Shown: piece after piece, positions 1 through 64,000 of the stretch | Layout: each line of letters starts with the position of its first letter | Position numbering within the stretch: position 1 is the first letter of the stretch | The notes under the pieces: model-generated | What the model saw: only the letters and a program-made list of their open reading frames with translations | Told to the model about the DNA's origin: nothing | Database searches by the model: none | Made by a program: the position numbers and the translations under genes | Assembly (NCBI RefSeq): GCF_005845365.1 | Contig: NZ_CP040509.1 | Coordinates: 1,240,001 to 1,304,000 of the forward strand | Length of the DNA stretch: 64,000 bases | Origin: Rhodoluna limnophila | Lineage (GTDB): Bacteria; Actinomycetota; Actinomycetes; Actinomycetales; Microbacteriaceae | Direction of reading: 5' to 3'

Positions 1-378
1 GAAGTGACCCAGGAACGCCGCAAGGTTTCAGGCTCAACCTGGCAAGAGGCGTCACTCCAGGCGCAAAAGCGCAACGAAGAAGAATCAGCCTTGACTCGAC
101 TTTGGGCCAACCTTGTTGGCGAGGCCACCGACCCTAATTTTCCGGCTCACGAGTATTTCTTGGAGCGCTACCGCAAGTCACGCACCAGCTTTGCTCTAGA
201 TATTGCCAACGATCACGGCCGGACCACGCCGAACCAAGAAGACCAGATGCAGGCAGCTATCATCATTGCCATCTGGGACGGCCTTCAGACCCAGTGGTTG
301 CTGGACCCTAAGTTTGAGATGCGCCCGGCATTTGAATACGCTATCTCGATGATTAGCCGTTACTCGCAATACAAGTAA
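1..378 (+). CDS. TetR-family regulator, C-terminal part (5' end cut off)
   Basis: The reading frame is open from the first base, so the gene almost certainly begins upstream; only about 125 C-terminal residues are visible. The residues resemble the ligand-binding helical half of TetR/AcrR regulators, with a penultimate helix rich in Ile/Ala followed by WDGLQTQWLLDP, a pattern common in the TetR C-terminal dimerisation domain. The DNA-binding helix-turn-helix would lie outside the window. A GTG at base 4 exists but has no visible ribosome site, so it is probably not the start. The gene converges on clpC across a shared terminator. The target and ligand cannot be told. Confidence 0.6.
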   Translation, partial: EVTQERRKVSGSTWQEASLQAQKRNEEESALTRLWANLVGEATDPNFPAHEYFLERYRKSRTSFALDIANDHGRTTPNQEDQMQAAIIIAIWDGLQTQWLLDPKFEMRPAFEYAISMISRYSQYK

Positions 379-421
379 GTACGGTTGAGCCCAAGACCCT
401 GCGGCCTTGAAGAACTCATAG

Positions 422-455
422 AAAAACCCCGCCGATAAAAATCGACGGGGTTTTT
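422..455. terminator. Bidirectional intrinsic terminator between the tetR-like gene and clpC
   Basis: A perfect stem AAAAACCCCGCCGAT / ATCGACGGGGTTTTT with a 4-base AAAA loop lies between two convergent genes. The A-tract on one side and the T-tract on the other let it stop transcription in both directions. Confidence 0.9.
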
Positions 456-466
456 GCTGTCTGCAA

Positions 467-2923
467 TTACATTGCCGATAGTGCTTCACGAACCTTGTTG
501 GTGAATACAAATTCGCCATCGGCAAAATCAACCTCAAGGTCAGAGGCGTTCTTTACCTCACCGTGCATGATCTTCTCGCTTAGTCGGTCCTCGATTTCTC
601 GCTGAACTGCACGGCGGAGTGGTCGGGCACCTAGCGCTGGGTCAAAGCCGATCTCAATCAGGCGGTCTTTAGCTGCCTGGGTTACTGAGATGGTCATGTC
701 GCGGTCTTCTAGGCGAACACCAAGACGCTTGATGAATAGATCAACAATCTGAACTAGTTCAGGCTTGGTTAGCTGAGGGAACACGATGGTCTCATCAACA
801 CGGTTAAGGAATTCAGGCTTGAAGTTCTTCTTGAGCTCCTCATTGACCTTGCCCTTCATGATCTCGTAGTCATTTGCAGCGCTGCCCTCTAGCGAGAAGC
901 CCATGGTTCCGCGAGAAATGTCGCGGGTTCCGAGGTTGGTGGTCATGATGATGATGGTGTTCTTGAAGTCAACAACGCGACCCTGGCCATCAGTCAAACG
1001 ACCCTCTTCAAGAATCTGCAGCAACGAGTTGAAGATGTCTGGGTGAGCCTTTTCGATTTCGTCGAATAGCACCACACTGAATGGCTTGCGGCGAACCTTC
1101 TCGGTAAGCTGGCCACCCTCTTCGAAGCCGACAAAGCCCGGAGGGGCACCGAATAGGCGGCTGACGGTGTGCTTCTCGCCGTACTCAGACATGTCGAGTG
1201 AGATTAGCGCACCCTCGTCGTCGAACAAGAACTCAGCCAAAGCCTTGGCTAGCTCGGTCTTACCAACACCGGTCGGGCCAGCAAAAATGAACGAACCAGA
1301 TGGGCGGTTAGGGTCCTTGAGGCCAGCACGCTGACGACGAATTGACTTAGAAATCGCAGCAATGGCATCTTCTTGGCCGATAACGCGCTTGTGCAGCTCG
1401 TCTTCCATAAAGATGAGCTTGGCACTCTCTTCTTCGGTCAACTTGAACACTGGAATACCGGTGGCCTGAGCCAAAACCTCAGCGATTAGGCCTTCGTCCA
1501 CGATGCCCTGCGCCGCAACGTTGCCCTGGCGGTACTCGCGCTCCATCCGGGCACGCTCGGCATTCAGCTTCTTTTCTTCGTCGCGCTTGGCGGCAGCCAA
1601 CTCAAATTCTTGAGCCTCAATTGCCTTTTCTTTTTCAACCTTGAGGGCCACGATCTTTTCTTCGATCTCGCGGAGCTCTGGCGGTGAAGACAAGATTGAG
1701 AGGCGCAAACGAGCACCGGCTTCATCAATTAGGTCGATGGCCTTGTCTGGCAGGAAGCGGTCGGTGATGTAGCGGTCAGATAGCTGAGCCGCAGCGACCA
1801 ACGCGCCATCGGTGATTGAAACCTTGTGGTGCACCTCATAGCGGTCACGAACACCCTTAAGAATGTTGATGGCCTGAGGCAACGATGGCTCGTTGACGGT
1901 TACCTGCTGGAATCGGCGGGTAAGCGCAGCGTCTTTTTCAAAGTGCTTACGGTACTCGTCAAGGGTTGTGGCACCGATGGTCTGCAGCTCACCGCGTGCT
2001 AGCAATGGCTTCAAAATTGAAGCAGCATCGATGGCGCCTTCGGCAGCACCCGCGCCAACCAAGGTGTGGATTTCGTCGATGAAGGTGATGATGTCGCCGC
2101 GCGTGCGGATTTCTTTGGTGACCTTCTTGAGGCGCTCTTCAAAGTCACCGCGGTAGCGTGAACCCGCGATGAGTGAACCCATGTCTAGGGTGTAAAGCTG
2201 CTTGCCCTTCAGAGTCTCAGGCACGTTGCCGTTGACGATGGCCTGAGCCAAACCCTCAACCACAGCGGTCTTACCAACACCCGGTTCACCAATCAGGATT
2301 GGGTTGTTCTTTGAGCGGCGGCTAAGAATCTGCATTACGCGCTCGATCTCGCGTTCGCGACCAATCACTGGGTCAAGCTTGCCCTCGGCAGCAGCCTGGG
2401 TCAGGTTGCGACCAAACTGGTCAAGAATCTGTGAGCCCTTTTGCTTCTCAGTGTTGTCTCCGCCAACAGCAACAGTCTCTTTACCCTGAAAACCTGACAG
2501 CAACTGGATTACCTGCTGACGAACACGGTTGGTGTCTGCTCCGAGCTTGGTCAAAACCTGGGCGGCAACACCCTCACCCTCGCGAATCAAACCCAATAGC
2601 AAGTGCTCGGTACCGATGTATGAGTGACCCAACTGCAGCGCCTCGCGAAGCGAAAGCTCAAGCACCTTTTTGGCGCGCGGGGTAAAAGGAATGTGACCGG
2701 ATGGAGCCTGCTGGCCCTGACCGATGATCTCTTGAACCTGTTCGCGAACGGAATCTAGGTTGATGCCCAGCGACTCTAGAGCTTTGGCAGCAACGCCCTC
2801 ACCCTCGTGAATCAAACCCAACAGGATGTGCTCCGTGCCGATGTAGTTGTGGTTTAGCAGCTTGGCTTCTTCTTGGGCCAGCACAACAACTCGACGAGCC
2901 TTGTCGGTGAATTTCTCGAACAT
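467..2923 (-). CDS. clpC: ClpC, ATP-dependent Clp protease unfoldase subunit
   Basis: ClpC is the AAA+ unfoldase that feeds substrates to the ClpP peptidase in the cytoplasm. The 818-residue protein shows two N-terminal Clp_N repeats (about 1-150), a first AAA+ module with Walker A GEPGVGKT (212-219) and Walker [13 protein letters not shown], a middle coiled-coil/UVR-like segment (about 400-470) and a second AAA+ module with GPTGVGKT (about 546-553) and [13 protein letters not shown]. The length and the short middle domain fit ClpC rather than ClpB. The ATG is preceded by GGAGTAAAA. A possible promoter (TTAGCA, 15-base spacer, TATAAC) lies in the 95 bases upstream. It stands alone between two terminators; no clpP is nearby. 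Confidence 0.97.
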
Positions 2924-3018
2924 TTTTACTCCATTCGCCAGCTTTGGTTATAGCTGTCTAATAGAAATGCTAAGTCGGGTAATCCGGCTGTGGGGGCTTG
3001 TTCGCTGTAGGGAAAACG

Positions 3019-3048
3019 AAAAGACCCAAGCCAAAGCTCGGGTCTTTT
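3019..3048 (-). terminator. Terminator of the nrdHIEF operon
   Basis: Read on the minus strand, AAAAGACCCGAGC pairs with GCTTGGGTCTTTT around a TTTG loop, with one mismatch, and ends in a T-run. It sits 18 bases after the nrdF stop and separates nrdF from the clpC promoter. Confidence 0.8.
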
Positions 3049-3066
3049 CTTAGTGATTTTGAGTGA

Positions 3067-4092
<1,026 letters not shown>

Positions 4093-6237
4093 CTAGAGCA
4101 TGCAGCTTACGCACTCATCGACAGCGGTACCCTCGAGGGCCATCTGGCGAATACGTACGTAGTAGATGGTCTTGATGCCTGCGCGCCAAGCCTGGATCTG
4201 GGCCTTGTTAACATCGCGAGTGGTTGCGGTGTCTTTGAAGAACAAGGTCAGTGAAAGGCCCTGGTCTACGTGCTGGGTTGCAGCTGCGTAGGTGGCAATG
4301 ATCTTCTCTGGGCCGATTTCGTAGGCGTCGTCGTAGTACTCAAGGTTGTCGTTGGTTAGGTAAGGAGCTGGGTAGTAAACGCGGCCCAACTTACCCTCTT
4401 TACGGATCTCAATCTTTGACGCAACCGGGTGAATCGAGCTGGTTGAGTTGTTGATGTAAGAGATCGAACCGGTTGGTGGCACAGCCTGAAGGTTCTGGTT
4501 GTAGATACCGTCCTTCATGACTGCAGCCTTTAGCTGGCGCCAGTCTTCCTGGTTAGGAATCTCGATACCGGCGTTGGCAAACAACTCTGCAACGCGCTCG
4601 GTCTCAGGTGACCAAACCTTGTCGGTGTACTTGTCGAAGAACTCACCGGTTGCGTACTTTGAGTTTTCAAAACCACCAAAGGCCTTGCCTCGTTCGCGAG
4701 CGATGGTGTTTGAAGCCTTTAGAGCGTGGAACAGAACGGTGTAGAAGTAGATGTTGGTGAAGTCAATACCTTCTTCAGAGCCGTAGTGAACGCGCTCGCG
4801 TGCCAGGTAACCGTGAAGGTTCATCTGGCCCAGACCAATTGCGTGAGACTCATCGTTGCCGTACTTGATTGAGGTCACTGAATCGATGTCGCTCAGGTCA
4901 GAAACAGCAGTCAAAGCACGGATAGATGCCTCAATGGTGCGACCAAAGTCTGGTGAGTCCATTGCCTTGGCAATGTTCAATGAACCTAGGTTGCAAGAGA
5001 TGTCCTTGCCGACATCCTTGTAGCTGAGGTCAGCGTTGTAGGTGGTTGGGGTGTTGACCTGAAGAATCTCAGAGCACAGGTTTGACATGTTGATGCGGCC
5101 AGCAATTGGGTTCTCGCGGTTCACAGTGTCTTCGTAAACGATGTATGGGTAGCCCGACTCAAACTGAAGCTCAGCAATGGTCTCGAACAAAGCACGTGCC
5201 TTGATCTTGGTCTTGCGAATGCGAGCGTCATCAACCATGTCCTGGTAGTGCTCGGTGACCGAGATGTCACTGAACGGAACACCGTAAACGCGCTCAACAT
5301 CGTATGGAGAGAACAGGTACATGTCATCGTTGTTCTTAGCCAGCTCAAGGGTTACGTCTGGAATAACCACACCAAGACTCAGGGTCTTGATACGAATCTT
5401 CTCGTCGGCGTTCTCACGCTTGGTGTCGAGGAACTTCATGATGTCTGGGTGGTGAACGTTTAGGTAAACCGCACCCGCACCCTGGCGTGCGCCAAGCTGG
5501 TTTGCGTAGCTAAATGCGTCTTCCAACATCTTCATAACCGGGATAACGCCCGATGACTGGCCTTCGATCTTCTTGATCGGTGCACCTGATTCACGGATGT
5601 TGGTTAGTGACAGTGCCACACCGCCACCGCGCTTTGAAAGCTGCAGCGATGAGTTGATGGCACGTGAGATTGACTCCATGTTGTCTTCGGTACGAAGCAA
5701 GAAACATGAGACAAATTCGCCGCGCTGGGCCTTGCCACAGTTTAGGAAGGTTGGGGTTGCCGGCTGGAAACGACCGGTGATCATTTCTTCAACCAACATG
5801 AGGGCACGGTCTTCGTCGCCCTCGGCAAGGGTAAGTGCCACCATGACCACGCGGTCTTCGAAGCGCTCTAGGTAGTGCTTGCCATCAAAGGTCTTTAGCG
5901 CGTAGCTGGTGTAGAACTTGAAGGCACCTAGGAATGACTCAAAACGGAACTTGAATGAGTAAGCGAAGTCGTGGATCTTCTGCAGGAACTCAAAGCTGTA
6001 GGCGTCAAGAATTGGCTTCTCGTAGTAGTCGTGCTCAACCAGGTAGTCAAGGCGCTCTTTGAGGTTGTGGAAGAACACGGTGTTCATGTTCACGTGCTCT
6101 AGGAAGTACTCGCGAGCAGCCTGCTTGTCTTTATCGAACTGAATCTTGCCGTCTTTGTCATACAAGTTCAGCATTGCGTTCAGCTCGTGGTAGCTGTATC
6201 CGGTGCGAGGGGCCTTCTCAATCAGAGTGTTTTCCAC
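4093..6237 (-). CDS. nrdE: Class Ib ribonucleoside-diphosphate reductase, alpha subunit (NrdE)
   Basis: NrdE is the catalytic subunit that reduces NDPs to dNDPs. The 714-residue length and the lack of an N-terminal ATP-cone match class Ib. The last residues, DECVSCML, contain the redox cysteine pair C709/C712 that passes electrons from the glutaredoxin-like NrdH to the active site. The finger-loop and substrate region [11 protein letters not shown] carries an active-site cysteine. Its start overlaps the end of nrdI by 16 bases, which points to translational coupling. Nothing looks damaged. Confidence 0.97.
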
Positions 6238-6623
6238 AGTTGTTCCATCTTTTCTTCTACGGCCGCCACGTCATACGGGGTGCCTAGTAATTCGAATTTG
6301 TAAATCAGGGGTACCTGGAGCTTGAGCGAGATAATCTCGCCGGCTCTGCAGTACTTGTCGCCGAAGTTGGTGTTGCCAGCTGCGATGACGGCTTTAGCGT
6401 TTTTTCTGTTTTCAGGGTCGTTGAGAAACCGAATCACCTGTTTTGGAACACTGGTGAGGTCATCACCTGCCCCGTATGTCGGAGAGATCAGTACATAGGG
6501 CTGGGCTACTTGAAGTGCCGGCTCGGATGCGTGAAGCGGGATTCGGAAGGCCCGAACATTCAGCTTCTCAACAAAGCGTTTGGTGTTTTCGGAGACGTTC
6601 GAAAAATAAACGACGTCTAGCAT
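6222..6623 (-). CDS. nrdI: NrdI flavodoxin-like activator of NrdF
   Basis: NrdI is a small flavodoxin that makes the oxidant needed to build the manganese-tyrosyl radical of NrdF. The 133 residues begin with a typical FMN phosphate loop, [16 protein letters not shown] (about 6-21), and contain SPTYGAGDD and [13 protein letters not shown], the usual flavin-contacting loops. It lies 9 bases after nrdH and overlaps nrdE, the standard H-I-E order of actinobacteria. Confidence 0.96.
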
Positions 6624-6632
6624 GGCTAGGTT

Positions 6633-6860
6633 TTAGGCTGCGCCGAGTGCTGAGATCTTGTCAGGGCGGAAGCCTGACCAGTGGCTGTCGCCAGCAACTA
6701 CAACTGGTGCCTGTGCATAGCCGAGTGACTTGACTAGCTCAAGAGCCGCTTCGTCCTCGCTCATGTCAACAGAAACGTACTCAAGTTCTTTGCGGTCAAG
6801 CAGCTTTTTGGTGCTGTCGCACTGCACGCATGAAGGCAGGGTGTAAACGGTGATAGTCAT
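6633..6860 (-). CDS. nrdH: NrdH glutaredoxin-like electron donor for class Ib RNR
   Basis: NrdH is a thioredoxin-fold redoxin that re-reduces the NrdE C-terminal cysteines, itself usually reduced by thioredoxin reductase. The 75-residue product has the CVQC active site (C11/C14) and the family signature WSGFRPDKI near the C-terminus. I chose the ATG at 6860 rather than an upstream one at 6893: it is preceded by AGAGGAGAG at proper spacing and gives the usual NrdH N-terminus MTITVYT. It is the first gene of the operon, downstream of probable NrdR boxes. Confidence 0.96.
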   Translation of the reverse strand: MTITVYTLPSCVQCDSTKKLLDRKELEYVSVDMSEDEAALELVKSLGYAQAPVVVAGDSHWSGFRPDKISALGAA

Positions 6861-6968
6861 AAATCTCTCCTCTAAAGAACTGTTTTGCAGCAACTAAGCC
6901 ATTCCCCCGTGACGTCGCTTCTATGCGATGTTCGGTAAACCCTTGATTTTGCTGGTTTTTACCGAAAA

Positions 6969-7015
6969 ATGGCTTATTTAGTTGTTGCATCAGTTTATGA
7001 CACTAGATGTAGTTT
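6969..7015 (-). promoter_or_regulatory. Probable pair of NrdR boxes upstream of nrdHIEF
   Basis: ACACTAGATGTAGTTT at 7000-7015 closely fits the palindromic NrdR box (acaCwAtATaTwgtgt). A second, weaker copy with only its right half conserved (ATTTAGTTG) can be placed at 6969-6984, centred 31 bases away, which is the spacing typical of NrdR box pairs. NrdR represses RNR genes when dATP is plentiful. The nrdR gene is not in this window. Confidence 0.6.
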
Positions 7016-7071
7016 GCCTAATCGTGTCGGCGTGTTGAGGATTTTTTTACTTAGTTGTTGTTTTTCAGTGC

Positions 7072-7248
7072 TTATTTGCCCTGTTTTGCCTCGCGCTCAG
7101 CGCGAATTTCGGCTTCCATTTCTTGATAAACCTGACGCTCTTTAGAGTCGGCGCGCAGAATTCCGCGCATCATGATCCAAAAGATTCCGCCAACAGCAAC
7201 CGGCGGCACTAGTGCCAATAGGGCATCCCAAAGAACTTGCAGATCCAT
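7072..7248 (-). CDS. Tiny membrane protein coupled to lysS (58 residues)
   Basis: This ORF begins 2 bases after the lysS stop with an ATG preceded by GGTGAAG inside the lysS end. The 58-residue product starts MDLQVLWDALLALVPPVAVG, has one transmembrane helix (about 8-29, ending GGIFWIMM) and then a highly charged helix rich in Glu, Arg and Lys (33-58). I do not recognise a named family. The tight coupling, clean ribosome site and amphipathic tail argue that it is real. It may be a small membrane anchor or stress protein; the function is unknown. Confidence 0.75.
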   Translation of the reverse strand: MDLQVLWDALLALVPPVAVGGIFWIMMRGILRADSKERQVYQEMEAEIRAEREAKQGK

Positions 7249-7250
7249 AA

Positions 7251-8768
<1,518 letters not shown>

Positions 8769-8778
8769 GCGAGTGCTC

Positions 8779-9621
8779 CTAAAAAGTTATTTCGATGTTG
8801 TCGATCAATCGGGTTTGGCCGACAACCGCTGCAATTAGCAATAGCGCGCGGCCTTTGAATTCATCGTTGATTGGTTCAAAAGAATTGGCCGCTACCAAGG
8901 CAATGTAATCAAGTTTAGCCTCAGGCGCCTTTGACATAAAGGCCCGGGCGGATTCGAGAGCAGCACTTGGGCTGGCGGCATTAGTGTGTCCGGCTCGCAA
9001 AGCTGCCGACAGTTGCTCGGCAACCTTATGGGCATCGACACTTAGGTAGCGGTTGCGGCTAGACATAGCCAAACCACTAGGCTCGCGCACAGTAGGCGCC
9101 GCAACAATTTGCAAGGCCGGGTAGTCAACTTTGGCCATTTGCTTAATCAAAAACAGCTGCTGGGCATCTTTTTGCCCGAACACTGCAAAATCCGGTTTCA
9201 CCAGGTCAAATAGCCTGGCCACAACGGTCAGCATTCCATCAAAGTGGCCGGGGCGGGCTGCGCCTTCATAAACCACACCGATTTCTCCGGCGCTCTTGGT
9301 TGGTTCGGCCACTGATCCCGCTGGGTAAACATCGTCGACTGAAGGCGCAAAAAGGACATCGGTGTTGACCACCTCGAGGCTTTCAACATCAGCATCAAGT
9401 GTGCGCGGGTACTTATCGAAGTCTTCGCCGGCACCAAACTGAAGCGGATTTACAAAAATGGAAACCACGACAAAGTCGGCGTGCTTGCGAGCTGCGGCAA
9501 TTAGCGAGAGGTGCCCCGCGTGCAGGGCACCCATGGTTGGCACCAGGGCAACTTTTTTACCCTCAGAGCGCGCGACCGAAACCTCAGTGGCTAACTGAGA
9601 GACCGTGGTGGCTATGTGCAT
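8779..9621 (-). CDS. panC: Pantothenate synthetase
   Basis: PanC joins D-pantoate and beta-alanine with ATP to make pantothenate, the coenzyme A precursor. In the 280-residue protein the HIGH-like nucleotide motif [15 protein letters not shown] lies at 28-41 and the KMSKS-like loop [12 protein letters not shown] at 181-192. The stop of the DUF2520 gene and the panC ATG share one base (TAATG), so the two are translationally coupled. DUF2520/Rossmann proteins are often found next to panC in actinobacteria; a link to pantoate supply is plausible but unproven. No panB or panD is visible here. Confidence 0.96.
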
Positions 9622-10328
9622 TAGCTCAGCAGTTCCTCTGGGTCGAGCGGCTTGTGGCCATCGGCTAGGGCTTGCTCTACGGCACTGCGAATCAGGGGCC
9701 CGATGACCCCGCGAGGGTTTTCGATTCCCACGTTTTCTAGCAATCCGATTGCCTGATTCACGATCATCTTTGAGAACGAGTTAGCAACCGATACCGCCTC
9801 GAAATATGTCGCGCGATCTGCCTCGGCAACAACAATTGGCTCGGCGCCCATCTCGATAACCAAGGCCTGCGCAATCGGCAGGGCCACGTTAGGTGCCGAG
9901 ACCGCAAAGTAGCTCTCACGAATTTTGACCAGATCAATGCTGGTTCCGGTAAAGGTCATGGCCGGGTGAATCGCCAGCGGAATCACTCCCGCTCCGGCGG
10001 CCGGGGCCAAGACAGAGTATCCGTGCTCACCGGCGGTGTGGGCTACCAACTGCCCCGCACGCCAAACACCGGCAGCAGCCAAGCCAGAAACCATCGGTGC
10101 AATTTGATCTGCCGGAATAGCCAAAACCACCAGGTCTGCCTCAGCAATTAGGTCTGGAATCGCAAGCAACGGGACCTCGGGAATCAGTGCGTCTAAGCGC
10201 TCGAGATTTTGCGGGCTTGCACTTGCCACACCGATGAGGTTGTGCCCGGCAGCAGCCAGGGCCTGTCCCAAGACTGCGCCAACTGGTCCAGCCCCGATGA
10301 TTCCGACAGCCAGTCTTCCGTTACTCAA
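9621..10328 (-). CDS. Rossmann-fold / DUF2520 protein, probable NAD(P)-dependent oxidoreductase
   Basis: The product has an N-terminal Rossmann fold with the dinucleotide loop GIIGAGPVGAVLG and a helical C-terminal DUF2520 domain containing AIHPAMTF, an arrangement resembling 6-phosphogluconate dehydrogenase-like and pyrroline-carboxylate-reductase-like enzymes. I set the start at the TTG at 10328 (235 residues): it overlaps the stop of the preceding gene as TTGA, has AGGTG 7 bases upstream, and puts the Rossmann fold near the N-terminus, whereas the longer ORF adds an Arg-rich stretch that is a shadow of the upstream gene. The substrate is unknown. Its coupling to panC suggests a pantoate-related ketopantoate reductase role (inference). 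Confidence 0.85.
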   Translation of the reverse strand: MSNGRLAVGIIGAGPVGAVLGQALAAAGHNLIGVASASPQNLERLDALIPEVPLLAIPDLIAEADLVVLAIPADQIAPMVSGLAAAGVWRAGQLVAHTAGEHGYSVLAPAAGAGVIPLAIHPAMTFTGTSIDLVKIRESYFAVSAPNVALPIAQALVIEMGAEPIVVAEADRATYFEAVSVANSFSKMIVNQAIGLLENVGIENPRGVIGPLIRSAVEQALADGHKPLDPEELLS

Positions 10329-10825
10329 GCGGGGTTCACCTCGGTGGACGAACCAGCGCCTGCGGAGCCTGCTTGACCGTCGCGGCCATCGTCGCGAATA
10401 CGGCAAACGCGCTCAATAACTATGCCGGCAACCACCATCAAAATTGCACCGATGAGAGCTGCGAGGTTTGGCCAGATTCCGGCGGGAATCACCGGCGAGG
10501 TTGCCTGCAGCCAAACCACACCCGCGTGCCAACCGGTAAAGATTGCACCTGAGATTGCGATGGCCTTGGCTAGCAGCACAACTCGAACTGCGTAAAACGG
10601 ATTGAGCAGGGCGGCTGGCTTTGCCTTGGTTGCTCGCGTTCGGCGGATCATTGGAATTGCAAAAATGACCAGCAGGATGGCTACGGTTGGCAGGGTAAAA
10701 ATCATGGTGAAAGCTGCAACTGGAACCTGGCCGCCATTGGCAACAATTAGGCGCGGAACCAGGTAGCCCGCGGTAGCCGCCAGAACGGCCCAAGCCAAAA
10801 GCGTTTGAACTTTGGTCGGCTTCAT
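10325..10825 (-). CDS. DUF3180 membrane protein
   Basis: The 166-residue protein has four predicted transmembrane helices (about 9-28, 38-58, 81-101 and 118-140) and a Gly/Asp-rich polar tail. It matches the actinobacterial DUF3180 family by sequence feel and by place, directly after folK. The start overlaps folK as ATGA and the stop overlaps the next gene as TTGA. The function is unknown; conserved position in the folate operon suggests a housekeeping rather than accessory role. Confidence 0.85.
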   Translation of the reverse strand: MKPTKVQTLLAWAVLAATAGYLVPRLIVANGGQVPVAAFTMIFTLPTVAILLVIFAIPMIRRTRATKAKPAALLNPFYAVRVVLLAKAIAISGAIFTGWHAGVVWLQATSPVIPAGIWPNLAALIGAILMVVAGIVIERVCRIRDDGRDGQAGSAGAGSSTEVNPA

Positions 10826-11319
10826 CTAACTAGCCAGACCTGGTCTTTAATGGGCTCGGCCAGCTCTTTGACTGATCCGTATCCGGGCAAAACAGCATCC
10901 GGTTCAAGCAGTGACCAAGGCACCAGCACAAATGCGCGCTCAGAAGCACGAGGGTGCGGGAGGGTCAACTCTTTGCCCACCTTGATCTCGTTGCCATAGG
11001 TGATGATGTCGATGTCGAGGGTTCGCGAGCCCCAGCGCTCAAGGCGAATTCGCCCGTGCTCGGTCTCGATTCGGCGAATCTCGTTTAGCAACTCTTTTGG
11101 CTTGAGCGTGGTCTCGATTCGAACCACACCGTTTAGGTAGTTGGGCTTGGTTTCATCGGTGCCGGCCTCGGTTAACGCCACCGATTCGACCAGCGGTGAG
11201 CAAAGAACACCCTTGATGCCCGGGGTTACCGCCAGCGCTTTGAGCGCCGAGCGAATGGTCTTGCGGCGCTTGCCGAGGTTTCCGCCCAACGCCAAAATTG
11301 CCTTTACCGGTTCAGCCAT
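10822..11319 (-). CDS. folK: 2-amino-4-hydroxy-6-hydroxymethyldihydropteridine pyrophosphokinase (HPPK)
   Basis: FolK moves pyrophosphate from ATP to 6-hydroxymethyl-dihydropterin, the step before dihydropteroate synthase in folate synthesis. The 165 residues start with ILALGGNLGKR and contain the signature RWGSRTLDIDIITYGNE with the two metal-binding aspartates, then LPHPRASERAFVLVPW. It lies 3 bases after folB and overlaps the DUF3180 gene. All expected residues are present. Confidence 0.96.
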   Translation of the reverse strand: MAEPVKAILALGGNLGKRRKTIRSALKALAVTPGIKGVLCSPLVESVALTEAGTDETKPNYLNGVVRIETTLKPKELLNEIRRIETEHGRIRLERWGSRTLDIDIITYGNEIKVGKELTLPHPRASERAFVLVPWSLLEPDAVLPGYGSVKELAEPIKDQVWLVR

Positions 11320-11322
11320 GAC

Positions 11323-11742
11323 TCAGCCCTCACTGCCAATTGCGCTGGCTTTATCAAAACGGCGTTTGGCCTTGACGGTGACCGAAACATCTTGAAACTC
11401 ATGATTAATTGGTGCGTTTGGTTTGTGCACTGTGATTTTTGCCTTGAGCACAGGGCTGGCTGGACCACCAAAATTTAGGGCCAAATCCAAAAGGCGCTGG
11501 GCCAAAGTCTCGATCAGGTCGACCGGCTCGTGCTTCACGTTCTCGATGATGGCTTCGGCCAACTCACCATAGTGAACCGTGTTGCTGAGGTCATCGGTAA
11601 TGGCAGCTTTGTGACCGGCAACCCAAACCGTCGCATCAATCAAAAACTCCTGGCCGTTTTCGCGCTCAAACTCAAACACCCCGTGGTGCGCAAAAACTTT
11701 TAGCCCAGTGAGCTTGATTTTGAACTGCTGAACGGCGGCCAT
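11323..11742 (-). CDS. folB: Dihydroneopterin aldolase
   Basis: FolB splits dihydroneopterin into 6-hydroxymethyl-dihydropterin and glycolaldehyde. The 139-residue protein shows FKIKLTGLKVFAHHGVFEFERENGQ, the pterin-binding N-terminal strand with the conserved HHGV motif, and VDLIETLAQRLLDLAL in the middle, as in the family. It is longer by about 15 residues at the C-terminus than minimal FolB proteins. It sits between folP and folK with gaps of 3 bases on each side. Confidence 0.95.
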   Translation of the reverse strand: MAAVQQFKIKLTGLKVFAHHGVFEFERENGQEFLIDATVWVAGHKAAITDDLSNTVHYGELAEAIIENVKHEPVDLIETLAQRLLDLALNFGGPASPVLKAKITVHKPNAPINHEFQDVSVTVKAKRRFDKASAIGSEG

Positions 11743-11745
11743 GAG

Positions 11746-12612
11746 TTAACTCTGCCCCTCTTCGCTACCCTGGCGCAGCGCTTCGACTACCGAGATTGCA
11801 TCGCTAGTCGCGATTACGTTGTGCACTCGGACACCCCAGATCTTGCGTTGCAGCAGCAGGGCGGTGAGAACCGCGGTTGCCAAATCCCTTCGATTATTCG
11901 AGATCTCGCTCACCTCAGGCTCAAGACCTGGCTCAAGCGCACCGGCGATAAACCGTTTGCGACTTGCACCGACCAGGATCGGCAAATCTAACTTCTCCAG
12001 CTCGTCCAGCCGGGCAACCAGCTGCCAGTTTTGCTGCATGTCTTTGGCAAAACCCAAACCCGGATCAATGATGATTTTGCTGCGCTTCACACCAGCTGCA
12101 ATCGCGGCATCCACCCGCGCCTGCAACTCAATGGCAACCTCGCGAGCAACATCGATGTACTGGGCGTTGTTCTGCATCTCATCGCTAAAACCACGCCAGT
12201 GAGAAATGATTAGCTTTGCGCCCGATGCTGCAGCCAGGCTAAACATTTTTTCGTCGGCCAGTCCACCAGAAACATCGTTAATGATCGAGGCACCGGCGGC
12301 AACAGATGCCAACGCCGTCGAAGCATTCATGGTGTCGATACTGATCAACACATCGCGGCGATCAATTTTTTGCAGCTCTTCAACGATTGCTTCGATTACC
12401 GGAATCACTCGCGCCAATTCGATTTCTGGGCTCACTCGAGCTGCACCCGGCCTGGTTGATTCACCGCCGATGTCGATAATGTTGGCGCCACCCATAATCA
12501 ACAGGCGGGCGTGATCAAGCGCTGACTCAACTGAGGTGTATTCGCCACCATCGCTGAATGAATCTGGGGTGACATTTAGAACACCCATTACTAGGGGCCG
12601 GTTGAAAGTCAT
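11746..12612 (-). CDS. folP: Dihydropteroate synthase
   Basis: FolP condenses the pterin pyrophosphate with p-aminobenzoate and is the sulfonamide target. From the ATG at 12612 the product has 288 residues and opens MTFNRPLVMGVLNVTPDSFSDGG, so the pterin-binding signature starts at residue 13 as in the family. An ORF extending to 12726 would overlap folE by 100 bases and add an unrelated N-terminus; I rejected it. GESTRPGA, IIIDPGLGFAKD and LVGASRKRFIAG are the other classical blocks. It is part of the ftsH-folEPBK run. Confidence 0.96.
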   Translation of the reverse strand: MTFNRPLVMGVLNVTPDSFSDGGEYTSVESALDHARLLIMGGANIIDIGGESTRPGAARVSPEIELARVIPVIEAIVEELQKIDRRDVLISIDTMNASTALASVAAGASIINDVSGGLADEKMFSLAAASGAKLIISHWRGFSDEMQNNAQYIDVAREVAIELQARVDAAIAAGVKRSKIIIDPGLGFAKDMQQNWQLVARLDELEKLDLPILVGASRKRFIAGALEPGLEPEVSEISNNRRDLATAVLTALLLQRKIWGVRVHNVIATSDAISVVEALRQGSEEGQS

Positions 12613-12625
12613 TTTGAAATCAGTC

Positions 12626-13180
12626 TCACTTAGAGATGAGGCCCATGACCTCGGCCCGTGCTGCTGGCTCTGAATAGCAACCACGCGTGGCCATTGTGAT
12701 TGTGTTTGCTTCAGGCTGGCGCGCACCTCGCGAAACCACGCAGTGGTGGCGAGCTTCGATGACTACGACAACGCCCTTGGTGCCTAGTCCGGCCTCTAGC
12801 TCGTCGGCAATCTGAGCGGTTAGATTTTCTTGCAATTGGGGGCGAGCGGCCAAAACCTCAACCAACTTAGGCAGGCGGCCAAGCCCAATCACTCGGTCGT
12901 CTGGCAGGTAGGCAATGTGGGCCACCCCGGTGAATGGCAATAGGTGGTGCTCGCACATCGAAACAAACTCAATGTCCTTGAGAATGACAACGTCGTTGTG
13001 CTCTGCTTCGAAGGTGTCCGACAGGGTCTCGCTGGCATCGACACCGACACCCTTGAAGAACTCCGCGTACGCCTCAGCCACCTTCTGCGGAGTAGCCAAA
13101 AGCTCACTCCGTGTTGGGTCTTCGCCGATGGCCTGAATCAGCTCAACGACTGCAGCTTTGATGCGCGCGGTGTCGACCAA
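12626..13180 (-). CDS. folE: GTP cyclohydrolase I
   Basis: FolE converts GTP to dihydroneopterin triphosphate, the first folate step. The 184-residue protein carries the zinc ligands C76 and H79 in SMCEHHLLPF and C147 in ARHHCVVSRGARQ, and the GLGRLPKLVEVLAARPQLQE helix. The start is a TTG at 13180, 3 bases after the ftsH stop; no better ATG exists upstream, and this N-terminus fits the family. It is the first folate gene of the operon. Confidence 0.96.
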   Translation of the reverse strand: MVDTARIKAAVVELIQAIGEDPTRSELLATPQKVAEAYAEFFKGVGVDASETLSDTFEAEHNDVVILKDIEFVSMCEHHLLPFTGVAHIAYLPDDRVIGLGRLPKLVEVLAARPQLQENLTAQIADELEAGLGTKGVVVVIEARHHCVVSRGARQPEANTITMATRGCYSEPAARAEVMGLISK

Positions 13181-13183
13181 GGG

Positions 13184-15232
13184 TTACTCTTCGGTCTTCT
13201 TTGGTGCAGCCGGCTTGCGTGCTACTGGCTTCTTAGCTGCCGGCGCCTTTGGCGCCGCTGGCTTTTTAGCAGCAGGCTTCGCAGCCTTTACCGCGGCAGC
13301 CTTAGCTACCTTGGCCTTTTCAGCTGACGAACCCTTTACCGGAATCGCGATTGGACCCTGCTTTGAAACAGGTCGGGTCTTCTTCGACAACCACTGTGGG
13401 CGAAGCGGCAACTTCTTAACCGGCTTGAAAATCACTGCGATGTCTTCAGCCTGAAGAGTCTCGCGCTCCATGAGCTCTTTTGCCATGGCGTCAAGAACCT
13501 TGCGGTTTAGGGTCAGTGCCTTGTAGGCCTCGTCGTGAGCAGCATCAAGAATTGCTCGGACCTCAGCGTCAATAAGCTGAGCGGTTGCCTCTGAGTACTC
13601 TCGAGCCTGAGCCATGTCGCGGCCAATAAACACCTCGCCACCGCCGCCAAAGCTGATTGAACCCAACTGCGATGAGTAGCCGTACTTGGTGACCATCTCG
13701 CGTGCAATGTGAGTGGCTTTTTCGAAGTCATTCGAGGCACCGGTAGTTGGGTCGTGGAAGACGATCTCTTCAGCAACGCGGCCACCCATTGCGTAGGCAA
13801 TCTGGTCAAGCAGCTGGTTTCTTGAGACGCTGTAGCGATCTTCGAGCGGCAACACCATGGTGTAACCAAGTGCGCGACCGCGAGGCAAAATGGTGACCTT
13901 TGACACTGGGTCGCTGTGGTTTAGCGAAGCCGCAACCAGAGCGTGGCCGGCCTCGTGGTAGGCAGTGTTTAGGCGCTCTTTGTCTTGCATCAAGCGTGAC
14001 TTCTTCTGCGGTCCACCGATAACGCGGTCGATTGCTTCGTCAAGAGTGGCTGCTGAAATTTCTTTTTCGTTTTGGCGAGCAGTCAATAGAGCTGCTTCGT
14101 TCAAAACGTTGGCTAGGTCGGCACCGGTAAAACCTGGTGTGCGCCGAGCAACTGAGGCCATGTCAACGTCGTCGGCAATTGGCTTGCCCTTGGCGTGAAC
14201 CTTCAGAATCTGCTCGCGCCCGATTAGGTCAGGAGCACCCACCCCAATCTGGCGGTCAAAACGGCCCGGGCGCAAGAGAGCCGGGTCAAGGATGTCTGGG
14301 CGGTTGGTAGCCGCAATCAGAATCACGTTGGTCTTTGAATCAAAGCCATCCATCTCAACCAAAAGCTGGTTTAGTGTCTGCTCGCGCTCGTCGTTACCGC
14401 CACCGATACCGGCACCGCGGTGACGACCAACGGCGTCAATTTCGTCAACAAAGATGATGGCCGGCGCTGCCTGCTTGGCCTGGTCAAATAGGTCGCGAAC
14501 TCGCGACGCACCAACACCGACGAACATTTCAACAAAGTCAGAACCTGAGATTGCAAAGAATGGCACACCGGCTTCTCCGGCTACGGCCTTGGCAACCAAA
14601 GTCTTACCGGTTCCCGGAGGGCCATAGAGCAAAACACCGCGAGGAATCTTGGCGCCAAGCTTCTGGAACTTCTCTGGCTCCTGCAAAAACTCTTTGATTT
14701 CTTGTAATTCTTCAAGGGCCTCGTCGGCACCGGCAACATCGGCAAAGGTCTTGTTTGACTGCTCTTTGTTGATCAGTTTGGCCTTTGACTTGCCAAAGTT
14801 CATTACCTTGCTGTTGCCGCCCTGAAGGCCAGACATCAAGAACCAGAAAATCAAACCGATGATGACAAACGGAAGCAGGGTGCCCAAAATCGCCAGGTAC
14901 CACGGAGTGTTTTGCACGTCATCGTCGTAGCCCTTGGAGATTGAAGCGTTCGAAATTACCTCGATAACCTGGTCACCGCGAGCAGTGACGTAGTAGAACT
15001 GAACGTTCTTGCCATACTTGGCGTCTTCGTTGATTAGGGTTACGTCAACGCGCTGGTCGTTACCCAGTACCTTGACCTGCTCGGCCTTGCCGCTCTCGAT
15101 GAGCTCTAGGCCGTAGGCGGTGGTTACCTGCTTTACGCTGTTGCCGTTGATCATCGACGAACCGATGAGCAAGACCATCACAGCTACAAAGATCCAGACG
15201 AATGGACCACTGAGGATTTTCTTGAAGTTCAT
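13184..15232 (-). CDS. ftsH: FtsH membrane-bound AAA+ zinc metalloprotease
   Basis: FtsH degrades misfolded membrane proteins and short-lived regulators. The 682 residues have two membrane helices (8-27 and 112-133) around a periplasmic-side domain, the AAA+ Walker A GPPGTGKT (204-211), Walker [11 protein letters not shown], the SRH region and the zinc site HEAGH (H426, E427, H430). The last 45 residues form an Ala/Lys/Pro tail (repeats like [16 protein letters not shown]) that is low in complexity and probably disordered. It follows hpt and leads into folE, the usual actinobacterial order. Confidence 0.97.
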
Positions 15233-15257
15233 GATTGAGGCCTTGCCTCAGTCCTTT

Positions 15258-15809
15258 CTAGGAATAAACCGCTGGAGAAAGCACAGCCACGCCCTTTAGC
15301 GTGCGGTACTTCTCTGAATAGTCGAGGCCGTAGCCCACAACGAATTCATTCGGAATATCAAAACCTACGAGTGCGACATTTACTTCCACCTTTGCGGCAG
15401 CAGGTTTGCGCAACAATGCAACAACCTCGACCGAGGCAGCACCGCGGGCTTCGAGGTTAGAGACCAACCAGCTGAGAGTCAGCCCTGAGTCGATGATGTC
15501 TTCGACGATGACCACGTGACGACCGAGGACGTCAGCATCTAGGTCTTTGAGGATTCGAACCACACCAGATGAAACTGTTCCCGAACCGTATGAAGAGACG
15601 GCCATCCAGTCCATTGACACCGATAGCTGCATGGCTCGTGAAAGGTCAGCCATGAACATAACGGCACCCTTTAGAACACCCACCAAGAGCACATCTTTGC
15701 CTGCGTATTTTGAGTCCAACTCGGCTGCCAATTCGGCAACTCGGGTGGCAATTTGTTCTTCGGTGACAAGCACCTCGGTGATTTCGTTAGCTACCTTCGA
15801 AAGGTCCAC
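15258..15809 (-). CDS. hpt: Hypoxanthine phosphoribosyltransferase
   Basis: Hpt salvages hypoxanthine and guanine to IMP and GMP with PRPP. The 183-residue protein has the PRPP-binding loop VVIVEDIIDSGLT (99-111) and the early GVLKGAVMFMADL block. The start is a GTG that follows the tilS stop with no gap. It complements the de novo purine genes found elsewhere in this window (41.5-52.3 kb). All family motifs look intact. Confidence 0.96.
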   Translation of the reverse strand: MDLSKVANEITEVLVTEEQIATRVAELAAELDSKYAGKDVLLVGVLKGAVMFMADLSRAMQLSVSMDWMAVSSYGSGTVSSGVVRILKDLDADVLGRHVVIVEDIIDSGLTLSWLVSNLEARGAASVEVVALLRKPAAAKVEVNVALVGFDIPNEFVVGYGLDYSEKYRTLKGVAVLSPAVYS

Positions 15810-16823
15810 TTAGCAGGCTCCTGGTTTGAGGGTTTTAGTGGTCTTTAGGGTGATTGAATCACCCAGTCGTTCTACTCTAACGCCTGGCAGGGTCAGCGGT
15901 TTCTGCCCGTGCCACCGGTCAACCAGCTCGTCGACCGCCAAGATGTGTACTCGGGCAAAAGTTGGGGCCTCAAGTACCTCAAGCGCGCGGGCAACAACTC
16001 GGTGCCGAATCGCCAACGGCAAAGCCTTAAACCCAGCCACATCGATGTGAATTGCGTTTGATTTGGTAGCCACAATATCGGCGTAAGAGGCTTCAGCCAG
16101 CCTCGACAGAACTTCATCGTCTTCACGAAGCTGCTCGGCTGTGCGCACTAGAGCCTCGGCAATTCCCGGACCAATTTCTTGCTCTAGCTTTGGCAGCAGG
16201 TTTAGCCGCACTCGCACTCGGGCGTAACGCGGGTCATGATTCATCGGGTCAAGCCAAGGTTTTAATTCGCTATCGGCACAAAAACTCTGGGTGGTTTTTC
16301 GGCTGACTGAAAGCAGTGGGCGGAGGTAGCGACCCGAGTGCATGGCCATGCCGTTTAGTGACCTGGCGCCTGACCCGCGGGCTAGGCCCAGCAACACGGT
16401 CTCAGCCTGATCATCAAGAGTGTGACCCAGCAGAATCGCTACGGCGTCGAGCCGGGCCGCGGCTTCATCGAGCGCCCGATACCTGGCAACTCGGGCGGCA
16501 GCCTCTGGTCCGCCAACAGTGCCAACTTCAACAGTGGCCACCTCGACCGGGTCAAGCCCTAGACCTCGAAGCACCTCAGCCGTTGTCGCGGCAACCTCTG
16601 CCGACCCCGCCTGCATTTGGTGATCAACAATCACAGATCCCACCCGGATGCCCGCGCGCGGTCCCTCAAATGCCAGAGCTCCGGCGAGCGCCAGTGAATC
16701 CGGCCCACCCGAACAAGCCACCAGGACCAACTGCCCTTTGGTGACGCCGGCAAGCTCAAGCGATTCGCGCACCGCGCGACGAACATCGGCAATCGCCGGG
16801 GTCAAACGCGGGCGTTCAGTCAA
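15810..16823 (-). CDS. tilS: tRNA(Ile)-lysidine synthase
   Basis: TilS puts lysine on C34 of tRNA-Ile(CAU) so that it reads AUA and not AUG. The N-terminal PP-loop ATPase domain has the motif VACSGGPDSLALAG (SGGPDS at 38-43), and the LGHTLDDQAETVLLGLARGSG block is typical. I chose the TTG at 16823 (337 residues), which gives the N-terminus MTERPRLTPAIADVRRAVRE and has GAAAAGAG upstream. The open frame runs on to an ATG at 16898, but that would overlap the oppositely oriented ppa start and is less likely. It is the first gene of the hpt-ftsH-fol run. Confidence 0.9.
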   Translation of the reverse strand: MTERPRLTPAIADVRRAVRESLELAGVTKGQLVLVACSGGPDSLALAGALAFEGPRAGIRVGSVIVDHQMQAGSAEVAATTAEVLRGLGLDPVEVATVEVGTVGGPEAAARVARYRALDEAAARLDAVAILLGHTLDDQAETVLLGLARGSGARSLNGMAMHSGRYLRPLLSVSRKTTQSFCADSELKPWLDPMNHDPRYARVRVRLNLLPKLEQEIGPGIAEALVRTAEQLREDDEVLSRLAEASYADIVATKSNAIHIDVAGFKALPLAIRHRVVARALEVLEAPTFARVHILAVDELVDRWHGQKPLTLPGVRVERLGDSITLKTTKTLKPGAC

Positions 16824-16896
16824 CTGTCGCTCTTTTCGGTAATCTTTTAGAAGTCCTGCGAGATTTGCTCTCGCCTCAAGCCTATTTAGGAGAACC

Positions 16897-17385
16897 ATGG
16901 GTTACGAAGCAGTAATTGAGATTCCTCGCGGAAGCCGCAACAAGTATGAGGTTGACCACGAGACCGGCCGCGTGCACCTAGACCGTGTTTTGTTCACTCC
17001 ATTTGTGTACCCGGTTGACTACGGCTACTTCGACAAGACTCTCGGCGGCGACGGCGACCCACTAGACGCACTGGTTCTTCTTGAGTTCCCAGTGTTCCCA
17101 GGTGTTGTGGTGGATGTTCGCCCAGTTGGCGTTTTGCCGATGGAAGACGACGGCGGCATTGACGAGAAGGTCATCTGTGTTCAGACCAAGGACCCACGCT
17201 GGGCCCACATCCAGGACATCAACGACGTGCCAGAGCAGACCAAGAACGAGTTACTTCACTTCTTCTCTCACTACAAGGACCTAGAGCCAGGCAAGTGGGT
17301 AAAGGTTGGCGAGTGGCAGGGCAAGGACGTTGCCGAGCGTCTAATCAAAGAGGCTTACGAGCGCTTTGAGGCTCAGGGTCACTAA
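16897..17385 (+). CDS. ppa: Inorganic pyrophosphatase
   Basis: Ppa hydrolyses pyrophosphate and pulls biosynthetic reactions forward. The 162-residue protein is the usual length for the bacterial family I enzyme and has the metal-binding signature DGDPLDALVLLEFPVF together with YGYFDKTLGG and the N-terminal EIPRGSRNKYEVD. The ATG is preceded by TTTAGGAGAACC. It is divergent from tilS, a conserved actinobacterial pairing, and its last 4 bases overlap the end of the convergent START-like gene. Confidence 0.97.
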   Translation: MGYEAVIEIPRGSRNKYEVDHETGRVHLDRVLFTPFVYPVDYGYFDKTLGGDGDPLDALVLLEFPVFPGVVVDVRPVGVLPMEDDGGIDEKVICVQTKDPRWAHIQDINDVPEQTKNELLHFFSHYKDLEPGKWVKVGEWQGKDVAERLIKEAYERFEAQGH

Positions 17386-17885
17386 CTAGCCAAAAACTCA
17401 TCGAGCTGGGCGAAGGTGGCTCCAAAGCCAATTCGCATCGACTCGACATTTGCATAAAAAAGATCTACCTCGTGGGGCATCGCGTTTAGCGGTGCCCCTT
17501 CTAGGTGAATCAGGGTTTGATCTCCGTCTTCAACAAACGTCAGGGTGTTGTAGACCTCTAACGGCCAATCCGGGTTCAATACGTGGCGCGAGCGCCCACC
17601 CTCGGCATCTGAGAAATAGTTGATAAACACAATTTGCTGGTGGCGGTCCACAGATACGTAGTCAAAAGCGCCCCACATTTCAAAGCGCTCTTGCGTGCCG
17701 TCTTCATTTGACATCAGGTAGTGAAATTTGCCGCCGGGTTCAACATTGGCCTGCACCACGGTCAGCTTCAAACCCTGCGGCCCCCACCACTTCGCCAACT
17801 GATCGGCAATCGTCCAGGCATTCCAAACAACACCGATGGGTGCTTTGGCAATGTGTGAAATTCTCAGTGGCTCACGTTCAGTCAT
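17382..17885 (-). CDS. SRPBCC (AHSA1/START-like) family protein
   Basis: The 167-residue protein fits the activator of Hsp90 ATPase homologue 1-like branch of the SRPBCC fold: ISHIAKAPIGVVWNAWT, then LAKWWGPQGL, VEPGGKFHYLM and a late NTLTFVEDGDQTLIHLEG strand pair. Such proteins bind small hydrophobic ligands in a helix-grip pocket; the ligand here is unknown. I chose the ATG at 17885; TATTCT lies exactly 6 bases upstream, which suggests a leaderless transcript, and the alternative TTG at 17900 has no ribosome site. It overlaps the ppa end by 4 bases. Confidence 0.85.
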   Translation of the reverse strand: MTEREPLRISHIAKAPIGVVWNAWTIADQLAKWWGPQGLKLTVVQANVEPGGKFHYLMSNEDGTQERFEMWGAFDYVSVDRHQQIVFINYFSDAEGGRSRHVLNPDWPLEVYNTLTFVEDGDQTLIHLEGAPLNAMPHEVDLFYANVESMRIGFGATFAQLDEFLAS

Positions 17886-17904
17886 GACCAGAGAATACAA
17901 GAAT

Positions 17905-19104
17905 TTAGGCTGAAGGGCGCCCTGCGTAGCGGAACAATTCGCCGTAGCGCAGCGGAACGATTCGCACGGTTCGTGCTGGGTTTGGCGCCTCCAGCATCAT
18001 GCCGCCGCCCATGTAGAGCACCACGTGGTACTTGTCGCCGCTGAATGCGCTCTCGGTTGAGTACCACATTAGGTCGCCGCTAACAGCCTGGTTTAGCGGA
18101 ATCAACTTTTTGTTGGCGGCCATCGTGTTGAACTGGTTGGTGGCCGAGTGGGTGCCGATGTAAATTCCAGCGCTCGCGTACGCAGCCTTAGTGATTCCCG
18201 AGCAGTCCCAAACATCTGGGCCCATGCCGCCAAGCACGTAGCGTTCGCCAAGCTGAGCCTTGGCAAAGGTAAACATAGTCTCGACCTTGCCCTGGTCAGG
18301 TGCACCAACGGTGTAGAGCTCCGGTGCGGTGGGCATCGAGGTTCCAGCGTTCTGGCGGGCCTCGGCAGCAAGGCCTTCAGCACGCTGACGCTCAAGGTCT
18401 GATGCGGTGTTTCGCAGGGTGGCTAGCTGGGCATAGAGCGTGCGGTTTGCTCGCTCACTCTCGTCTACCTGCGCCTGCACCGCGTTGGCTGCATCGGTGG
18501 CTTCAGCAAATGCCGACTTGGCCAGTGCAGCTTTTTCGGCCAACTGCTTTTTGGCAACGTTCAATTCATCAGTGACCGACTGTGCGTAAAGCTGCTTCTC
18601 AATTGAACGGCGATAAATTACGTCGTTCTGATCGGCAACCTTTTCTTGTGCTCCCAATTGGTAGAGCAGGTCGTCGGCTTCACCGGAATTCAAAAATAGG
18701 TTGAGCGAAGTTCCGCTGGTGCCGTCGCGGTACATCTGAGAAGCGATTTGGCCGAGCTGCTCTTTGGCCGCATCTGCCTGAGCATTTGCGGTGTCGGCCT
18801 GGCTTTGAAGTGAGTTGACCTTGGTGGTCATAATGTCAACCTGCTCTTGGGCTTGGTTGAACTGTTCAGCCTTGATCAGGGCCGCTTTGCTGAGCTTGTC
18901 GGCCTCTACCTGCTGGTCAGCGATGATCTTCTCGAGTCGAGCAATCATCTCTTTTTTGGCAGTCACATTGTTCTTGGCTTCGGCGACCTCGCCGGCTGTT
19001 GGGTAGTCAGGAACCGCCCATGATGGGCTGATCGCTGCCCCGGTGAGGAGCAAGCCAGTGACCGCCGCAGAGGCAACCAAGACGCGAGAAACCCGTAACT
19101 TCAT
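17905..19104 (-). CDS. Secreted NlpC/P60 peptidoglycan hydrolase with coiled-coil domain
   Basis: This looks like a RipA-type cell-wall endopeptidase that cuts stem peptides during division. The 399 residues begin with a Sec signal peptide (cleavage near ASPSWA, about 30), followed by a long coiled coil (about 35-245, rich in Ala, Gln, Glu and Lys) that resembles the regulatory helical domain of FtsX-dependent hydrolases. The C-terminal NlpC/P60 domain (about 275-399) has catalytic C301 in WDCSGI and H360 in KYHVVLYMGGG. An FtsEX partner is not in the window, so FtsEX control is only an inference. Confidence 0.9.
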   Translation of the reverse strand: MKLRVSRVLVASAAVTGLLLTGAAISPSWAVPDYPTAGEVAEAKNNVTAKKEMIARLEKIIADQQVEADKLSKAALIKAEQFNQAQEQVDIMTTKVNSLQSQADTANAQADAAKEQLGQIASQMYRDGTSGTSLNLFLNSGEADDLLYQLGAQEKVADQNDVIYRRSIEKQLYAQSVTDELNVAKKQLAEKAALAKSAFAEATDAANAVQAQVDESERANRTLYAQLATLRNTASDLERQRAEGLAAEARQNAGTSMPTAPELYTVGAPDQGKVETMFTFAKAQLGERYVLGGMGPDVWDCSGITKAAYASAGIYIGTHSATNQFNTMAANKKLIPLNQAVSGDLMWYSTESAFSGDKYHVVLYMGGGMMLEAPNPARTVRIVPLRYGELFRYAGRPSA

Positions 19105-19180
19105 GCTTCGAAACTAACACGAAACCCTAAACAATTACATGAACCTTTCCTGTGAATCCGGGCTCGGGTTGCCAAGACCG

Positions 19181-19210
19181 GCACCAAGCAGTATTCTTTT
19201 CTCTTGGTGC
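19181..19210. repeat. Short inverted repeat upstream of the tRNA cluster
   Basis: GCACCAAG and CTTGGTGC flank 14 AT-rich bases just before tRNA-Glu; a related word (GTACCAAGCACC) recurs between tRNA-Glu and tRNA-Asp. It has no clear T-run. It may be an operator, a weak hairpin or chance. Confidence 0.3.
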
Positions 19211-19230
19211 TATGAAGTATCCGCTTTGTA

Positions 19231-19303
19231 GGCCCCATCGTTTAGAGGCCTAGGACACCGCCCTTTCACGGCGGCAGCACGGGTTCGAATCCCGTTGGGG
19301 TCA
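19231..19303 (+). tRNA. tRNA-Glu (anticodon TTC)
   Basis: A 73-base cloverleaf with acceptor GGCCCCA/TGGGGTC, anticodon loop CTTTCAC (anticodon TTC) on a CGCC-type stem, and the T-arm CGGGTTCGAATCCCG. The discriminator is A and CCA is not encoded. It is the first of three tRNAs in tandem. Confidence 0.97.
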
Positions 19304-19343
19304 CTATAGAGCGAGGCTTCAAAGTACCAAGCACCAAAAGTAA

Positions 19344-19417
19344 GGTCCTGTAGCGCAGTTGGTTAGCGCGCCGCCCTGTCACGGCGGAGGTCGCGGGTTC
19401 AAGTCCCGTCAGGATCG
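19344..19417 (+). tRNA. tRNA-Asp (anticodon GTC)
   Basis: A 74-base cloverleaf with acceptor GGTCCTG/CAGGATC, anticodon loop CTGTCAC (anticodon GTC), and T-arm CGGGTTCAAGTCCCG. The discriminator is G, the base expected for tRNA-Asp. CCA is not encoded. Confidence 0.97.
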
Positions 19418-19421
19418 CTCA

Positions 19422-19452
19422 AAAAGAGCCCTTCATTTGAGGGGCTTTTTTG
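19422..19452 (+). terminator. Intrinsic terminator after tRNA-Asp
   Basis: AAAAAGAGCCC pairs with GGGGCTTTTTT across CTTCATTTGA, with one bulged base and a long T-run. It separates tRNA-Glu/tRNA-Asp from tRNA-Phe. Confidence 0.8.
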
Positions 19453-19473
19453 AAAGGTAAAGCAATTTACCTT

Positions 19474-19546
19474 GGCTCTGTAGCTCAGTTGGTAGAGCGA
19501 ACGACTGAAAATCGTTAGGTCACCGGATCGATGCCGGTCGGAGCCA
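19474..19546 (+). tRNA. tRNA-Phe (anticodon GAA)
   Basis: A 73-base cloverleaf with acceptor GGCTCTG/CGGAGCC, D-arm AGCTCAGTTGGTAGAGC and anticodon loop CTGAAAA (anticodon GAA) on the ACGA/TCGT stem. The discriminator is A. The T-loop is GATCGATG, slightly unusual in place of the common TTCGAAT/C form. Confidence 0.96.
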
Positions 19547-19551
19547 CGAAG

Positions 19552-19584
19552 ACACCCTTAGATCTCACGTCAAAGGGTGTTTTT
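19552..19584 (+). terminator. Intrinsic terminator after tRNA-Phe
   Basis: ACACCCTT pairs with AAGGGTGT around a 13-base loop and runs into TTTTT. It closes the tRNA cluster just before the DMT permease gene. Confidence 0.85.
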
Positions 19585-19635
19585 GCTTTAACCGGACATT
19601 CCGGCGAGCGCGCCGGCAATCACTAGGCTTTAGGC

Positions 19636-20499
19636 GTGACCACAATCATCCTGGGCTTTGCGACCTCTTTGGTCTATGGCTTTGCCGACTTTTTTGGCGC
19701 GCTGGCCAGCAAAAAAATCAAGCCGGTCACCGTCACGTTTTTAGCCGGTCTAGTGGGGCTGGGATTTGTTTCCGTCATGAGCCTGATATTCGGTGCCACC
19801 TTTAGCCCAGGTGCCTGGTTTTGGGGCATTGCCGCCGGAGTCGCGGCAGCCATCGGTATGACCGCCCTCTACGCAGCCCTGGCCATCGGCCCAATCTCAG
19901 TGGTCTCGCCCCTTTCAGCTGTGGTCTCGGCAATCGTGCCGATGATTGTTGGCTTCTTTCTTGGTGAGCGGTTCTCGCCGATTGGCTTCGGCGCAATTGC
20001 AGCAATTGTGGTGGCAGTTTTTCTAGTTGGATTCGTGCCGGGCGAGGATGTTAGGTTGCCATCCACGCGAGCACTAATTTTGGGAATCATCGCCGGCGTG
20101 GGCATCGGTGTGGTTTTGATCTGTGTGGACCAAGCCCCCGCAGACTCTGGCCTGGCCCCGGTGATTTTGCTCAGGGGAATGTCGGCAGCGATGCTTGGCA
20201 TCTTTACCCTGACCGCTTTTATGCGGGCTCGCGGGGTTAAACAAGAAAAGCGCGAACCGATACCGGCCAAGTATTGGATTTCGGTAGCCCTGGCCGGCAT
20301 TTTTGATGCCAGCGCCAACATCTTCTTTCTGACCGGTATGCGACTTGGCTCACTAACTGTGGTGAGCGTTTTGACCGCACTCTACCCACTCGGAACCATC
20401 ATTCTGGCCCGCATCTTTTTGAAAGAGCGGCTGGCCAAGACCCAGCAACTGGGCATCATGATTGCCCTGCTATCCAGCGCAATTTTGGCCGTAGCGTAG
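19636..20499 (+). CDS. EamA/DMT-family permease
   Basis: The 287-residue protein is almost entirely hydrophobic, with about ten predicted membrane helices in two EamA-like halves (about 1-135 and 145-287), as in the drug/metabolite transporter superfamily. ALYPLGTIILARIFLKERLAKTQQLGI near the C-terminus is the typical last-helix block. Substrates of this family range from amino acids to nucleotide sugars and cannot be told from sequence. The GTG start has TAGGCT exactly 6 bases upstream and no ribosome site, so the message is probably leaderless. It may be read alone or with the efflux pump 45 bases downstream, which has its own -10 box. Confidence 0.88.
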   Translation: MTTIILGFATSLVYGFADFFGALASKKIKPVTVTFLAGLVGLGFVSVMSLIFGATFSPGAWFWGIAAGVAAAIGMTALYAALAIGPISVVSPLSAVVSAIVPMIVGFFLGERFSPIGFGAIAAIVVAVFLVGFVPGEDVRLPSTRALILGIIAGVGIGVVLICVDQAPADSGLAPVILLRGMSAAMLGIFTLTAFMRARGVKQEKREPIPAKYWISVALAGIFDASANIFFLTGMRLGSLTVVSVLTALYPLGTIILARIFLKERLAKTQQLGIMIALLSSAILAVA

Positions 20500-20544
20500 G
20501 GCAAGCCGACTCAATCGTCGTGGGGCTCGGGTAGCCTAGGCACT

Positions 20545-22194
20545 ATGCAAAAAACCCGTAACCGTTGGATCGGTCTTGTCTTTATTTCTTTGGCCATCTC
20601 TCTGGTTATCATCGACGGAACAATCGTCAACACCATTTTTCCGAGCATCATCGAAGACCTTGGCCTCACCTCTACCGAGGTTCAGTGGGTTCAAGAAAGC
20701 TACGTTCTAGTTTTTGCATCACTGCTTTTGGTATGGGGTTCACTGGCCGACCGCATTGGTCGCCGCAAAGTTTTGGTTATCGGTTTGGTCATCTTTGTTC
20801 TGGCATCGGTCTGGGCAGGTTTTAGCCAAGATGCAGCCCAGATGATCATGGCCCGCGTGGCCCAAGGTGTCGGTGGAGCCATGGTGCTCCCGACCACCCT
20901 GTCACTGGTCAACGCAAACTTTCAGGGTCGCGAGCGCGGCATTGCCTTTGCCGTTTGGGGTTCAACTATCGGTGGAATGGTGGCCGTTGGGCCGGTACTT
21001 GGCGGTTGGCTGGCTACCGATTTTGACTGGCGCTGGGCGTTCAACATAAACCTGCCACTTGGGCTAATTGTTATTGCCGGCTTGCTCTTCTGGATTCGCG
21101 AATCCAAACAAGAGCATCGCGAAGGTGGCATTGACTACGTCGGTGCAGGTATCTCAGTAGTGATGTTTGCCACCCTGGTTTTTGGTCTAATCGAGGGCCG
21201 TGTCTATGGCTGGTGGCAGGCCAGCACCGCCAATGTTTTCACCATCGGTGATTTCAGTTGGCCAACCGAAGGGCTTTCAATCATTCCGGTTTCACTAGGA
21301 ATCTCGTTGGTCTTCTTTGTTCTCTTTGCCCTTTGGGAGAAGGCTCGTGAGCGCGCGCACAAGAATGTACTGCTTGACCTTGACCTATTTAAAATCGGCA
21401 GCTTCAGAAACGGCTCGATTGCCGCACTGATTATTTCGATGGGCGAGTTCGGTCTACTTTTTGCAATTCCACTGTGGCTTCAGAACGTACTTGGCCTAAG
21501 CGCAATTTCATCTGGATTGGTTCTGCTTTGGCTTGCCGGCGGCTCATTCCTGGCTTCGGGAATCGGCGGAGCGATGAGCGGCAAGCTCTCGGCCACCAAC
21601 GCGGTGCGCATCGGTGTTGCTCTTGAGCTAATTGGTATTGCCGGCATTGCCTTGTTCGGAACCATCGAGGGTGGCTGGCTGTCAGTAGCCGCTTGGTTGA
21701 TGATTTACGGAATGGGAATTGGTCTGGCTACCGCCCAACTGACCGGTGTGATCATGGTTGATGTTCCAAACGAAAAAATTGGTCAGGCTTCTGGCTCGCA
21801 GAGCACGGTTCGCCAAATTGGTTCAGCGCTGGGCATTGCAGTTTTGGGCACCATTCTGTTCACCTCAACTCAGGTGGCCAGCGAGCAAAACCTGCGCGAG
21901 GTTCCGTTGATTGCGTCGATCGATGCTGCCGCGCAGACCGAGCTGGTTGAAGGACTGACCAACCAGGTGGTGGATTCTGCCGGTGCGGCACTGCCTTACG
22001 TTGAGGCCGGAATGATTCAAGCCGGGTTGCCGCCTCAGGCCGCCGCCGATATTCAAGCGGCCGCAAACCAGGGCTTCACCACCGGAGTTCAGGCGACCGG
22101 TTGGGCTGCTGCCGGATTTATGGCACTCGGATTTGCTTCAACCTTTGCAATGGGAACCAAGCGCCGCAAAGAATCGACTGAGACCAAGAGCTAA
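20545..22194 (+). CDS. MFS drug efflux pump, DHA2 (14-TM) family
   Basis: The 549-residue protein has about 14 membrane helices and matches EmrB/QacA-type proton-drug antiporters. D29/G in VIIDGTIVNTIFPSI (helix 1), motif A GSLADRIGRRKVLVIG after helix 2, and the helix 5 stretch GPVLGGWLATDFDWRWAFNINLPLG are the classical DHA2 blocks. The region before the last helix (about 440-510) is an unusually long Ala/Gln-rich extracellular loop. TAGCCT lies 7 bases before the ATG with no ribosome site, so it is probably leaderless. The substrates are unknown. The next gene starts 2 bases after its stop. Confidence 0.92.
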   Translation: MQKTRNRWIGLVFISLAISLVIIDGTIVNTIFPSIIEDLGLTSTEVQWVQESYVLVFASLLLVWGSLADRIGRRKVLVIGLVIFVLASVWAGFSQDAAQMIMARVAQGVGGAMVLPTTLSLVNANFQGRERGIAFAVWGSTIGGMVAVGPVLGGWLATDFDWRWAFNINLPLGLIVIAGLLFWIRESKQEHREGGIDYVGAGISVVMFATLVFGLIEGRVYGWWQASTANVFTIGDFSWPTEGLSIIPVSLGISLVFFVLFALWEKARERAHKNVLLDLDLFKIGSFRNGSIAALIISMGEFGLLFAIPLWLQNVLGLSAISSGLVLLWLAGGSFLASGIGGAMSGKLSATNAVRIGVALELIGIAGIALFGTIEGGWLSVAAWLMIYGMGIGLATAQLTGVIMVDVPNEKIGQASGSQSTVRQIGSALGIAVLGTILFTSTQVASEQNLREVPLIASIDAAAQTELVEGLTNQVVDSAGAALPYVEAGMIQAGLPPQAAADIQAAANQGFTTGVQATGWAAAGFMALGFASTFAMGTKRRKESTETKS

Positions 22195-22196
22195 TT

Positions 22197-22562
22197 GTGA
22201 AACCGACAATCCGAGTTATTTGGCTGACCTTTATGGGTGGCACGATTGGCACGCTCGCGCGATTCTTCATCGGTGATGTGTCGGGCCAACTTATGGGCCT
22301 GGTTCTGGTGAATACGCTTGGCGCCGCTGCGCTGGGCTGGTTCAATGGCGACAAACGTTTTGATACCGCAGAGCAAAAAGCGTTTTGGGCTGTTGGTTTG
22401 GCTGGCGGTTTTACCACCATGAGCGGGCTGGCGTCGATGATCGTAACTTGGCAGACCGTGCTGGGCTGGGTGGTTTTTGCCTGGGCCCTTGCGCTCTTTG
22501 CATCGGGGTTGGCTTCTTACTTTTTGGCATACTCAATTGCTCGTGATCGGGGTGCCGAATGA
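22197..22562 (+). CDS. crcB: CrcB/FluC fluoride channel, first subunit
   Basis: FluC proteins form a dual-topology dimer that lets fluoride leak out of the cell. This 121-residue copy has four helices, GGTIGTLARF near the N-terminus (helix 1 Arg) and LVNTLGAAALGW (pore Asn) in helix 2. The helix-3 break reads GGFTTMSGLAS, where the phenylalanine that lines the pore in most copies (TFS) is replaced by Met. The start is a GTG 2 bases after the MFS gene. With the second copy it probably makes a heterodimer. Confidence 0.92.
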   Translation: MKPTIRVIWLTFMGGTIGTLARFFIGDVSGQLMGLVLVNTLGAAALGWFNGDKRFDTAEQKAFWAVGLAGGFTTMSGLASMIVTWQTVLGWVVFAWALALFASGLASYFLAYSIARDRGAE

Positions 22563-22957
22563 GCTACCTAAGCCCCTGGATTATTGCGCTGGTTGGAGTT
22601 GCCGGCGGTGTTGGTGCGGTTCTAAGGCTGTTTGCGGCTCAGTGGAACGCCAAGCTGCCTTGGGGTATTTTGGCCGCGAACGTTTTGGCCTCAGGCGTGG
22701 TTGGTTTTACGGCTAACTTTTTTGCCGTTGAAGTAGCGGCCGATTCCGACTTGATGCTCTGGGCCTCGATTGGCGCGGTTGTGGTGGTTGGGTTTGCCGG
22801 AGGGCTATCAACCTTTAGCTCTTACGCTGCGCAAACCGTTGAATTTTTCAGACGGGGCCGAATTGCTCAGGGACTTATCAACACCGCACTTAATCTGCTG
22901 ATTACTCCACTTGCTGTTTGGTTAGGGGCATTGGCCGCTTTGGCCCTGCTAAAATAG
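22559..22957 (+). CDS. crcB: CrcB/FluC fluoride channel, second subunit
   Basis: The 132-residue protein starts in an ATGA overlap with the first crcB. It carries GVAGGVGAVLRLF (helix 1), LAANVLASGVVGF (helix 2 Asn) and an intact helix-3 break GFAGGLSTFSSYA with the pore Phe and Ser/Thr. Four hydrophobic helices are visible. In actinobacteria and firmicutes such adjacent pairs usually act as an obligate heterodimer. There is no leader sequence long enough for a fluoride riboswitch, so expression is probably constant with the efflux pump upstream. Confidence 0.94.
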   Translation: MSYLSPWIIALVGVAGGVGAVLRLFAAQWNAKLPWGILAANVLASGVVGFTANFFAVEVAADSDLMLWASIGAVVVVGFAGGLSTFSSYAAQTVEFFRRGRIAQGLINTALNLLITPLAVWLGALAALALLK

Positions 22958-23000
22958 GGGCAGGTTTTCTCTCTCCCACACACGTTAGGGGGGTCTCGTC

Positions 23001-23228
23001 ATGGGGCGTGGCCGTCAAAAAGCTAAGCACACCAAGGTGGCTCGCGAGCTAAAGTACTTTAGCCCGAACACCGACTTGACCGCGCTTGAAAAAGAAATCG
23101 GTCACATTCCGCCAGCCAACACTGGCTTTGCTGGCGACTCTGAGCCTGAATATGAAGACAAGTGGGCAGACCTTTACGCAGACGATTCTGACGAAGATTC
23201 AGAAGAAGCCGAAGAAGACCGCCGCTAA
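23001..23228 (+). CDS. DUF3073 protein
   Basis: The 75-residue product begins MGRGRQKAKHTKVARELKYF, the strongly conserved basic N-terminus of the actinobacterial DUF3073 family, and ends in a very acidic tail rich in Asp and Glu. The ATG follows GGGGGGTCTCGTC, a G-rich ribosome site. The role is unknown; the split charge pattern suggests a nucleic-acid or ribosome contact, which is inference only. The last 4 bases overlap the end of the convergent Rrf2 gene. Confidence 0.9.
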   Translation: MGRGRQKAKHTKVARELKYFSPNTDLTALEKEIGHIPPANTGFAGDSEPEYEDKWADLYADDSDEDSEEAEEDRR

Positions 23229-23710
23229 TTAGTTTCGTAGCCCGGTCGACTTACCCAGGCATCGGGCTGGTTTAGCAGCTGCGACATTTCAGGGCCAAAC
23301 TTGCCTGATACTACATCTGACAACGAGACGTTCTCAAGAACAGATCGAAGCGCAACACGAACTCCGACCCAAACATCTTGCAAGTGGGTTGCCGAACCTG
23401 TGTAAGTGACGTTTTCTGGGCGCAAACCTCGCACCGCGGCCAATGGGCCATCAAGCACACGGATAACCTCGGCCAAGCTGATTTTCTCAGGACTGCGGCT
23501 TAGTCGATAACCGCCAACGGCTCCGCGCTGGCTGATGATGAACCCGGCGTGACGCAGCTCGGTCAGGATTCCCTCGAGAAACTTGATCGGGATGGATTGC
23601 GATTTGGCAATGGCGTCACCCTTGACCAATCCGGTTGGGTCGGCGGCGTAAGACTCGGCTAAGAAGAGCAGCGCTCTCATTCCGTAGTCAACCTTTGCCG
23701 ATACCTGCAT
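23225..23710 (-). CDS. Rrf2-family transcriptional regulator, cysteine-free (CymR-like)
   Basis: The 161-residue protein opens MQVSAKVDYGMRALLFLA and has the winged helix ISQRGAVGGYRLSRSPEKISLAEVIRVLDG, both hallmarks of the Rrf2 family. It has no cysteine at all, so it cannot hold the Fe-S cluster of IscR or NsrR; in this it is like CymR, the regulator of cysteine metabolism in firmicutes. I chose the ATG at 23710, with GATAGAGGC upstream, over the one at 23722. It is divergent from an SsuABC-like transporter, so control of sulfur uptake is a fair inference. Sequence words in the shared control region recur before the sulfite reductase operon. Confidence 0.9.
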   Translation of the reverse strand: MQVSAKVDYGMRALLFLAESYAADPTGLVKGDAIAKSQSIPIKFLEGILTELRHAGFIISQRGAVGGYRLSRSPEKISLAEVIRVLDGPLAAVRGLRPENVTYTGSATHLQDVWVGVRVALRSVLENVSLSDVVSGKFGPEMSQLLNQPDAWVSRPGYETN

Positions 23711-23736
23711 GCCTCTATCCAATCAGGTTTTGGGCT

Positions 23737-23759
23737 CTGAAACATTACGTCACGAACGG
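23737..23759. promoter_or_regulatory. Candidate sulfur-regulator site in the rrf2/ssuA-like divergent region
   Basis: CTGAAACATT (23737-23746) and CACGAACGG (23751-23759) lie close together between the divergent genes. Both words also occur between the sulfite reductase and cbiX genes (33904-33913 and 33960-33968), the only other divergent promoter region of the sulfur block. The spacing between the words differs, so this may be two half-sites or chance. Confidence 0.4.
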
Positions 23760-23816
23760 GCAGCAAAAGAAATCTCGGGCTAATCTCTACAAAAGCACTA
23801 GAGAAAGTAGTAATTG

Positions 23817-24899
23817 ATGCGCAAGCGTAACCGGCAACGTAAAAAGTTAGGTCAGCTTGCCGGCGCTATCTTGGCAGTCATTGCTATTGGTTCGGCTCTG
23901 TTCTCAGCTATCCCAACCTCAAACCCAGAAGCCGAAAATTCAGAGTTTCCGTCGGTGATTCGCATCGGCTACTTTGCCAACATCACTCACGCATCGGCAC
24001 TTATTGCCGTGCAGGAGCAATACTTCGAGAAGTACCTGCCTGACACCGAGATTCAATACTTTGTGTTTCCGTCAGGTTCTGCGGCCGTCGAGGCATTCAA
24101 GGGTGGCGCTCTCGACATCAGCTACGTTGGCCCAAACCCAGCCATCAACGGATTTGTAACCACCAACGGAAGCCTCCTCAGAATTGTGTCTGGGGCAACT
24201 TCTGGTGGCGCGCAATTTGTAGTTCAGCCGGGCATTACCGAGGCCAACCTAGCCGGCAAGAACTTTGCCACCCCTGGCCTGGGCGGCACCCAAGATGTTG
24301 CGCTGCGCAGCTACCTCAGTGACAAGGGCTTGACCTTTGATGTGGGCGGCGATGTTGCGATTACACCTTCGGACAACGCGGCCACACTATCGCTGTTTCA
24401 AAAGGGTGACATCGATGGCGCTTGGGTGCCTGAGCCTTGGGCTTCAAGATTGGTACTCGAGGGCGGCGGCAAAGTCTTGGTCAACGAGGCAGACCTTTGG
24501 GAGAATGGCGCCTTTGCCACCACGCTAATTGCCGCAACTTCGAGCTTCAGCGCTGAGTATCCGGCAGCGGTCGAAGCGGTACTCGAGGCCAACCTCGATG
24601 CCCTGCAGCTGATTGAAAACGCGCCCGAAGAGGCCAAGTTGCTAAGCCAAGAAGAAATTGCCCGCCAGACCGGAAAGACCCTGCCGATTGAAACCTTGAA
24701 CCGAGCCTGGGGCAACCTCAAATTTGGCTACGACCCGCTGGCTTTGACTCTGCAAAAAAGTGCCGATGACGCCGTAAAAGTGGACATGCTGAAACTTGGC
24801 AGCACCGGGCTAAAGGGCATTTACGATCTTCTACCGCTAAACAATTTGGTGGCCCGCCGAGGGCTGCCGACCGCAGACGCTGCTGGGTTAGGAAGCTAA
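23817..24899 (+). CDS. SsuA/TauA-like ABC transporter substrate-binding protein
   Basis: The 360-residue protein has a basic N-terminus and one hydrophobic helix (about 13-33), fitting a signal peptide or anchor without a lipobox cysteine. After it comes the NMT1/SsuA-type fold: IRIGYFANITHASALIAVQEQYFEKYLPDTEIQY and a central GPNPAINGF loop, then GDIDGAWVPEPWASRL. Such proteins bind sulfonates, taurine, nitrate or similar anions. The ATG at 23817 was preferred over a TTG one codon earlier. It forms an operon with the ATPase and permease that follow, divergent from the Rrf2 gene, and near sulfate assimilation genes, so a sulfur oxyanion or sulfonate is the likely cargo (inference). Confidence 0.88.
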   Translation: MRKRNRQRKKLGQLAGAILAVIAIGSALFSAIPTSNPEAENSEFPSVIRIGYFANITHASALIAVQEQYFEKYLPDTEIQYFVFPSGSAAVEAFKGGALDISYVGPNPAINGFVTTNGSLLRIVSGATSGGAQFVVQPGITEANLAGKNFATPGLGGTQDVALRSYLSDKGLTFDVGGDVAITPSDNAATLSLFQKGDIDGAWVPEPWASRLVLEGGGKVLVNEADLWENGAFATTLIAATSSFSAEYPAAVEAVLEANLDALQLIENAPEEAKLLSQEEIARQTGKTLPIETLNRAWGNLKFGYDPLALTLQKSADDAVKVDMLKLGSTGLKGIYDLLPLNNLVARRGLPTADAAGLGS

Positions 24900-25654
24900 T
24901 GAGCGAACCAATTCTAAAGATCCGCAACCTCACCAAGAGGTTTAGTCAGAATGGCCCGGTGGTCATAGACGACTTCAACCTTGACCTGCACGAAGGCGAG
25001 TTTGTCTCACTAGTGGGTGCATCTGGTTGCGGTAAATCAACCCTGCTCAACATTTTGACCGGCCTGGACTCCCCGACCTCGGGCACCATCGAATCAAAAT
25101 ACGCCGCCAGCCTGATGTTTCAGGAGCACGCGCTGCTACCTTGGTTGACCGCCGGAGAAAACATCGAGCTGGCGCTAAAGCTAAGCGATGCGCCTGAAGT
25201 GAAAAAACTTGACGCTGATGGTCGCGAGGCTCGGGCTCAGGAACTTCTGGAATTGGTTCACTTGCCACACGCATTCGACCTCAGACCACACGAACTCTCG
25301 GGTGGCATGCGCCAGCGCGTTGCAATTGCCCGCGCGCTTGCACAGGGCCGCAAAGTTTTGCTGATGGACGAGCCCTTTGCAGCACTCGATGCCATCACCC
25401 GCGACTTTCTGCACGACGAGTTAATTCGAATCTGGCAAGAGACCGGCCTGGCCGTAATTTTTGTTACCCACAACGTGCGCGAGGCTGTTCGCCTTGGTCA
25501 GCGCGTAATTCTGATGAGCTCAAAGCCTGGCCGCATCATCCGCGAATGGCCGATTAAGTACGCCCAGCCAAGACGCATCGAGTCAAACACTGTGGCGCAA
25601 ATTTCTGCAGTGATCACCGATGAACTTCGTAAGGAGATTCGCCGCCATGCCTAA
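24899..25654 (+). CDS. SsuB/TauB-like ABC transporter ATPase
   Basis: The 251-residue ATPase energises the SsuABC-like importer. Walker A is GASGCGKST (40-48), the Q-loop is MFQEHALLPWLTA, the signature is ELSGGMRQRVAIARAL and Walker B is VLLMDEPFAALDA, then the H-loop VIFVTHNVREA. These sequences fit the nitrate/sulfonate/taurine subfamily. It begins in a TAATG overlap with the binding-protein gene and overlaps the permease gene by 8 bases. Confidence 0.93.
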   Translation: MSEPILKIRNLTKRFSQNGPVVIDDFNLDLHEGEFVSLVGASGCGKSTLLNILTGLDSPTSGTIESKYAASLMFQEHALLPWLTAGENIELALKLSDAPEVKKLDADGREARAQELLELVHLPHAFDLRPHELSGGMRQRVAIARALAQGRKVLLMDEPFAALDAITRDFLHDELIRIWQETGLAVIFVTHNVREAVRLGQRVILMSSKPGRIIREWPIKYAQPRRIESNTVAQISAVITDELRKEIRRHA

Positions 25655-26552
25655 TTTTGAACACATCGATATCGACATCGAGCTAGAAGAAAAACAGCGC
25701 AAAGCCGACCTTGCGGCAATGTCTGCTGGACTCGATGCCCTCGAGACCAACACCAGTCAAAAGGGCGGCCGCCGCAAGCGTCTACTCAAGGCATTTGCCC
25801 CACTGGTTGCCGTGGCCATTGTTTTTGTAATTTGGGAAATTGCGGTTTTGCTGAAGTTGCAGCCGGACTACATTTTGCCGTCACCGGCCCAGGTACTTGC
25901 CTCACTGGTTGACCAGGCGCAACAGGGGCTGCTGTTTCCTTCAGCACTCAACAGCCTTCGTCGCGGTGTTCAGGGCTTTGCAATTTCACTCGTGATTGCC
26001 CTGCCGATTGGCCTTGCCTTGGGTCTAAACCCAACGCTTCGCGCCATTGCCCGCCCACTGCTTACCGGCTTGCAGCAACTGCCATCGGTGGCTTGGGTGC
26101 CGGCAGCAATCATCTGGTTTGGGCTATCAGACGCCACTATTTTTGCCGTGGTCCTGCTTGGCGCTGTTCCATCCATCGCCAACGGCCTCATCTCAGGTAT
26201 CGATCAGATTCCACCGATTTACCTGCGTGCCGGCAAGGTTTTGGGCGCCAAGGGCTTCAACAGCATCTACCACATCGTCATCCCGGGCGCATGGCCGGGC
26301 TTCTTGGGTGGTCTTGAACAGGGATGGGCTTTTGCCTGGCGTTCACTGATGGCCGCAGAGTTGATTGCCATTGCGCCATCACTAGGACCTGGCCTGGGAC
26401 TAATGCTCGACACCGGTCGCCAGCTTGGTGACATGTCTTTGGTGCTCGGCTCAATCATCACGATCATGGCCGTGGGTGTTTTGATCGAACGTCTGGTGTT
26501 TGCACCGGTTCGCCAGCGAACCCTGCGTAACCGCGGACTTATCGGCCGCTAG
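25647..26552 (+). CDS. SsuC/TauC-like ABC transporter permease
   Basis: The 301-residue permease has an unusual polar, acidic extension of about 45 residues (opening MPNFEHIDIDIELEEKQRKA) before the first of about six membrane helices. The BPD_transp_1 EAA-like loop reads RAGKVLGAKGFNSIYHIVIPGAWPGFLGGLEQGWAFAWRSLMAAEL, typical for the sulfonate/nitrate group (quoted here in pieces of the 210-250 region). The ATG at 25647 follows AAGGAG with good spacing; an in-frame ATG at 25620 lacks one. No monooxygenase (SsuD/TauD) is near. Confidence 0.92.
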   Translation: MPNFEHIDIDIELEEKQRKADLAAMSAGLDALETNTSQKGGRRKRLLKAFAPLVAVAIVFVIWEIAVLLKLQPDYILPSPAQVLASLVDQAQQGLLFPSALNSLRRGVQGFAISLVIALPIGLALGLNPTLRAIARPLLTGLQQLPSVAWVPAAIIWFGLSDATIFAVVLLGAVPSIANGLISGIDQIPPIYLRAGKVLGAKGFNSIYHIVIPGAWPGFLGGLEQGWAFAWRSLMAAELIAIAPSLGPGLGLMLDTGRQLGDMSLVLGSIITIMAVGVLIERLVFAPVRQRTLRNRGLIGR

Positions 26553-26569
26553 GCGCTAGGAATTAGGCG

Positions 26570-27928
26570 CTAGGCGTTTGAGACGCGCACCTGCTCTTCG
26601 CGGTCAACAACCTTTACGCGCTCACGCTCTACGTGTGAGGTGTCAGCTGCACCCAAGGCAATCTCGTGGTCGTTGAGCTTTAGCCAACCTACCCAGGTGG
26701 TGTAATCCACGCCGCGGGCCTTTAGCTCAGCCAAGACGGCATCGGTGTCAGCAACCGCTGGGTCAACCAACTTGTCAACGTCAGCAACCAAGTTTTCGAT
26801 GGTCTCAGTCGCGTCACTCTTGGTGTGGCCAATTAGACCAACCGGGCCACGCTTGATCCAGCCGGTAGCGTAGAGGCCTTCAACCTGTGAACCATCTTCG
26901 TCGACAACGCGGCCGCCCTGGTTACGAATCACGCCATACTTGTCGTCGAATGGAACCTCTGGCAGCTCGCTACCGAAGTATCCGATGGCACGGTAAATTG
27001 CCTGAACCGGGAACTCAACAAACTGGCCGGTTCCGTGAACCGAAGAACCGTCTGGGTTCAGCTCGGTGCGCTCAAACTTGATGCCTTCAACTTTGTCGGT
27101 GCCAAGAATTTCAACTGGGCTCGAGAAGAAGTGCAGGTGCAAGCGGCGGCTGGCGCCCTTTGGCTCTTCTTCGCGCCAACCTTCGATGATTCGCGCCATG
27201 ACCTTGTGCTGGTTGGTGACACCCTCAGCGTCCTCGTCGAACCAGCCCTCAGGAAAGTCCTCGTCGTAAAGCACTAGGTCAACATCTTCAAGTTCGCCTA
27301 GTTCGCGAAGCTCAATCGGGGTGAATTTAATTTGAGCTGGACCGCGGCGACCAAACACGTGAACATCGGTGACCGGTGAAGCCTTTAGGCCTTCATAAAC
27401 GTTGGCCGGAATATCAGTTGACAGCATGTCATCAGCGTGCTTTGCCAATACGCGAGCTACGTCAAGGGCCACGTTTCCGTTACCCAAAACTGCAACCTGC
27501 TTGGCGTTTAGCGGCCAGGTGCGCGGGAAGTCAGGGTGGCCGTCGTACCAAGAAACAAAGTCAGCTGCACCGTATGAACCCTCAAGGTCAACACCAGGGA
27601 TGTTTAGGGTTGCGTCTTTGATGGCACCGGTGGCAAAAATCACTGCGTGGTAGTGCTTGCGAATGTCTTCGAGCTTGAGGTCTTTGCCAAACTCAACGTT
27701 TCCGAAGAATCGAATCACACCAGAGTCGAGCATCTCGTGCAATGAGTTGACGATGCCCTTGATGCGCGGGTGGTCAGGTGCAACGCCGTAGCGAATCAAG
27801 CCGTAAGGCGCAGGCAGCGAGTCGAATAGATCGATGTTCACATCTGGGTATTTGCTGGCCAAGATGTTGCCAGCGTAGATACCTGCCGGGCCGGCGCCGA
27901 TGATCGCTACGCGAAGGTGCTTACTCAT
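26570..27928 (-). CDS. fprA: FprA-type ferredoxin-NADP+ reductase
   Basis: This flavoprotein of the adrenodoxin-reductase family moves electrons from NADPH to ferredoxin. The 452 residues hold the FAD loop GAGPAGIYAG (11-20), PYGLIRYGVAPDHP and the NADP loop GNGNVALDVARVL, and the C-terminal GWIKRGPVGLIGHTKSDA segment. It is the last gene of the sulfate-reduction operon and overlaps the siroheme synthase gene by 8 bases, so its job here is very likely to reduce the ferredoxin that feeds sulfite reductase. No ferredoxin gene lies in the operon. Confidence 0.95.
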   Translation of the reverse strand: MSKHLRVAIIGAGPAGIYAGNILASKYPDVNIDLFDSLPAPYGLIRYGVAPDHPRIKGIVNSLHEMLDSGVIRFFGNVEFGKDLKLEDIRKHYHAVIFATGAIKDATLNIPGVDLEGSYGAADFVSWYDGHPDFPRTWPLNAKQVAVLGNGNVALDVARVLAKHADDMLSTDIPANVYEGLKASPVTDVHVFGRRGPAQIKFTPIELRELGELEDVDLVLYDEDFPEGWFDEDAEGVTNQHKVMARIIEGWREEEPKGASRRLHLHFFSSPVEILGTDKVEGIKFERTELNPDGSSVHGTGQFVEFPVQAIYRAIGYFGSELPEVPFDDKYGVIRNQGGRVVDEDGSQVEGLYATGWIKRGPVGLIGHTKSDATETIENLVADVDKLVDPAVADTDAVLAELKARGVDYTTWVGWLKLNDHEIALGAADTSHVERERVKVVDREEQVRVSNA

Positions 27929-29138
27929 TTGATTCCTCTTCTTTGTTTCTCTCGTTCACAACATCACCGATCACAATCACTGCAGGTGCTTTCACACCGA
28001 TTTCTGCGGCAACCTTGGCAACTTCACCAAGTGTGGATCGGGTAATTCTTTGGCCCTGGCCGTAGCCATCTTCGATGATGGCAATTGGGCAATCTGCGCC
28101 GCGGGAACCCGCAGCTAGGTTTGCCGCGCTTTCAGCCAGCGAGGCAACACCCATCAATATCACCACAGTGTGGTCGCGCCCACCGGTGATTTCGCTAACG
28201 GCAATGTGGCCGGTAATCACGGTGAACGAAGTTGACACCCCGCGATGGGTTACTGGAATGCCCGCCAGGGCAGGAACAGCGATGGCGCTGCTGACACCTG
28301 GCACGACTTCAACCTCAACGCCGTTTGCCACGCAAAAGTCAAGCTCTTCGCCACCGCGACCAAAAACGTATGGATCGCCGCCCTTGAGCCGAACCACGCG
28401 CTTGCCGAGTTTGGCCTGGTCAACCAGAATTTGATTGATCTGATCCTGTGGAACCGGGTGATTGCTTGGGCCTTTACCAACATCGATTACCTCAACGCCT
28501 GGGTGCAGGTGTTGCAACAGGGCACGTGGGCCAAGGCGGTCGGTCACCACCACATCGGCTGCATAAAGAAGGCGTTGGCCACGAACCGTGATTAAGTCTT
28601 CGGCACCCGGGCCGCCACCAACCAAGGCAACAGTGCCAGCCAGCTTCTCTTGGGCCTTGCGCACCGCGGCGGTTGGCAGTTTGCCCTCGGTAAGTTGATC
28701 TTGAATGGCATCGCGCAGTGCCATGCCTCGGCGGGGGTCGCCGCCGCCAAAAGCGGCCACGGTCACGCCGTCAAACCGGGCAACTGCCGGCACCCAAGCG
28801 GTTGACTTTTCAGCCTCGGCAGCATTGACCGAAATAATCTGATGCGCCTCGGCCTCTTGGGTTACCGCTGCGTCAACTTCGGCAACGCCGGTTGCTGTCT
28901 GAACCAACCATGCACCGGCTAGGTCGCCGCTCTCGAAACCACGCTGGTGCCAGGTGATGCTTCCCTCTGCCGCAAGGTCAGCCAAATCGGCTGTTGCCTC
29001 AAGCGAAATTAGGGTCACCGAAGCGCCCGCGGCCAATAGGCCGTGGACTCGACGGGTGCCCACTTTTCCTCCGCCAATCACAACGACCTTTCGGCCGGCA
29101 ATGCGGAGTCCCAGTGGGTAAAGCTCGGACTGGGTCAT
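27921..29138 (-). CDS. cysG: Siroheme synthase: precorrin-2 dehydrogenase fused to uroporphyrinogen-III methyltransferase
   Basis: The 405-residue protein makes the siroheme precursor for sulfite reductase. The N-terminal half (1-150) is a Met8-like NAD-dependent precorrin-2 dehydrogenase with VVVIGGGKVGTRRV (18-31). The C-terminal half (about 165-400) is the SAM-dependent methyltransferase with VGGGPGAEDLITVRGQ, RLKGGDPYVFGRGGEE and VPGVSSAIAVPALAGIPVTHRG. The E. coli CysG ferrochelatase activity may be supplied here by the separate CbiX protein at 34.0 kb. It overlaps cysN by 4 bases. Confidence 0.94.
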   Translation of the reverse strand: MTQSELYPLGLRIAGRKVVVIGGGKVGTRRVHGLLAAGASVTLISLEATADLADLAAEGSITWHQRGFESGDLAGAWLVQTATGVAEVDAAVTQEAEAHQIISVNAAEAEKSTAWVPAVARFDGVTVAAFGGGDPRRGMALRDAIQDQLTEGKLPTAAVRKAQEKLAGTVALVGGGPGAEDLITVRGQRLLYAADVVVTDRLGPRALLQHLHPGVEVIDVGKGPSNHPVPQDQINQILVDQAKLGKRVVRLKGGDPYVFGRGGEELDFCVANGVEVEVVPGVSSAIAVPALAGIPVTHRGVSTSFTVITGHIAVSEITGGRDHTVVILMGVASLAESAANLAAGSRGADCPIAIIEDGYGQGQRITRSTLGEVAKVAAEIGVKAPAVIVIGDVVNERNKEEESNE

Positions 29139-30475
29139 ATTGAGAAGTTGACCAGTTCCAAATTGGTGTGGATACCAGCACCGAGGGTGGCGCCATCCTG
29201 AGGCTGAATAATCAAGAAAGCACCGGCACGGCGGTTATCGCGGTAATCATCAAAAGGCAGCGCTGCAGCCAGCTTGATCATTACGTGAGCAATGTCGTTG
29301 ACTTCAATTTTGTCGGCTGGGTCAATTGCCAAAGTGTCTAGGTTGCGGCGGCCGATCACCTGAGAGATAACTGCCTGAACCGTTGAGGTACCGGTCTTGA
29401 CCAAAACTCGAGCACCTGGCTCAACCGAGCGCGGGTCAAGCCAAAAGACCTCAGCCTCAATCAAGTTGACTGACTCTGGCAAGGTGTTTGAAGCACCGAT
29501 AACTGCACCGCGGGCAACATCAAACTCTTCTGCCAATCGCAGGTTGACCGACTGCGGAGCAAAGGCCTGATCTACGCTCTTGCCGGCAATGTCGATGCCA
29601 ACCACCTTGGTCTTGTAGTTACCTGGGACGATTTCTACCGAGTCACCAACCTTGACCACACCTGAAGAAATTTGCCCGGCATACCCGCGGTAGTCACGGA
29701 ATTCATCGGTGTCTACGCTTGGGGCCAAACCGCCCTGCGGACGAATTACCAACTGAACCGGAAAGCGGAATGCCTCATTTTCAGACTCAAGCTCATCGAT
29801 GGCCGGAAGCTGCTCGAGCAACTCAATCAGGGTTGGACCGCTGTACCAAGGAGTCTTGGTTGAGCGCTCAACTACGTTGTCACCCTCAAGGGCTGAAACC
29901 GGAATTACGTGCACCTGATCGAGTCTCATGCCGTTGGTCAAACGGCTGAGGTCGGTCACGATGTCGTTGTAAACCTGCTCGCTGAAGTCAACCAGGTCAA
30001 TCTTGTTCACGGCAACAATCACGTTTGGCACGCGCAACAGTGCAACCACCGATAGGTGGCGGCGGGTCTGCTCGAGCACACCCTTGCGGGCATCGATCAA
30101 AACCACAACGGCATCGGCAGTTGCGGCACCGGTAACCATGTTGCGGGTGTACTGCACGTGACCGGGGCAGTCGGCCAAAATGAATGAGCGCTCGCTGGTC
30201 GAGAAGTATCGGTAAGCAACATCGATGGTGATGCCCTGCTCACGCTCAGCACGAAGACCATCGGTTAGCAGCGCTAGGTCAAGACCTCCGGCCTCGCCAC
30301 CAAAACCGCGTTCGGCCGAGGTGCGGGCAACCGCTTCAAGCTGGTCAACCAAAACAGCCTTGCTGTCGTGCAGCAAACGGCCAACCAAAGTTGATTTGCC
30401 ATCGTCTACCGAACCGGCAGTGGCAAAGCGCAGCAGGGTTCTGGTCTGCGCCAAAGTCTGTGTGATTTCCGGCAT
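29135..30475 (-). CDS. cysN: Sulfate adenylyltransferase, large (GTPase) subunit
   Basis: CysN is the GTPase that drives ATP sulfurylase (CysD) to make adenosine 5'-phosphosulfate (APS). The 446 residues show the G1 loop GSVDDGKST (21-29), DCPGHVQYTRNM (G3) and NKIDL (G4), followed by EF-Tu-like beta-barrel domains. There is no C-terminal APS kinase (CysC) fusion, which fits the APS-reductase route. It overlaps the genes on both sides. Confidence 0.95.
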   Translation of the reverse strand: MPEITQTLAQTRTLLRFATAGSVDDGKSTLVGRLLHDSKAVLVDQLEAVARTSAERGFGGEAGGLDLALLTDGLRAEREQGITIDVAYRYFSTSERSFILADCPGHVQYTRNMVTGAATADAVVVLIDARKGVLEQTRRHLSVVALLRVPNVIVAVNKIDLVDFSEQVYNDIVTDLSRLTNGMRLDQVHVIPVSALEGDNVVERSTKTPWYSGPTLIELLEQLPAIDELESENEAFRFPVQLVIRPQGGLAPSVDTDEFRDYRGYAGQISSGVVKVGDSVEIVPGNYKTKVVGIDIAGKSVDQAFAPQSVNLRLAEEFDVARGAVIGASNTLPESVNLIEAEVFWLDPRSVEPGARVLVKTGTSTVQAVISQVIGRRNLDTLAIDPADKIEVNDIAHVMIKLAAALPFDDYRDNRRAGAFLIIQPQDGATLGAGIHTNLELVNFSI

Positions 30476-31389
30476 TAGAAGTAGCCTTCCTTCTTGCGGT
30501 CTTCCATTGCCGCTTCTGAAATTCGGTCATCGGCACGGGTAGCACCGCGCTCGGTCAAAGTTGAAGCCGCAACCTCAAGCACCACATCTGAGATGGTGCG
30601 GGCAGGCGACTCAACGGCACCGGTGCAGCTCATGTCGCCAACGGTGCGGTAGCGGACCAAGCGGGTCTCAACGACCTCATCTGGAGTTGGCTCAGACACT
30701 GGGCCAACCGCACGCCACATGCCGTCACGCTGATAAACCTCGCGCTCGTGCGCGTAATAAAGCGGTGGCAACTCAATGCCCTCGCGCTCGATGTAGCGCC
30801 AGATGTCTAGCTCGGTCCAGTTAGAAATCGGAAATGCGCGAACGTGCTGACCAGGTAGGTGCCGACCGTTGTAGAGATTCCAAAGTTCTGGTCTCTGGTT
30901 GCGAGGGTCCCACTGGCCAAACTCATCGCGCAAGCTGATGATGCGCTCTTTGGCACGGGCCTTGTCTTCATCGCGGCGAGCGCCACCGAAAACTGCATCG
31001 TGCTTGCCAGCAGCAATTGCATCAAGCAACGGCAGTGTCTGCAGCGGGTTACGCGTGCCATCCGGGCGCTCTTGCAGCACACCACGGTCAATGTAATCCT
31101 GAACGCTGGCTACCTCTAGGCGCAGGCCAAGCTTTTCTACCGTGCGGTCACGAAACTCGATGACCTCGGGAAAGTTGTGGCCGGTGTCAACGTGCAGAAC
31201 CGGAAAAGGAACCTTGCCTGGCCAAAACGCTTTGGTGGCCAGGTGCAAAACAACAACTGAGTCCTTGCCGCCAGAGAACAAAAGCACTGGGCGTTCAAAT
31301 TCAGCAACCACTTCACGGATGATGTGGATCGACTCACTCTCGAGCGTGTCTAAGAGGTCTAGTCGGTGATCAGAGAGCTTCTGACTCAT
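30475..31389 (-). CDS. cysD: Sulfate adenylyltransferase, small subunit
   Basis: CysD is the catalytic PP-loop subunit of ATP sulfurylase. The product starts MSQKLSDHRLDLLDTLESES and has the SGGKDS motif at 39-44, then HVDTGHNFPEV and FGGARRDEDKARAKER. From the ATG at 31389, which overlaps the cysH stop as ATGA, it has 304 residues, the normal length. The alternative upstream GTG/ATG at 31404 would overlap cysH more and lacks a ribosome site. It is coupled to cysN downstream. Confidence 0.95.
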   Translation of the reverse strand: MSQKLSDHRLDLLDTLESESIHIIREVVAEFERPVLLFSGGKDSVVVLHLATKAFWPGKVPFPVLHVDTGHNFPEVIEFRDRTVEKLGLRLEVASVQDYIDRGVLQERPDGTRNPLQTLPLLDAIAAGKHDAVFGGARRDEDKARAKERIISLRDEFGQWDPRNQRPELWNLYNGRHLPGQHVRAFPISNWTELDIWRYIEREGIELPPLYYAHEREVYQRDGMWRAVGPVSEPTPDEVVETRLVRYRTVGDMSCTGAVESPARTISDVVLEVAASTLTERGATRADDRISEAAMEDRKKEGYF

Positions 31390-32123
31390 ATGTGCAACCC
31401 ACATTCAGTCTTGTTGGCGCCGGCCCAGCGGCCAGAGCGAGGGTCTTCACCCTCAGCAACTGGCTTGGTGCAAGGCTCGCAGCCGATTGATGGATATCCG
31501 TTTGAAAGCAATAGGTTGACCGGAACTTTGTTCTCGGTGGCGTAGTCGATTAGCTGGTCAAAAGTCCAAGCAGCCAGCGGGTTTACTTTGACCAACCCGT
31601 TCTTTTCGTCCCACACCAAAAGCGGGGTGTTGGCGCGGGTCGGGGCTTCGTCGCGGCGAACTCCGGTGAACCACAAATCATAGTTCTTAAGGCTGTTGTG
31701 CAGCGGGTCAACCTTGCGCATTTGGCAGCACAGGTTTGGGTCGCGTGAATAGAGCTTTTCGCCAAACTCGGCATCTTGCTCAGCCACGGTCTGCTTTGGC
31801 TTTACATCAACCACACGGATAGGCAGTGCGCGAGCAACCTCGTTGCGAGTTACAACAGTCTCGGCAAAGTGGTACCCGGTGTCGAGAAACAAGACATCGA
31901 CGTTTGGAATTTGCAACGAAACAATGTGCGGCAAAACCGAGTCGGCCATTGAGCAAGCTACTGCGATTGAGTCGGCGGCAAAGTGCTTTGCCACCCAGGC
32001 AATAACCTGCTCGGCAGTGGCCTCGGTGCCCGAAGCCGCGATGGCCTCAAACTCGGCATTGCCCTGACCGACTAATTCTTTAAGCTCGTCGACGCTGCGG
32101 CGTTGTTCGGTAGTCAAACTCAT
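31386..32123 (-). CDS. cysH: Adenylyl-sulfate (APS) reductase, Fe-S type
   Basis: CysH reduces APS to sulfite. The 245-residue protein has a PP-loop-like fold, the cysteine pair in NLCCQMRKVDPL and the second pair in GCEPCTKPV, the four ligands of the [4Fe-4S] cluster that mark APS (not PAPS) reductases. The catalytic cysteine is in the C-terminal KTECGLHI. This agrees with the absence of cysC. I chose the ATG at 32123, which overlaps the sir stop as ATGA. Confidence 0.95.
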   Translation of the reverse strand: MSLTTEQRRSVDELKELVGQGNAEFEAIAASGTEATAEQVIAWVAKHFAADSIAVACSMADSVLPHIVSLQIPNVDVLFLDTGYHFAETVVTRNEVARALPIRVVDVKPKQTVAEQDAEFGEKLYSRDPNLCCQMRKVDPLHNSLKNYDLWFTGVRRDEAPTRANTPLLVWDEKNGLVKVNPLAAWTFDQLIDYATENKVPVNLLLSNGYPSIGCEPCTKPVAEGEDPRSGRWAGANKTECGLHI

Positions 32124-33832
32124 TGCAGTGCCTCTTCTTCTGCGCGGTGTGCCCATTCGGCAAAGGTTTCACCCTCGGCTGCGTCTTCGTCGTAGCGGCG
32201 AACCACTCGCTCAACGTAGCTGTCTAGGTTTGCAGCGGTGACCTTGAGGCCGCGAACGGTGCGGCCAAGGCCAGCTTCTTCGCGATCCTTCGATGCCAAA
32301 CCGCCTCCGAGGTGCACCTGGAATCCAGGCTCCATGCCACCGTTGCCATCTGGCAACAGCTGACCCTTTAGTCCAATGTCAGCAATCTGAATGCGAGCAC
32401 AAGAGTTTGGGCAGCCGTTGATGTGCAGGCTGATTGGTCGCTCAAGCTTTACGTCAGCCAAGGTCTTTTCTAGAGTGTGAACAGCCTTAGTTGCGGTGTT
32501 CTTGGTGTCAACAATTGCCAACTTGCAGTACTCAATACCGGTGCAGGCAATGGTCGCGCGTCTGAAATCACTTGGGCGAGCAGCCAGACCAATCTCATCT
32601 AGCTCGACAATGATTGCCTCAACATCCTTTTCTTCGATGTCAAGCAAAACCAACTTTTGGTGAGCAGTGGTGCGCAAACGGGTTGAGCCGTACTTCTCAA
32701 GCAGGTCAGCGAGCTGGCCCAAGATGGTGCCAGAAACGCGGCCAACCACCGGGGTCACACCAATGTAGAACTTGCCGTCCTTCTGCTTGTGAACACCGAT
32801 GTGGTCGCCGATGCCCTTGGCCATCGGAATCGATGGGCCGTCAGGTAGCGGAGCATCTAGGTACTCAGTCTCAAGAATTTGGCGGAACTTTTCTGGACCC
32901 CAATCGGCCAGCAAGAACTTCAAGCGGGCCTTGTTGCGCATGCGGCGGAAACCGTAGTCGCGGAACAGCGAGCAAACGCCGTACCAAACATCGGCTACGC
33001 GGTCTGGCGAAACCCAAACGCCAAGGCGCTCGGCAAGGCGCGGTGCGGTAGACAAACCACCACCCACCCAAAGGTCAAAGCCAACACCAAATTCAGGGTG
33101 CTCGACCGCCACAAAGGCAAGGTCGTTGATTTCGTGAACCACATCTTGGCTTGGGTGGCCGGTAATGGCTGACTTGAATTTGCGAGGCAGGTTAGCTAGC
33201 TCTGGGTCACCGATGTACTTTTTGACGATGTCACGGATGATCGGCGTTGCATCGATAAGTTCATCGGCAGCAATGCCAGCAACCGGTGAGCCGAGAATGA
33301 TTCGGGGAACGTCACCACAGGCTTCGGTGGTCTCAAGACCAACAGCCTCGAGGCGCTTCCAGATTTCAGGGACGTTTTCGACTTCGATCCAGTGCAACTG
33401 AAAGTTCTGACGGTCGGTGACGTCTGCGGTGTCGCGCCCAAAGTCACGACTAATGCCTGCGATTACCCGAAGCTGCTCGGTGGTCAGCTGACCCGAGTCA
33501 ATGCGGACACGAAGCATGAAGTACTTGTCTTCAAGCTCGTGTGCCTCAAGCTGAGCGGTGCGGCCGCCGTCAATGCCCGGCTTGCGCTGGGTGTAAAGCC
33601 CCCACCAGCGGAATCGGCCGTGAAGGTCGGTCTCATCGATCGAGTCAAAACCCTCTTTTGAGTAAACCTGTTCGATGCGGTCACGCACCGAAAGGCCGCC
33701 GTCCTGCTGCTTCCACTGCTCGTTCTCGTTCAGTGGCTCAGTGCCGTCTACCTTCCACTGACCATTCGAGCGCCCCTCGCGCGGTGGTCTAGCTGCAGCG
33801 TGGGTGCCGCTTGCCGGTGTGTTTTCACTCAT
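32120..33832 (-). CDS. sir: Ferredoxin-dependent assimilatory sulfite reductase
   Basis: The 570-residue protein belongs to the sulfite/nitrite reductase family that takes six electrons from ferredoxin to make sulfide. The siroheme-[4Fe-4S] ligands are CTGIEYC (C-x5-C) and NGCPNSC (C-x3-C) in the C-terminal half. RQNFQLHWIEVENVPEIW and GNGGMEPGFQVHLGGGL are other family blocks. The gene neighbours (APS reductase, ATP sulfurylase, siroheme synthase) settle sulfite over nitrite as the substrate. It is the first gene of the operon, under the 192-base control region shared with cbiX. Confidence 0.95.
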   Translation of the reverse strand: MSENTPASGTHAAARPPREGRSNGQWKVDGTEPLNENEQWKQQDGGLSVRDRIEQVYSKEGFDSIDETDLHGRFRWWGLYTQRKPGIDGGRTAQLEAHELEDKYFMLRVRIDSGQLTTEQLRVIAGISRDFGRDTADVTDRQNFQLHWIEVENVPEIWKRLEAVGLETTEACGDVPRIILGSPVAGIAADELIDATPIIRDIVKKYIGDPELANLPRKFKSAITGHPSQDVVHEINDLAFVAVEHPEFGVGFDLWVGGGLSTAPRLAERLGVWVSPDRVADVWYGVCSLFRDYGFRRMRNKARLKFLLADWGPEKFRQILETEYLDAPLPDGPSIPMAKGIGDHIGVHKQKDGKFYIGVTPVVGRVSGTILGQLADLLEKYGSTRLRTTAHQKLVLLDIEEKDVEAIIVELDEIGLAARPSDFRRATIACTGIEYCKLAIVDTKNTATKAVHTLEKTLADVKLERPISLHINGCPNSCARIQIADIGLKGQLLPDGNGGMEPGFQVHLGGGLASKDREEAGLGRTVRGLKVTAANLDSYVERVVRRYDEDAAEGETFAEWAHRAEEEALQ

Positions 33833-33903
33833 CGAAATTCCTTAAAAAATGGGTTTGTCAATCCCCCTGACTTCTCCAACTTTAGGGCTTGCAATATTTC
33901 TGG

Positions 33904-33968
33904 CTGAAACATTCTGTAATAACCAACTTCCGCGCCACAGAGCCAAAGTAGCCTCATTACACGAACGG
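33904..33968. promoter_or_regulatory. Candidate sulfur-regulator site between sir and cbiX
   Basis: The words CTGAAACATT (33904-33913) and CACGAACGG (33960-33968) match those in the rrf2/ssu-like divergent region. Nearby GGTAATTCCTACC (33967-33979) is an imperfect inverted pattern. The region must contain both divergent promoters, but I cannot place the -10 and -35 boxes with confidence. Confidence 0.4.
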
Positions 33969-34024
33969 TAATTCCTACCATTTGAGTAGACTAAGCGGAA
34001 CCCCTTTTAGGCACTGAGGACACC

Positions 34025-34810
34025 ATGTCAACTTTGATTGCAGCGTCACACGGCACCGATAACACCGATGGCGCCGCCGCAATTTCGGCGCTGGTTTCTG
34101 AGGTACAAAAAGTGCTGCCGGACATCGGTGTTTATGAAGCTTTTGTGGATGTTCAAGAACCGGATGTACCGGCCGTTTTAGCTGCTGCCGGCAGTGCCGA
34201 ACCCGCTATTGTTGTGCCACTGCTTTTGGCCACCGGGTACCACGTGCGTAAGGACATTGCCGATGCCACTTTTGCAGCCGGGAGCCACACCCAGATCACC
34301 CCGGCGTTAGGGCCTGACGAGCGCCTGGTAGAGGTTTTGGTTGAGCGGCTTGAGCAGGTGGGTCACCAATCTGATGATCTTGTAATTCTGACCGTTGCCG
34401 GTTCGAGTGACTCACGCGCGCAAGCTGAAAGCCAGTTGGTGCAACTGATGCTCGAGGCGGCGCTTGGCAAAAAGATTGAGCTAGCGTTTTTGTCGGCCGC
34501 CGAGCCAAAACTCAAAGACCTGGTTCCAAAGCTCAAGTTTCAAAACCCTCGCAAACGCGTGGTGGTTGCCACCTACCTCTTGGCCGAGGGCTACTTTGCC
34601 GGCGTTGCAAAAAAGGCCGGAGCGCATTTGGCAACTGATCCCCTGCTGGTCAACGGTGCCCCGGTTCCGCAGCAACTGGTCGAGATTATCGTTGACCGCT
34701 TTATGGCCGCCACAGATGCAGCAAACCCAAGGACCACCGGCTGCCTCAGCGGGCTTCGCGGTGAACCTTGGGTAGGTTGTGCTGCTGGTTGTGCCAGTGC
34801 TTGCCGCTAA
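34025..34810 (+). CDS. cbiX: CbiX-type sirohydrochlorin ferrochelatase with cysteine-rich tail
   Basis: CbiX-like proteins insert iron (or cobalt) into sirohydrochlorin, finishing siroheme for sulfite reductase. The 261-residue protein has two CbiX-like halves: MSTLIAASHGTDN with the metal-binding His, then ATGYHVRKD; and AEGYFAGVAKKAG in the second half. The last 25 residues contain four cysteines (GCLSGLRGEPWVGCAAGCASACR), an unusual tail that could hold an iron-sulfur cluster. It starts ATG with GAGGACACC upstream and is divergent from the sulfite reductase operon. Confidence 0.88.
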   Translation: MSTLIAASHGTDNTDGAAAISALVSEVQKVLPDIGVYEAFVDVQEPDVPAVLAAAGSAEPAIVVPLLLATGYHVRKDIADATFAAGSHTQITPALGPDERLVEVLVERLEQVGHQSDDLVILTVAGSSDSRAQAESQLVQLMLEAALGKKIELAFLSAAEPKLKDLVPKLKFQNPRKRVVVATYLLAEGYFAGVAKKAGAHLATDPLLVNGAPVPQQLVEIIVDRFMAATDAANPRTTGCLSGLRGEPWVGCAAGCASACR

Positions 34811-34905
34811 GTAACTTTTCCTAAAGGGTCCATTTCAAAATAAGTTCCTTCATACACACGTATGAGATTTCCTGGCACCAAACTCAGCGAGATTAGCCTT
34901 CGGCT

Positions 34906-37749
34906 ATGTCTAAAAAGTTCCGGAATTCAGCCGCCGCGCTAATCACAGCTCTTCTCACACTAAGTCCATTGGTGGAGGTGCCGGCTACCGCTGCAATTGA
35001 CCCAAACTGTCCGGTGACTATCACCAAGACCAGTGGAGCTTTGGCTGCTGATGATGTGGACGTTTTTATATCAGGCAACTACTGCGTGGCCCAGTTCAAG
35101 TCCGTAGCGTCATATGACTTTGTTGTGCCTGAGAACACTGCATCTGTTGACTATCTTGTGGTTGGCGGAGGCGGAGGCGGTGCGTCCGGCGGTGGAGGTG
35201 CCGGCGGTGTGCTTCAAGGCACAAATTACTCGGTTACTCCTGGTTCAAGCCTTGCCGTAAGCGTTGGCGCCGGCGGTGCCGGCGGTTCTGGCGGGTTGCG
35301 AAACACAGACGCACCGGGCGGCAAGGGTGGTTCATCAAACTTTGGATCAATCAGTGCGGCTGGCGGCGGTGGCGGTGCTGCAGCCGGTCAGGCTTCGGCT
35401 ACTGCGGCTGATGGCGCTTCGGGTGGCGGCTCGCGGTTTGACTGCACTCGCAACCCATGCGAGCGCTGGGGAAGCCTAGGTTATGCAGGTAAGGGAATTG
35501 CCGGTCAAGGCAATAACGGCGGATACGGAACCTACTCGGATTACGGCGCAGCCGGTGGCGGTGGCGGTGCTGGTGGAGCCGGATTCAACACCACCCGCAG
35601 ACACATCGGTGGCAACGGCGGAGTTGGAATTGCCTCAAGCATTACCGGAACCGAAACCTACTATGGCGGTGGCGGCGGCGGCGGCATCAACTCGAACTCC
35701 TCCAACTACTACGGTGTAGATGCCGATGGTGTCTTGTATTCAAGCAATGACCCCCTGACCACCGGTGGCGGCCAGGGTGGACTTGGCGGCGGTGGCCGCG
35801 GTAGCTCCTTCGGCTTCAGCGGAGATTCATCTCATCCCAACTTTGGAGTCAAGGCCAATGCCACAGCCGGCCTGCCAAACACCGGCGGCGGCGGTGGCGG
35901 AGTAGACCCTGAGGACACCGGCGGAAAACCTGGCGGTTCGGGTGTTGTAATTGTGCGCTGGTTGGCAGACGGCAGCGTTAAGACCGTGACCTTTTCGTCT
36001 AACTTTGGAACCCCGACACTGCAAACTCAGCGAGTTGGCAACAACGTGACCACCCCGCTGAAGGCAGCTACGTTTAGTCGAACGGGCTATACATTTACGG
36101 GTTGGAACACCGAGGCCAATGGTGCAGGAACTTCTTTTGCAAACCTAGCCAACATCACCACCGACACCAACTTCACCCTCTATGCACAATGGCGCACCGG
36201 TGTCACTCACACAGTCACGTTTGATGCAAATGGCGGCACTGGATCGATGGCGCCCCAGTCTTCTGGAACCGAAGCGAAACTGAACAAAAACGCTTTCTCC
36301 AAATCGAATTTTGAATTCACCGGCTGGAACACAGCGGCCGACGGCACTGGCTTTAGTTATGCCGACGAAAGCAAATATCCATTTGTAGCCGGATCAACTC
36401 TTTACGCTCAATGGCGGGCAGTCGTAGTCAACTACAAAGCAACTTTCTATGGAAACGGTGCAACCGGAGGAACCACTCCGACCCAGCTGGCATCTGCCCA
36501 AACCGCACTCTCACTAAACGGCTTCACCCGCACGGGCTACAGCTTTTTAGGCTGGAACACCACCTACAGCGCAACTACGGCGCAGTATCTCGATGGGCAG
36601 ACTTACGCCTTTGGTGCTGATGTTGATCTGTACGCCATCTGGGTAGTCAAGGCCAACCGAGACCTCATCTTCAACGGAAACGGTGCAACCGGGGGCGCAA
36701 CAGCAACCCAAACGGCACAGGAAAACACGCAGGTGAACCCAAACGGGTTTAGCCGAGACGGTTACACATTCAGGCACTGGAACACGGCAGCTGACGGCAC
36801 CGGAGTTAGCTACCAGGGCAATTATGTTTACAGTTTTGCGGCGGGACTTACCCTCTATGCAATCTGGGGTCAGAACTACTCGGTGACCTACAACAGCAAC
36901 GGCGCTGATTCGGGCAGCGCGCCTGCAAGCCAAAACAGCTATGTTGGCTCAACCGGAATAACAGCTGCACTGAATGCCGCGAATCTGGCAAAAACTGGCA
37001 TGCGCCTGGTCGGCTGGAACACCGCCGCCAACGGCTCAGGAACACCGATCGCTCTGGGTGCAATCAATCAAAAGTTCACCGCCGACACAACTCTTTACGC
37101 GCAGTGGGAATCGGCTGTTTACGCTGTGGTTTACTCGGGTAACGGTGCTGTAGCCGGCTCAGAACCTAGCGTTGCAACGGTTCCGGCAACCTCGGCCCAA
37201 ATCGTAATCGCCGATAATTCAGGCGGGCTATCGCTCGACGGTCATGATTTTGATGGCTGGAACACTGAGCCGGATGGAACGGGCGTGACATACGAACCAG
37301 CGCAAACTGCAGTGGTCACGAACGACACCGTGTTGTTTGCTAGCTGGAAAACTGCCTCGACTGGAGGCGGCGGCAACACTGGAGTTGATCCGACACCATC
37401 GCCAAGCCCAAGTGCGAGTGCGAATACTGGCGGCAACCCGACCACACGCGCAATTGTTATCTCCGGCTTTGCCGGCGGTTCAGATCAATTGACTACTCAG
37501 ATGAAGCAACGCATCAAAGCGTTCATCAAAAAGTACCCGACCTACACCAAGATCAAAGTGACCGGATACACCACGGGCCCAACCGTTCTGCGCGCTGACT
37601 ACGGATTATCAAAGCGGCGAGCTCTAAACACTAAGTCGGTGCTGACAAATTATTTGGGCACAAACCAGCGGGTCACCAAAGTTATGTCTCGCCAAGACAC
37701 CGGCTTTGGCGGCCACCTGAGGCGAATCAAGATTGTTTTGACCAACTAG
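34906..37749 (+). CDS. Large secreted protein: Gly-rich region, six InlB-type repeats, OmpA-like C-terminal domain
   Basis: The 947-residue protein has a Sec signal peptide (cut near ATAA, about 30), a Gly/Ser-rich stretch (about 85-345, runs such as GGGGGASGGGGAGG), six Listeria-Bacteroides (InlB B) repeats (about 359-814), a Pro/Ser/Thr linker and a C-terminal segment (about 845-947, RAIVISGFAGGSDQL to RRIKIVLTN) that looks like a degenerate OmpA-type peptidoglycan-binding domain. Each InlB repeat has the core GYTFTGWNT and ends with LYAQW or similar. There is no LPXTG signal, so cell-wall attachment would have to be by the OmpA-like domain. TAGCCT lies 6 bases before the ATG, which suggests a leaderless message. 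Adhesion or surface coating is a likely role (inference). Confidence 0.9.
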   Translation: MSKKFRNSAAALITALLTLSPLVEVPATAAIDPNCPVTITKTSGALAADDVDVFISGNYCVAQFKSVASYDFVVPENTASVDYLVVGGGGGGASGGGGAGGVLQGTNYSVTPGSSLAVSVGAGGAGGSGGLRNTDAPGGKGGSSNFGSISAAGGGGGAAAGQASATAADGASGGGSRFDCTRNPCERWGSLGYAGKGIAGQGNNGGYGTYSDYGAAGGGGGAGGAGFNTTRRHIGGNGGVGIASSITGTETYYGGGGGGGINSNSSNYYGVDADGVLYSSNDPLTTGGGQGGLGGGGRGSSFGFSGDSSHPNFGVKANATAGLPNTGGGGGGVDPEDTGGKPGGSGVVIVRWLADGSVKTVTFSSNFGTPTLQTQRVGNNVTTPLKAATFSRTGYTFTGWNTEANGAGTSFANLANITTDTNFTLYAQWRTGVTHTVTFDANGGTGSMAPQSSGTEAKLNKNAFSKSNFEFTGWNTAADGTGFSYADESKYPFVAGSTLYAQWRAVVVNYKATFYGNGATGGTTPTQLASAQTALSLNGFTRTGYSFLGWNTTYSATTAQYLDGQTYAFGADVDLYAIWVVKANRDLIFNGNGATGGATATQTAQENTQVNPNGFSRDGYTFRHWNTAADGTGVSYQGNYVYSFAAGLTLYAIWGQNYSVTYNSNGADSGSAPASQNSYVGSTGITAALNAANLAKTGMRLVGWNTAANGSGTPIALGAINQKFTADTTLYAQWESAVYAVVYSGNGAVAGSEPSVATVPATSAQIVIADNSGGLSLDGHDFDGWNTEPDGTGVTYEPAQTAVVTNDTVLFASWKTASTGGGGNTGVDPTPSPSPSASANTGGNPTTRAIVISGFAGGSDQLTTQMKQRIKAFIKKYPTYTKIKVTGYTTGPTVLRADYGLSKRRALNTKSVLTNYLGTNQRVTKVMSRQDTGFGGHLRRIKIVLTN
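35980..37347 (+). repeat. Six tandem InlB/Listeria-Bacteroides repeats inside the secreted protein
   Basis: Six units of about 70-80 codons each have the pattern hydrophobic strand-NGG/NGA...GF/GY-x-F-x-GWNT...LYAQW. The DNA of the units is quite diverged, so this is an old expansion and not a recent duplication. Units 5 and 6 are the most altered. Confidence 0.85.
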
Positions 37750-37770
37750 GTAAGCACATTCGGCGCTTAC
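37750..37770 (+). terminator. Weak hairpin after the secreted protein gene
   Basis: GTAAGC pairs with GCTTAC around ACATTCGGC right after the stop codon. It has no T-run, so it is only a possible terminator or RNA 3'-end stabiliser. Confidence 0.3.
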
Positions 37771-37804
37771 TGGCTCGGTGAAAAATCAACCCTTGTAATT
37801 TTAG

Positions 37805-37818
37805 TTAGGGTACCCTAA
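37805..37818 (+). promoter_or_regulatory. DtxR/IdeR-type iron box upstream of the iron ABC transporter
   Basis: TTAGGGTACCCTAA is a perfect 14-base palindrome that matches the core TTAGGCTAACCTAA of DtxR/IdeR boxes at 12 of 14 bases. It lies 75 bases before the start of an iron-binding-protein gene. This is where an iron-loaded repressor would block transcription. Confidence 0.7.
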
Positions 37819-37892
37819 GTTTGTTTTAGGCCACCTGGTCTGAACAACAGACGGCTGGAATAACCATCCAGTCCGCAACTGAAGGAAACTAA

Positions 37893-38924
37893 TTGAATAA
37901 CACCCTAAAGCGTGGGCTGAAGATCAGCGCCGCCGCCATCGCAGCTATCACAGCAGTAACCGCCCTTACCGGTTGCGCCAAAGAGAGCACCCCAACCCCA
38001 ACCGCCGAGTCAATCACCATTTACTCTGGCCGTTCAGAAGACCTTATTGCCCCGCTGCTCGAGGCATTTACCGAAGAAACCGGCATCGAAATTGAAGTTC
38101 GCTACGCCGGCTCAGCCGAACTTGCCGCACAGATCCTCGAAGAGGGCAGCAACGTTCAGGCAGATGTATTTTTCTCACAGGATGCCGGTGCGCTTGGTGC
38201 GCTAACCGAGGCCGGACTTTTCAAGACCCTTGAATCAGACATCACCGATTTGGTAGATGCCAAGTACCGCGCTGCCGACAACACCTGGGTTGGTGTTTCG
38301 GGTCGTAGCCGCGTGCTTTCATACAACCCAGAACTAATCGATGCAGCTAACCTGCCGACCTCTATCTTTGACCTTGCCGACCCAGCCTGGAAGGGCAAGA
38401 TCGGCATCGCTCCAAGCAACGCTTCGTTCCAGTCGTTCGTTACCGCAATGCGCGTAATTGAGGGTGAAGCTGCAACCACCGAGTGGCTAACCGCCATGAA
38501 AGAAAACGCCGTAATTTTTGAAAAGAACGGCCAGATTCTTGAGGCTGTTGAGGCTGGCGAAATTACTGCCGGTCTAATCAACCACTACTACTGGTTCGAG
38601 CGCGCAGCCGAAGTTGGCGAAGAAAACATGAAGTCTGAGATGGCTTGGTTTGAAGCCGGCGATGTTGGCAACCTAGTCAACGTTGCGGGTGTTGGAGTGC
38701 TTAGCGACAACGCTGCGGCAGTTACGTTTGCCAATTGGTTGCTTGGCGAGACCGCACAGACCTTCTTTGTTGAGAAGACCTCGGAGTACTCACTGACCGG
38801 CATTCCAGCTCAGGCATGGTTGCCCGCTCTCGACACCATTGCCAGCCCAGAAATCGACTTGAGCGCTTTGGCCCCACTGGCCGAGACCCTTGAGCTGATT
38901 CGCAACGCAGGCCTGACCGACTAG
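37893..38924 (+). CDS. Iron(III) ABC transporter binding lipoprotein (FbpA/FutA-like)
   Basis: The 343-residue protein has a signal peptide with lipobox TALTGC (Cys28 lipidated) and a class II periplasmic-binding fold: ITIYSGRSEDLIAPLLEAFTEETGIEIEVRY, SQDAGALGAL and GLINHYYWFERA with the tyrosines that usually hold ferric ion. The start is TTG, preceded by AAGGAAA at good spacing. It is the first gene of a three-gene iron importer, downstream of a DtxR-like box. Confidence 0.92.
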   Translation: MNNTLKRGLKISAAAIAAITAVTALTGCAKESTPTPTAESITIYSGRSEDLIAPLLEAFTEETGIEIEVRYAGSAELAAQILEEGSNVQADVFFSQDAGALGALTEAGLFKTLESDITDLVDAKYRAADNTWVGVSGRSRVLSYNPELIDAANLPTSIFDLADPAWKGKIGIAPSNASFQSFVTAMRVIEGEAATTEWLTAMKENAVIFEKNGQILEAVEAGEITAGLINHYYWFERAAEVGEENMKSEMAWFEAGDVGNLVNVAGVGVLSDNAAAVTFANWLLGETAQTFFVEKTSEYSLTGIPAQAWLPALDTIASPEIDLSALAPLAETLELIRNAGLTD

Positions 38925-38931
38925 GTACAAA

Positions 38932-40488
38932 CTGAAAAACTCACTACGCCAACAACCGCCAGCCCTCATTTGGGGGTTGGCGGTTGTTGCCGTATCAGCG
39001 TCAATCGCGCCGCTGGTCTATCTTTACGTTCGGCTCTCCGAGTTCGGCATCGATAAGGTCTTGGCCCAAACCCTGCGCGCCCGCAGCTTTGAACTCCTGG
39101 GCAACTCGGTCCTGCTGACCCTTGCCGTTGCGATCACCGCAATATCAATCGGCAGTTTCCAGGCCTGGCTCACAGTGCGCACCTCCATCCCTGGCCGCAG
39201 CGCATTCGCGGTATTGGCCGCCTTGCCTCTGGCCATGCCAAGCTATGTTTCGGCCTACGCTTTTGCCGCCCTGATGCCAGATTTCAAAGGCTTTTGGGCT
39301 GCGTGGCTGGTGCTCACCATCGGCACCGCACCGTATGTCTACCTAGCGGTTTCGGCGGCGCTGGTGCGCAGTGATGCAGCCACCGAAGAAGTTGCCCGCT
39401 CACTCGGCCTTGGCCGTTGGCGCGTCTTTACCAAGGTCACTTGGCCGTCAATTCGCCCAGCCGCAATCTCGGGTGCAATGCTGTCAGCCCTTTACACACT
39501 CAGTGACTTTGGCGCCGTTTCAATTCTTAGCTTCGATACTTTTACTCGCGCAATCTACAACGCCTACCGCTCCAGCTTTGACCGCTCGGCGGCAGCCAGC
39601 TTGGCGGCCATCCTGGTGGCAATCACGATTGTGCTTCTGGTTGCCGAGCCTTGGCTGCGCGGCAAAATTGTGCCGACCGACTCACGGGTTCGCAAAACTT
39701 CACTGATTCACCTTGGTTGGTTTGCCCCAATCGCAGCGACCGCTGCACTGACTTGGGCGGCCCTGGGTATTTTGGTGCCGACCATCAGTTTGGTGCGCTG
39801 GAACCTAGTCGGTCTCTCGCAGGCCGATGCCGGCGAGCTTGGCCGGGCCCTAATTAACTCAATTAGCTACGCATTGGCCGGCGGTTTGGTCGCGGCTATT
39901 TTCGGCATCGCGGTGTCGGTACTGGTCGTGCGCTTCCGCTCAAAAATCACCATTGGGCTTGACCGAACCATCTGGCTCACCCACGCGGTGCCGGGCATCG
40001 TGGTTGCACTTTCATTGGTATTCATCAGCAACCGCCTGGTGCCCCAGCTTTACCAAACCAGCGCGCTCGTGATTATTGCCTACCTGATTTTGTTTTTGCC
40101 AAACGCCGTGGCCGCTATGCAAACACCGATTAGCCAGGCGCCGAAGGCCTTGGATGAAGTGGCGGCCAGCCTAGGAGCCACACGTCTTGAAACCCTGAAG
40201 CGCGTGGTGATTCCGATTGCCGGACCGGGAATCTTGGCCGGTGCCGCGCTGGTTGCACTATCGGTGCTGAAAGAATTGCCGGCTACTTTGATGCTGCGTG
40301 AGACCGGGGTAGAAACCCTGGCCACCAGGCTATGGAATGAGACCTCAGTTTCATCTTTCGCAGCGGCCGCACCCTATGCACTAATTTTGGTATTGGTTGC
40401 CGGAATTCCGGCTTGGTTGCTGAACCGTCAGGTGCGCCAATCAATGTTCAACCAGGTTGACCTTGATCGAAGACTGGAGCGTGAGTAG
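38932..40488 (+). CDS. Iron(III) ABC transporter permease (FbpB-like, two fused permease halves)
   Basis: The protein has about 12 membrane helices in two repeated BPD_transp_1 halves, each with an EAA-type loop (EEVARSLGLGRWRVFTKVTWPSIRP and DEVAASLGATRLETLKRVVIP, quoted in parts). I set the start at CTG 38932 (518 residues): AGG lies 6 bases upstream, only 7 bases after the binding-protein stop, and the product opens (M)KNSLRQQPPALIWGLAVV, which keeps helix 1 whole. The usual start codon nearest, TTG 38977, would cut into helix 1 and has no ribosome site. CTG starts are rare, so this should be verified. It overlaps the ATPase gene. Confidence 0.88.
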   Translation: MKNSLRQQPPALIWGLAVVAVSASIAPLVYLYVRLSEFGIDKVLAQTLRARSFELLGNSVLLTLAVAITAISIGSFQAWLTVRTSIPGRSAFAVLAALPLAMPSYVSAYAFAALMPDFKGFWAAWLVLTIGTAPYVYLAVSAALVRSDAATEEVARSLGLGRWRVFTKVTWPSIRPAAISGAMLSALYTLSDFGAVSILSFDTFTRAIYNAYRSSFDRSAAASLAAILVAITIVLLVAEPWLRGKIVPTDSRVRKTSLIHLGWFAPIAATAALTWAALGILVPTISLVRWNLVGLSQADAGELGRALINSISYALAGGLVAAIFGIAVSVLVVRFRSKITIGLDRTIWLTHAVPGIVVALSLVFISNRLVPQLYQTSALVIIAYLILFLPNAVAAMQTPISQAPKALDEVAASLGATRLETLKRVVIPIAGPGILAGAALVALSVLKELPATLMLRETGVETLATRLWNETSVSSFAAAAPYALILVLVAGIPAWLLNRQVRQSMFNQVDLDRRLERE

Positions 40489-41516
40489 TGCCAATTGCAC
40501 TTCAGCTGCGTTCGGTCAGCAAAAAATTTGGTGGTCAAACCGTTCTAAATGGGCTCAATCTTGAGGTTGCCGATCACGAGTTCATCGCAGTTCTTGGCAG
40601 CAGCGGTTCGGGCAAAACCACTCTGCTACGACTGATTACCGGCTTTGAATCTCCAGATTCTGGCGAAATTGAAATCGGTGGCCGCCAGGTTGCCGGCTCG
40701 GGCAAATTTGTTCCGGCCGAGCAGCGCCGCGTAGGTTTTGTACCTCAAGATGCAGCGCTTTTTCCGCACCTATCGGTCAGTGAAAACATCGATTTTGGCT
40801 TGCGTGATCTTGCTAAGAGTCTCCGTGCTGCCCGGGTAGCCGAGCTATTGAAGTTGGTCGACCTAGTTGGTTTTGAATCGCGAATGCCACACGAGTTATC
40901 GGGTGGGCAGCGTCACCGCGTTGCGCTGGCCCGGGCCCTGGCCCCAAACCCAGATTTGATTTTGCTTGATGAGCCTTTTTCGGCGCTAGATGCAGAGCTT
41001 CGCGGGCGTTTGCGCGACGACGTGCGCCATGTTTTGCGCACCACCGGCACCACCGCAATTTTGGTTACCCACGATCAAGAAGAAGCTTTGTCGATGGCCG
41101 ACCGCGTTGCCGTGCTGCGCGACGGCGAGTTTGCTCAGGTCGGTAACCCTCGCGAGATTTACCAAGCGCCGGCCGACATCGAAATGGCTACCTTCTTGGG
41201 TGACTCGGTAGTTATCGATGGCGTTGTTGAAGGCGGCAAGGTTGTCACTGCTGTTGGCTCACTAACCCCGCTTAACAAAGTGGTTGAGGGTGCGCGAGGC
41301 CGGGTTGCAATTAGGCCAGAGAGTTTTTACCTGCAGCCAGACGCCAAGGGCACCGGCGAGGTAGTTGGGCGCCAGTATTTTGGGCACGATGCCCTGGTTG
41401 AGGTGCGCTTGCCGAGTGTGTTGATTCGTGCTCGCGCCAACGGACCGTTTGCTCCAGAAATCGGAATGCGCGTGACCGTTTGGGTTCGCGGTTCAGTGAA
41501 CTTTTACGCCAACTAG
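40488..41516 (+). CDS. Iron(III) ABC transporter ATPase (FbpC-like)
   Basis: The 342-residue ATPase has Walker A GSSGSGKTT (37-45), Q-loop FVPQDAALFPHLSV, signature ELSGGQRHRVALARAL, Walker B LILLDEPFSALD and H-loop ILVTHDQEEAL. After about residue 240 it carries a TOBE-type regulatory domain (VRIRPESFYL-like AIRPESFYLQPDA). It completes the binding protein-permease-ATPase set, starting with a GTG that overlaps the permease stop. Its stop overlaps that of the convergent purM gene by 4 bases. Confidence 0.94.
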   Translation: MPIALQLRSVSKKFGGQTVLNGLNLEVADHEFIAVLGSSGSGKTTLLRLITGFESPDSGEIEIGGRQVAGSGKFVPAEQRRVGFVPQDAALFPHLSVSENIDFGLRDLAKSLRAARVAELLKLVDLVGFESRMPHELSGGQRHRVALARALAPNPDLILLDEPFSALDAELRGRLRDDVRHVLRTTGTTAILVTHDQEEALSMADRVAVLRDGEFAQVGNPREIYQAPADIEMATFLGDSVVIDGVVEGGKVVTAVGSLTPLNKVVEGARGRVAIRPESFYLQPDAKGTGEVVGRQYFGHDALVEVRLPSVLIRARANGPFAPEIGMRVTVWVRGSVNFYAN

Positions 41517-42628
41517 TTGTATTCGCCAACTAGGCGAACTGCGCCACCGTCAACACCCTTGGCACCCTGAACATAGGTTGATAGGTCTGCCGGTGCGGCC
41601 TCGATCTCGCCGAGGTTCCAGGTGTGAACACCAAGTTTGGTCAGGGTTGCTGCAACTTCGTCAGCCTTGTCAGCCTCAACAACCACAGCCTGGCCGAGGC
41701 CAAGGTTCCAGGTGCCCTCAACTGACTCAAGGCTAAATCCGCCCCAGCCAGCAAGAACCTGGAAGACATCCTGTGGAGTCCAAGTTGCGCGGTGAACATC
41801 AAGGGCAACACCCTGTGGCAGAACGCGGGCAATGTTTGCCGCAATTCCTCCACCGGTGATGTGGCTCATTGCGTGCACGGCTGAACCAAGCTCACTCTCG
41901 AGCAGTGTGTTCAGAACACCGGTGTAAAGCGCGGTTGGTTCAAGCAGCTTTTCGCCAAGGCTGATGCCCGGAAACTCTGCAACGTTGTCCTTGTAGTCAA
42001 AACCTTTGTCTCGGATGATCTTGCGCACCAACGAGTAACCGTTTGAGTGCAAGCCCGATGAAGCCATTCCCAGCACGACATCGCCAACGCGAACGTTCTG
42101 TGGGCCAAGAAGTTTGGCTGCGTCAACAACACCAACGGCAGCGCCGGCAACATCGTAGTCATCAACACCAAGTAGGCCCGGGTGCTCTGCGGTCTCGCCG
42201 CCTACTAGGGCCACACCAACGGCTGAACATGCCTCAGCAATACCGCGCACGATGTCGGCGATGCGCTCTGGCACAACCTTTCCGCACGCAATGTAGTCGG
42301 TCATGAACAGGCTCTTTGCGCCAACTACAACGATGTCGTCGACGACCATTCCGACCAGGTCTTGGCCGATGGTGTCGTGCTTATCGATTGCCTGGGCAAT
42401 GGCAACTTTGGTCCCAACGCCGTCGGTCGAGGTTGCCAACAGTGGGCGGTCGTACGACTTGAGGAACGAGACGTCCATCATGCCGGCAAAGCCACCGAGG
42501 CCACCCATCACAAGGTCATTATGGGTTGCGCCAACGGCGCGCTTCATAAGTTCAACGGCTAGGTCGCCGGCTTCGGTATCAACACCTGATGCCGCGTAGG
42601 CGCTTGAGTGCCCGCCTGAGTTAGTCAT
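41513..42628 (-). CDS. purM: Phosphoribosylformylglycinamidine cyclo-ligase (AIR synthetase)
   Basis: PurM closes the imidazole ring to make AIR in de novo purine synthesis. The 371 residues show SGVDTEAGDLAVELMK, DGVGTKVAIAQ (glycine-rich ATP loop), GGETAEHPG and LGMASSGLHSNGYSLVRK. It overlaps the end of purF by 8 bases, the typical actinobacterial purF-purM pair. It looks complete. Confidence 0.96.
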   Translation of the reverse strand: MTNSGGHSSAYAASGVDTEAGDLAVELMKRAVGATHNDLVMGGLGGFAGMMDVSFLKSYDRPLLATSTDGVGTKVAIAQAIDKHDTIGQDLVGMVVDDIVVVGAKSLFMTDYIACGKVVPERIADIVRGIAEACSAVGVALVGGETAEHPGLLGVDDYDVAGAAVGVVDAAKLLGPQNVRVGDVVLGMASSGLHSNGYSLVRKIIRDKGFDYKDNVAEFPGISLGEKLLEPTALYTGVLNTLLESELGSAVHAMSHITGGGIAANIARVLPQGVALDVHRATWTPQDVFQVLAGWGGFSLESVEGTWNLGLGQAVVVEADKADEVAATLTKLGVHTWNLGEIEAAPADLSTYVQGAKGVDGGAVRLVGEYN

Positions 42629-44168
42629 TCAAAGTCTCCTGTTGCTCGCGCACCACGGCGTCGAGTTCGCTGTCTGGGCCCGGGTTGCAGGCGGCATCGT
42701 CGTTGCGCTCAAGCAGGTTTTTACCCAGGCGTTCAGCGGTCGGAAGTTCAATTGGGTACTTGCCGGTAAAGCAAGCGGTGCAAAGCTGGCTCTCTTGCTG
42801 ACCGGTGGCATAAATCATGCCGTCTTTGGTCAGGTAGCCGAGTGAGTCAGCACCGATAGAGGTGCGCACATCGTCAACGCCAAGGCCGGTTGCAATCAGC
42901 TCGGCGCGGGTAGCAAAGTCAATGCCGTAGAAGCACGGCCAGGTGATCGGTGGTGATGAAATGCGCACGTGAATTTCGGCGGCACCGGCTTCGCGCAGCA
43001 TTTGAACCAGTGCGCGCTGGGTGTTGCCGCGAACAATTGAGTCGTCAATAACCACGATGCGCTTGCCCGCGATGACCTCTTTTAGCGGGTTCAACTTGAG
43101 GCGGATACCGCGCTGGCGGATGGTCTGTGAAGGCTGAATAAAGGTGCGGCCAACGTAGGCGTTTTTGACCAGACCGTGACCGAATGGGATGCCTGATTCT
43201 TGTGAGAAGCCGATAGCCGCTGGGGTGCCGGATTCTGGGGTTGGAATTACTAGATCGGCTTCGACCGGGTATTCGCGAGCCAGCACTCGGCCCATCTCAA
43301 CGCGGGCGTCGTAGACGTTTTTGCCGTTGATTGAGGTGTCTGGGCGGGCTAGGTAAACGTATTCAAATACGCAACCGGCACGCTTGGTCTCGGCAAAGCG
43401 GGTTGAGCGCAGGCCGTTTTCGTCGATGGCGATTAGCTCACCGGGTTCGATTTCACGAACAAAGCTTGCGCCGACAATGTCTAGGGCTGCGGTCTCTGAT
43501 GCAACGACCCAACCGCGCTCGAGGCGGCCAAGTACTAGCGGGCGAACACCCTGAGGGTCGCGGGCTGCATACATCGTGGTTTCGTCCATGAAGACCAGGC
43601 AGAAGGCGCCCTTTACTTTTGGAAGAAGTTCTAGGGCGGTTGCTTCGAGAGTGTGGTCTAGGTCGCCGGCCATTAGGGCGGTGAGCACTGCGGTGTCGGT
43701 GGTGTTTCCGCCGGTGATCTCGTTGCTCTCTTGGTTTGGGTAGCGCTCTTTTAGAAGGTCAAGAAGGTCGGCGGTGTTGGTTAGGTTGCCGTTGTGAGCC
43801 AGGGCAATGGTGCCGGCTGAGGTGCGGCCAAGTGTTGGTTGGGCGTTACGCCAGTGGCTTGCGCCGGTGGTTGAGTAACGGTTGTGGCCCACTGCAATGT
43901 GGCCGACTAGCGACTCGAGAGCTGACTCTGAAAAGACCTGTGAAACCAAACCCATGTCTTTGTAGACCAAGATTTTTTTGCCGTCTGAGGTTGCAATACC
44001 GGCTGATTCTTGACCGCGGTGCTGAAGAGAGTAGAGGCCGAAGAAGGTTAGTTTTGCTACTTCTTCACCTGGCGCCCACACGCCGAATACGCCACATTGG
44101 TCTTGCGGTGACTTGTCGTCATTACTTACAGCAATGTCGAGATTCAGATTTCCGTCGCCACGAAGCAA
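42621..44168 (-). CDS. purF: Amidophosphoribosyltransferase (glutamine PRPP amidotransferase)
   Basis: PurF makes phosphoribosylamine, the committed purine step. The 515 residues have a short leader and the Ntn nucleophile Cys25 in DQCGVFGVW, so the leader is probably cut off as in other PurF enzymes. Glutaminase blocks SLQHRGQESAGI and LAHNGNLTN and the PRPP loop VVIDDSIVRGNTQRALV are present. The four cysteines expected for an Fe-S cluster are suggested by QLCTACFTGKYP. The TTG start at 44168 is supported by AGGAAA 7 bases upstream. Confidence 0.95.
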   Translation of the reverse strand: MLRGDGNLNLDIAVSNDDKSPQDQCGVFGVWAPGEEVAKLTFFGLYSLQHRGQESAGIATSDGKKILVYKDMGLVSQVFSESALESLVGHIAVGHNRYSTTGASHWRNAQPTLGRTSAGTIALAHNGNLTNTADLLDLLKERYPNQESNEITGGNTTDTAVLTALMAGDLDHTLEATALELLPKVKGAFCLVFMDETTMYAARDPQGVRPLVLGRLERGWVVASETAALDIVGASFVREIEPGELIAIDENGLRSTRFAETKRAGCVFEYVYLARPDTSINGKNVYDARVEMGRVLAREYPVEADLVIPTPESGTPAAIGFSQESGIPFGHGLVKNAYVGRTFIQPSQTIRQRGIRLKLNPLKEVIAGKRIVVIDDSIVRGNTQRALVQMLREAGAAEIHVRISSPPITWPCFYGIDFATRAELIATGLGVDDVRTSIGADSLGYLTKDGMIYATGQQESQLCTACFTGKYPIELPTAERLGKNLLERNDDAACNPGPDSELDAVVREQQETLND

Positions 44169-44216
44169 GGCAGTTTCCTGTCGTTAGAGGTGGGCGTTTG
44201 CCTCTTGGAGGCGCGA

Positions 44217-44495
44217 TTACCCCTCTAGTTTAGTGGCTTCTAGGGTCTTAGACCTAGAGGCAGAAATTCGGTCGGCAACCAGTGCTGACACAATTCCCAA
44301 GACAGCACCGATAGCGCCGAAGTAGGCAACCAAATAGGTGACGATTGGTTCGGCGGTGCGTTGGTCGGCCGGGATAGATACACCCAAGATGAGTGCAGTG
44401 ATGACACCCAGAATGCCGCCGGTCAGCAGGAACGGTAGGTACTTTGGGGTGCGACGAATGCGGACTTGCTCTACACGTGATTTGTTCTCAGCCAT
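44217..44495 (-). CDS. Small two-helix membrane protein upstream of purF
   Basis: The 92-residue product has a basic N-terminus (MAENKSRVEQVRIRRTPKYL) and two hydrophobic helices (about 22-41 and 53-76) joined by a polar turn, then a short charged tail. It is a conserved-looking actinobacterial membrane protein of unknown function, like those found next to purF/purM in related genomes. It lies 48 bases upstream of purF on the same strand. Confidence 0.8.
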   Translation of the reverse strand: MAENKSRVEQVRIRRTPKYLPFLLTGGILGVITALILGVSIPADQRTAEPIVTYLVAYFGAIGAVLGIVSALVADRISASRSKTLEATKLEG

Positions 44496-44540
44496 GTGTC
44501 AATTCAACCGTATGCGCGTTGGGTTTCTTCCAGAGTTTTT

Positions 44541-44630
44541 GGGCGCCCCTTCGGCTGGGCCCAGACCCACCCCTTCGGCGCAACTTGGCATCGCCCTCGG
44601 GCAGGTCCAGACCTACCCCTCCGGCGTTCA
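44541..44630. repeat. Imperfect tandem duplication of about 45 bases
   Basis: Two GC-rich units follow each other, each with CCAGACC(C/T)ACCCCT(T/C)CGGCG in its second half and a CCC(T)TCGG motif in its first. They lie in the gene-free gap between 44496 and 44920, next to a long inverted repeat. No protein reading explains them. Confidence 0.55.
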
Positions 44631-44931
44631 GTAAACCCCTGCATTTTCGGCCCTTTTGACTAACTTCACCCCGATAAACCTGTTCACAATCGGCAAATTT
44701 TGCGTAGGCAAAAAGCCAGCTACGCGATGCGCAGCTGGATCAGAAACTTGGAATTAGGAGCGAAGAAGATGGTGGCCTCCATTTGAGACCAGGCCAAAAT
44801 CCGAGCATCCATGTTTGGTGGGCAACGAAATTAAGTTGGCTTTTTGCATAGGCAAATTTGAGGAAATTTGGGGAGGTTCAGGGACCGGAAGATGCTCAGT
44901 TTGGTCAAATCTGAGGGGGTTTACTGAACGC
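44624..44931. repeat. Long imperfect inverted repeat with 16-base perfect ends (unexplained element)
   Basis: GCGTTCAGTAAACCCC at 44624-44639 is exactly repeated in inverse at 44916-44931. The inner parts of both arms are diverged copies over about 98 bases (44624-44721 and 44834-44931), best kept in CAAATTTTGCGTAGGCAAAA versus CAAATTTGCCTATGCAAAA. A further hairpin, CCAGCTACGC/GCGCAGCTGG, sits at 44716-44738. The right arm contains the stop codon and last four codons of the sterol-carrier-like gene. It occupies most of a 425-base gap that has no gene on either strand. It could be an inverted duplication, a MITE-like element or a structured RNA. Confidence 0.6.
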
Positions 44932-45298
44932 GCAGCGGTAGTACCCCGGATAGATCAGCACGGGTGCCCGATGCCAAAACCTTGGATTCGGCGAGCGCCT
45001 GATGCCAACTCAAAGATCCGGTAGCCAGGGCGAACCAAACTTCTGGGCTCATCTCAACCGTGTTTGGTGGGGTGCCGCGAGTGTGCCGCGGACCCTCAAT
45101 ACACTGGGTTGCACCGAGCGGTGGAACACGCACCTCAACCGAATTACCCGGAGCAACATCGGCCAATTCTTCGAGCAGAAAGCGAACGGCGGTTGCAAAT
45201 AGAGGGTGTTGGTTGATCGGGGCGGCGGGCGCCACCGAGGCCGAAACCTCAGCAACCGCCTGCCAACCCAACTCGGGCTTGATTCGTCGTCTAGCCAT
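44921..45298 (-). CDS. Sterol-carrier-like family protein
   Basis: The 125-residue protein resembles the small SCP2-like actinobacterial proteins encoded near purF (the Rv0807 type): the block [41 protein letters not shown] spans the middle, and [27 protein letters not shown] the end (both given in part). The likely fold is a lipid-binding pocket; no ligand is known. The ATG at 45298 has no strong ribosome site. Its last codons lie within a long inverted repeat, so the C-terminus (LRVQ) may have been altered by that element. Confidence 0.75.
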
Positions 45299-45341
45299 TT
45301 ATCGGTGTATGCGCTTTACCTACTTATTCGCCGAACAGCGA

Positions 45342-46007
45342 CTAGTTGACCTTCGCTACAGCGGATTCGAACCAGCCCTGCTCTTCGGCGGTCAATGCGC
45401 CGTAGCGAATGGCGCGCTCAAATGCGATCTCGCCAACTTCGGCACCCGGGTACTGAACCTTTTCAATAAAGCCGTCATCGCTCACGAAAAAGAAGGTAAC
45501 GGCAGCGCCACCCTCACCCTGAAGACCAACCGCAACATAAGAGCGCATCATCTTGTCGTAAGTGATGTGCATGACCTTGTTGATATCAACGTTGCCCTCT
45601 TTGGCCAACGCAAACTGAGTAGCAAAGTAGCAGGTGTCAAACTCGTAGGTCTCGTAAATAACCTCGGCGCTATCGGTGGCAGAACTGTAACGCGCAGCCG
45701 AGAAACCATCAATTGCGTTTGCCTTAGGAACCATCAGCAACCACCACTCAGGCTGAGCAAGCTTGCCACCGGCGGCAACGGTCTCAACAACACCCTCAGC
45801 CATTGCACGATCACAGCTGGCAGTAGCAGCAACCTCAAACTCAGCGAGTGCGTCAGCTCCGCGTGAATCAACCGGGGTGGTGCTGGCGCTCACGCTGGCA
45901 CTAGCTGAAGGACTTGGTGAGGCAACCGGACCAGAGGCACAACCGGTCAAGACCAAAGCGCCAACCATCGCAGCACCAGCGGCTGCGGAAAAAATAGATA
46001 ACTTCAT
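45342..46007 (-). CDS. Secreted lipoprotein of unknown function
   Basis: From the ATG at 46007 the 221-residue protein has a signal peptide with lipobox VLTGC (Cys23), then a Ser/Ala/Pro linker (SPSPSASASVSAS) and a folded C-terminal domain (about 60-221). I do not recognise the domain; it has two cysteines (TASCDRAM and FDTCYFA) that could form a disulfide. A longer reading frame to 46097 would hide the signal peptide and overlap purD, so I rejected it. It is divergent from purD, sharing a 51-base gap. Confidence 0.8.
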   Translation of the reverse strand: MKLSIFSAAAGAAMVGALVLTGCASGPVASPSPSASASVSASTTPVDSRGADALAEFEVAATASCDRAMAEGVVETVAAGGKLAQPEWWLLMVPKANAIDGFSAARYSSATDSAEVIYETYEFDTCYFATQFALAKEGNVDINKVMHITYDKMMRSYVAVGLQGEGGAAVTFFFVSDDGFIEKVQYPGAEVGEIAFERAIRYGALTAEEQGWFESAVAKVN

Positions 46008-46058
46008 ACCCTCTATTCTCGCCGGAAAACTTGCCCGTCTCGTCGGTAAACTTGTCGA

Positions 46059-47324
46059 GTGAAGATTCTCCTTTTGGGCCAGGGCGCCCGCGAGCACGCA
46101 ATTGTCAAAGCTTTGATCCGCACTGGCACCGCCAAGGCCGACATCATCGTTGCCCCTGGTAACGCCGGTATTGCCCTAGACGCCCACTGCGAACCAGACC
46201 TGAATCCAAACGACCCACTTGAGGTTGCCAAGTTTGCTCTGCAGCACGCCATTGAACTTGCCATCATCGGCCCAGAGGCTCCGCTAATCGCTGGCGTTTC
46301 AGATGCGCTGCGCGAACAGGGCATCGCAGTCTTTGGCCCTTCAAAAGAAGCCGCGCAGCTTGAGGGCTCAAAGAGCTTTGCCAAAGAAGTAATGTCTGCA
46401 GCAGGTGTGCCAACCGGTATGGCCCGTGAGTGCGACACCATGCAAGAAGTTGAAGACGCCATGGATGACTTTGGCGCCCCATACGTAATCAAGGCCGACG
46501 GACTTGCAGCCGGCAAGGGCGTAATCGTGACCAACGACCGCACCGCCGCGCTAGAGCACGCAGCAAAATTCATAGACATGGGCATCTTGGTTGAAGAATT
46601 TCTTGACGGCCAAGAAGTCAGCCTGTTCTTCTTGAGCGACGGCAAGAGCGTTTTGCCATTGACCCCAGCCCAAGACTTCAAGCGCGCGCACAACAACGAT
46701 GAAGGCCCAAACACCGGCGGCATGGGTGCATACAGCCCACTTCCTTGGCTGCCTGAAGGGTTCATCGAGGAGGTCGAGCGCGATGTTGCGATTCCGACCG
46801 TGCAAGAAATGGCCCGCCTTGGTGCACCATTTGTTGGCCTGCTTTACTGCGGCCTGATCTTGACTAAGCGCGGCACCCGCGTAATCGAGTTCAACGCCCG
46901 ATTCGGCGACCCAGAAACCCAGGTCGTACTCCGCCGCCTAATCACCCCGCTGAGCACCCTTCTATACAAGGCGGCAACCGGCCACCTAGAAACCGCACCG
47001 CAGCCAGAATTCACCAAGGATGTAGCCATCACAGTGGTTCTAGCCAGCGAGGGCTACCCAGAAACTTCAGCACCCAACCGCCCGATTTACGGCATCAGCG
47101 CAGCTGAAGCAAAGGGCGTTGAAGTCTGCCACGCAGCAACTGCGTTCCAGGCCAACAAAGACGATGAAGAAGTTCTAGTTGCAACTGGTGGCCGAGTCCT
47201 ATCTGTGGTGGCAACCGGCTCAGACTTTGCCGGTGCTCGCGCCCAGGCATACGAAGGCCTGAAAGAAATTCACCTCGAGGGCAGCCACTTCCGCACCGAC
47301 ATCGCAGCAAAGGTTGCCAACTAA
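46059..47324 (+). CDS. purD: Phosphoribosylamine-glycine ligase (GAR synthetase)
   Basis: PurD adds glycine to phosphoribosylamine. The 421-residue ATP-grasp protein opens MKILLLGQGAREHAIVKAL and has GPEAPLIAGVSDAL, ADGLAAGKGVIV, HNNDEGPNTGGMGAYSP and RFGDPETQVVLRRL, all standard. The GTG start has TAAACT exactly 6 bases upstream and no ribosome site, so the message is probably leaderless. Its stop overlaps the purC start by one base (TAATG). Confidence 0.96.
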   Translation: MKILLLGQGAREHAIVKALIRTGTAKADIIVAPGNAGIALDAHCEPDLNPNDPLEVAKFALQHAIELAIIGPEAPLIAGVSDALREQGIAVFGPSKEAAQLEGSKSFAKEVMSAAGVPTGMARECDTMQEVEDAMDDFGAPYVIKADGLAAGKGVIVTNDRTAALEHAAKFIDMGILVEEFLDGQEVSLFFLSDGKSVLPLTPAQDFKRAHNNDEGPNTGGMGAYSPLPWLPEGFIEEVERDVAIPTVQEMARLGAPFVGLLYCGLILTKRGTRVIEFNARFGDPETQVVLRRLITPLSTLLYKAATGHLETAPQPEFTKDVAITVVLASEGYPETSAPNRPIYGISAAEAKGVEVCHAATAFQANKDDEEVLVATGGRVLSVVATGSDFAGARAQAYEGLKEIHLEGSHFRTDIAAKVAN

Positions 47325-48250
47325 TGGCGGCCGAGCAGGGCGGCACCGCCGACAACACCGGTGCCCAGCAGATTGCCGGCTGGACCCACGTTTACAGCGG
47401 CAAGGTTCGCGACCTTTACGAATCAGAAGACCCAGCACTGCAGCACGTAATTTTGGTGGTGGCATCAGACCGCGTCAGCGCCTTTGACCACGTGCTCGAG
47501 CCTGCAATCACCGGCAAGGGCAAGCACCTCACCGCACTCACCAACTGGTGGTTCGACCGCATCGATGTGCCAAACCACTTGAGCCAAGATGTACCGGTGC
47601 CGGCCGAAGTTGCCGGTCGTGCAACCGTGGCAAAAAAACTCGAGATGTTCCCTATAGAGTGCGTAGTTCGCGGATACATCAGCGGCTCAGGCTGGAAGGA
47701 CTATCAGGCCAACGGCAGCATCTGTGGCGTTCAGCTACCTGAAGGTCTAACCTTTGGCGGCCGCCTGCCAGAGCCAATCTTTACCCCGGCATACAAAGCA
47801 CCGATGGGCGAGCACGACGAGAACATCACCTTTGAACGCGTGGTCGAGTTGATCGGCCAGAAGAACGCCGACGCCCTGCGCACGCTAAGCCTCGAAGTCT
47901 TCAAAAAAGCCAGCGATCTTGCCGAGCACGCCGGCCTAATTTTGGCCGACACCAAGTTTGAATTTGGCATCGACCCAGCCGGCGAACCTACCGCAACCTT
48001 CAACGGCGTAACCGGAACCATCACCCTGGGTGATGAAGTTTTGACCCCAGATTCAAGCCGATTCTGGAGCAAAGCAGCCTGGGATCGCGGCGAGCGCAAA
48101 GACAGCTTTGACAAGCAGATTGTGCGCAACTGGTTGGCCGAAAACTGGAACCAGCACGGTGAACCACCGGCACTGCCAGCCGAAATCGTGGCTCAAACTG
48201 CCGACAAGTATGCCGAGCTAGTTGAGCGCCTAACGACAGAAGTTGCCTAA
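47324..48250 (+). CDS. purC: SAICAR synthase
   Basis: PurC joins aspartate to CAIR. The 308-residue protein has the ATP-binding hairpin VYSGKVRDLYE, then PIECVVRGYISGSGWKDY and DTKFEFG near the C-terminus, typical of the longer eukaryote/actinobacterial form. The N-terminus has a 17-residue Gly/Thr-rich extension. It is coupled to purD. A toxin gene on the other strand ends immediately after its stop, so purC and purS, often neighbours, are split here by a toxin-antitoxin pair. Confidence 0.95.
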   Translation: MAAEQGGTADNTGAQQIAGWTHVYSGKVRDLYESEDPALQHVILVVASDRVSAFDHVLEPAITGKGKHLTALTNWWFDRIDVPNHLSQDVPVPAEVAGRATVAKKLEMFPIECVVRGYISGSGWKDYQANGSICGVQLPEGLTFGGRLPEPIFTPAYKAPMGEHDENITFERVVELIGQKNADALRTLSLEVFKKASDLAEHAGLILADTKFEFGIDPAGEPTATFNGVTGTITLGDEVLTPDSSRFWSKAAWDRGERKDSFDKQIVRNWLAENWNQHGEPPALPAEIVAQTADKYAELVERLTTEVA

Positions 48251-48535
48251 CTAACCTCTTATGCGGCGAGCCGCATAAACGTGGGCGCGGTGCCTCACAT
48301 CGACCACGACAATCACTATTTGCTCTTCTCGAATCTCGTAAATGATGCGATAAGTTGCAAGCCGCGCTGACCAAAGCCCACTGAACTCTTTGCCCAGTCT
48401 CTTGCCAACCCTCTGTGGGTTTTCTCTCAGCGGTCCATCAATAAACGCCTCTGCTGCTAGGGCTATCTTCAGAGGCAATTCGGTCAGCAAGGCTCGCTGA
48501 GCGCGAGCACGATATTCAACCGTGTATTGAGGCAC
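48251..48535 (-). CDS. RelE/ParE-family toxin
   Basis: The 94-residue protein opens MPQYTVEYRARAQRALLTELPLK and has ENPQRVGKRLGKEFSGLWSARL and YRIIYEI, the core of the RelE/ParE fold, with basic residues (R, K) expected for ribosome-bound mRNA cleavage. The GTG start shares one base with the antitoxin stop, so it is translationally coupled. Whether it acts as a RelE-type ribonuclease or ParE-type gyrase poison cannot be told. It ends right at the purC stop. Confidence 0.88.
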   Translation of the reverse strand: MPQYTVEYRARAQRALLTELPLKIALAAEAFIDGPLRENPQRVGKRLGKEFSGLWSARLATYRIIYEIREEQIVIVVVDVRHRAHVYAARRIRG

Positions 48536-48888
48536 TACTTTTCTTGACCTTCTATTTCTGCCAACAAAGCAGCCCTGCGTTCTTCGCGTCTAATCGCAGC
48601 AGCCGCATCCTCGCGCGCCACGCGCTCAGCCAACTGTGCCTTAATTTCATCGGCCGTAAAGAACGGCGTGCCATCTGGATCATCGAGGTACTGCATGATT
48701 TCCGCGTAGGTCTCTTTGTCGCTCATTATTTCTAGGGTTTCGATCATCGATTCATACTCATCGATGCTCAATAGAACTGCTGACGGATCACCGTTTCTGG
48801 TGATAACTACCGGCTCTTCAGAACCTGTTAGCGAATCCAAAATCTGAGCAAATTTAGCCCGGGCCTCGGCCATCGAAAAAAACTTCAT
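48535..48888 (-). CDS. Phd/YefM-family antitoxin
   Basis: From the ATG at 48888 the 117-residue protein opens MKFFSMAEARAKFAQILDSL, continues EPVVITRNGDPSAVLLSIDEYESM, and so has the full Phd/YefM DNA-binding dimer fold. The C-terminal 40 residues are a charged helix rich in Ala, Arg and Glu that would neutralise the toxin. It is longer than most antitoxins of the family. The start codon overlaps a 20-base palindrome that is very likely its own operator. Confidence 0.9.
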   Translation of the reverse strand: MKFFSMAEARAKFAQILDSLTGSEEPVVITRNGDPSAVLLSIDEYESMIETLEIMSDKETYAEIMQYLDDPDGTPFFTADEIKAQLAERVAREDAAAAIRREERRAALLAEIEGQEK

Positions 48889-48906
48889 GTACATAAGTAT
48901 GTACAT
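48887..48906 (-). promoter_or_regulatory. Palindromic operator over the antitoxin start codon
   Basis: ATGTACATA and TATGTACAT form a perfect palindrome with a 2-base centre, and the antitoxin ATG lies in its edge. Phd/YefM proteins bind such palindromes to repress their own operon; no ribosome site is seen before the ATG, so transcription may also start inside the palindrome. Confidence 0.75.
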
Positions 48907-49016
48907 CGGCAAGGGCTCTGTCCACAGGTACCCCAGACCCGCTAAAATAGAGAAGTTCGCCCAGCCAAAGACGGCCGTTCGTGCGCCCACCTGCCGCCTA
49001 AAAATCAGGAGTTCCT

Positions 49017-49265
49017 GTGCCAAAAATCATCGTTGAAGTTATGCCAAAAGAGGTTCTTCTTGACCCAGCTGGTAAGTCTGTGAACAACGCTCTTCACCGC
49101 AAGGGCCACAAAGACATCACCGCAGTTCGCATCGGCAAGCGCATCGAGCTTCACTTTGACCGCCCAGTGACCGACGCAGACATTGCTGACGCACAAAAGA
49201 TCGGCGAATCATTCTTGTCTAACGCTGTTATCGAAGACGTTGTCTCGGTAACCGTTCAGAACTAA
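49017..49265 (+). CDS. purS: FGAM synthase subunit PurS
   Basis: PurS is the small bridging subunit of the three-part phosphoribosylformylglycinamidine synthase. The 82-residue protein has MPKIIVEVMPKEVLLDPAGKSV and the later GKRIELHFD, as in the family. The GTG start follows AGGAG. It leads purQ by 12 bases, and purQ leads purL by 19 bases, a clear operon. Confidence 0.95.
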   Translation: MPKIIVEVMPKEVLLDPAGKSVNNALHRKGHKDITAVRIGKRIELHFDRPVTDADIADAQKIGESFLSNAVIEDVVSVTVQN

Positions 49266-49277
49266 GGCGGGCCCCAC

Positions 49278-49979
49278 ATGACCATCAAGATTGGTGTTGT
49301 CACTTTTCCGGGCACCCTGGATGACCGCGATGCTCAGCGCGCAGTTCGTCTAGCCGGCGCCGAGGCCGTGCCCCTATGGCACGCAGACGCAAACCTGCAC
49401 AAGGTTGACGCAGTTGTTCTACCTGGCGGTTTTTCATACGGCGACTACCTTCGCTGCGGCGCTATCGCAGCCCAGGCCCCGGTAACCGCTGAGATCATCA
49501 AGGCTGCCAACGGCGGCCTGCCAGTACTTGGCATTTGCAACGGTTTTCAGGTTCTAGTTGAGGCTCACCTGCTACCTGGTGGCCTAATCCGCAACGAGAA
49601 CCAGCACTTTATTTGCCGTGACCAGCGCCTACGCGTTGAGAACGTCAACACCCCGTGGACCAACGAGTTTGCTCTAAACGAAGAAATCACCATTCCGCTA
49701 AAGAACGGTGAGGGCGGTTACATCGCCGACGAAGAAACCCTAAAGCGCCTCGAGGGCGAGGGCTTGGTTGCGTTCCGCTACCTTGACTCAAACCCAAACG
49801 GCTCGATGAACGACATCGCGGGTCTACGCAACGAGCGCGGCAACGTGGTGGGCCTAATGCCTCACCCAGAGCACGCGGTTGAGCCAGGCTTTGGCCCAGA
49901 CACCAACATCGCAATGAAGTCTGGCGTCGACGGCCTCAAGTTCTTCACCTCAGTCATCCACTCGCTCGTAAACGCTTAA
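49278..49979 (+). CDS. purQ: FGAM synthase subunit PurQ (glutaminase)
   Basis: PurQ splits glutamine and hands ammonia to PurL. The 233-residue class I glutamine amidotransferase has the nucleophile C87 in VLGICNGFQ and the partners H196 and E198 in [19 protein letters not shown] and [10 protein letters not shown] are typical of PurQ. It is the middle gene of purSQL. Confidence 0.96.
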
Positions 49980-49998
49980 GCGCAAAGGCTCAGACACC

Positions 49999-52332
49999 AT
50001 GGCACTTTTCAAAAAGAAAAAGACTTTCGTTCCTTCAGGCGTTGACACCACCGCCGAGGCAGCAATCACCCCAGACAAGCACCAGCCTTGGCTAGAACTT
50101 GGTCTAAAGGCCGATGAGTATGCGCGCATCCGTGAAATTTTGGGCCGCCGCCCATCATCATCAGAGCTTGCTATGTATTCAGTTATGTGGTCAGAGCACT
50201 GCTCATACAAGTCATCAAAGATTTACCTTCGTCAGTTTGGCGAGAAGGTCACCGATGAAATGAAGAAAGACCTGATGGTCGGCATGGGTGAGAACGCCGG
50301 TGTGGTTGACGTCGGCGAGGGTTGGGCTGTGACCTTCAAGGTTGAGTCACACAACCACCCTTCATACATTGAGCCTTTCCAGGGTGCAGCAACCGGTGTC
50401 GGCGGTATCGTCCGTGACATCTTGACCATGGGTGCACGCCCTATCGCGGTTATGGACCAACTACGATTTGGTGCACCTACCGACCCAGACACCGCTCGTG
50501 TGGTTCACGGTGTGGTTGACGGCATCAGCTTCTATGGCAACTGCCTGGGCCTACCAAACATCGGTGGCGAGACCTACTTTGACAAGGTTTACCAAGGCAA
50601 CCCGCTAGTTAACGCACTGAGCGTTGGTGCCCTGCGCCACGAAGACCTAAAGCTGGCCAAGGCTTCAAACCCTGGCGACCTAGTGATTTTGTTCGGTGCT
50701 CGTACCGGTGCCGACGGCATCGGTGGTGTATCGGTGCTGGCATCTGAGACCTTTGACTCAACCGGCCCAACCAAGCGCCCAGCGGTGCAGGTTGGCGACC
50801 CATTTGCCGAGAAGGTACTGATTGAGTGCTGCCTTGAGCTTTACCACGCACAGGTGGTTGCCGGTATTCAAGACCTAGGTGGTGCCGGTATTAGCTGTGC
50901 AACATCAGAGCTTGCATCAAACGGTGGTGCCGGTATGCGCGTGCAGCTGCAGCATGTTTTGAAGCGCGATGAATCTCTAACCCCAGAAGAAATTCTGATG
51001 TCAGAGTCTCAGGAGCGCATGATGGGCATCGTGCCAAAGAAGCACCTAAAGGCTTTTGAGGCAATTGTGAACAAGTGGGAGGTTGAGTACTCGGTAATCG
51101 GTGAGGTTATCAATGAGGACCGCCTTTACATCAACTGGGGTGAAGAAGAGATCGTCAACGTGCCACCGCGCACCGTGGCTCACGACGGCCCAGTTTATGA
51201 GCGCCCAGTTGCCTACCCTGCTTACCAGGATGCCCTGAACGCCAACACCGTTCACGTTGCAGCTGGCAATGGCCACGGCCTGCACCGCCACAACGACAAC
51301 TCATACGAGCTGGCAACCCAGTTGGTTCAGGTAATCACCAGCCCTAACCAGGCTGACAAGAGCTGGATCACCAACCAGTACGACCGCTATGTTGGCGGTA
51401 ACACTGCGTTGGCTCAGCCAGATGACTCGGGCATGGTTCGTGTTTCTGAAGACTCAGGTTTGGGCATCTCAATTGCCACCGATGCCAACGGCCGCTACTG
51501 CTACCTTGACCCATACCAGGGTGCCAAGTTGGCTTTGGCTGAGGCCTACCGCAACGTTGCAGTTGGTGGCGCCACCCCTAAGGCGGTTACTAACTGTTTG
51601 AACTTTGGTTCACCAGAAAACCCAGAGGTTATGTGGCAGTTCAAGCAGGCAACTGCTGGCTTGGCAGACGGCTGTCTAGAGCTGGGTATTCCGGTTACCG
51701 GCGGCAACGTCTCGTTCTACAATCAGACCGGTGATGTTGCTATTCACCCAACCCCAGTGGTTGGTGTGCTTGGTGTCATTGATGATGTTGCGCGCCGTAT
51801 TCCTAGCGGATGGCAAGACGAGGGCAACAACATCTACCTACTTGGTGTTACCAAAGATGAGCTTGATGGCTCAGTTTGGTCTGAGGTTATTCACGGTCAC
51901 CTAGGTGGCCGCCCACCGATGGTTGACCTTGCTGTTGAAAAGCAGTTGGCCGAGGCCATTGCTGCTGCTAGCGAGCAGGGTTTGATTGCCTCAGCTCACG
52001 ACCTATCTGAGGGTGGTTTGGCTCAGGCTTTGGTTGAGAGCGTGCTGCGATTCAACATGGGTGCCCGTGTTTGGCTCGGAGAGATCATGGAGCGTGACGG
52101 CGTTGACCGCACCGCGGCCCTGTTCTCAGAGTCAACCGGCCGTGTGATTGTTTCGGTTGGTCGCGAAGATGACGTCAAGTTTGTTGGCCTGTGTGAGGCA
52201 CGCGGTATTCCGGTACTGCGCATTGGTGTTACCGACAACAGCGGCAAGTTTGAGGTTCAGGACCTTGCCACCTGGCAGCTAAGCGACCTGCGCGGTGCGC
52301 ACGAGGCTACTCTGCCTGAGTTGTTTGGCTAA
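49999..52332 (+). CDS. purL: FGAM synthase subunit PurL
   Basis: PurL makes FGAM with ammonia from PurQ. The 777-residue protein has [26 protein letters not shown]-type [28 protein letters not shown], and the second AIR-synthase half with [14 protein letters not shown]. The first 30 residues ([14 protein letters not shown]) form a basic extension not seen in most small-type PurL proteins. It ends the operon at a strong terminator. Confidence 0.96.
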
Positions 52333-52348
52333 TTTGTTTTAGAAGTTG

Positions 52349-52384
52349 AAGGGGCCCCGGCGGATTTGCTGGGGCCCCTTTTTT
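52349..52384 (+). terminator. Strong intrinsic terminator after purL
   Basis: AAGGGGCCCC pairs with GGGGCCCCTT around a short loop, followed by TTTT. The 10-base GC stem is one of the strongest in the window. It marks the end of the purine block and the edge of the accessory region. Confidence 0.93.
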
Positions 52385-52479
52385 CAAACCAATTGACTCT
52401 TGACGCAAGATCGCATTTTGCAAAGGTAGCTTATGCAACCTTCGGCATGATATTCATTCGGTTAGTCAGCTTAAGCCGG

Positions 52480-53898
52480 TTATCTCTCGCTGTTGGAAAC
52501 GAATGCAAAGGCGAGTGCGACCGAGCTTGAAGAACTTGTGCTGCCGCTTGAGTTAGCGGCCGTAGCAACGCAATGCAGATAATTTTCACCAGATGTCGCC
52601 CTGACCCTAATGTCCTCAGTTATTGTCAAACTGGCCCCACTGCCAACGCTCTGCGCAGTAGCTGCGACATAGTTTGCCGTTGAACTTAAGAACCATTCAT
52701 ACGTTGTTGACGTGATTGTGCCGTAGAAATAGGAAGAACACCGACCTTGGGTTCCGATCGCAGTTTGAACGCCGTTATAAAGTCCCAAAATTAGGGGAGC
52801 ACTGGAAACCACAGGTGGGGCATAAAAAGTAGAAGCTGCTGTAACTGAAACAGATGAATAAGCGCTTTTTGCAGTGACTACGCATGTATAGGTCGTACCG
52901 TAAAGACTTGGATTTCGAACAGCGATGGTTTTATTGGTTGAACCGTAGACCTCGTAAGGGGAGGTCCAACGAACCGTTACACTCGTTACGTTCGAGGACC
53001 AAGTGCCGGTGTCGCACGTAACGACCCCTCCCGCAAGATATGATCCACTAACCCTAGGCGGCGAAATGTTTTCAATTGGGATTCTGTTACTACTAACTGC
53101 TGACTTCCTGACCGTCGCTAATCCCAGTTCGACGTCCTTCGAATAATACGAAAGTTTTGTGAACACTGTTGGCCTGCTTAGGTTACAGTTTCGGGAGCCC
53201 CAGCTGGTTACACCGACGATGGTTTCAATTCCATTTATCTTTGCGACAAGAGGTCCTCCTGAATCACCACGGCAGCCCCCAGAGTAAATCCTTTCGTTTT
53301 TTATGTAAGTCCCAGCAGCAATCATGGTTGTTGCGTTGAAGTATTTACTTCCGTAAATTTTTTTAGCCGCAGTCGTCTGGAGCGATAATTTGGCTTTTCT
53401 CAGATAGGTTGCCAACTGCTCATCTTGGTTGCTACCCCAACCATAAATTTCAAAGTTTTTTACCTTGGACAAAGCCGCCGATTGGGTTGCCTTTACGTAA
53501 GGCATAGTCGGCACTAAAACTGGTTTGGCCAACATCAATAAACCGATGTCATTTACGAATTTAGTAGATGTATAACGGGGATTTTTCCATGTGGAAGAGA
53601 CCTGAATCATTGGGGAGCTCGACGATAAAGTGTCAGATTGGAGTCGCACAAAATAGAATCCAGTGTCTAAGATGCAGTGTGCTGCGGTGAGCACAATGTC
53701 CTGTTGAATGAGCGATCCAGTGCATAAATATTGAGGATCCGTCAACGAGTCTTCGTTTTCTGCAAACCAAATTGACGCGACCCACGGCTTTGACGTGGCC
53801 GCATCAATTACCTCGCTGCCTGACACGACCGCGAGAGTCGGCGTCGCAATTACTGCACTCAGAATCACAGCCAACGCACCTGCGAAAATTCGTCTCAT
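52480..53898 (-). CDS. Secreted S1 (chymotrypsin-fold) serine protease with C-terminal Ig-like domains
   Basis: The 472-residue protein has a signal peptide (cut near TLA, 23) and an S1 protease domain (about 25-270) with the full triad H74 (LTAAHC), D117 (VNDIGLL) and S213 (GDSGGP). The residue at the trypsin Asp189 position is Gly (GGCRGDSG), so Lys/Arg cutting is not expected; chymotrypsin- or elastase-like choice is more likely. Residues about 285-470 form two diverged Ig-like repeats, each rich in Ser and Thr with a conserved Trp/Cys pattern (CDTGTW; GRCSSY). No anchor is seen. The codons are more A/T-rich than those of the purine genes next door. Confidence 0.9.
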   Translation of the reverse strand: MRRIFAGALAVILSAVIATPTLAVVSGSEVIDAATSKPWVASIWFAENEDSLTDPQYLCTGSLIQQDIVLTAAHCILDTGFYFVRLQSDTLSSSSPMIQVSSTWKNPRYTSTKFVNDIGLLMLAKPVLVPTMPYVKATQSAALSKVKNFEIYGWGSNQDEQLATYLRKAKLSLQTTAAKKIYGSKYFNATTMIAAGTYIKNERIYSGGCRGDSGGPLVAKINGIETIVGVTSWGSRNCNLSRPTVFTKLSYYSKDVELGLATVRKSAVSSNRIPIENISPPRVSGSYLAGGVVTCDTGTWSSNVTSVTVRWTSPYEVYGSTNKTIAVRNPSLYGTTYTCVVTAKSAYSSVSVTAASTFYAPPVVSSAPLILGLYNGVQTAIGTQGRCSSYFYGTITSTTYEWFLSSTANYVAATAQSVGSGASLTITEDIRVRATSGENYLHCVATAANSSGSTSSSSSVALAFAFVSNSER

Positions 53899-53997
53899 AA
53901 CACCCCCATGTTCTCTCTAATTCTAAAGTAAGCTCAAAGCCTTACTTAGAGCGCCAGAGGCGTAAACGCGTTCAGTCTAACCACGAGGAAAATCTCT

Positions 53998-54302
53998 ATG
54001 GGGTTGCCATTCGAGTACTTTGCCTCACAATTGCCTGCTATGGACAGGCTTCGAGGCTTGAAAAAAATATTTGGCTTCTTCTTGGCGGTTCTTGTTGTGA
54101 TGGTGCCAATTCAAGTAGCGGAAGGGGCCAGCTTCAAGAATTGCACAGAAGCACGAAGGTGTACCCGGGTGGAGTCGCGAAAGCCGCAGGCATAAAGAAC
54201 AAAGGTGGTAAAGCTTCACGCACTCCTAAAGTGAGCGCCAGTATCTACAAATCCATCAGCAAAATGGACCGAGACAAAGATGGTATTGCTTGCGAGAACT
54301 AA
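53998..54302 (+). pseudogene. Secreted excalibur calcium-binding protein, interrupted by a -1 frameshift
   Basis: An ATG with GAGGAAA upstream opens a signal peptide (GLKKIFGFFLAVLVVMVPIQ) and the start of an excalibur domain, FKNCTEAR. In this frame it stops at 54195. The rest of the domain is in the next frame: KVYPGGVAKAAGIKN, a linker, and the calcium-loop end DRDKDGIACEN before a stop at 54302. Rereading one A at 54156 (CGA then AAG GTG TAC) joins both parts exactly, so either one base is missing in the genome or sequence, or a -1 slip occurs. A later ATG at 54040 could be the true start. It is divergent from the protease gene. Confidence 0.8.
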
Positions 54303-54362
54303 GCTCGGGCGCTTTCCCAGCTCTACCATGGGCCGGAACGAAAAGGGTTCTCGCTACCTTCC

Positions 54363-57300
54363 TTAACTGACCTTCGCGGCAGCGGCCATTTCGAAGGAAT
54401 CCGGATCCATAGGAAAACGTAATTCCCACCAAATGGATATGGGTTTCGACCCTTGATGCCTTAGGTAATCAACGGGGCCGATTAGCTTGAAATTTATCGT
54501 TCCGTTTGGACCCGTTGCCTTTTCCCTCATAGCAAGAAGCACATCACGCCCTGAGTTTCTCTGGGAAATGTATCGTTGCCCAACCGTTGATTCGACGCTG
54601 GTCTTGTTCTGTGAATCCCAGTGGAATAACTCAGGAGAAATCGCATAGTCGTGATATCGGATCGAGTCTGAGATCGAACTGTCTTTCTGAAGATTCACAA
54701 ACAACACATCGACCTTGGCCTCAGGTATGTAATAAACACCTGCAACAGATCCAGACAGAACCCGTCGGGTCCCATTCTCATAAATGGAGCTCCCTGGCAA
54801 GTGCGCGTAGCCGAGACCAGCCAACAGCTCCGCTCGTGAATAGGTGGCATGAACTAAGAACGGATGCTGACCACTGGCGAGTTTGAAAGCGCCACCAACG
54901 TGTTTAATTCTGTGCCTAAGCACTGCAAATAGGTTTGCCGCCTCAAATTTGAACACCTCCGAACCTCGAAGAACATCTAGGGCTTCGTCAATGGACTGCC
55001 ATTCGGATTTATCCCAGGGCCTTCTGCCATCGTCGAAGAGGTTCCAGAACAACATGCTCGCCAATCGACGGTCTGAGCCAGAGAGTTCCGCCCAAGTGGG
55101 GCCATTTGAGGCTAACAATCTCGAAAACCCATCCAAACGGTTGGTGTCATCGATGTGCAGCAACTTGGGAATCCTCCTAAGGAGCGATTCATCTATGGAG
55201 GATATTTCAAAATCAACAAGTTTGGCTTCCGACAATGCGTTTACCCAACTTCTTCCGCTTCCTCTGTAAATTTCAAAGCTTTCGCGGCCACTGGCCTCGA
55301 GATAACTGTGAAAGTCAGTTGTGCCAGCGCTTTTTATTTCCTGCACAAGCCTCTGCCAACTCGGTGATATTTGACGCTTGAGTAGATCGAGTATGTATTC
55401 CTGGCTGAGACCGTCTAGCTGAATTGCGCTTCCCGAAGGAAGGTAGGGGAATCCCTCTTGAAGATTTTGAATAACTTCGGAACGAGTTCTTCCGGTGAGA
55501 GCAGCGAACTTGGTATCCATTCTGTATTCGGCCCGATGTGCACCGATAAAGTCCAAAATTAGGACATGATCTTTGCCAGGTGAACACCTGAGGCCACGGC
55601 CAATCTGCTGCAAAAAGACCACCGGACTCTCTGTGGGCCGCAACAGGATAACGGTGTCTACTTCTGGAATGTCCACGCCCTCATTGAAAACATCAACTGT
55701 GGATATTGCCTGGATGAACCCCGACCTAAGCTCTTGAATAATTAGGTTCCGATTCGATGTGACCCCAGTGACAGCTTTAGTCCTGACCCCCATTTGCGTG
55801 AACTCTTGGGCTACCTGATTTGCGTGTTCAACTGATACGCAAAATATCAACGCCTTAATCTTGGAGATGTCCGGCACCTTGTTGTTTATTTCTCTCAGTA
55901 CCCTTTTGTTCCTGAAAGTATTGGAAGTAACCAAATTATTTAGAGTTTTTGATTCATACCGACCAGAAACCCAAGGAAGCTGACGGTAATCTAGCTCCTC
56001 TCCCAAGCCAAAATAATGGAATGGGGCTAGCAGGTCTTGGCCCAATGCATCCCATAACCTCAATTCCGTAGCAATTCGACCACCAAAAACCTCCTGCCAA
56101 ATTTGATCAACGCCGTCTGCTCGCTCCGGAGTAGCGGTTAATCCAACTACCTGCGAGGCGTCCAAACTATCGAAGAGGGCTCGATAGGAAGCTGCCTCTG
56201 CATGGTGGAATTCATCGATAATTATGTGTTCGAAGTGATCCGCAGCGAGCTCTTGAATTTTGCCTCGCCCAAGTGACTGAATTGAGCCGAAGACGTGGCG
56301 CCATTCCTTAGGTCGTTGGCCGTCCACAAGTAGCTCACCAAAGTGGGAGTCACCAAGAACCTGCCTGAACGTTACAAGAGCCTGCTGCAAAATTTCTTGG
56401 CGGTGGGCGACAAACAACAGAGTGGGTCTCGGTCGGCCGGCACGAATAAGACGCTTGTAATCAAGCGCAGCCAATACAGTTTTCCCAGTGCCAGTGGCTG
56501 CAACGACTAGGTTACGAGTATGCCCGAAGACTTCCCGCGCAACAGCAAGCTCTTCAAGCATCCGCAACTGGTGAGGTCTGGCTGTTACTTCAAGGCTCGG
56601 CAAGAGAAATTGGTCGGTCGGGGCGCTCTTTGACTGTCTAGCAAGCGCCTCTTCGAGAGCGTCGCCATATTTGGCAGTCGAATAGTGGCGATAATCACCA
56701 GACTCCCAATAAGTATCGAATGCTGCCTGAAACTTTGCAAAAAGTTCCGGTGCCTTCGCCTCCGAAAGTCGAACATTCCACTCTGATCCAGTGGTGAGTG
56801 CTGAATAGCTCATATTTGAGCTTCCGATGTAAGCAGTTGAAAAACCAGAATTCCGATGAAACAGCCAGGCTTTGGCGTGAAGGCGATTGGACACCGGCAG
56901 CAAGTCGATGCGCACCTCAACACCCAAATCATTAACTAGGCGATCGATTGCTTTCTTATCCGTTGCACCCATGTAGGTTGTTGTGATCAATCGAACAGGA
57001 ACGTTTCGATCCCTGAGCTTTTTTAGCTGACCATCTAGTAGCCGCAATCCCGACATCTTTATGAAAGAAACAAGAATCTCAACTCGATCAGCGGTTGCAA
57101 GCTCTCTCTCGAGTTCTAGATCGATCCGGGGCTCACCTTTAGTGTTCGTGAATAGGGCAAGCTCACTAAGCGGGGTTAGAGGTCGAAGGCTCCTGAGCCT
57201 CTCCGCATTGAATAGGGGAGCTCCAGTGAACCAACGAAGTTCCTTGAAGGCTCCTTCTTGAGCCTCTGCTAATTCAAAATCAAGTGCCTCGGAAAGGGAT

Positions 57301-57509
57301 GCGACAAGCAAATTGAACTCGCCAAGATTTTCCGCCTGTCCGAGTCTTCCCCTGACTAATTTGTCTACATACTGCGCAAAGAGACGCTTTTTTGCCTCAA
57401 GATCGGCAACTTCGATGACTCCAGCCTGATCTGACCCTAGGAGCTCGGCCTCATTAGCACTGAGAAGCTGCTCGTATAACCCGTCGCTGAAATGCTGTGA
57501 ATTCCCCAT
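54363..57509 (-). CDS. PLD-nuclease / superfamily 2 helicase / DUF3427 protein
   Basis: The 1048-residue protein has three parts. Residues about 90-290 form a phospholipase D-like domain with RLHAKAWLFHRNSGFSTAYIG and SSN (H211, K213; the usual HKD aspartate is His218). Residues about 300-650 are a DEAD/DEAH-type helicase with RPHQLRMLEELA, AATGTGKT (337-344), DEFHH (432-436), GLTATPERADG and QQIGRGLRCSPG (motif VI). The C-terminal part (about 800-1040) is DUF3427, with TVGQRYISQRNSGRD. This order is known from phage-defence-type helicases but the target is not known. TAGTCT lies 6 bases before the ATG, so it has its own leaderless promoter, though the Nudix gene ends only 35 bases upstream on the same strand. 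Confidence 0.9.
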   Translation of the reverse strand: MGNSQHFSDGLYEQLLSANEAELLGSDQAGVIEVADLEAKKRLFAQYVDKLVRGRLGQAENLGEFNLLVASLSEALDFELAEAQEGAFKELRWFTGAPLFNAERLRSLRPLTPLSELALFTNTKGEPRIDLELERELATADRVEILVSFIKMSGLRLLDGQLKKLRDRNVPVRLITTTYMGATDKKAIDRLVNDLGVEVRIDLLPVSNRLHAKAWLFHRNSGFSTAYIGSSNMSYSALTTGSEWNVRLSEAKAPELFAKFQAAFDTYWESGDYRHYSTAKYGDALEEALARQSKSAPTDQFLLPSLEVTARPHQLRMLEELAVAREVFGHTRNLVVAATGTGKTVLAALDYKRLIRAGRPRPTLLFVAHRQEILQQALVTFRQVLGDSHFGELLVDGQRPKEWRHVFGSIQSLGRGKIQELAADHFEHIIIDEFHHAEAASYRALFDSLDASQVVGLTATPERADGVDQIWQEVFGGRIATELRLWDALGQDLLAPFHYFGLGEELDYRQLPWVSGRYESKTLNNLVTSNTFRNKRVLREINNKVPDISKIKALIFCVSVEHANQVAQEFTQMGVRTKAVTGVTSNRNLIIQELRSGFIQAISTVDVFNEGVDIPEVDTVILLRPTESPVVFLQQIGRGLRCSPGKDHVLILDFIGAHRAEYRMDTKFAALTGRTRSEVIQNLQEGFPYLPSGSAIQLDGLSQEYILDLLKRQISPSWQRLVQEIKSAGTTDFHSYLEASGRESFEIYRGSGRSWVNALSEAKLVDFEISSIDESLLRRIPKLLHIDDTNRLDGFSRLLASNGPTWAELSGSDRRLASMLFWNLFDDGRRPWDKSEWQSIDEALDVLRGSEVFKFEAANLFAVLRHRIKHVGGAFKLASGQHPFLVHATYSRAELLAGLGYAHLPGSSIYENGTRRVLSGSVAGVYYIPEAKVDVLFVNLQKDSSISDSIRYHDYAISPELFHWDSQNKTSVESTVGQRYISQRNSGRDVLLAMREKATGPNGTINFKLIGPVDYLRHQGSKPISIWWELRFPMDPDSFEMAAAAKVS

Positions 57510-57544
57510 CGATTTAGACTATCGAGACCCCAGGACACTCCAGC

Positions 57545-57961
57545 CTATGACGGGTCAAGATTGTCTTGACCCAATAGAAGCTGAACAGCGGGAAGGTCTG
57601 GTTTTGCCCATGAGATCGATGCGAGTTCACGTACCTCGAGCCATAAGAATGCATCATGGTCGGTGCTTTGGATACACGCTGAATCATCTATTTTGCAAAG
57701 CACGGTTTCGAGCCGAACGACAGTTGTACCCACCCTTGTATCTGAGATGTCTAGGGTTCGGAGCGGCCTGCAAACAATACCCATCTCCTCAAAAATTTCC
57801 CTGGCCAAAGCTGCATGGGGTTTCTCACCAGCCTCCACCTTCCCACCAGGAAATTCCCACTCTCCGGCCGCAGCCTTGTGTGGGGCCCGTCGACAGGCGA
57901 GCACCTTGGAATCTCGGACAATTACAGCAGCTACAACGTGCAGAGGATTTCGATCAGTCAC
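57545..57961 (-). CDS. Nudix hydrolase, MutT-like
   Basis: The 138-residue protein carries a perfect Nudix box, GKVEAGEKPHAALAREIF followed by EEMGI (40-62, G-x5-E-x7-REUxEExGU). VVAAVIVRDSKVLACRRAP is the usual MutT first strand, so a nucleoside triphosphate or modified dNTP is the probable substrate. The GTG start has TACGTT 6 bases upstream (leaderless). It precedes the PLD-helicase on the same strand, and such Nudix-DUF3427 pairs suggest that both act together. Confidence 0.92.
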   Translation of the reverse strand: MTDRNPLHVVAAVIVRDSKVLACRRAPHKAAAGEWEFPGGKVEAGEKPHAALAREIFEEMGIVCRPLRTLDISDTRVGTTVVRLETVLCKIDDSACIQSTDHDAFLWLEVRELASISWAKPDLPAVQLLLGQDNLDPS

Positions 57962-58008
57962 CCTGCAAACGTACCAACTCTGTCAGCAGCAACTTGTAGC
58001 CTTGCCTT
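57962..58008. promoter_or_regulatory. Divergent leaderless promoters of the two nuclease-helicase operons
   Basis: Only 47 bases separate the Nudix (minus) and MazG-like (plus) start codons. A -10 box TACGTT (57968-57973, minus strand) and a -10 box TAGCCT (57997-58002, plus strand) each lie 6 bases before a start codon. The two promoters must overlap in their upstream parts, so the operons can hardly be regulated separately. Confidence 0.7.
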
Positions 58009-58329
58009 ATGGAATTTGGCGAAATCATCAAGGAACTAAGAGAATTTGTGGCTGAGCGGGAATGGCAGCAATTTCACAGCCCAGAAAACCTCGCCAAGAG
58101 CATCTCTATCGAGGCAGCCGAACTATTGGAGCAATTCCAATGGGGAGAGCCGGATGACGAAACGAATGTGAACGATGAACTCGCCGATGTTCTGACCTAC
58201 TGCTTACTGCTTGCCGACCACTACGGTTTGGCACCGGCTGAGCTCATCCACAACAAGCTTTCCAAAACGCGCATAAAGTACCCCGTTGAAAAAGCACGCG
58301 GCCGAAGCGATAAATATGACCGACTTTAA
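58009..58329 (+). CDS. MazG-like nucleotide pyrophosphohydrolase
   Basis: The 106-residue protein has the MazG/dUTPase-like metal motif: EAAE (35-38) and then ELAD (57-60), in the order ExxE-x18-ExxD, and KYPVEKARGRSDKYDRL at the end, as in the short RS21-C6/MazG-like group. It would cut an (d)NTP or alarmone to the monophosphate and pyrophosphate. The ATG has TAGCCT 6 bases upstream (leaderless). Its 3' end overlaps the next gene by 14 bases. Confidence 0.92.
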   Translation: MEFGEIIKELREFVAEREWQQFHSPENLAKSISIEAAELLEQFQWGEPDDETNVNDELADVLTYCLLLADHYGLAPAELIHNKLSKTRIKYPVEKARGRSDKYDRL

Positions 58330-60046
58330 GATCGAGACGTTTCCGTTTGACCATGAAGCTATCACGACATGGGGGCTTGCAGACCCAGTCGGCATTGACT
58401 GGCCAGTCGTCTATACCTTGAGCGACCAGAAGCACATTTATGTTGGGGAAACTCTCAATGCAACTTCGCGTCTACATCAGCATCTGAAGACAGAGGGTAA
58501 ACAAGGGCTTAGCCATGTGCAAATCATCTTGAATCCAAGATTCAACAAGTCGGCATGCCTCGACCTTGAGTCGCAACTCATTAAGCTTTTCGCTGCCGAT
58601 GGCACACACAGGGTTCTCAACGCAAACTCGGGAATCACAGACGCAAATTACTTTGAGCGAGATAAGTACCGAGACTCTTTCAGCGAACTCTATGAAGCCT
58701 TGGTTCGAGATGGGCTGCTTTCAAGACCGATTCCGGAAATCGTCAACAGCAACTTGTTTAAGTTCTCACCCTTTAAAGCTCTGAATACTGAGCAGGCGTT
58801 AGTGGTGTCTGCAATTACCGAGAAGATCTTGGATCTGGTTGGCCCATCGGGCGGCGGTCAATTGATTGTTCAAGGCGATCCGGGGACAGGTAAGACAATC
58901 GTGGCAATTTACTTGATAAAGCTGCTTCGAGACATCGCACTATTTAAGGATGATGAGATTTCAGAACAGGAGTCAGTATTTTCAGAACTGTTCACCACTT
59001 CAAGTGCTGAGAAACTTAGAGGCCTGAAGATTGGCTTGGTCGTACCCCAGCAGGCGCTCCGTAAGACTCTTCAAACGGTGTTTGCGCAAACTCCAGGCCT
59101 CGATAAGGCAATGGTTCTCACTCCATTTGAAGCCGCTGACTCAGCAGACGATTTTGACCTACTAATCGTGGACGAAGCTCACCGTCTGGGCCAAAGAGCA
59201 AACCAGCCATCCGCAGCTCAAAATAAGAAGTTCTCTTACCTGAATGAAAAACTCTATGGAACTGACGACCCTGCAATTACACAACTCGACTGGATCAAAA
59301 CCAAGAGCCGAATTCAACTGCTCCTTCTTGACACTGCACAGGCCATCAAGCCAGCCGACCTGCCATTGAACACCACGCAGTCACTAATCGACAGGGCAAT
59401 GGCTGAAGAGTCTCTTTTTAAGCTGACTTCGCAGATGCGAGTCTCCGGCGGAAAGGAGTACCTTGAGTTCGTCAGGGCTCTATTCGCTGATACACCCGAG
59501 GCGGCGAGAGACTTCAGTGGATACGATCTGCGTTTCTACAGCGATGCCTTTCGAATGAGACAAGACATTTTGGCTTTGAACGAGCAGCACGGATTAGCGA
59601 GGCTGCTAGCCGGATTTGCCTGGCCTTGGGCATCTAAAAAAGACAAAGAGGCCATAGACATCGAGCTCAATGGGATGACTCTCCAATGGAATCAGACAGT
59701 TACAGATTGGGTGAACTCCCCGACATCTCACTTAGAGGTAGGAAGCATCCACACAATTCAGGGTTATGACTTGAATTATGCAGGTGTGATTCTTGGAAAT
59801 GACATTGCATACGACGCCGAAACAAAACGCGTGGTCTTTGTTCGTGAGAATTATCACGATGTGAAGGGGCGTGAGAATAATGCTGCCAGAGGTATCGTCT
59901 ACTCAGATGAAGATGTTCGACACTGGGTCCTAAACATTTACCGAGTACTACTAACTCGCGGAATCAAGGGAACATTCATCTATGTTTGCGACCCAGCATT
60001 AAGAGAGCACCTTAGTGCGCTATTCGAGCCACACCAAAAGTTTTGA
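58316..60046 (+). CDS. GIY-YIG nuclease fused to DUF2075 (Schlafen group 3-type) helicase
   Basis: The 576-residue protein has an N-terminal GIY-YIG nuclease (about 28-100: VVY at 31-33, IYVGET at 41-46, R52, catalytic E85 in LDLESQL). From about 155 comes a DUF2075 ATPase (the helicase module also found in group III Schlafens): Walker A GDPGTGKT (187-194), Walker B DEAH (286-289), TSQMRVSGGKEYL and VGSIHTIQGYDLNYAGV. The last part, NIYRVLLTRGIKGTFIYVCDP, is the usual end of this helicase family. I chose the ATG at 58316, inside the MazG gene, because it gives the normal start MTDFKIETF. Both enzymes look active. Confidence 0.93.
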   Translation: MTDFKIETFPFDHEAITTWGLADPVGIDWPVVYTLSDQKHIYVGETLNATSRLHQHLKTEGKQGLSHVQIILNPRFNKSACLDLESQLIKLFAADGTHRVLNANSGITDANYFERDKYRDSFSELYEALVRDGLLSRPIPEIVNSNLFKFSPFKALNTEQALVVSAITEKILDLVGPSGGGQLIVQGDPGTGKTIVAIYLIKLLRDIALFKDDEISEQESVFSELFTTSSAEKLRGLKIGLVVPQQALRKTLQTVFAQTPGLDKAMVLTPFEAADSADDFDLLIVDEAHRLGQRANQPSAAQNKKFSYLNEKLYGTDDPAITQLDWIKTKSRIQLLLLDTAQAIKPADLPLNTTQSLIDRAMAEESLFKLTSQMRVSGGKEYLEFVRALFADTPEAARDFSGYDLRFYSDAFRMRQDILALNEQHGLARLLAGFAWPWASKKDKEAIDIELNGMTLQWNQTVTDWVNSPTSHLEVGSIHTIQGYDLNYAGVILGNDIAYDAETKRVVFVRENYHDVKGRENNAARGIVYSDEDVRHWVLNIYRVLLTRGIKGTFIYVCDPALREHLSALFEPHQKF

Positions 60047-60087
60047 CTCTTTCAGATCAGAGACGCTGATCCCTTTTGTGATTTAGA

Positions 60088-60126
60088 AGAAAACCCCGCC
60101 CTCTGGGGGAGAGAGCGGGGCGGTCT
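60088..60126 (-). terminator. Terminator between the GIY-YIG gene and the convergent secreted-protein gene
   Basis: CCCCGC pairs with GCGGGG around a loop that itself holds CTCTGGGGGAGAG, with an A-run on the left, i.e. a T-run on the minus strand. It lies between two convergent stop codons and most clearly serves the minus-strand gene. Confidence 0.75.
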
Positions 60127-60137
60127 TCATGGGCGCA

Positions 60138-63032
60138 TTACTTGGTCGGCAAGGTCCAAGTTGCTGCCTTGTACTGCTTGGTTACTGCATCAGCAAGAAC
60201 AAACACATTTACCTTTTTCGAGTCGCTGGTGGCAGAGGTAATGTTTAGGTTTCTGGCTGAGGTTTGGGTGCCGGTGTATGAACTTGCGGTAATGGTGATG
60301 GCCTGGCCGGTGGTCACCACACCGGTTGAAAGGCTGATTGAAACCGCAGCCCAGCTCTGGTTTGAGCTGCCAATCACGTTGCCGCTTCTAACACCGGTGA
60401 TGGTTCCGCTAGACAACTGACCAACAGCGGCGATGGTGCTGTAGGTGGCAAACTTGGCGTTGCTGGCAGCCGAGGCTGATGAGTAGGTAATGTTCTTACC
60501 CTTTACAGCCTTGCCCTTTGAATCAACGGTCATGATGAACTTCATGCCAGGCATTACCTGCAGGCTGCCAACACCGCTGGTTAGAACCACCCAGGTGTTC
60601 TTTGACTTACCCGGCACCGCAGAGAACCCGGTGACATCTGCCGGAATCACAGTTGCCGAAGGCACGCTTGAAGCCAACTTTTTGCCCGAACCTGAGATTG
60701 AAAGAATCTCACGCTTGGCAATCGCGGCACCAGAACCAAACTGGCAGTAGCTGTTTGAACCAACCACGGTCTTGGCATAGGTTGTGGCCACGGCCAACAG
60801 GGCAGAGGTGCTTGAGGTGGCAGCCTTGTTTGCTCCAAGCGATACCGCCACACAGCCGTAGGTGCTGCTGGTGTAGTTGGTGATCTGGGCTGAGGTCTTA
60901 ACCAGTGGGCTGGTGCTTGAGGTTGAGACCGTGGCAAAGATGGTGCGGTTTGGCTTGGTCATGTCAATTGGGTTCATGCACTCGACACGGATAAACGGAG
61001 CGGACATCGCTGACGAGGTCAAGATCAGTCCGCCGGCGGTGTAGCCAGAGCCAGCAGCTGCGGTACAGAATGCACTCAACTTGGCCTGGGTGATTTCAGT
61101 GGTCTTGATGCCGCTGGCCGAGTTTAGTGAACCCCACTTGACCACGTTGTTGAACGCGGTGTTGCGGTAGAGCACAGCAAAACCAGTGCCTTTGGTGCCA
61201 ATCCAGCCAACTGAGTTGAGTGTGGTGGCCCCGGTAATAACTAGCTTGCCGCTACCGGCAAACTTGGTGTTTGCGCCTGCCGCGGTGTTGTTAACCACGG
61301 TGATGGTTCCGGCAACTGCTGAGCCATAGAACACATCGCCGTTGGCACCCGCATAGGCACGTGAGGTGTCGGTCACCGTGATGGCCGAGTTCATGGTCTT
61401 TAGTGATGGGGCAGTGACCTTGATTGAGGTTGAACCAGAAGGTGCAGCTAACTCAGGGGTAACCATGGTCGGCGGAACATAGACTCCGCCGCCACCGCCA
61501 GCAATCGTGGTGTGGGATACAGGTTCTGACTCAGGGCCGGTGCCCTCAAAGTTTGAGGTAGCTGACACCTTGACGTCGTAGTTGGTTGAACCGCTGAGTG
61601 AATAAACCTGGCACTTTTGGCCGGCAGCACGGTTTTCTTCGGTCAGGTATCCGGTGTAAACCAAGACGCCCGCGGTTGTGTAGGCGCGGCAGCTGTAGCT
61701 GGTGGCACTAGGGGTTTGGTCAATCACCACTGCGATGCTGTTGTAGGTGCTGCTTGCAGCATCAATGGTGAAGGTTGGGGCAACTGGGCCACAGCTTCTG
61801 GCAACAGATGTAACGCCATCAGCGTTGTCAACAATGGTCAGCGCTGGGGCGTAAACCGCGTCGGCCAGTGGGCGCTGAACGTATGCACTGGCGTTTACCT
61901 TCACGCCCTGAGAATCAGCCGGAACCTGGTGATACTGGCCGCCCTCGTCACCGGTCACGGTTGCACCAGTGACCTCGGTGTACGCAGTGTCATCCATGGC
62001 CACCGACTGCAGAATGGTCAGCGTGGTGGTGGTTACCGCGTAGGCGTAGGTTGAGTTGAAGGCATCGATTAGCAGCGCGCCGGTGCCGTTGACGTCTACG
62101 TTGGTGCCAGTGAATTCGTGCGGGCCATCGGTGGTCAAGGTGACACGGCCAGCTTCAACGCTGTAACCAATTACCTTGGCCGAGCCCGGCACAGTTTGAG
62201 TTGCGTAGGCCTCGCCAACTGGCAAGTGGCGCACAGACACGTTTGGGTCTGCGTAGGTGTTGCTGCCGTCATCAGTGGTGGTTACCGGCTGGCCGTTTGC
62301 TGCAACCTGAAGTCGTGACTTGAAGGCACTACCAACGGTTAAGTCACGGGCCAAGCACAGGCCATCGGTGGTTTCAAAGTGAACGTTGATGTCTGAGTCG
62401 GTGGCGGTGTAACTGGTAACCGCGTTGGCCTCAAAGGTTGCTTGGGTGTTGTAGTTAAGGCCGGCGGTGCCAACTGGTAGGCCGTCGGCTGCACCCGGAA
62501 TCACAAGCTTCGGGGCAACGGCAAAGGTCACATTTTCGTTGGTGTTGTTGGTCAGGCGGGCACTCCAGTATGGGTTGACATACTTGGCGCCAGCGCCGCC
62601 ACCACAGGTCTTCATTGCCTCGGTCCATGCAATTTCTTGAGTCTGAGGAAGGGTGGTGCCGTAGCAAGGGCCATCACCGGTGACATACCAGTTGAACTGT
62701 GCGTTCTGCGGGGTCAGGGTGGTGGTTAGGTTTGGAGCAAAGCTCAAGAGGTCGCCAACAGCAAGGTCGGTAACCATGGTTGATCCGTTTGAGCGGGTGT
62801 CAAGGTAGGCGGCAACGTAAAGGCTCACGGTCTCGCCTGGGCGAACAACGGCGGTCTGTCCGTTGGCAACATCGCGGTTGACACGAACGTTGTACTTGAC
62901 CGATGGCTCTGCGGCCTGGGCTGGTGAGGCGCTGATTGCAACCACACCGGTGAGGGCAAGGGCCAGCGTTGCCGCGATGGCGGCTGCGCGTTTTGATGCA
63001 AATTTGAAGGCTTTGGTTTGGCTGTTAAACAA
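60138..63032 (-). CDS. Very large secreted protein of unknown function
   Basis: The 964-residue protein has a clear signal peptide (cut near AQA, 40) and a Thr/Ser/Ala/Val-rich mature part. Segment one (about 45-420) contains eight or so cysteines. A fibronectin III-like stretch (about 440-545, SATSYSCRAYTTAGVLVYTGYL to SATSNFEGTGPES) is followed by a Gly-rich hinge (GGGGGVYVPP). The C-terminal half (570-964) is full of short Thr/Ser strands and has no LPXTG or membrane anchor. It may form a surface layer or fibre. The start is TTG at 63032 with only AGAAAG 12 bases upstream, so the exact start is uncertain. It is not similar to any family I can name. Confidence 0.8.
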   Translation of the reverse strand: MFNSQTKAFKFASKRAAAIAATLALALTGVVAISASPAQAAEPSVKYNVRVNRDVANGQTAVVRPGETVSLYVAAYLDTRSNGSTMVTDLAVGDLLSFAPNLTTTLTPQNAQFNWYVTGDGPCYGTTLPQTQEIAWTEAMKTCGGGAGAKYVNPYWSARLTNNTNENVTFAVAPKLVIPGAADGLPVGTAGLNYNTQATFEANAVTSYTATDSDINVHFETTDGLCLARDLTVGSAFKSRLQVAANGQPVTTTDDGSNTYADPNVSVRHLPVGEAYATQTVPGSAKVIGYSVEAGRVTLTTDGPHEFTGTNVDVNGTGALLIDAFNSTYAYAVTTTTLTILQSVAMDDTAYTEVTGATVTGDEGGQYHQVPADSQGVKVNASAYVQRPLADAVYAPALTIVDNADGVTSVARSCGPVAPTFTIDAASSTYNSIAVVIDQTPSATSYSCRAYTTAGVLVYTGYLTEENRAAGQKCQVYSLSGSTNYDVKVSATSNFEGTGPESEPVSHTTIAGGGGGVYVPPTMVTPELAAPSGSTSIKVTAPSLKTMNSAITVTDTSRAYAGANGDVFYGSAVAGTITVVNNTAAGANTKFAGSGKLVITGATTLNSVGWIGTKGTGFAVLYRNTAFNNVVKWGSLNSASGIKTTEITQAKLSAFCTAAAGSGYTAGGLILTSSAMSAPFIRVECMNPIDMTKPNRTIFATVSTSSTSPLVKTSAQITNYTSSTYGCVAVSLGANKAATSSTSALLAVATTYAKTVVGSNSYCQFGSGAAIAKREILSISGSGKKLASSVPSATVIPADVTGFSAVPGKSKNTWVVLTSGVGSLQVMPGMKFIMTVDSKGKAVKGKNITYSSASAASNAKFATYSTIAAVGQLSSGTITGVRSGNVIGSSNQSWAAVSISLSTGVVTTGQAITITASSYTGTQTSARNLNITSATSDSKKVNVFVLADAVTKQYKAATWTLPTK

Positions 63033-63245
63033 TGAGTCACAACACTTTCTAGTAACTTTGCCGCGCCTCTGGGCGGGGCTCGTTGTGAGCCTATGGCAGC
63101 CAAATTTTTGGTTTGCTAGAAAGTGATTGGTGTCAAAGACAATGGTCTTGACAATTGTTGTGCTGAGAGCCTGTTTTGCTGGTTTTCTTTGTTATTCTCC
63201 GGCCGACAGGTGGACAGCCACCTATTTGGTTTTTTGTTTCTACAG

Positions 63246-63319
63246 TCGGGCTGACAGGATTTGAACCTGCGACCCCTTGTCCCCCAGACAAGTGCGCTAC
63301 CAAGCTGCGCTACAACCCG
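63246..63319 (-). tRNA. tRNA-Pro (anticodon GGG)
   Basis: Read on the minus strand, a 74-base cloverleaf has acceptor CGGGTTG/CAGCCCG, anticodon stem CTTGT/ACAAG with loop CTGGGGG (anticodon GGG) and T-arm CAGGTTCAAATCCTG. The discriminator is A, as usual for tRNA-Pro, and CCA is not encoded. The 213 bases between it and the large secreted-protein gene hold no gene that I can see. Confidence 0.96.
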
Positions 63320-63433
63320 TTGAGCCTTGGTTTGCCAACGATGAATTGGTTTACCAACTATGAAATAGTACGAGAAACGAAGCCCGGCTGAAAACTGAAG
63401 CCTATTGTCAGAGGTCAGTTCTACGCTTTGGCC

Positions 63434-63643
63434 ATGAGTGAAAAACCTATGGGCTGCTTGGCTGTGTTGTTTGGTGTCGGCGCAAACCGGCCAAACCCTG
63501 CACCTCCCGCAAGTAAATCAACTGATCCAACCGATGGCGGCATGTCCGAGGGTGACATCCACTCTGGGCCAGGTGGCTATGAGGGTATGGGTTACTCGGG
63601 TGGTTATGCCGCCGATTACTTTGACGAGGGTGACGAACGCTAG
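63434..63643 (+). CDS. Small Gly/Asp-rich protein of unknown function
   Basis: The 69-residue product starts MSEKPMGCLAVLFGVG and goes on with Pro, Gly, Ser and acidic residues, ending YFDEGDER. It has no clear membrane helix or known domain. TACGCT lies exactly 6 bases before the ATG (leaderless), the same promoter form as elsewhere in the window. This and the coupling to the next gene, two bases downstream, are the grounds for taking it as real. No function is suggested. Confidence 0.6.
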   Translation: MSEKPMGCLAVLFGVGANRPNPAPPASKSTDPTDGGMSEGDIHSGPGGYEGMGYSGGYAADYFDEGDER

Positions 63644-63645
63644 TC

Positions 63646-64000
63646 GTGCGTAATCGGTTTTGGCTGCGGGTTGGGGTTGCAGCCGCCTTAGCGGCTGTGC
63701 CTGCGATCTTCGCGTTTTCATTTCTAAGCCTGACCGAAGACTCAGCTTTGCTGGCAGACCCTACGCCAATCGATTCGACTGCAAGCGACGTGTTGAGCTG
63801 GAATTGGCACGAGCCCGAGCGAGAGTGTGAGCACTTTGTCTCTTGCACTTTCATCGAAGTTGAAAACACCGCGCGGTGCCCAGATCAGATCTTCATTCCG
63901 ATGTTTGTCAGCGATGAGCAGCAAAATCGAGTGACCTGGTCCGACCTAATTCTTGATTCGCCAAGACAGCGGGGCACGGCGGTGGTTGAAGTCGGCGTGA
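63646..64000 (+). CDS. Membrane-anchored or secreted protein of unknown function (3' end cut off)
   Basis: A GTG two bases after the small gene opens a frame that stays open to the window end (118 codons visible). The product begins MRNRFWLRVGVAAALAAVPAIFAF, a signal peptide or anchor, and continues into a polar domain with three cysteines (RECEHFVSCTFIEVENTARCPD). The rest of the protein lies beyond the window. I do not recognise the family. Confidence 0.65.
   Translation, partial: MRNRFWLRVGVAAALAAVPAIFAFSFLSLTEDSALLADPTPIDSTASDVLSWNWHEPERECEHFVSCTFIEVENTARCPDQIFIPMFVSDEQQNRVTWSDLILDSPRQRGTAVVEVGV

Follow-up and report, generated by a model that had tools for sequence, protein, structure and literature searches.

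Do the four genes carried by two operons that face away from each other in Rhodoluna limnophila form a single defence system? Within the window, the whole 64,000-nucleotide stretch of DNA that we analysed, a sequence-only reading had described two arms, each with a small NTP-cleaving enzyme and a nuclease fused to a helicase, and had joined them into one system. The ORF listing placed the four open reading frames where they had been claimed, in two divergent operons, and Pfam domains bore out the make-up of each arm apart from the GIY-YIG domain, whose match fell below the cut-off. The features were as follows.

54363..57509, minus strand: SauUSI-type PLD/SF2 ATPase/DUF3427 gene (Pfam, PADLOC and a profile compared with 7clg)
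57545..57961, minus strand: Nudix pyrophosphohydrolase gene, NudG/MutT-like, a PDC-S07 candidate (Pfam NUDIX, PADLOC)
57962..58008, no strand: intergenic gap of 47 bases between the divergent operons
58009..58329, plus strand: MazG-like all-alpha NTP pyrophosphohydrolase gene of the DCTPP1/RS21-C6 kind (PF12643)
58316..60046, plus strand: probable GIY-YIG nuclease and Schlafen-group-3 SF1 helicase gene, DUF2075 (PF09848, invariant Met)

The reported spacing of the two operons was exact to the base. In arm 1, the Nudix gene precedes the SauUSI-like gene on the same strand, with 35 bases between them; in arm 2, the helicase gene overlaps the MazG gene by 14 bases. The most likely start of the helicase gene is ATG 58316 and not TTG 58286, because that Met was invariant in a 55-row alignment. 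Overlapping promoters had also been claimed; a sigma-70 consensus scan of positions 57880-58120 found no site, which leaves promoters of other types.

A type IV restriction enzyme and its Nudix neighbour

The large protein of arm 1 carries PLDc_2, ResIII, Helicase_C and DUF3427 domains (Pfam) in one chain, the C-terminal DUF3427 being an SRA-like recognition domain. It matched the PADLOC model mREase_IV PDLC03659 with an E value of 1.5e-254, and a profile built from 11 relatives matched the SauUSI structure 7clg with an E value of 3.5e-133. In alignments, the catalytic H119 of SauUSI corresponds to H211 of the window protein, and Y831, F841, I842, D858 and W868, residues of the 5mC-flipping pocket in the accessible text of PMC7913695, correspond to Y927, F937, V938, D954 and W964, with Ile changed to Val once. 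The pairwise alignment of the recognition domain to SauUSI is weak (14.6 bits), and the 11-relative profile covers this domain; D954 and W964 were invariant in the 11 rows of relatives. Its sequence places the protein among the restriction enzymes of SauUSI type (type IV, 5mC/5hmC-dependent), a known kind in place of the unknown nuclease-helicase described earlier, and this kinship supports a defence role for arm 1.

Enzymes of type IV are not known to come with a methyltransferase that shields the host. Pfam found no methyltransferase in the four-gene set, and a search of the window's own genome for C5 methyltransferases gave 0 PF00145 matches. Like SauUSI of S. aureus (7clg), as far as the accessible account goes (PMC7913695), the window enzyme has the order PLD, SF2 ATPase and SRA-like C-terminus; it keeps the catalytic His and the 5mC pocket, and no cognate methyltransferase adjoins it. 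It differs from SauUSI in having about 100 extra N-terminal residues, in belonging to a second subgroup (PDLC03659, not PDLC03658) and in being accompanied by the Nudix gene and the MazG/helicase arm.

The Nudix protein matched Pfam NUDIX and PADLOC PDC-S07 (E 8.8e-38), a model that also matched the Nudix proteins of a Haematomicrobium locus (L140) and of Lactiplantibacillus plantarum. Its best NCBIfam model was the NudG-type PRK10546, at 82.4 bits against a cut-off of 156, and it passed none of the curated NCBIfam cut-offs. Relatives were split between the NudG and PRK08999 models, with NudG best in 5 out of 8, and the PDB relatives were 5x1x, 3r03 and NudG 2rrk.

A Nudix gene near a type IV enzyme has precedent in the accessible parts of two reports: PDC-S07 Nudix lay beside RM type IV in 23 out of 23 S. 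suis cases (PMC12813430), and MutT homologues adjoin SauUSI homologues in Streptococcus (PMC7641849). Those parts mention neither a MazG/GIY-YIG-Schlafen arm nor a 5-methyl-dCTP role. Among the 30 best-scoring loci (SauUSI being present in 62 genomes), a Nudix gene lay within 1.5 kb of the window's SauUSI subtype in 5 out of 30; therefore, Nudix is not required there. In the SauUSI-proper subgroup, a Nudix gene adjoined in 5 out of 6 Actinomycetes genomes. Nudix as an obligatory SauUSI partner was thus ruled out for the window's subgroup and supported for SauUSI proper.

A MazG-like enzyme coupled to a Schlafen-type helicase

The MazG-like protein matched PF12643 at 66.7 bits (cut-off 27), DCTPP1/RS21-C6 chains at E values from 5e-14 to 7e-10, and 4qgp at 5e-18. 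Residues W19, H23, E35, E38 and W45, present in all 82 of 82 rows, correspond to W47, H51, E63, E66 and W73 of RS21-C6/DCTPP1 in the alignment of PDB matches; we take the conserved W/E/E/W set to be pocket residues in DCTPP1.

The earlier description of the arm-2 nuclease as a GIY-YIG/DUF2075 helicase was upheld for the helicase, with a match of 209.4 bits (cut-off 24) to PF09848 (SLFN-g3 helicase), which we take to be the family formerly named DUF2075. For the nuclease domain the signs were less clear: the window protein matched GIY-YIG at 20.0 bits, under the Pfam cut-off of 22.6, which the L. plantarum relative passes at 27.4 bits, and Y43, Y52, R62, H66 and E95 of this domain were invariant across 55 aligned rows. 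When the domain was modelled with AlphaFold2 (pLDDT 82.5), the five best PDB matches were UvrC GIY-YIG structures, with probabilities of 0.96-0.98 and E values of only 0.08-0.11. For the model of the helicase protein (pLDDT 87.6, pTM 0.85), Foldseek returned RecD2 3gpl at 8e-11, and also Upf1, Dna2 and RecD, indicating an SF1 helicase fold. When PDB sequences were searched with the profile of arm 2, nothing reached E 0.001.

For arm 2, PADLOC and NCBIfam models gave no more than weak partial matches. Among helicase defence proteins, Nhi, AbiO and PDC-S41 showed weak partial similarity (E 1e-6 to 4e-8), and their models lack the GIY-YIG and MazG arrangement of arm 2; the L140 and L. plantarum relatives had no PADLOC match at 1e-10. 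We found no description of the MazG/GIY-YIG-Schlafen pair, or of the set of four, in the open-licence literature, and none of the 5 papers there in which DUF2075 occurs has defence in its title. Within that literature, the claim that no named system contains this set holds for the set as a whole; arm 1 belongs to a known kind, with its Nudix-type IV neighbourhood already in print.

We surveyed the best 80 of 327 arm-2 relatives in genome contigs, several of which are short. MazG adjoined the helicase in 76 out of 80 loci, and in the 62 loci where the overlap was measurable it came to 14 bases (59 loci) or 20 bases (3 loci), a sequence pattern that points to pairing beyond chance. Outside Actinomycetota, MazG lay beside a full-length helicase in only 2 of the 7 plasmid regions examined.

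How often the two arms meet

Among the same best 80 of 327 relatives, 8 loci had a clear SauUSI within 10 kb of arm 2 and 6 had the whole set of four. The arms were thus apart in 72 out of 80 loci. Arms that nearly always stand apart had been named beforehand as an outcome that would refute a single system, and this outcome was largely observed. In a class-wide sample of 393 genomes, SauUSI accompanied arm 2 in the genome no more often than expected by chance (3/17 versus 59/376); in the three genomes carrying both, the arms were neighbours in two. An obligate four-gene system was therefore rejected.

What survives of the one-system claim is recurrent juxtaposition. On the arm-2 tree, which lacks 3 of the 80 loci (L075, L083 and L096), juxtaposition with SauUSI required seven changes, at least six of them forced by well-supported branches, and the association recurs in several orientations. 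All four genes occur together in the window, G029/L061, G053/L062, G070, Agromyces L085, L089, L090, Haematomicrobium L140 and a plasmid of L. plantarum, a member of another phylum, where they form one packed run, spaced by -14, 17 and 17 bases. G070 has a tandem same-strand run of MazG, helicase, Nudix and SauUSI. SauUSI, MazG and helicase without Nudix were found in two Arthrobacter and in one faecal contig, and related helicases without a GIY-YIG match adjoin SauUSI together with MazG (G121, G255, G330) or with Nudix (G151). Eight survey loci (L061, L062, L077, L097, L104, L063, L112, L114) are the same contigs as G029, G053, G014, G059, G013, G431, G477 and G110, respectively. The counts omit weak SauUSI-like matches in L065 (90 bits), L094 (62 bits) and L131 (96 bits); L065 nonetheless falls in the SauUSI neighbour cluster (9 loci).

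Control families put these counts in proportion. C5-methyltransferase genes lay near arm 2 in 6 out of 80 loci (best 80 of 327), with six separate tree changes. Within 10 kb of the arm-2 helicase family, a C5 methyltransferase was found in 6 out of 21 genomes among the matches listed, a control covering 21 of 46 genomes; SauUSI was found in 6 out of 20 and HsdR in 1 out of 16, the HsdR control covering 101 of 119 genomes down to 36 bits, and the SauUSI excess over HsdR was not significant (p 0.10). In the 393 genomes, 55% (215/393) carried C5 methyltransferases and 16% (62/393) SauUSI-family enzymes; since neighbour counts were equal and SauUSI is rarer, its neighbour rate is the higher. C5 methyltransferases were rarer in SauUSI-family genomes (24 out of 62, versus 191 out of 331 others; Fisher p 0.008, ignoring kinship). 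Genomes with the GIY-YIG helicase were not short of them (8 out of 17). Because the helicase coexists with these methyltransferases, a general dependence of its nuclease on 5mC is improbable, and we set that candidate aside.

Possible policing of modified cytosine and competing explanations

The recurrence of the four genes in distant bacteria suggests, though it does not prove, one defence that polices DNA and its building blocks. The available text of PMC10742078 describes both Orf135/NudG of E. coli and RS21-C6/DCTPP1 of mammals as highly specific 5-methyl-dCTP hydrolases, and the available part of PMC3744803 gives a rate for NudG. The window's two mutually unrelated small enzymes come from, or near, these folds according to NCBIfam and PDB matches, the MazG-like protein sharing pocket residues as well. 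NudG and DCTPP1/RS21-C6 are chromosomal housecleaning genes, whereas the window enzymes are operon partners of restriction enzyme and helicase genes, and the window Nudix falls below the NudG cut-off. Because each small enzyme resembles a family with 5-methyl-dCTP hydrolases among its members, surveillance for modified cytosine may extend from DNA to the nucleotide pool.

The explanation that we put foremost, while giving it somewhat less than an even chance, is that two separable restriction modules repeatedly join forces against DNA carrying 5-modified cytosine and against its precursors. The SauUSI-type enzyme would bind 5mC/5hmC in incoming DNA through its SRA-like domain, translocate on ATP and cut with its PLD domain. 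Its partner pyrophosphohydrolases would stop modified dCTP, whether salvaged or made by phages, from entering host DNA and thereby exposing that DNA to the host's own enzyme; removal of modified dCTP would also starve phages that build modified genomes. The GIY-YIG/Schlafen-g3 helicase may act as a second nuclease motor on the same or the resulting DNA, the least certain step. The two arms would move separately and be brought together again and again. A fuller version, in which a single defence on polymer and precursor combines two nuclease motors with two 5-modified-dCTP hydrolases of unrelated origin, with the pool enzymes giving self-immunity in place of a methyltransferase, repeated assembly from separate arms and plasmid spread across phyla, strikes us as rather unlikely. 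If the partner enzymes do keep 5-methyl- and 5-hydroxymethyl-dCTP from host DNA, this would be self-immunity at the precursor level, and the stable, widespread MazG and GIY-YIG/Schlafen-g3 helicase pair, undescribed in the open-licence literature searched, would gain a function.

A serious contender, possible if doubtful, is that a SauUSI and Nudix operon and a MazG and helicase module share defence-island hot spots, here the purL 3' end, and have no joint function. Arm 2 stands alone behind purL in G014/L077, G013 and L068, in G029 arm 1 separates arm 2 from purL, and in G053 arm 1 is bordered by degenerate purL 3'-end copies; moreover, C5 methyltransferases neighbour arm 2 about as often as SauUSI does, and co-occurrence in genomes is at chance. 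Hot spots or chance explain poorly, however, the packed four-gene run in another phylum and the same-strand run of G070, and SauUSI attains its equal neighbour counts despite being the rarer family.

Much less probable is that the pyrophosphohydrolases act not on dNTPs but on a nucleotide signal that they adjust, or that they guard the nuclease-helicases like antitoxins. The one-to-one coupling of MazG with the helicase and their gene overlap would suit such a role, but the locus has no known signal synthase. We give about as little credence to infection-triggered pyrophosphohydrolases that drain dCTP or other dNTPs and so halt replication of the phage, with the nucleases breaking down DNA at the same time: each of the two enzymes is small and coupled within an operon, and DCTPP1 hydrolyses dCTP itself besides modified dCTP in the accessible text of PMC7162842, yet Pfam showed no sensor, regulator or activation domain among the four genes, and the families are those of housecleaning enzymes. 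Genome maintenance, with both arms as repair helicases and sanitisers of the pool (8-oxo-dGTP, dUTP) and no phage link, is very improbable. The Nudix is partly MutT-like, the arm-1 SF2 core has a match to RadD and the arm-2 model has matches to RecD2 and Dna2; against this, the RadD match (NCBIfam) is partial and far below its cut-off beside the type IV restriction model, full-length SauUSI is patchy (3 out of 60 genomes of a genus sample), and relatives exist on plasmids. A known housekeeping role, sought as counter-evidence, was found for neither arm. Carriage as phage cargo was also rejected: a scan of viral contigs gave one distant helicase only, and a phage collection gave four records, among them L218, labelled 'Bacteriophage sp.', which carries SauUSI, MazG and helicase and may well be of bacterial origin.

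The locus and its restriction arm

Four genes in two divergent operons separated by 47 bases occupy 54363-60046 of the window, the arrangement that the sequence-only reading had described. Of the domains it had named, Pfam recovered Nudix, PLD/helicase/DUF3427, MazG-like and, for the DUF2075 helicase, Schlafen-g3 helicase, with GIY-YIG matched only below threshold.

Pfam matches of the four proteins
Arm 1, small protein: NUDIX
Arm 1, large protein (1048 aa): PLDc_2, ResIII, Helicase_C and DUF3427
Arm 2, small protein: MazG-like
Arm 2, large protein: Schlafen-g3 helicase; GIY-YIG sub-threshold

The genome is a single contig of 1.40 Mb, and the nearest carriers of the four-gene set are two Rhodoluna sp. 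MAGs (locus L061 of genome G029 and L062 of G053). G+C content was 48.5-51.1% in the 52-60 kb bins of the window versus 53.4-57.8% in the 8-52 kb bins. The low-G+C stretch includes a secreted-looking trypsin-like protease (PF00089) at 52480-53898 (-), with purL on one side and the defence genes on the other. At 53998-54302 (+), two reading frames contain small ORFs, ending DRDKDGIACEN, that together resemble one split gene, presumably Excalibur-type. Elsewhere in the same genome, G000:C1:67978-68262 gave a type I HsdR match above the family cut-off.

The 1048-aa protein matched the PADLOC type IV enzyme model PDLC03659 (E 1.5e-254), and a profile of it and ten relatives matched the SauUSI structure 7clg over positions 107-994 (3.5e-133). 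It retains the catalytic His and the 5mC-pocket residues (Y927, F937, V938, D954 and W964), the contacts to the flipped 5mC being those assigned in excerpts of PMC7913695. The Nudix protein corresponds to PADLOC PDC-S07 (8.8e-38); its best NCBIfam model was NudG, at 82.4 bits, far under the cut-off of 156 bits, and the best model among eight relatives was NudG for five and PRK08999 for three. By these matches arm 1 is a predicted type IV restriction pair of a known kind. The neighbourhood is already in print: a legend in PMC7641849 shows homologues of MutT and SauUSI as neighbours in Streptococcus, and a passage of PMC12813430 reports RM type IV accompanying PDC-S07 in 23 of 23 cases in S. suis.

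The MazG-helicase arm

Among the best 80 of 327 relatives, the helicase was adjoined by MazG in 76 loci; in the 62 loci that allowed a measurement, the two genes overlapped by 14 bases (59 loci) or 20 bases (3 loci). DCTPP1/RS21-C6 matched the window's MazG, in which W19, H23, E35, E38 and W45 are invariant (82/82 rows). The helicase model (pLDDT 87.6) resembled RecD2, Upf1, Dna2 and RecD, and its N-terminal domain weakly resembled UvrC GIY-YIG. In PADLOC the window helicase had no more than weak, partial matches (best 4.4e-8), and two relatives had none at 1e-10; NCBIfam gave nothing better than 0.002 for the helicase. Arm 2 is a stable, uncatalogued gene pair that encodes a putative nuclease-helicase, and the open-licence literature searched held no description of it.

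The coupling is looser outside Actinomycetota than inside: MazG was present in 2 of the 7 plasmid regions opened there, from nine records with a near full-length helicase. In L045 (G086, 8202-10286), MazG lies downstream of the helicase, not upstream. Locus L050 (G003, 8009-11608) combines MazG and a Nudix gene with an open frame of 158 residues from the GIY-YIG helicase; SauUSI is absent nearby, and the locus is perhaps a decayed four-gene set. On a Paenibacillus plasmid (L212, 5522-8581), the GIY-YIG helicase is immediately preceded by a DUF3578 protein, a specificity module of McrB-type enzymes according to sections of PMC7641849. On a Lactobacillus amylolyticus plasmid (L217, 2687-8731), the GIY-YIG helicase shares a run of adjacent genes with Nudix, a DUF262 protein that matches PADLOC HEC-05 (8e-34) and a restriction endonuclease.

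How the arms associate

The combination is real and recurrent, though confined to a minority of loci, and joins a type IV restriction pair of known kind to an undescribed nuclease-helicase pair. The proposal that both arms form one system is partly supported, in that the combination recurs, but a clear SauUSI-type gene lay within 10 kb of arm 2 in only 8 of the 80 loci (best 80 of 327), with Nudix too in 6 of those 8. The arms are divergent in the window, L061 and L062 (4 kb between them in L062), tandem in G070, L089, L140, L072 and L074, and convergent in L085 and L090. The SauUSI start directly abuts the Nudix stop in L089 and overlaps it by 4 bases in L140. An L. plantarum plasmid carries Nudix, SauUSI, MazG and helicase co-directionally (gaps of -14, 17 and 17 bases), and a faecal contig labelled phage carries SauUSI, MazG and helicase in tandem. 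On a quick LG+G4 tree of 80 helicases (L075, L083 and L096 of the 80 loci absent), SauUSI neighbourhood required 7 changes, and well-supported branches force at least 6 of them; with the labels shuffled, the mean was 10.5.

Among 393 genomes of the class, the helicase was matched in 81, a SauUSI-family enzyme in 62 and both in 20, the two lying within 10 kb in 6 of these 20. The HsdR control, drawn from 101 of 119 genomes, placed the helicase within 10 kb in 1 of 16 genomes with both, a difference that was not significant (p 0.10). A C5 methyltransferase lay within 10 kb of the helicase in 6 of 21 genomes, among the matches listed, and in the 10 kb flank of 6 of the 80 arm-2 loci (best 80 of 327), also with 6 separate changes. 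Genome sharing of full-length arm 2 and SauUSI was at chance (3/17 versus 59/376). The link between the arms is thus recurrent, yet defence-island clustering accounts for part or all of it. The loci with a flanking C5 methyltransferase were L063, L065, L066, L081, L091 and L092; the 8 loci that have a clear SauUSI include none of these. Schlafen-g3 helicases lacking a GIY-YIG match also occur near SauUSI in G121, G255, G330, G151 and G090 (L199, L200, L201, L202 and L056), with MazG close in the first three and Nudix close in G151; the L200 helicase N-terminus had no Pfam match. On a Hymenobacter plasmid (L221, a third phylum), a Nudix-SauUSI pair is accompanied, at a distance of about 12 to 15 kb, by two DUF2075 genes and a further restriction system.

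The nucleotide pool and the purL junction

Orf135/NudG and RS21-C6/DCTPP1 hydrolyse 5-methyl-dCTP, according to passages of PMC10742078 and PMC3744803, and in the window both folds adjoin a predicted 5mC-dependent enzyme. A search of the window's own genome for a C5 methyltransferase found none, and these genes were rarer in SauUSI genomes (24/62 versus 191/331, p 0.008, kinship ignored), as a 5mC-cutting enzyme would require. Because such folds stand beside such an enzyme and C5 methyltransferases are rarer in genomes with SauUSI, we infer that Nudix and MazG may keep 5-modified dCTP out of host DNA, sparing it from the cell's own SauUSI-type enzyme. Against this, of 30 enzymes in the window's subgroup (best-scoring loci) just 5 had Nudix nearby, and 8-oxo-dGTP could as well be its substrate. 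Genomes with the arm-2 helicase were not short of C5 methyltransferases (8/17). The four-gene combination raises precursor-level self-immunity as a testable hypothesis.

The arms were acquired separately at purL, whose 3' end looks as if it were an integration site. Arm 2 stands alone behind purL in G014, G013 and L068. In G029 purL is followed by arm 1, whose stop overlaps the purL stop, and then by arm 2. Arm 1 of G053 is bordered by degenerate copies of the 3' end of purL that are 218 bases (92%) and 97 bases (73-76%) long.

Copies of the purL 3' end flanking the Nudix-SauUSI arm in G053
L043:5720-5937
L043:7699-7795
L043:11426-11643
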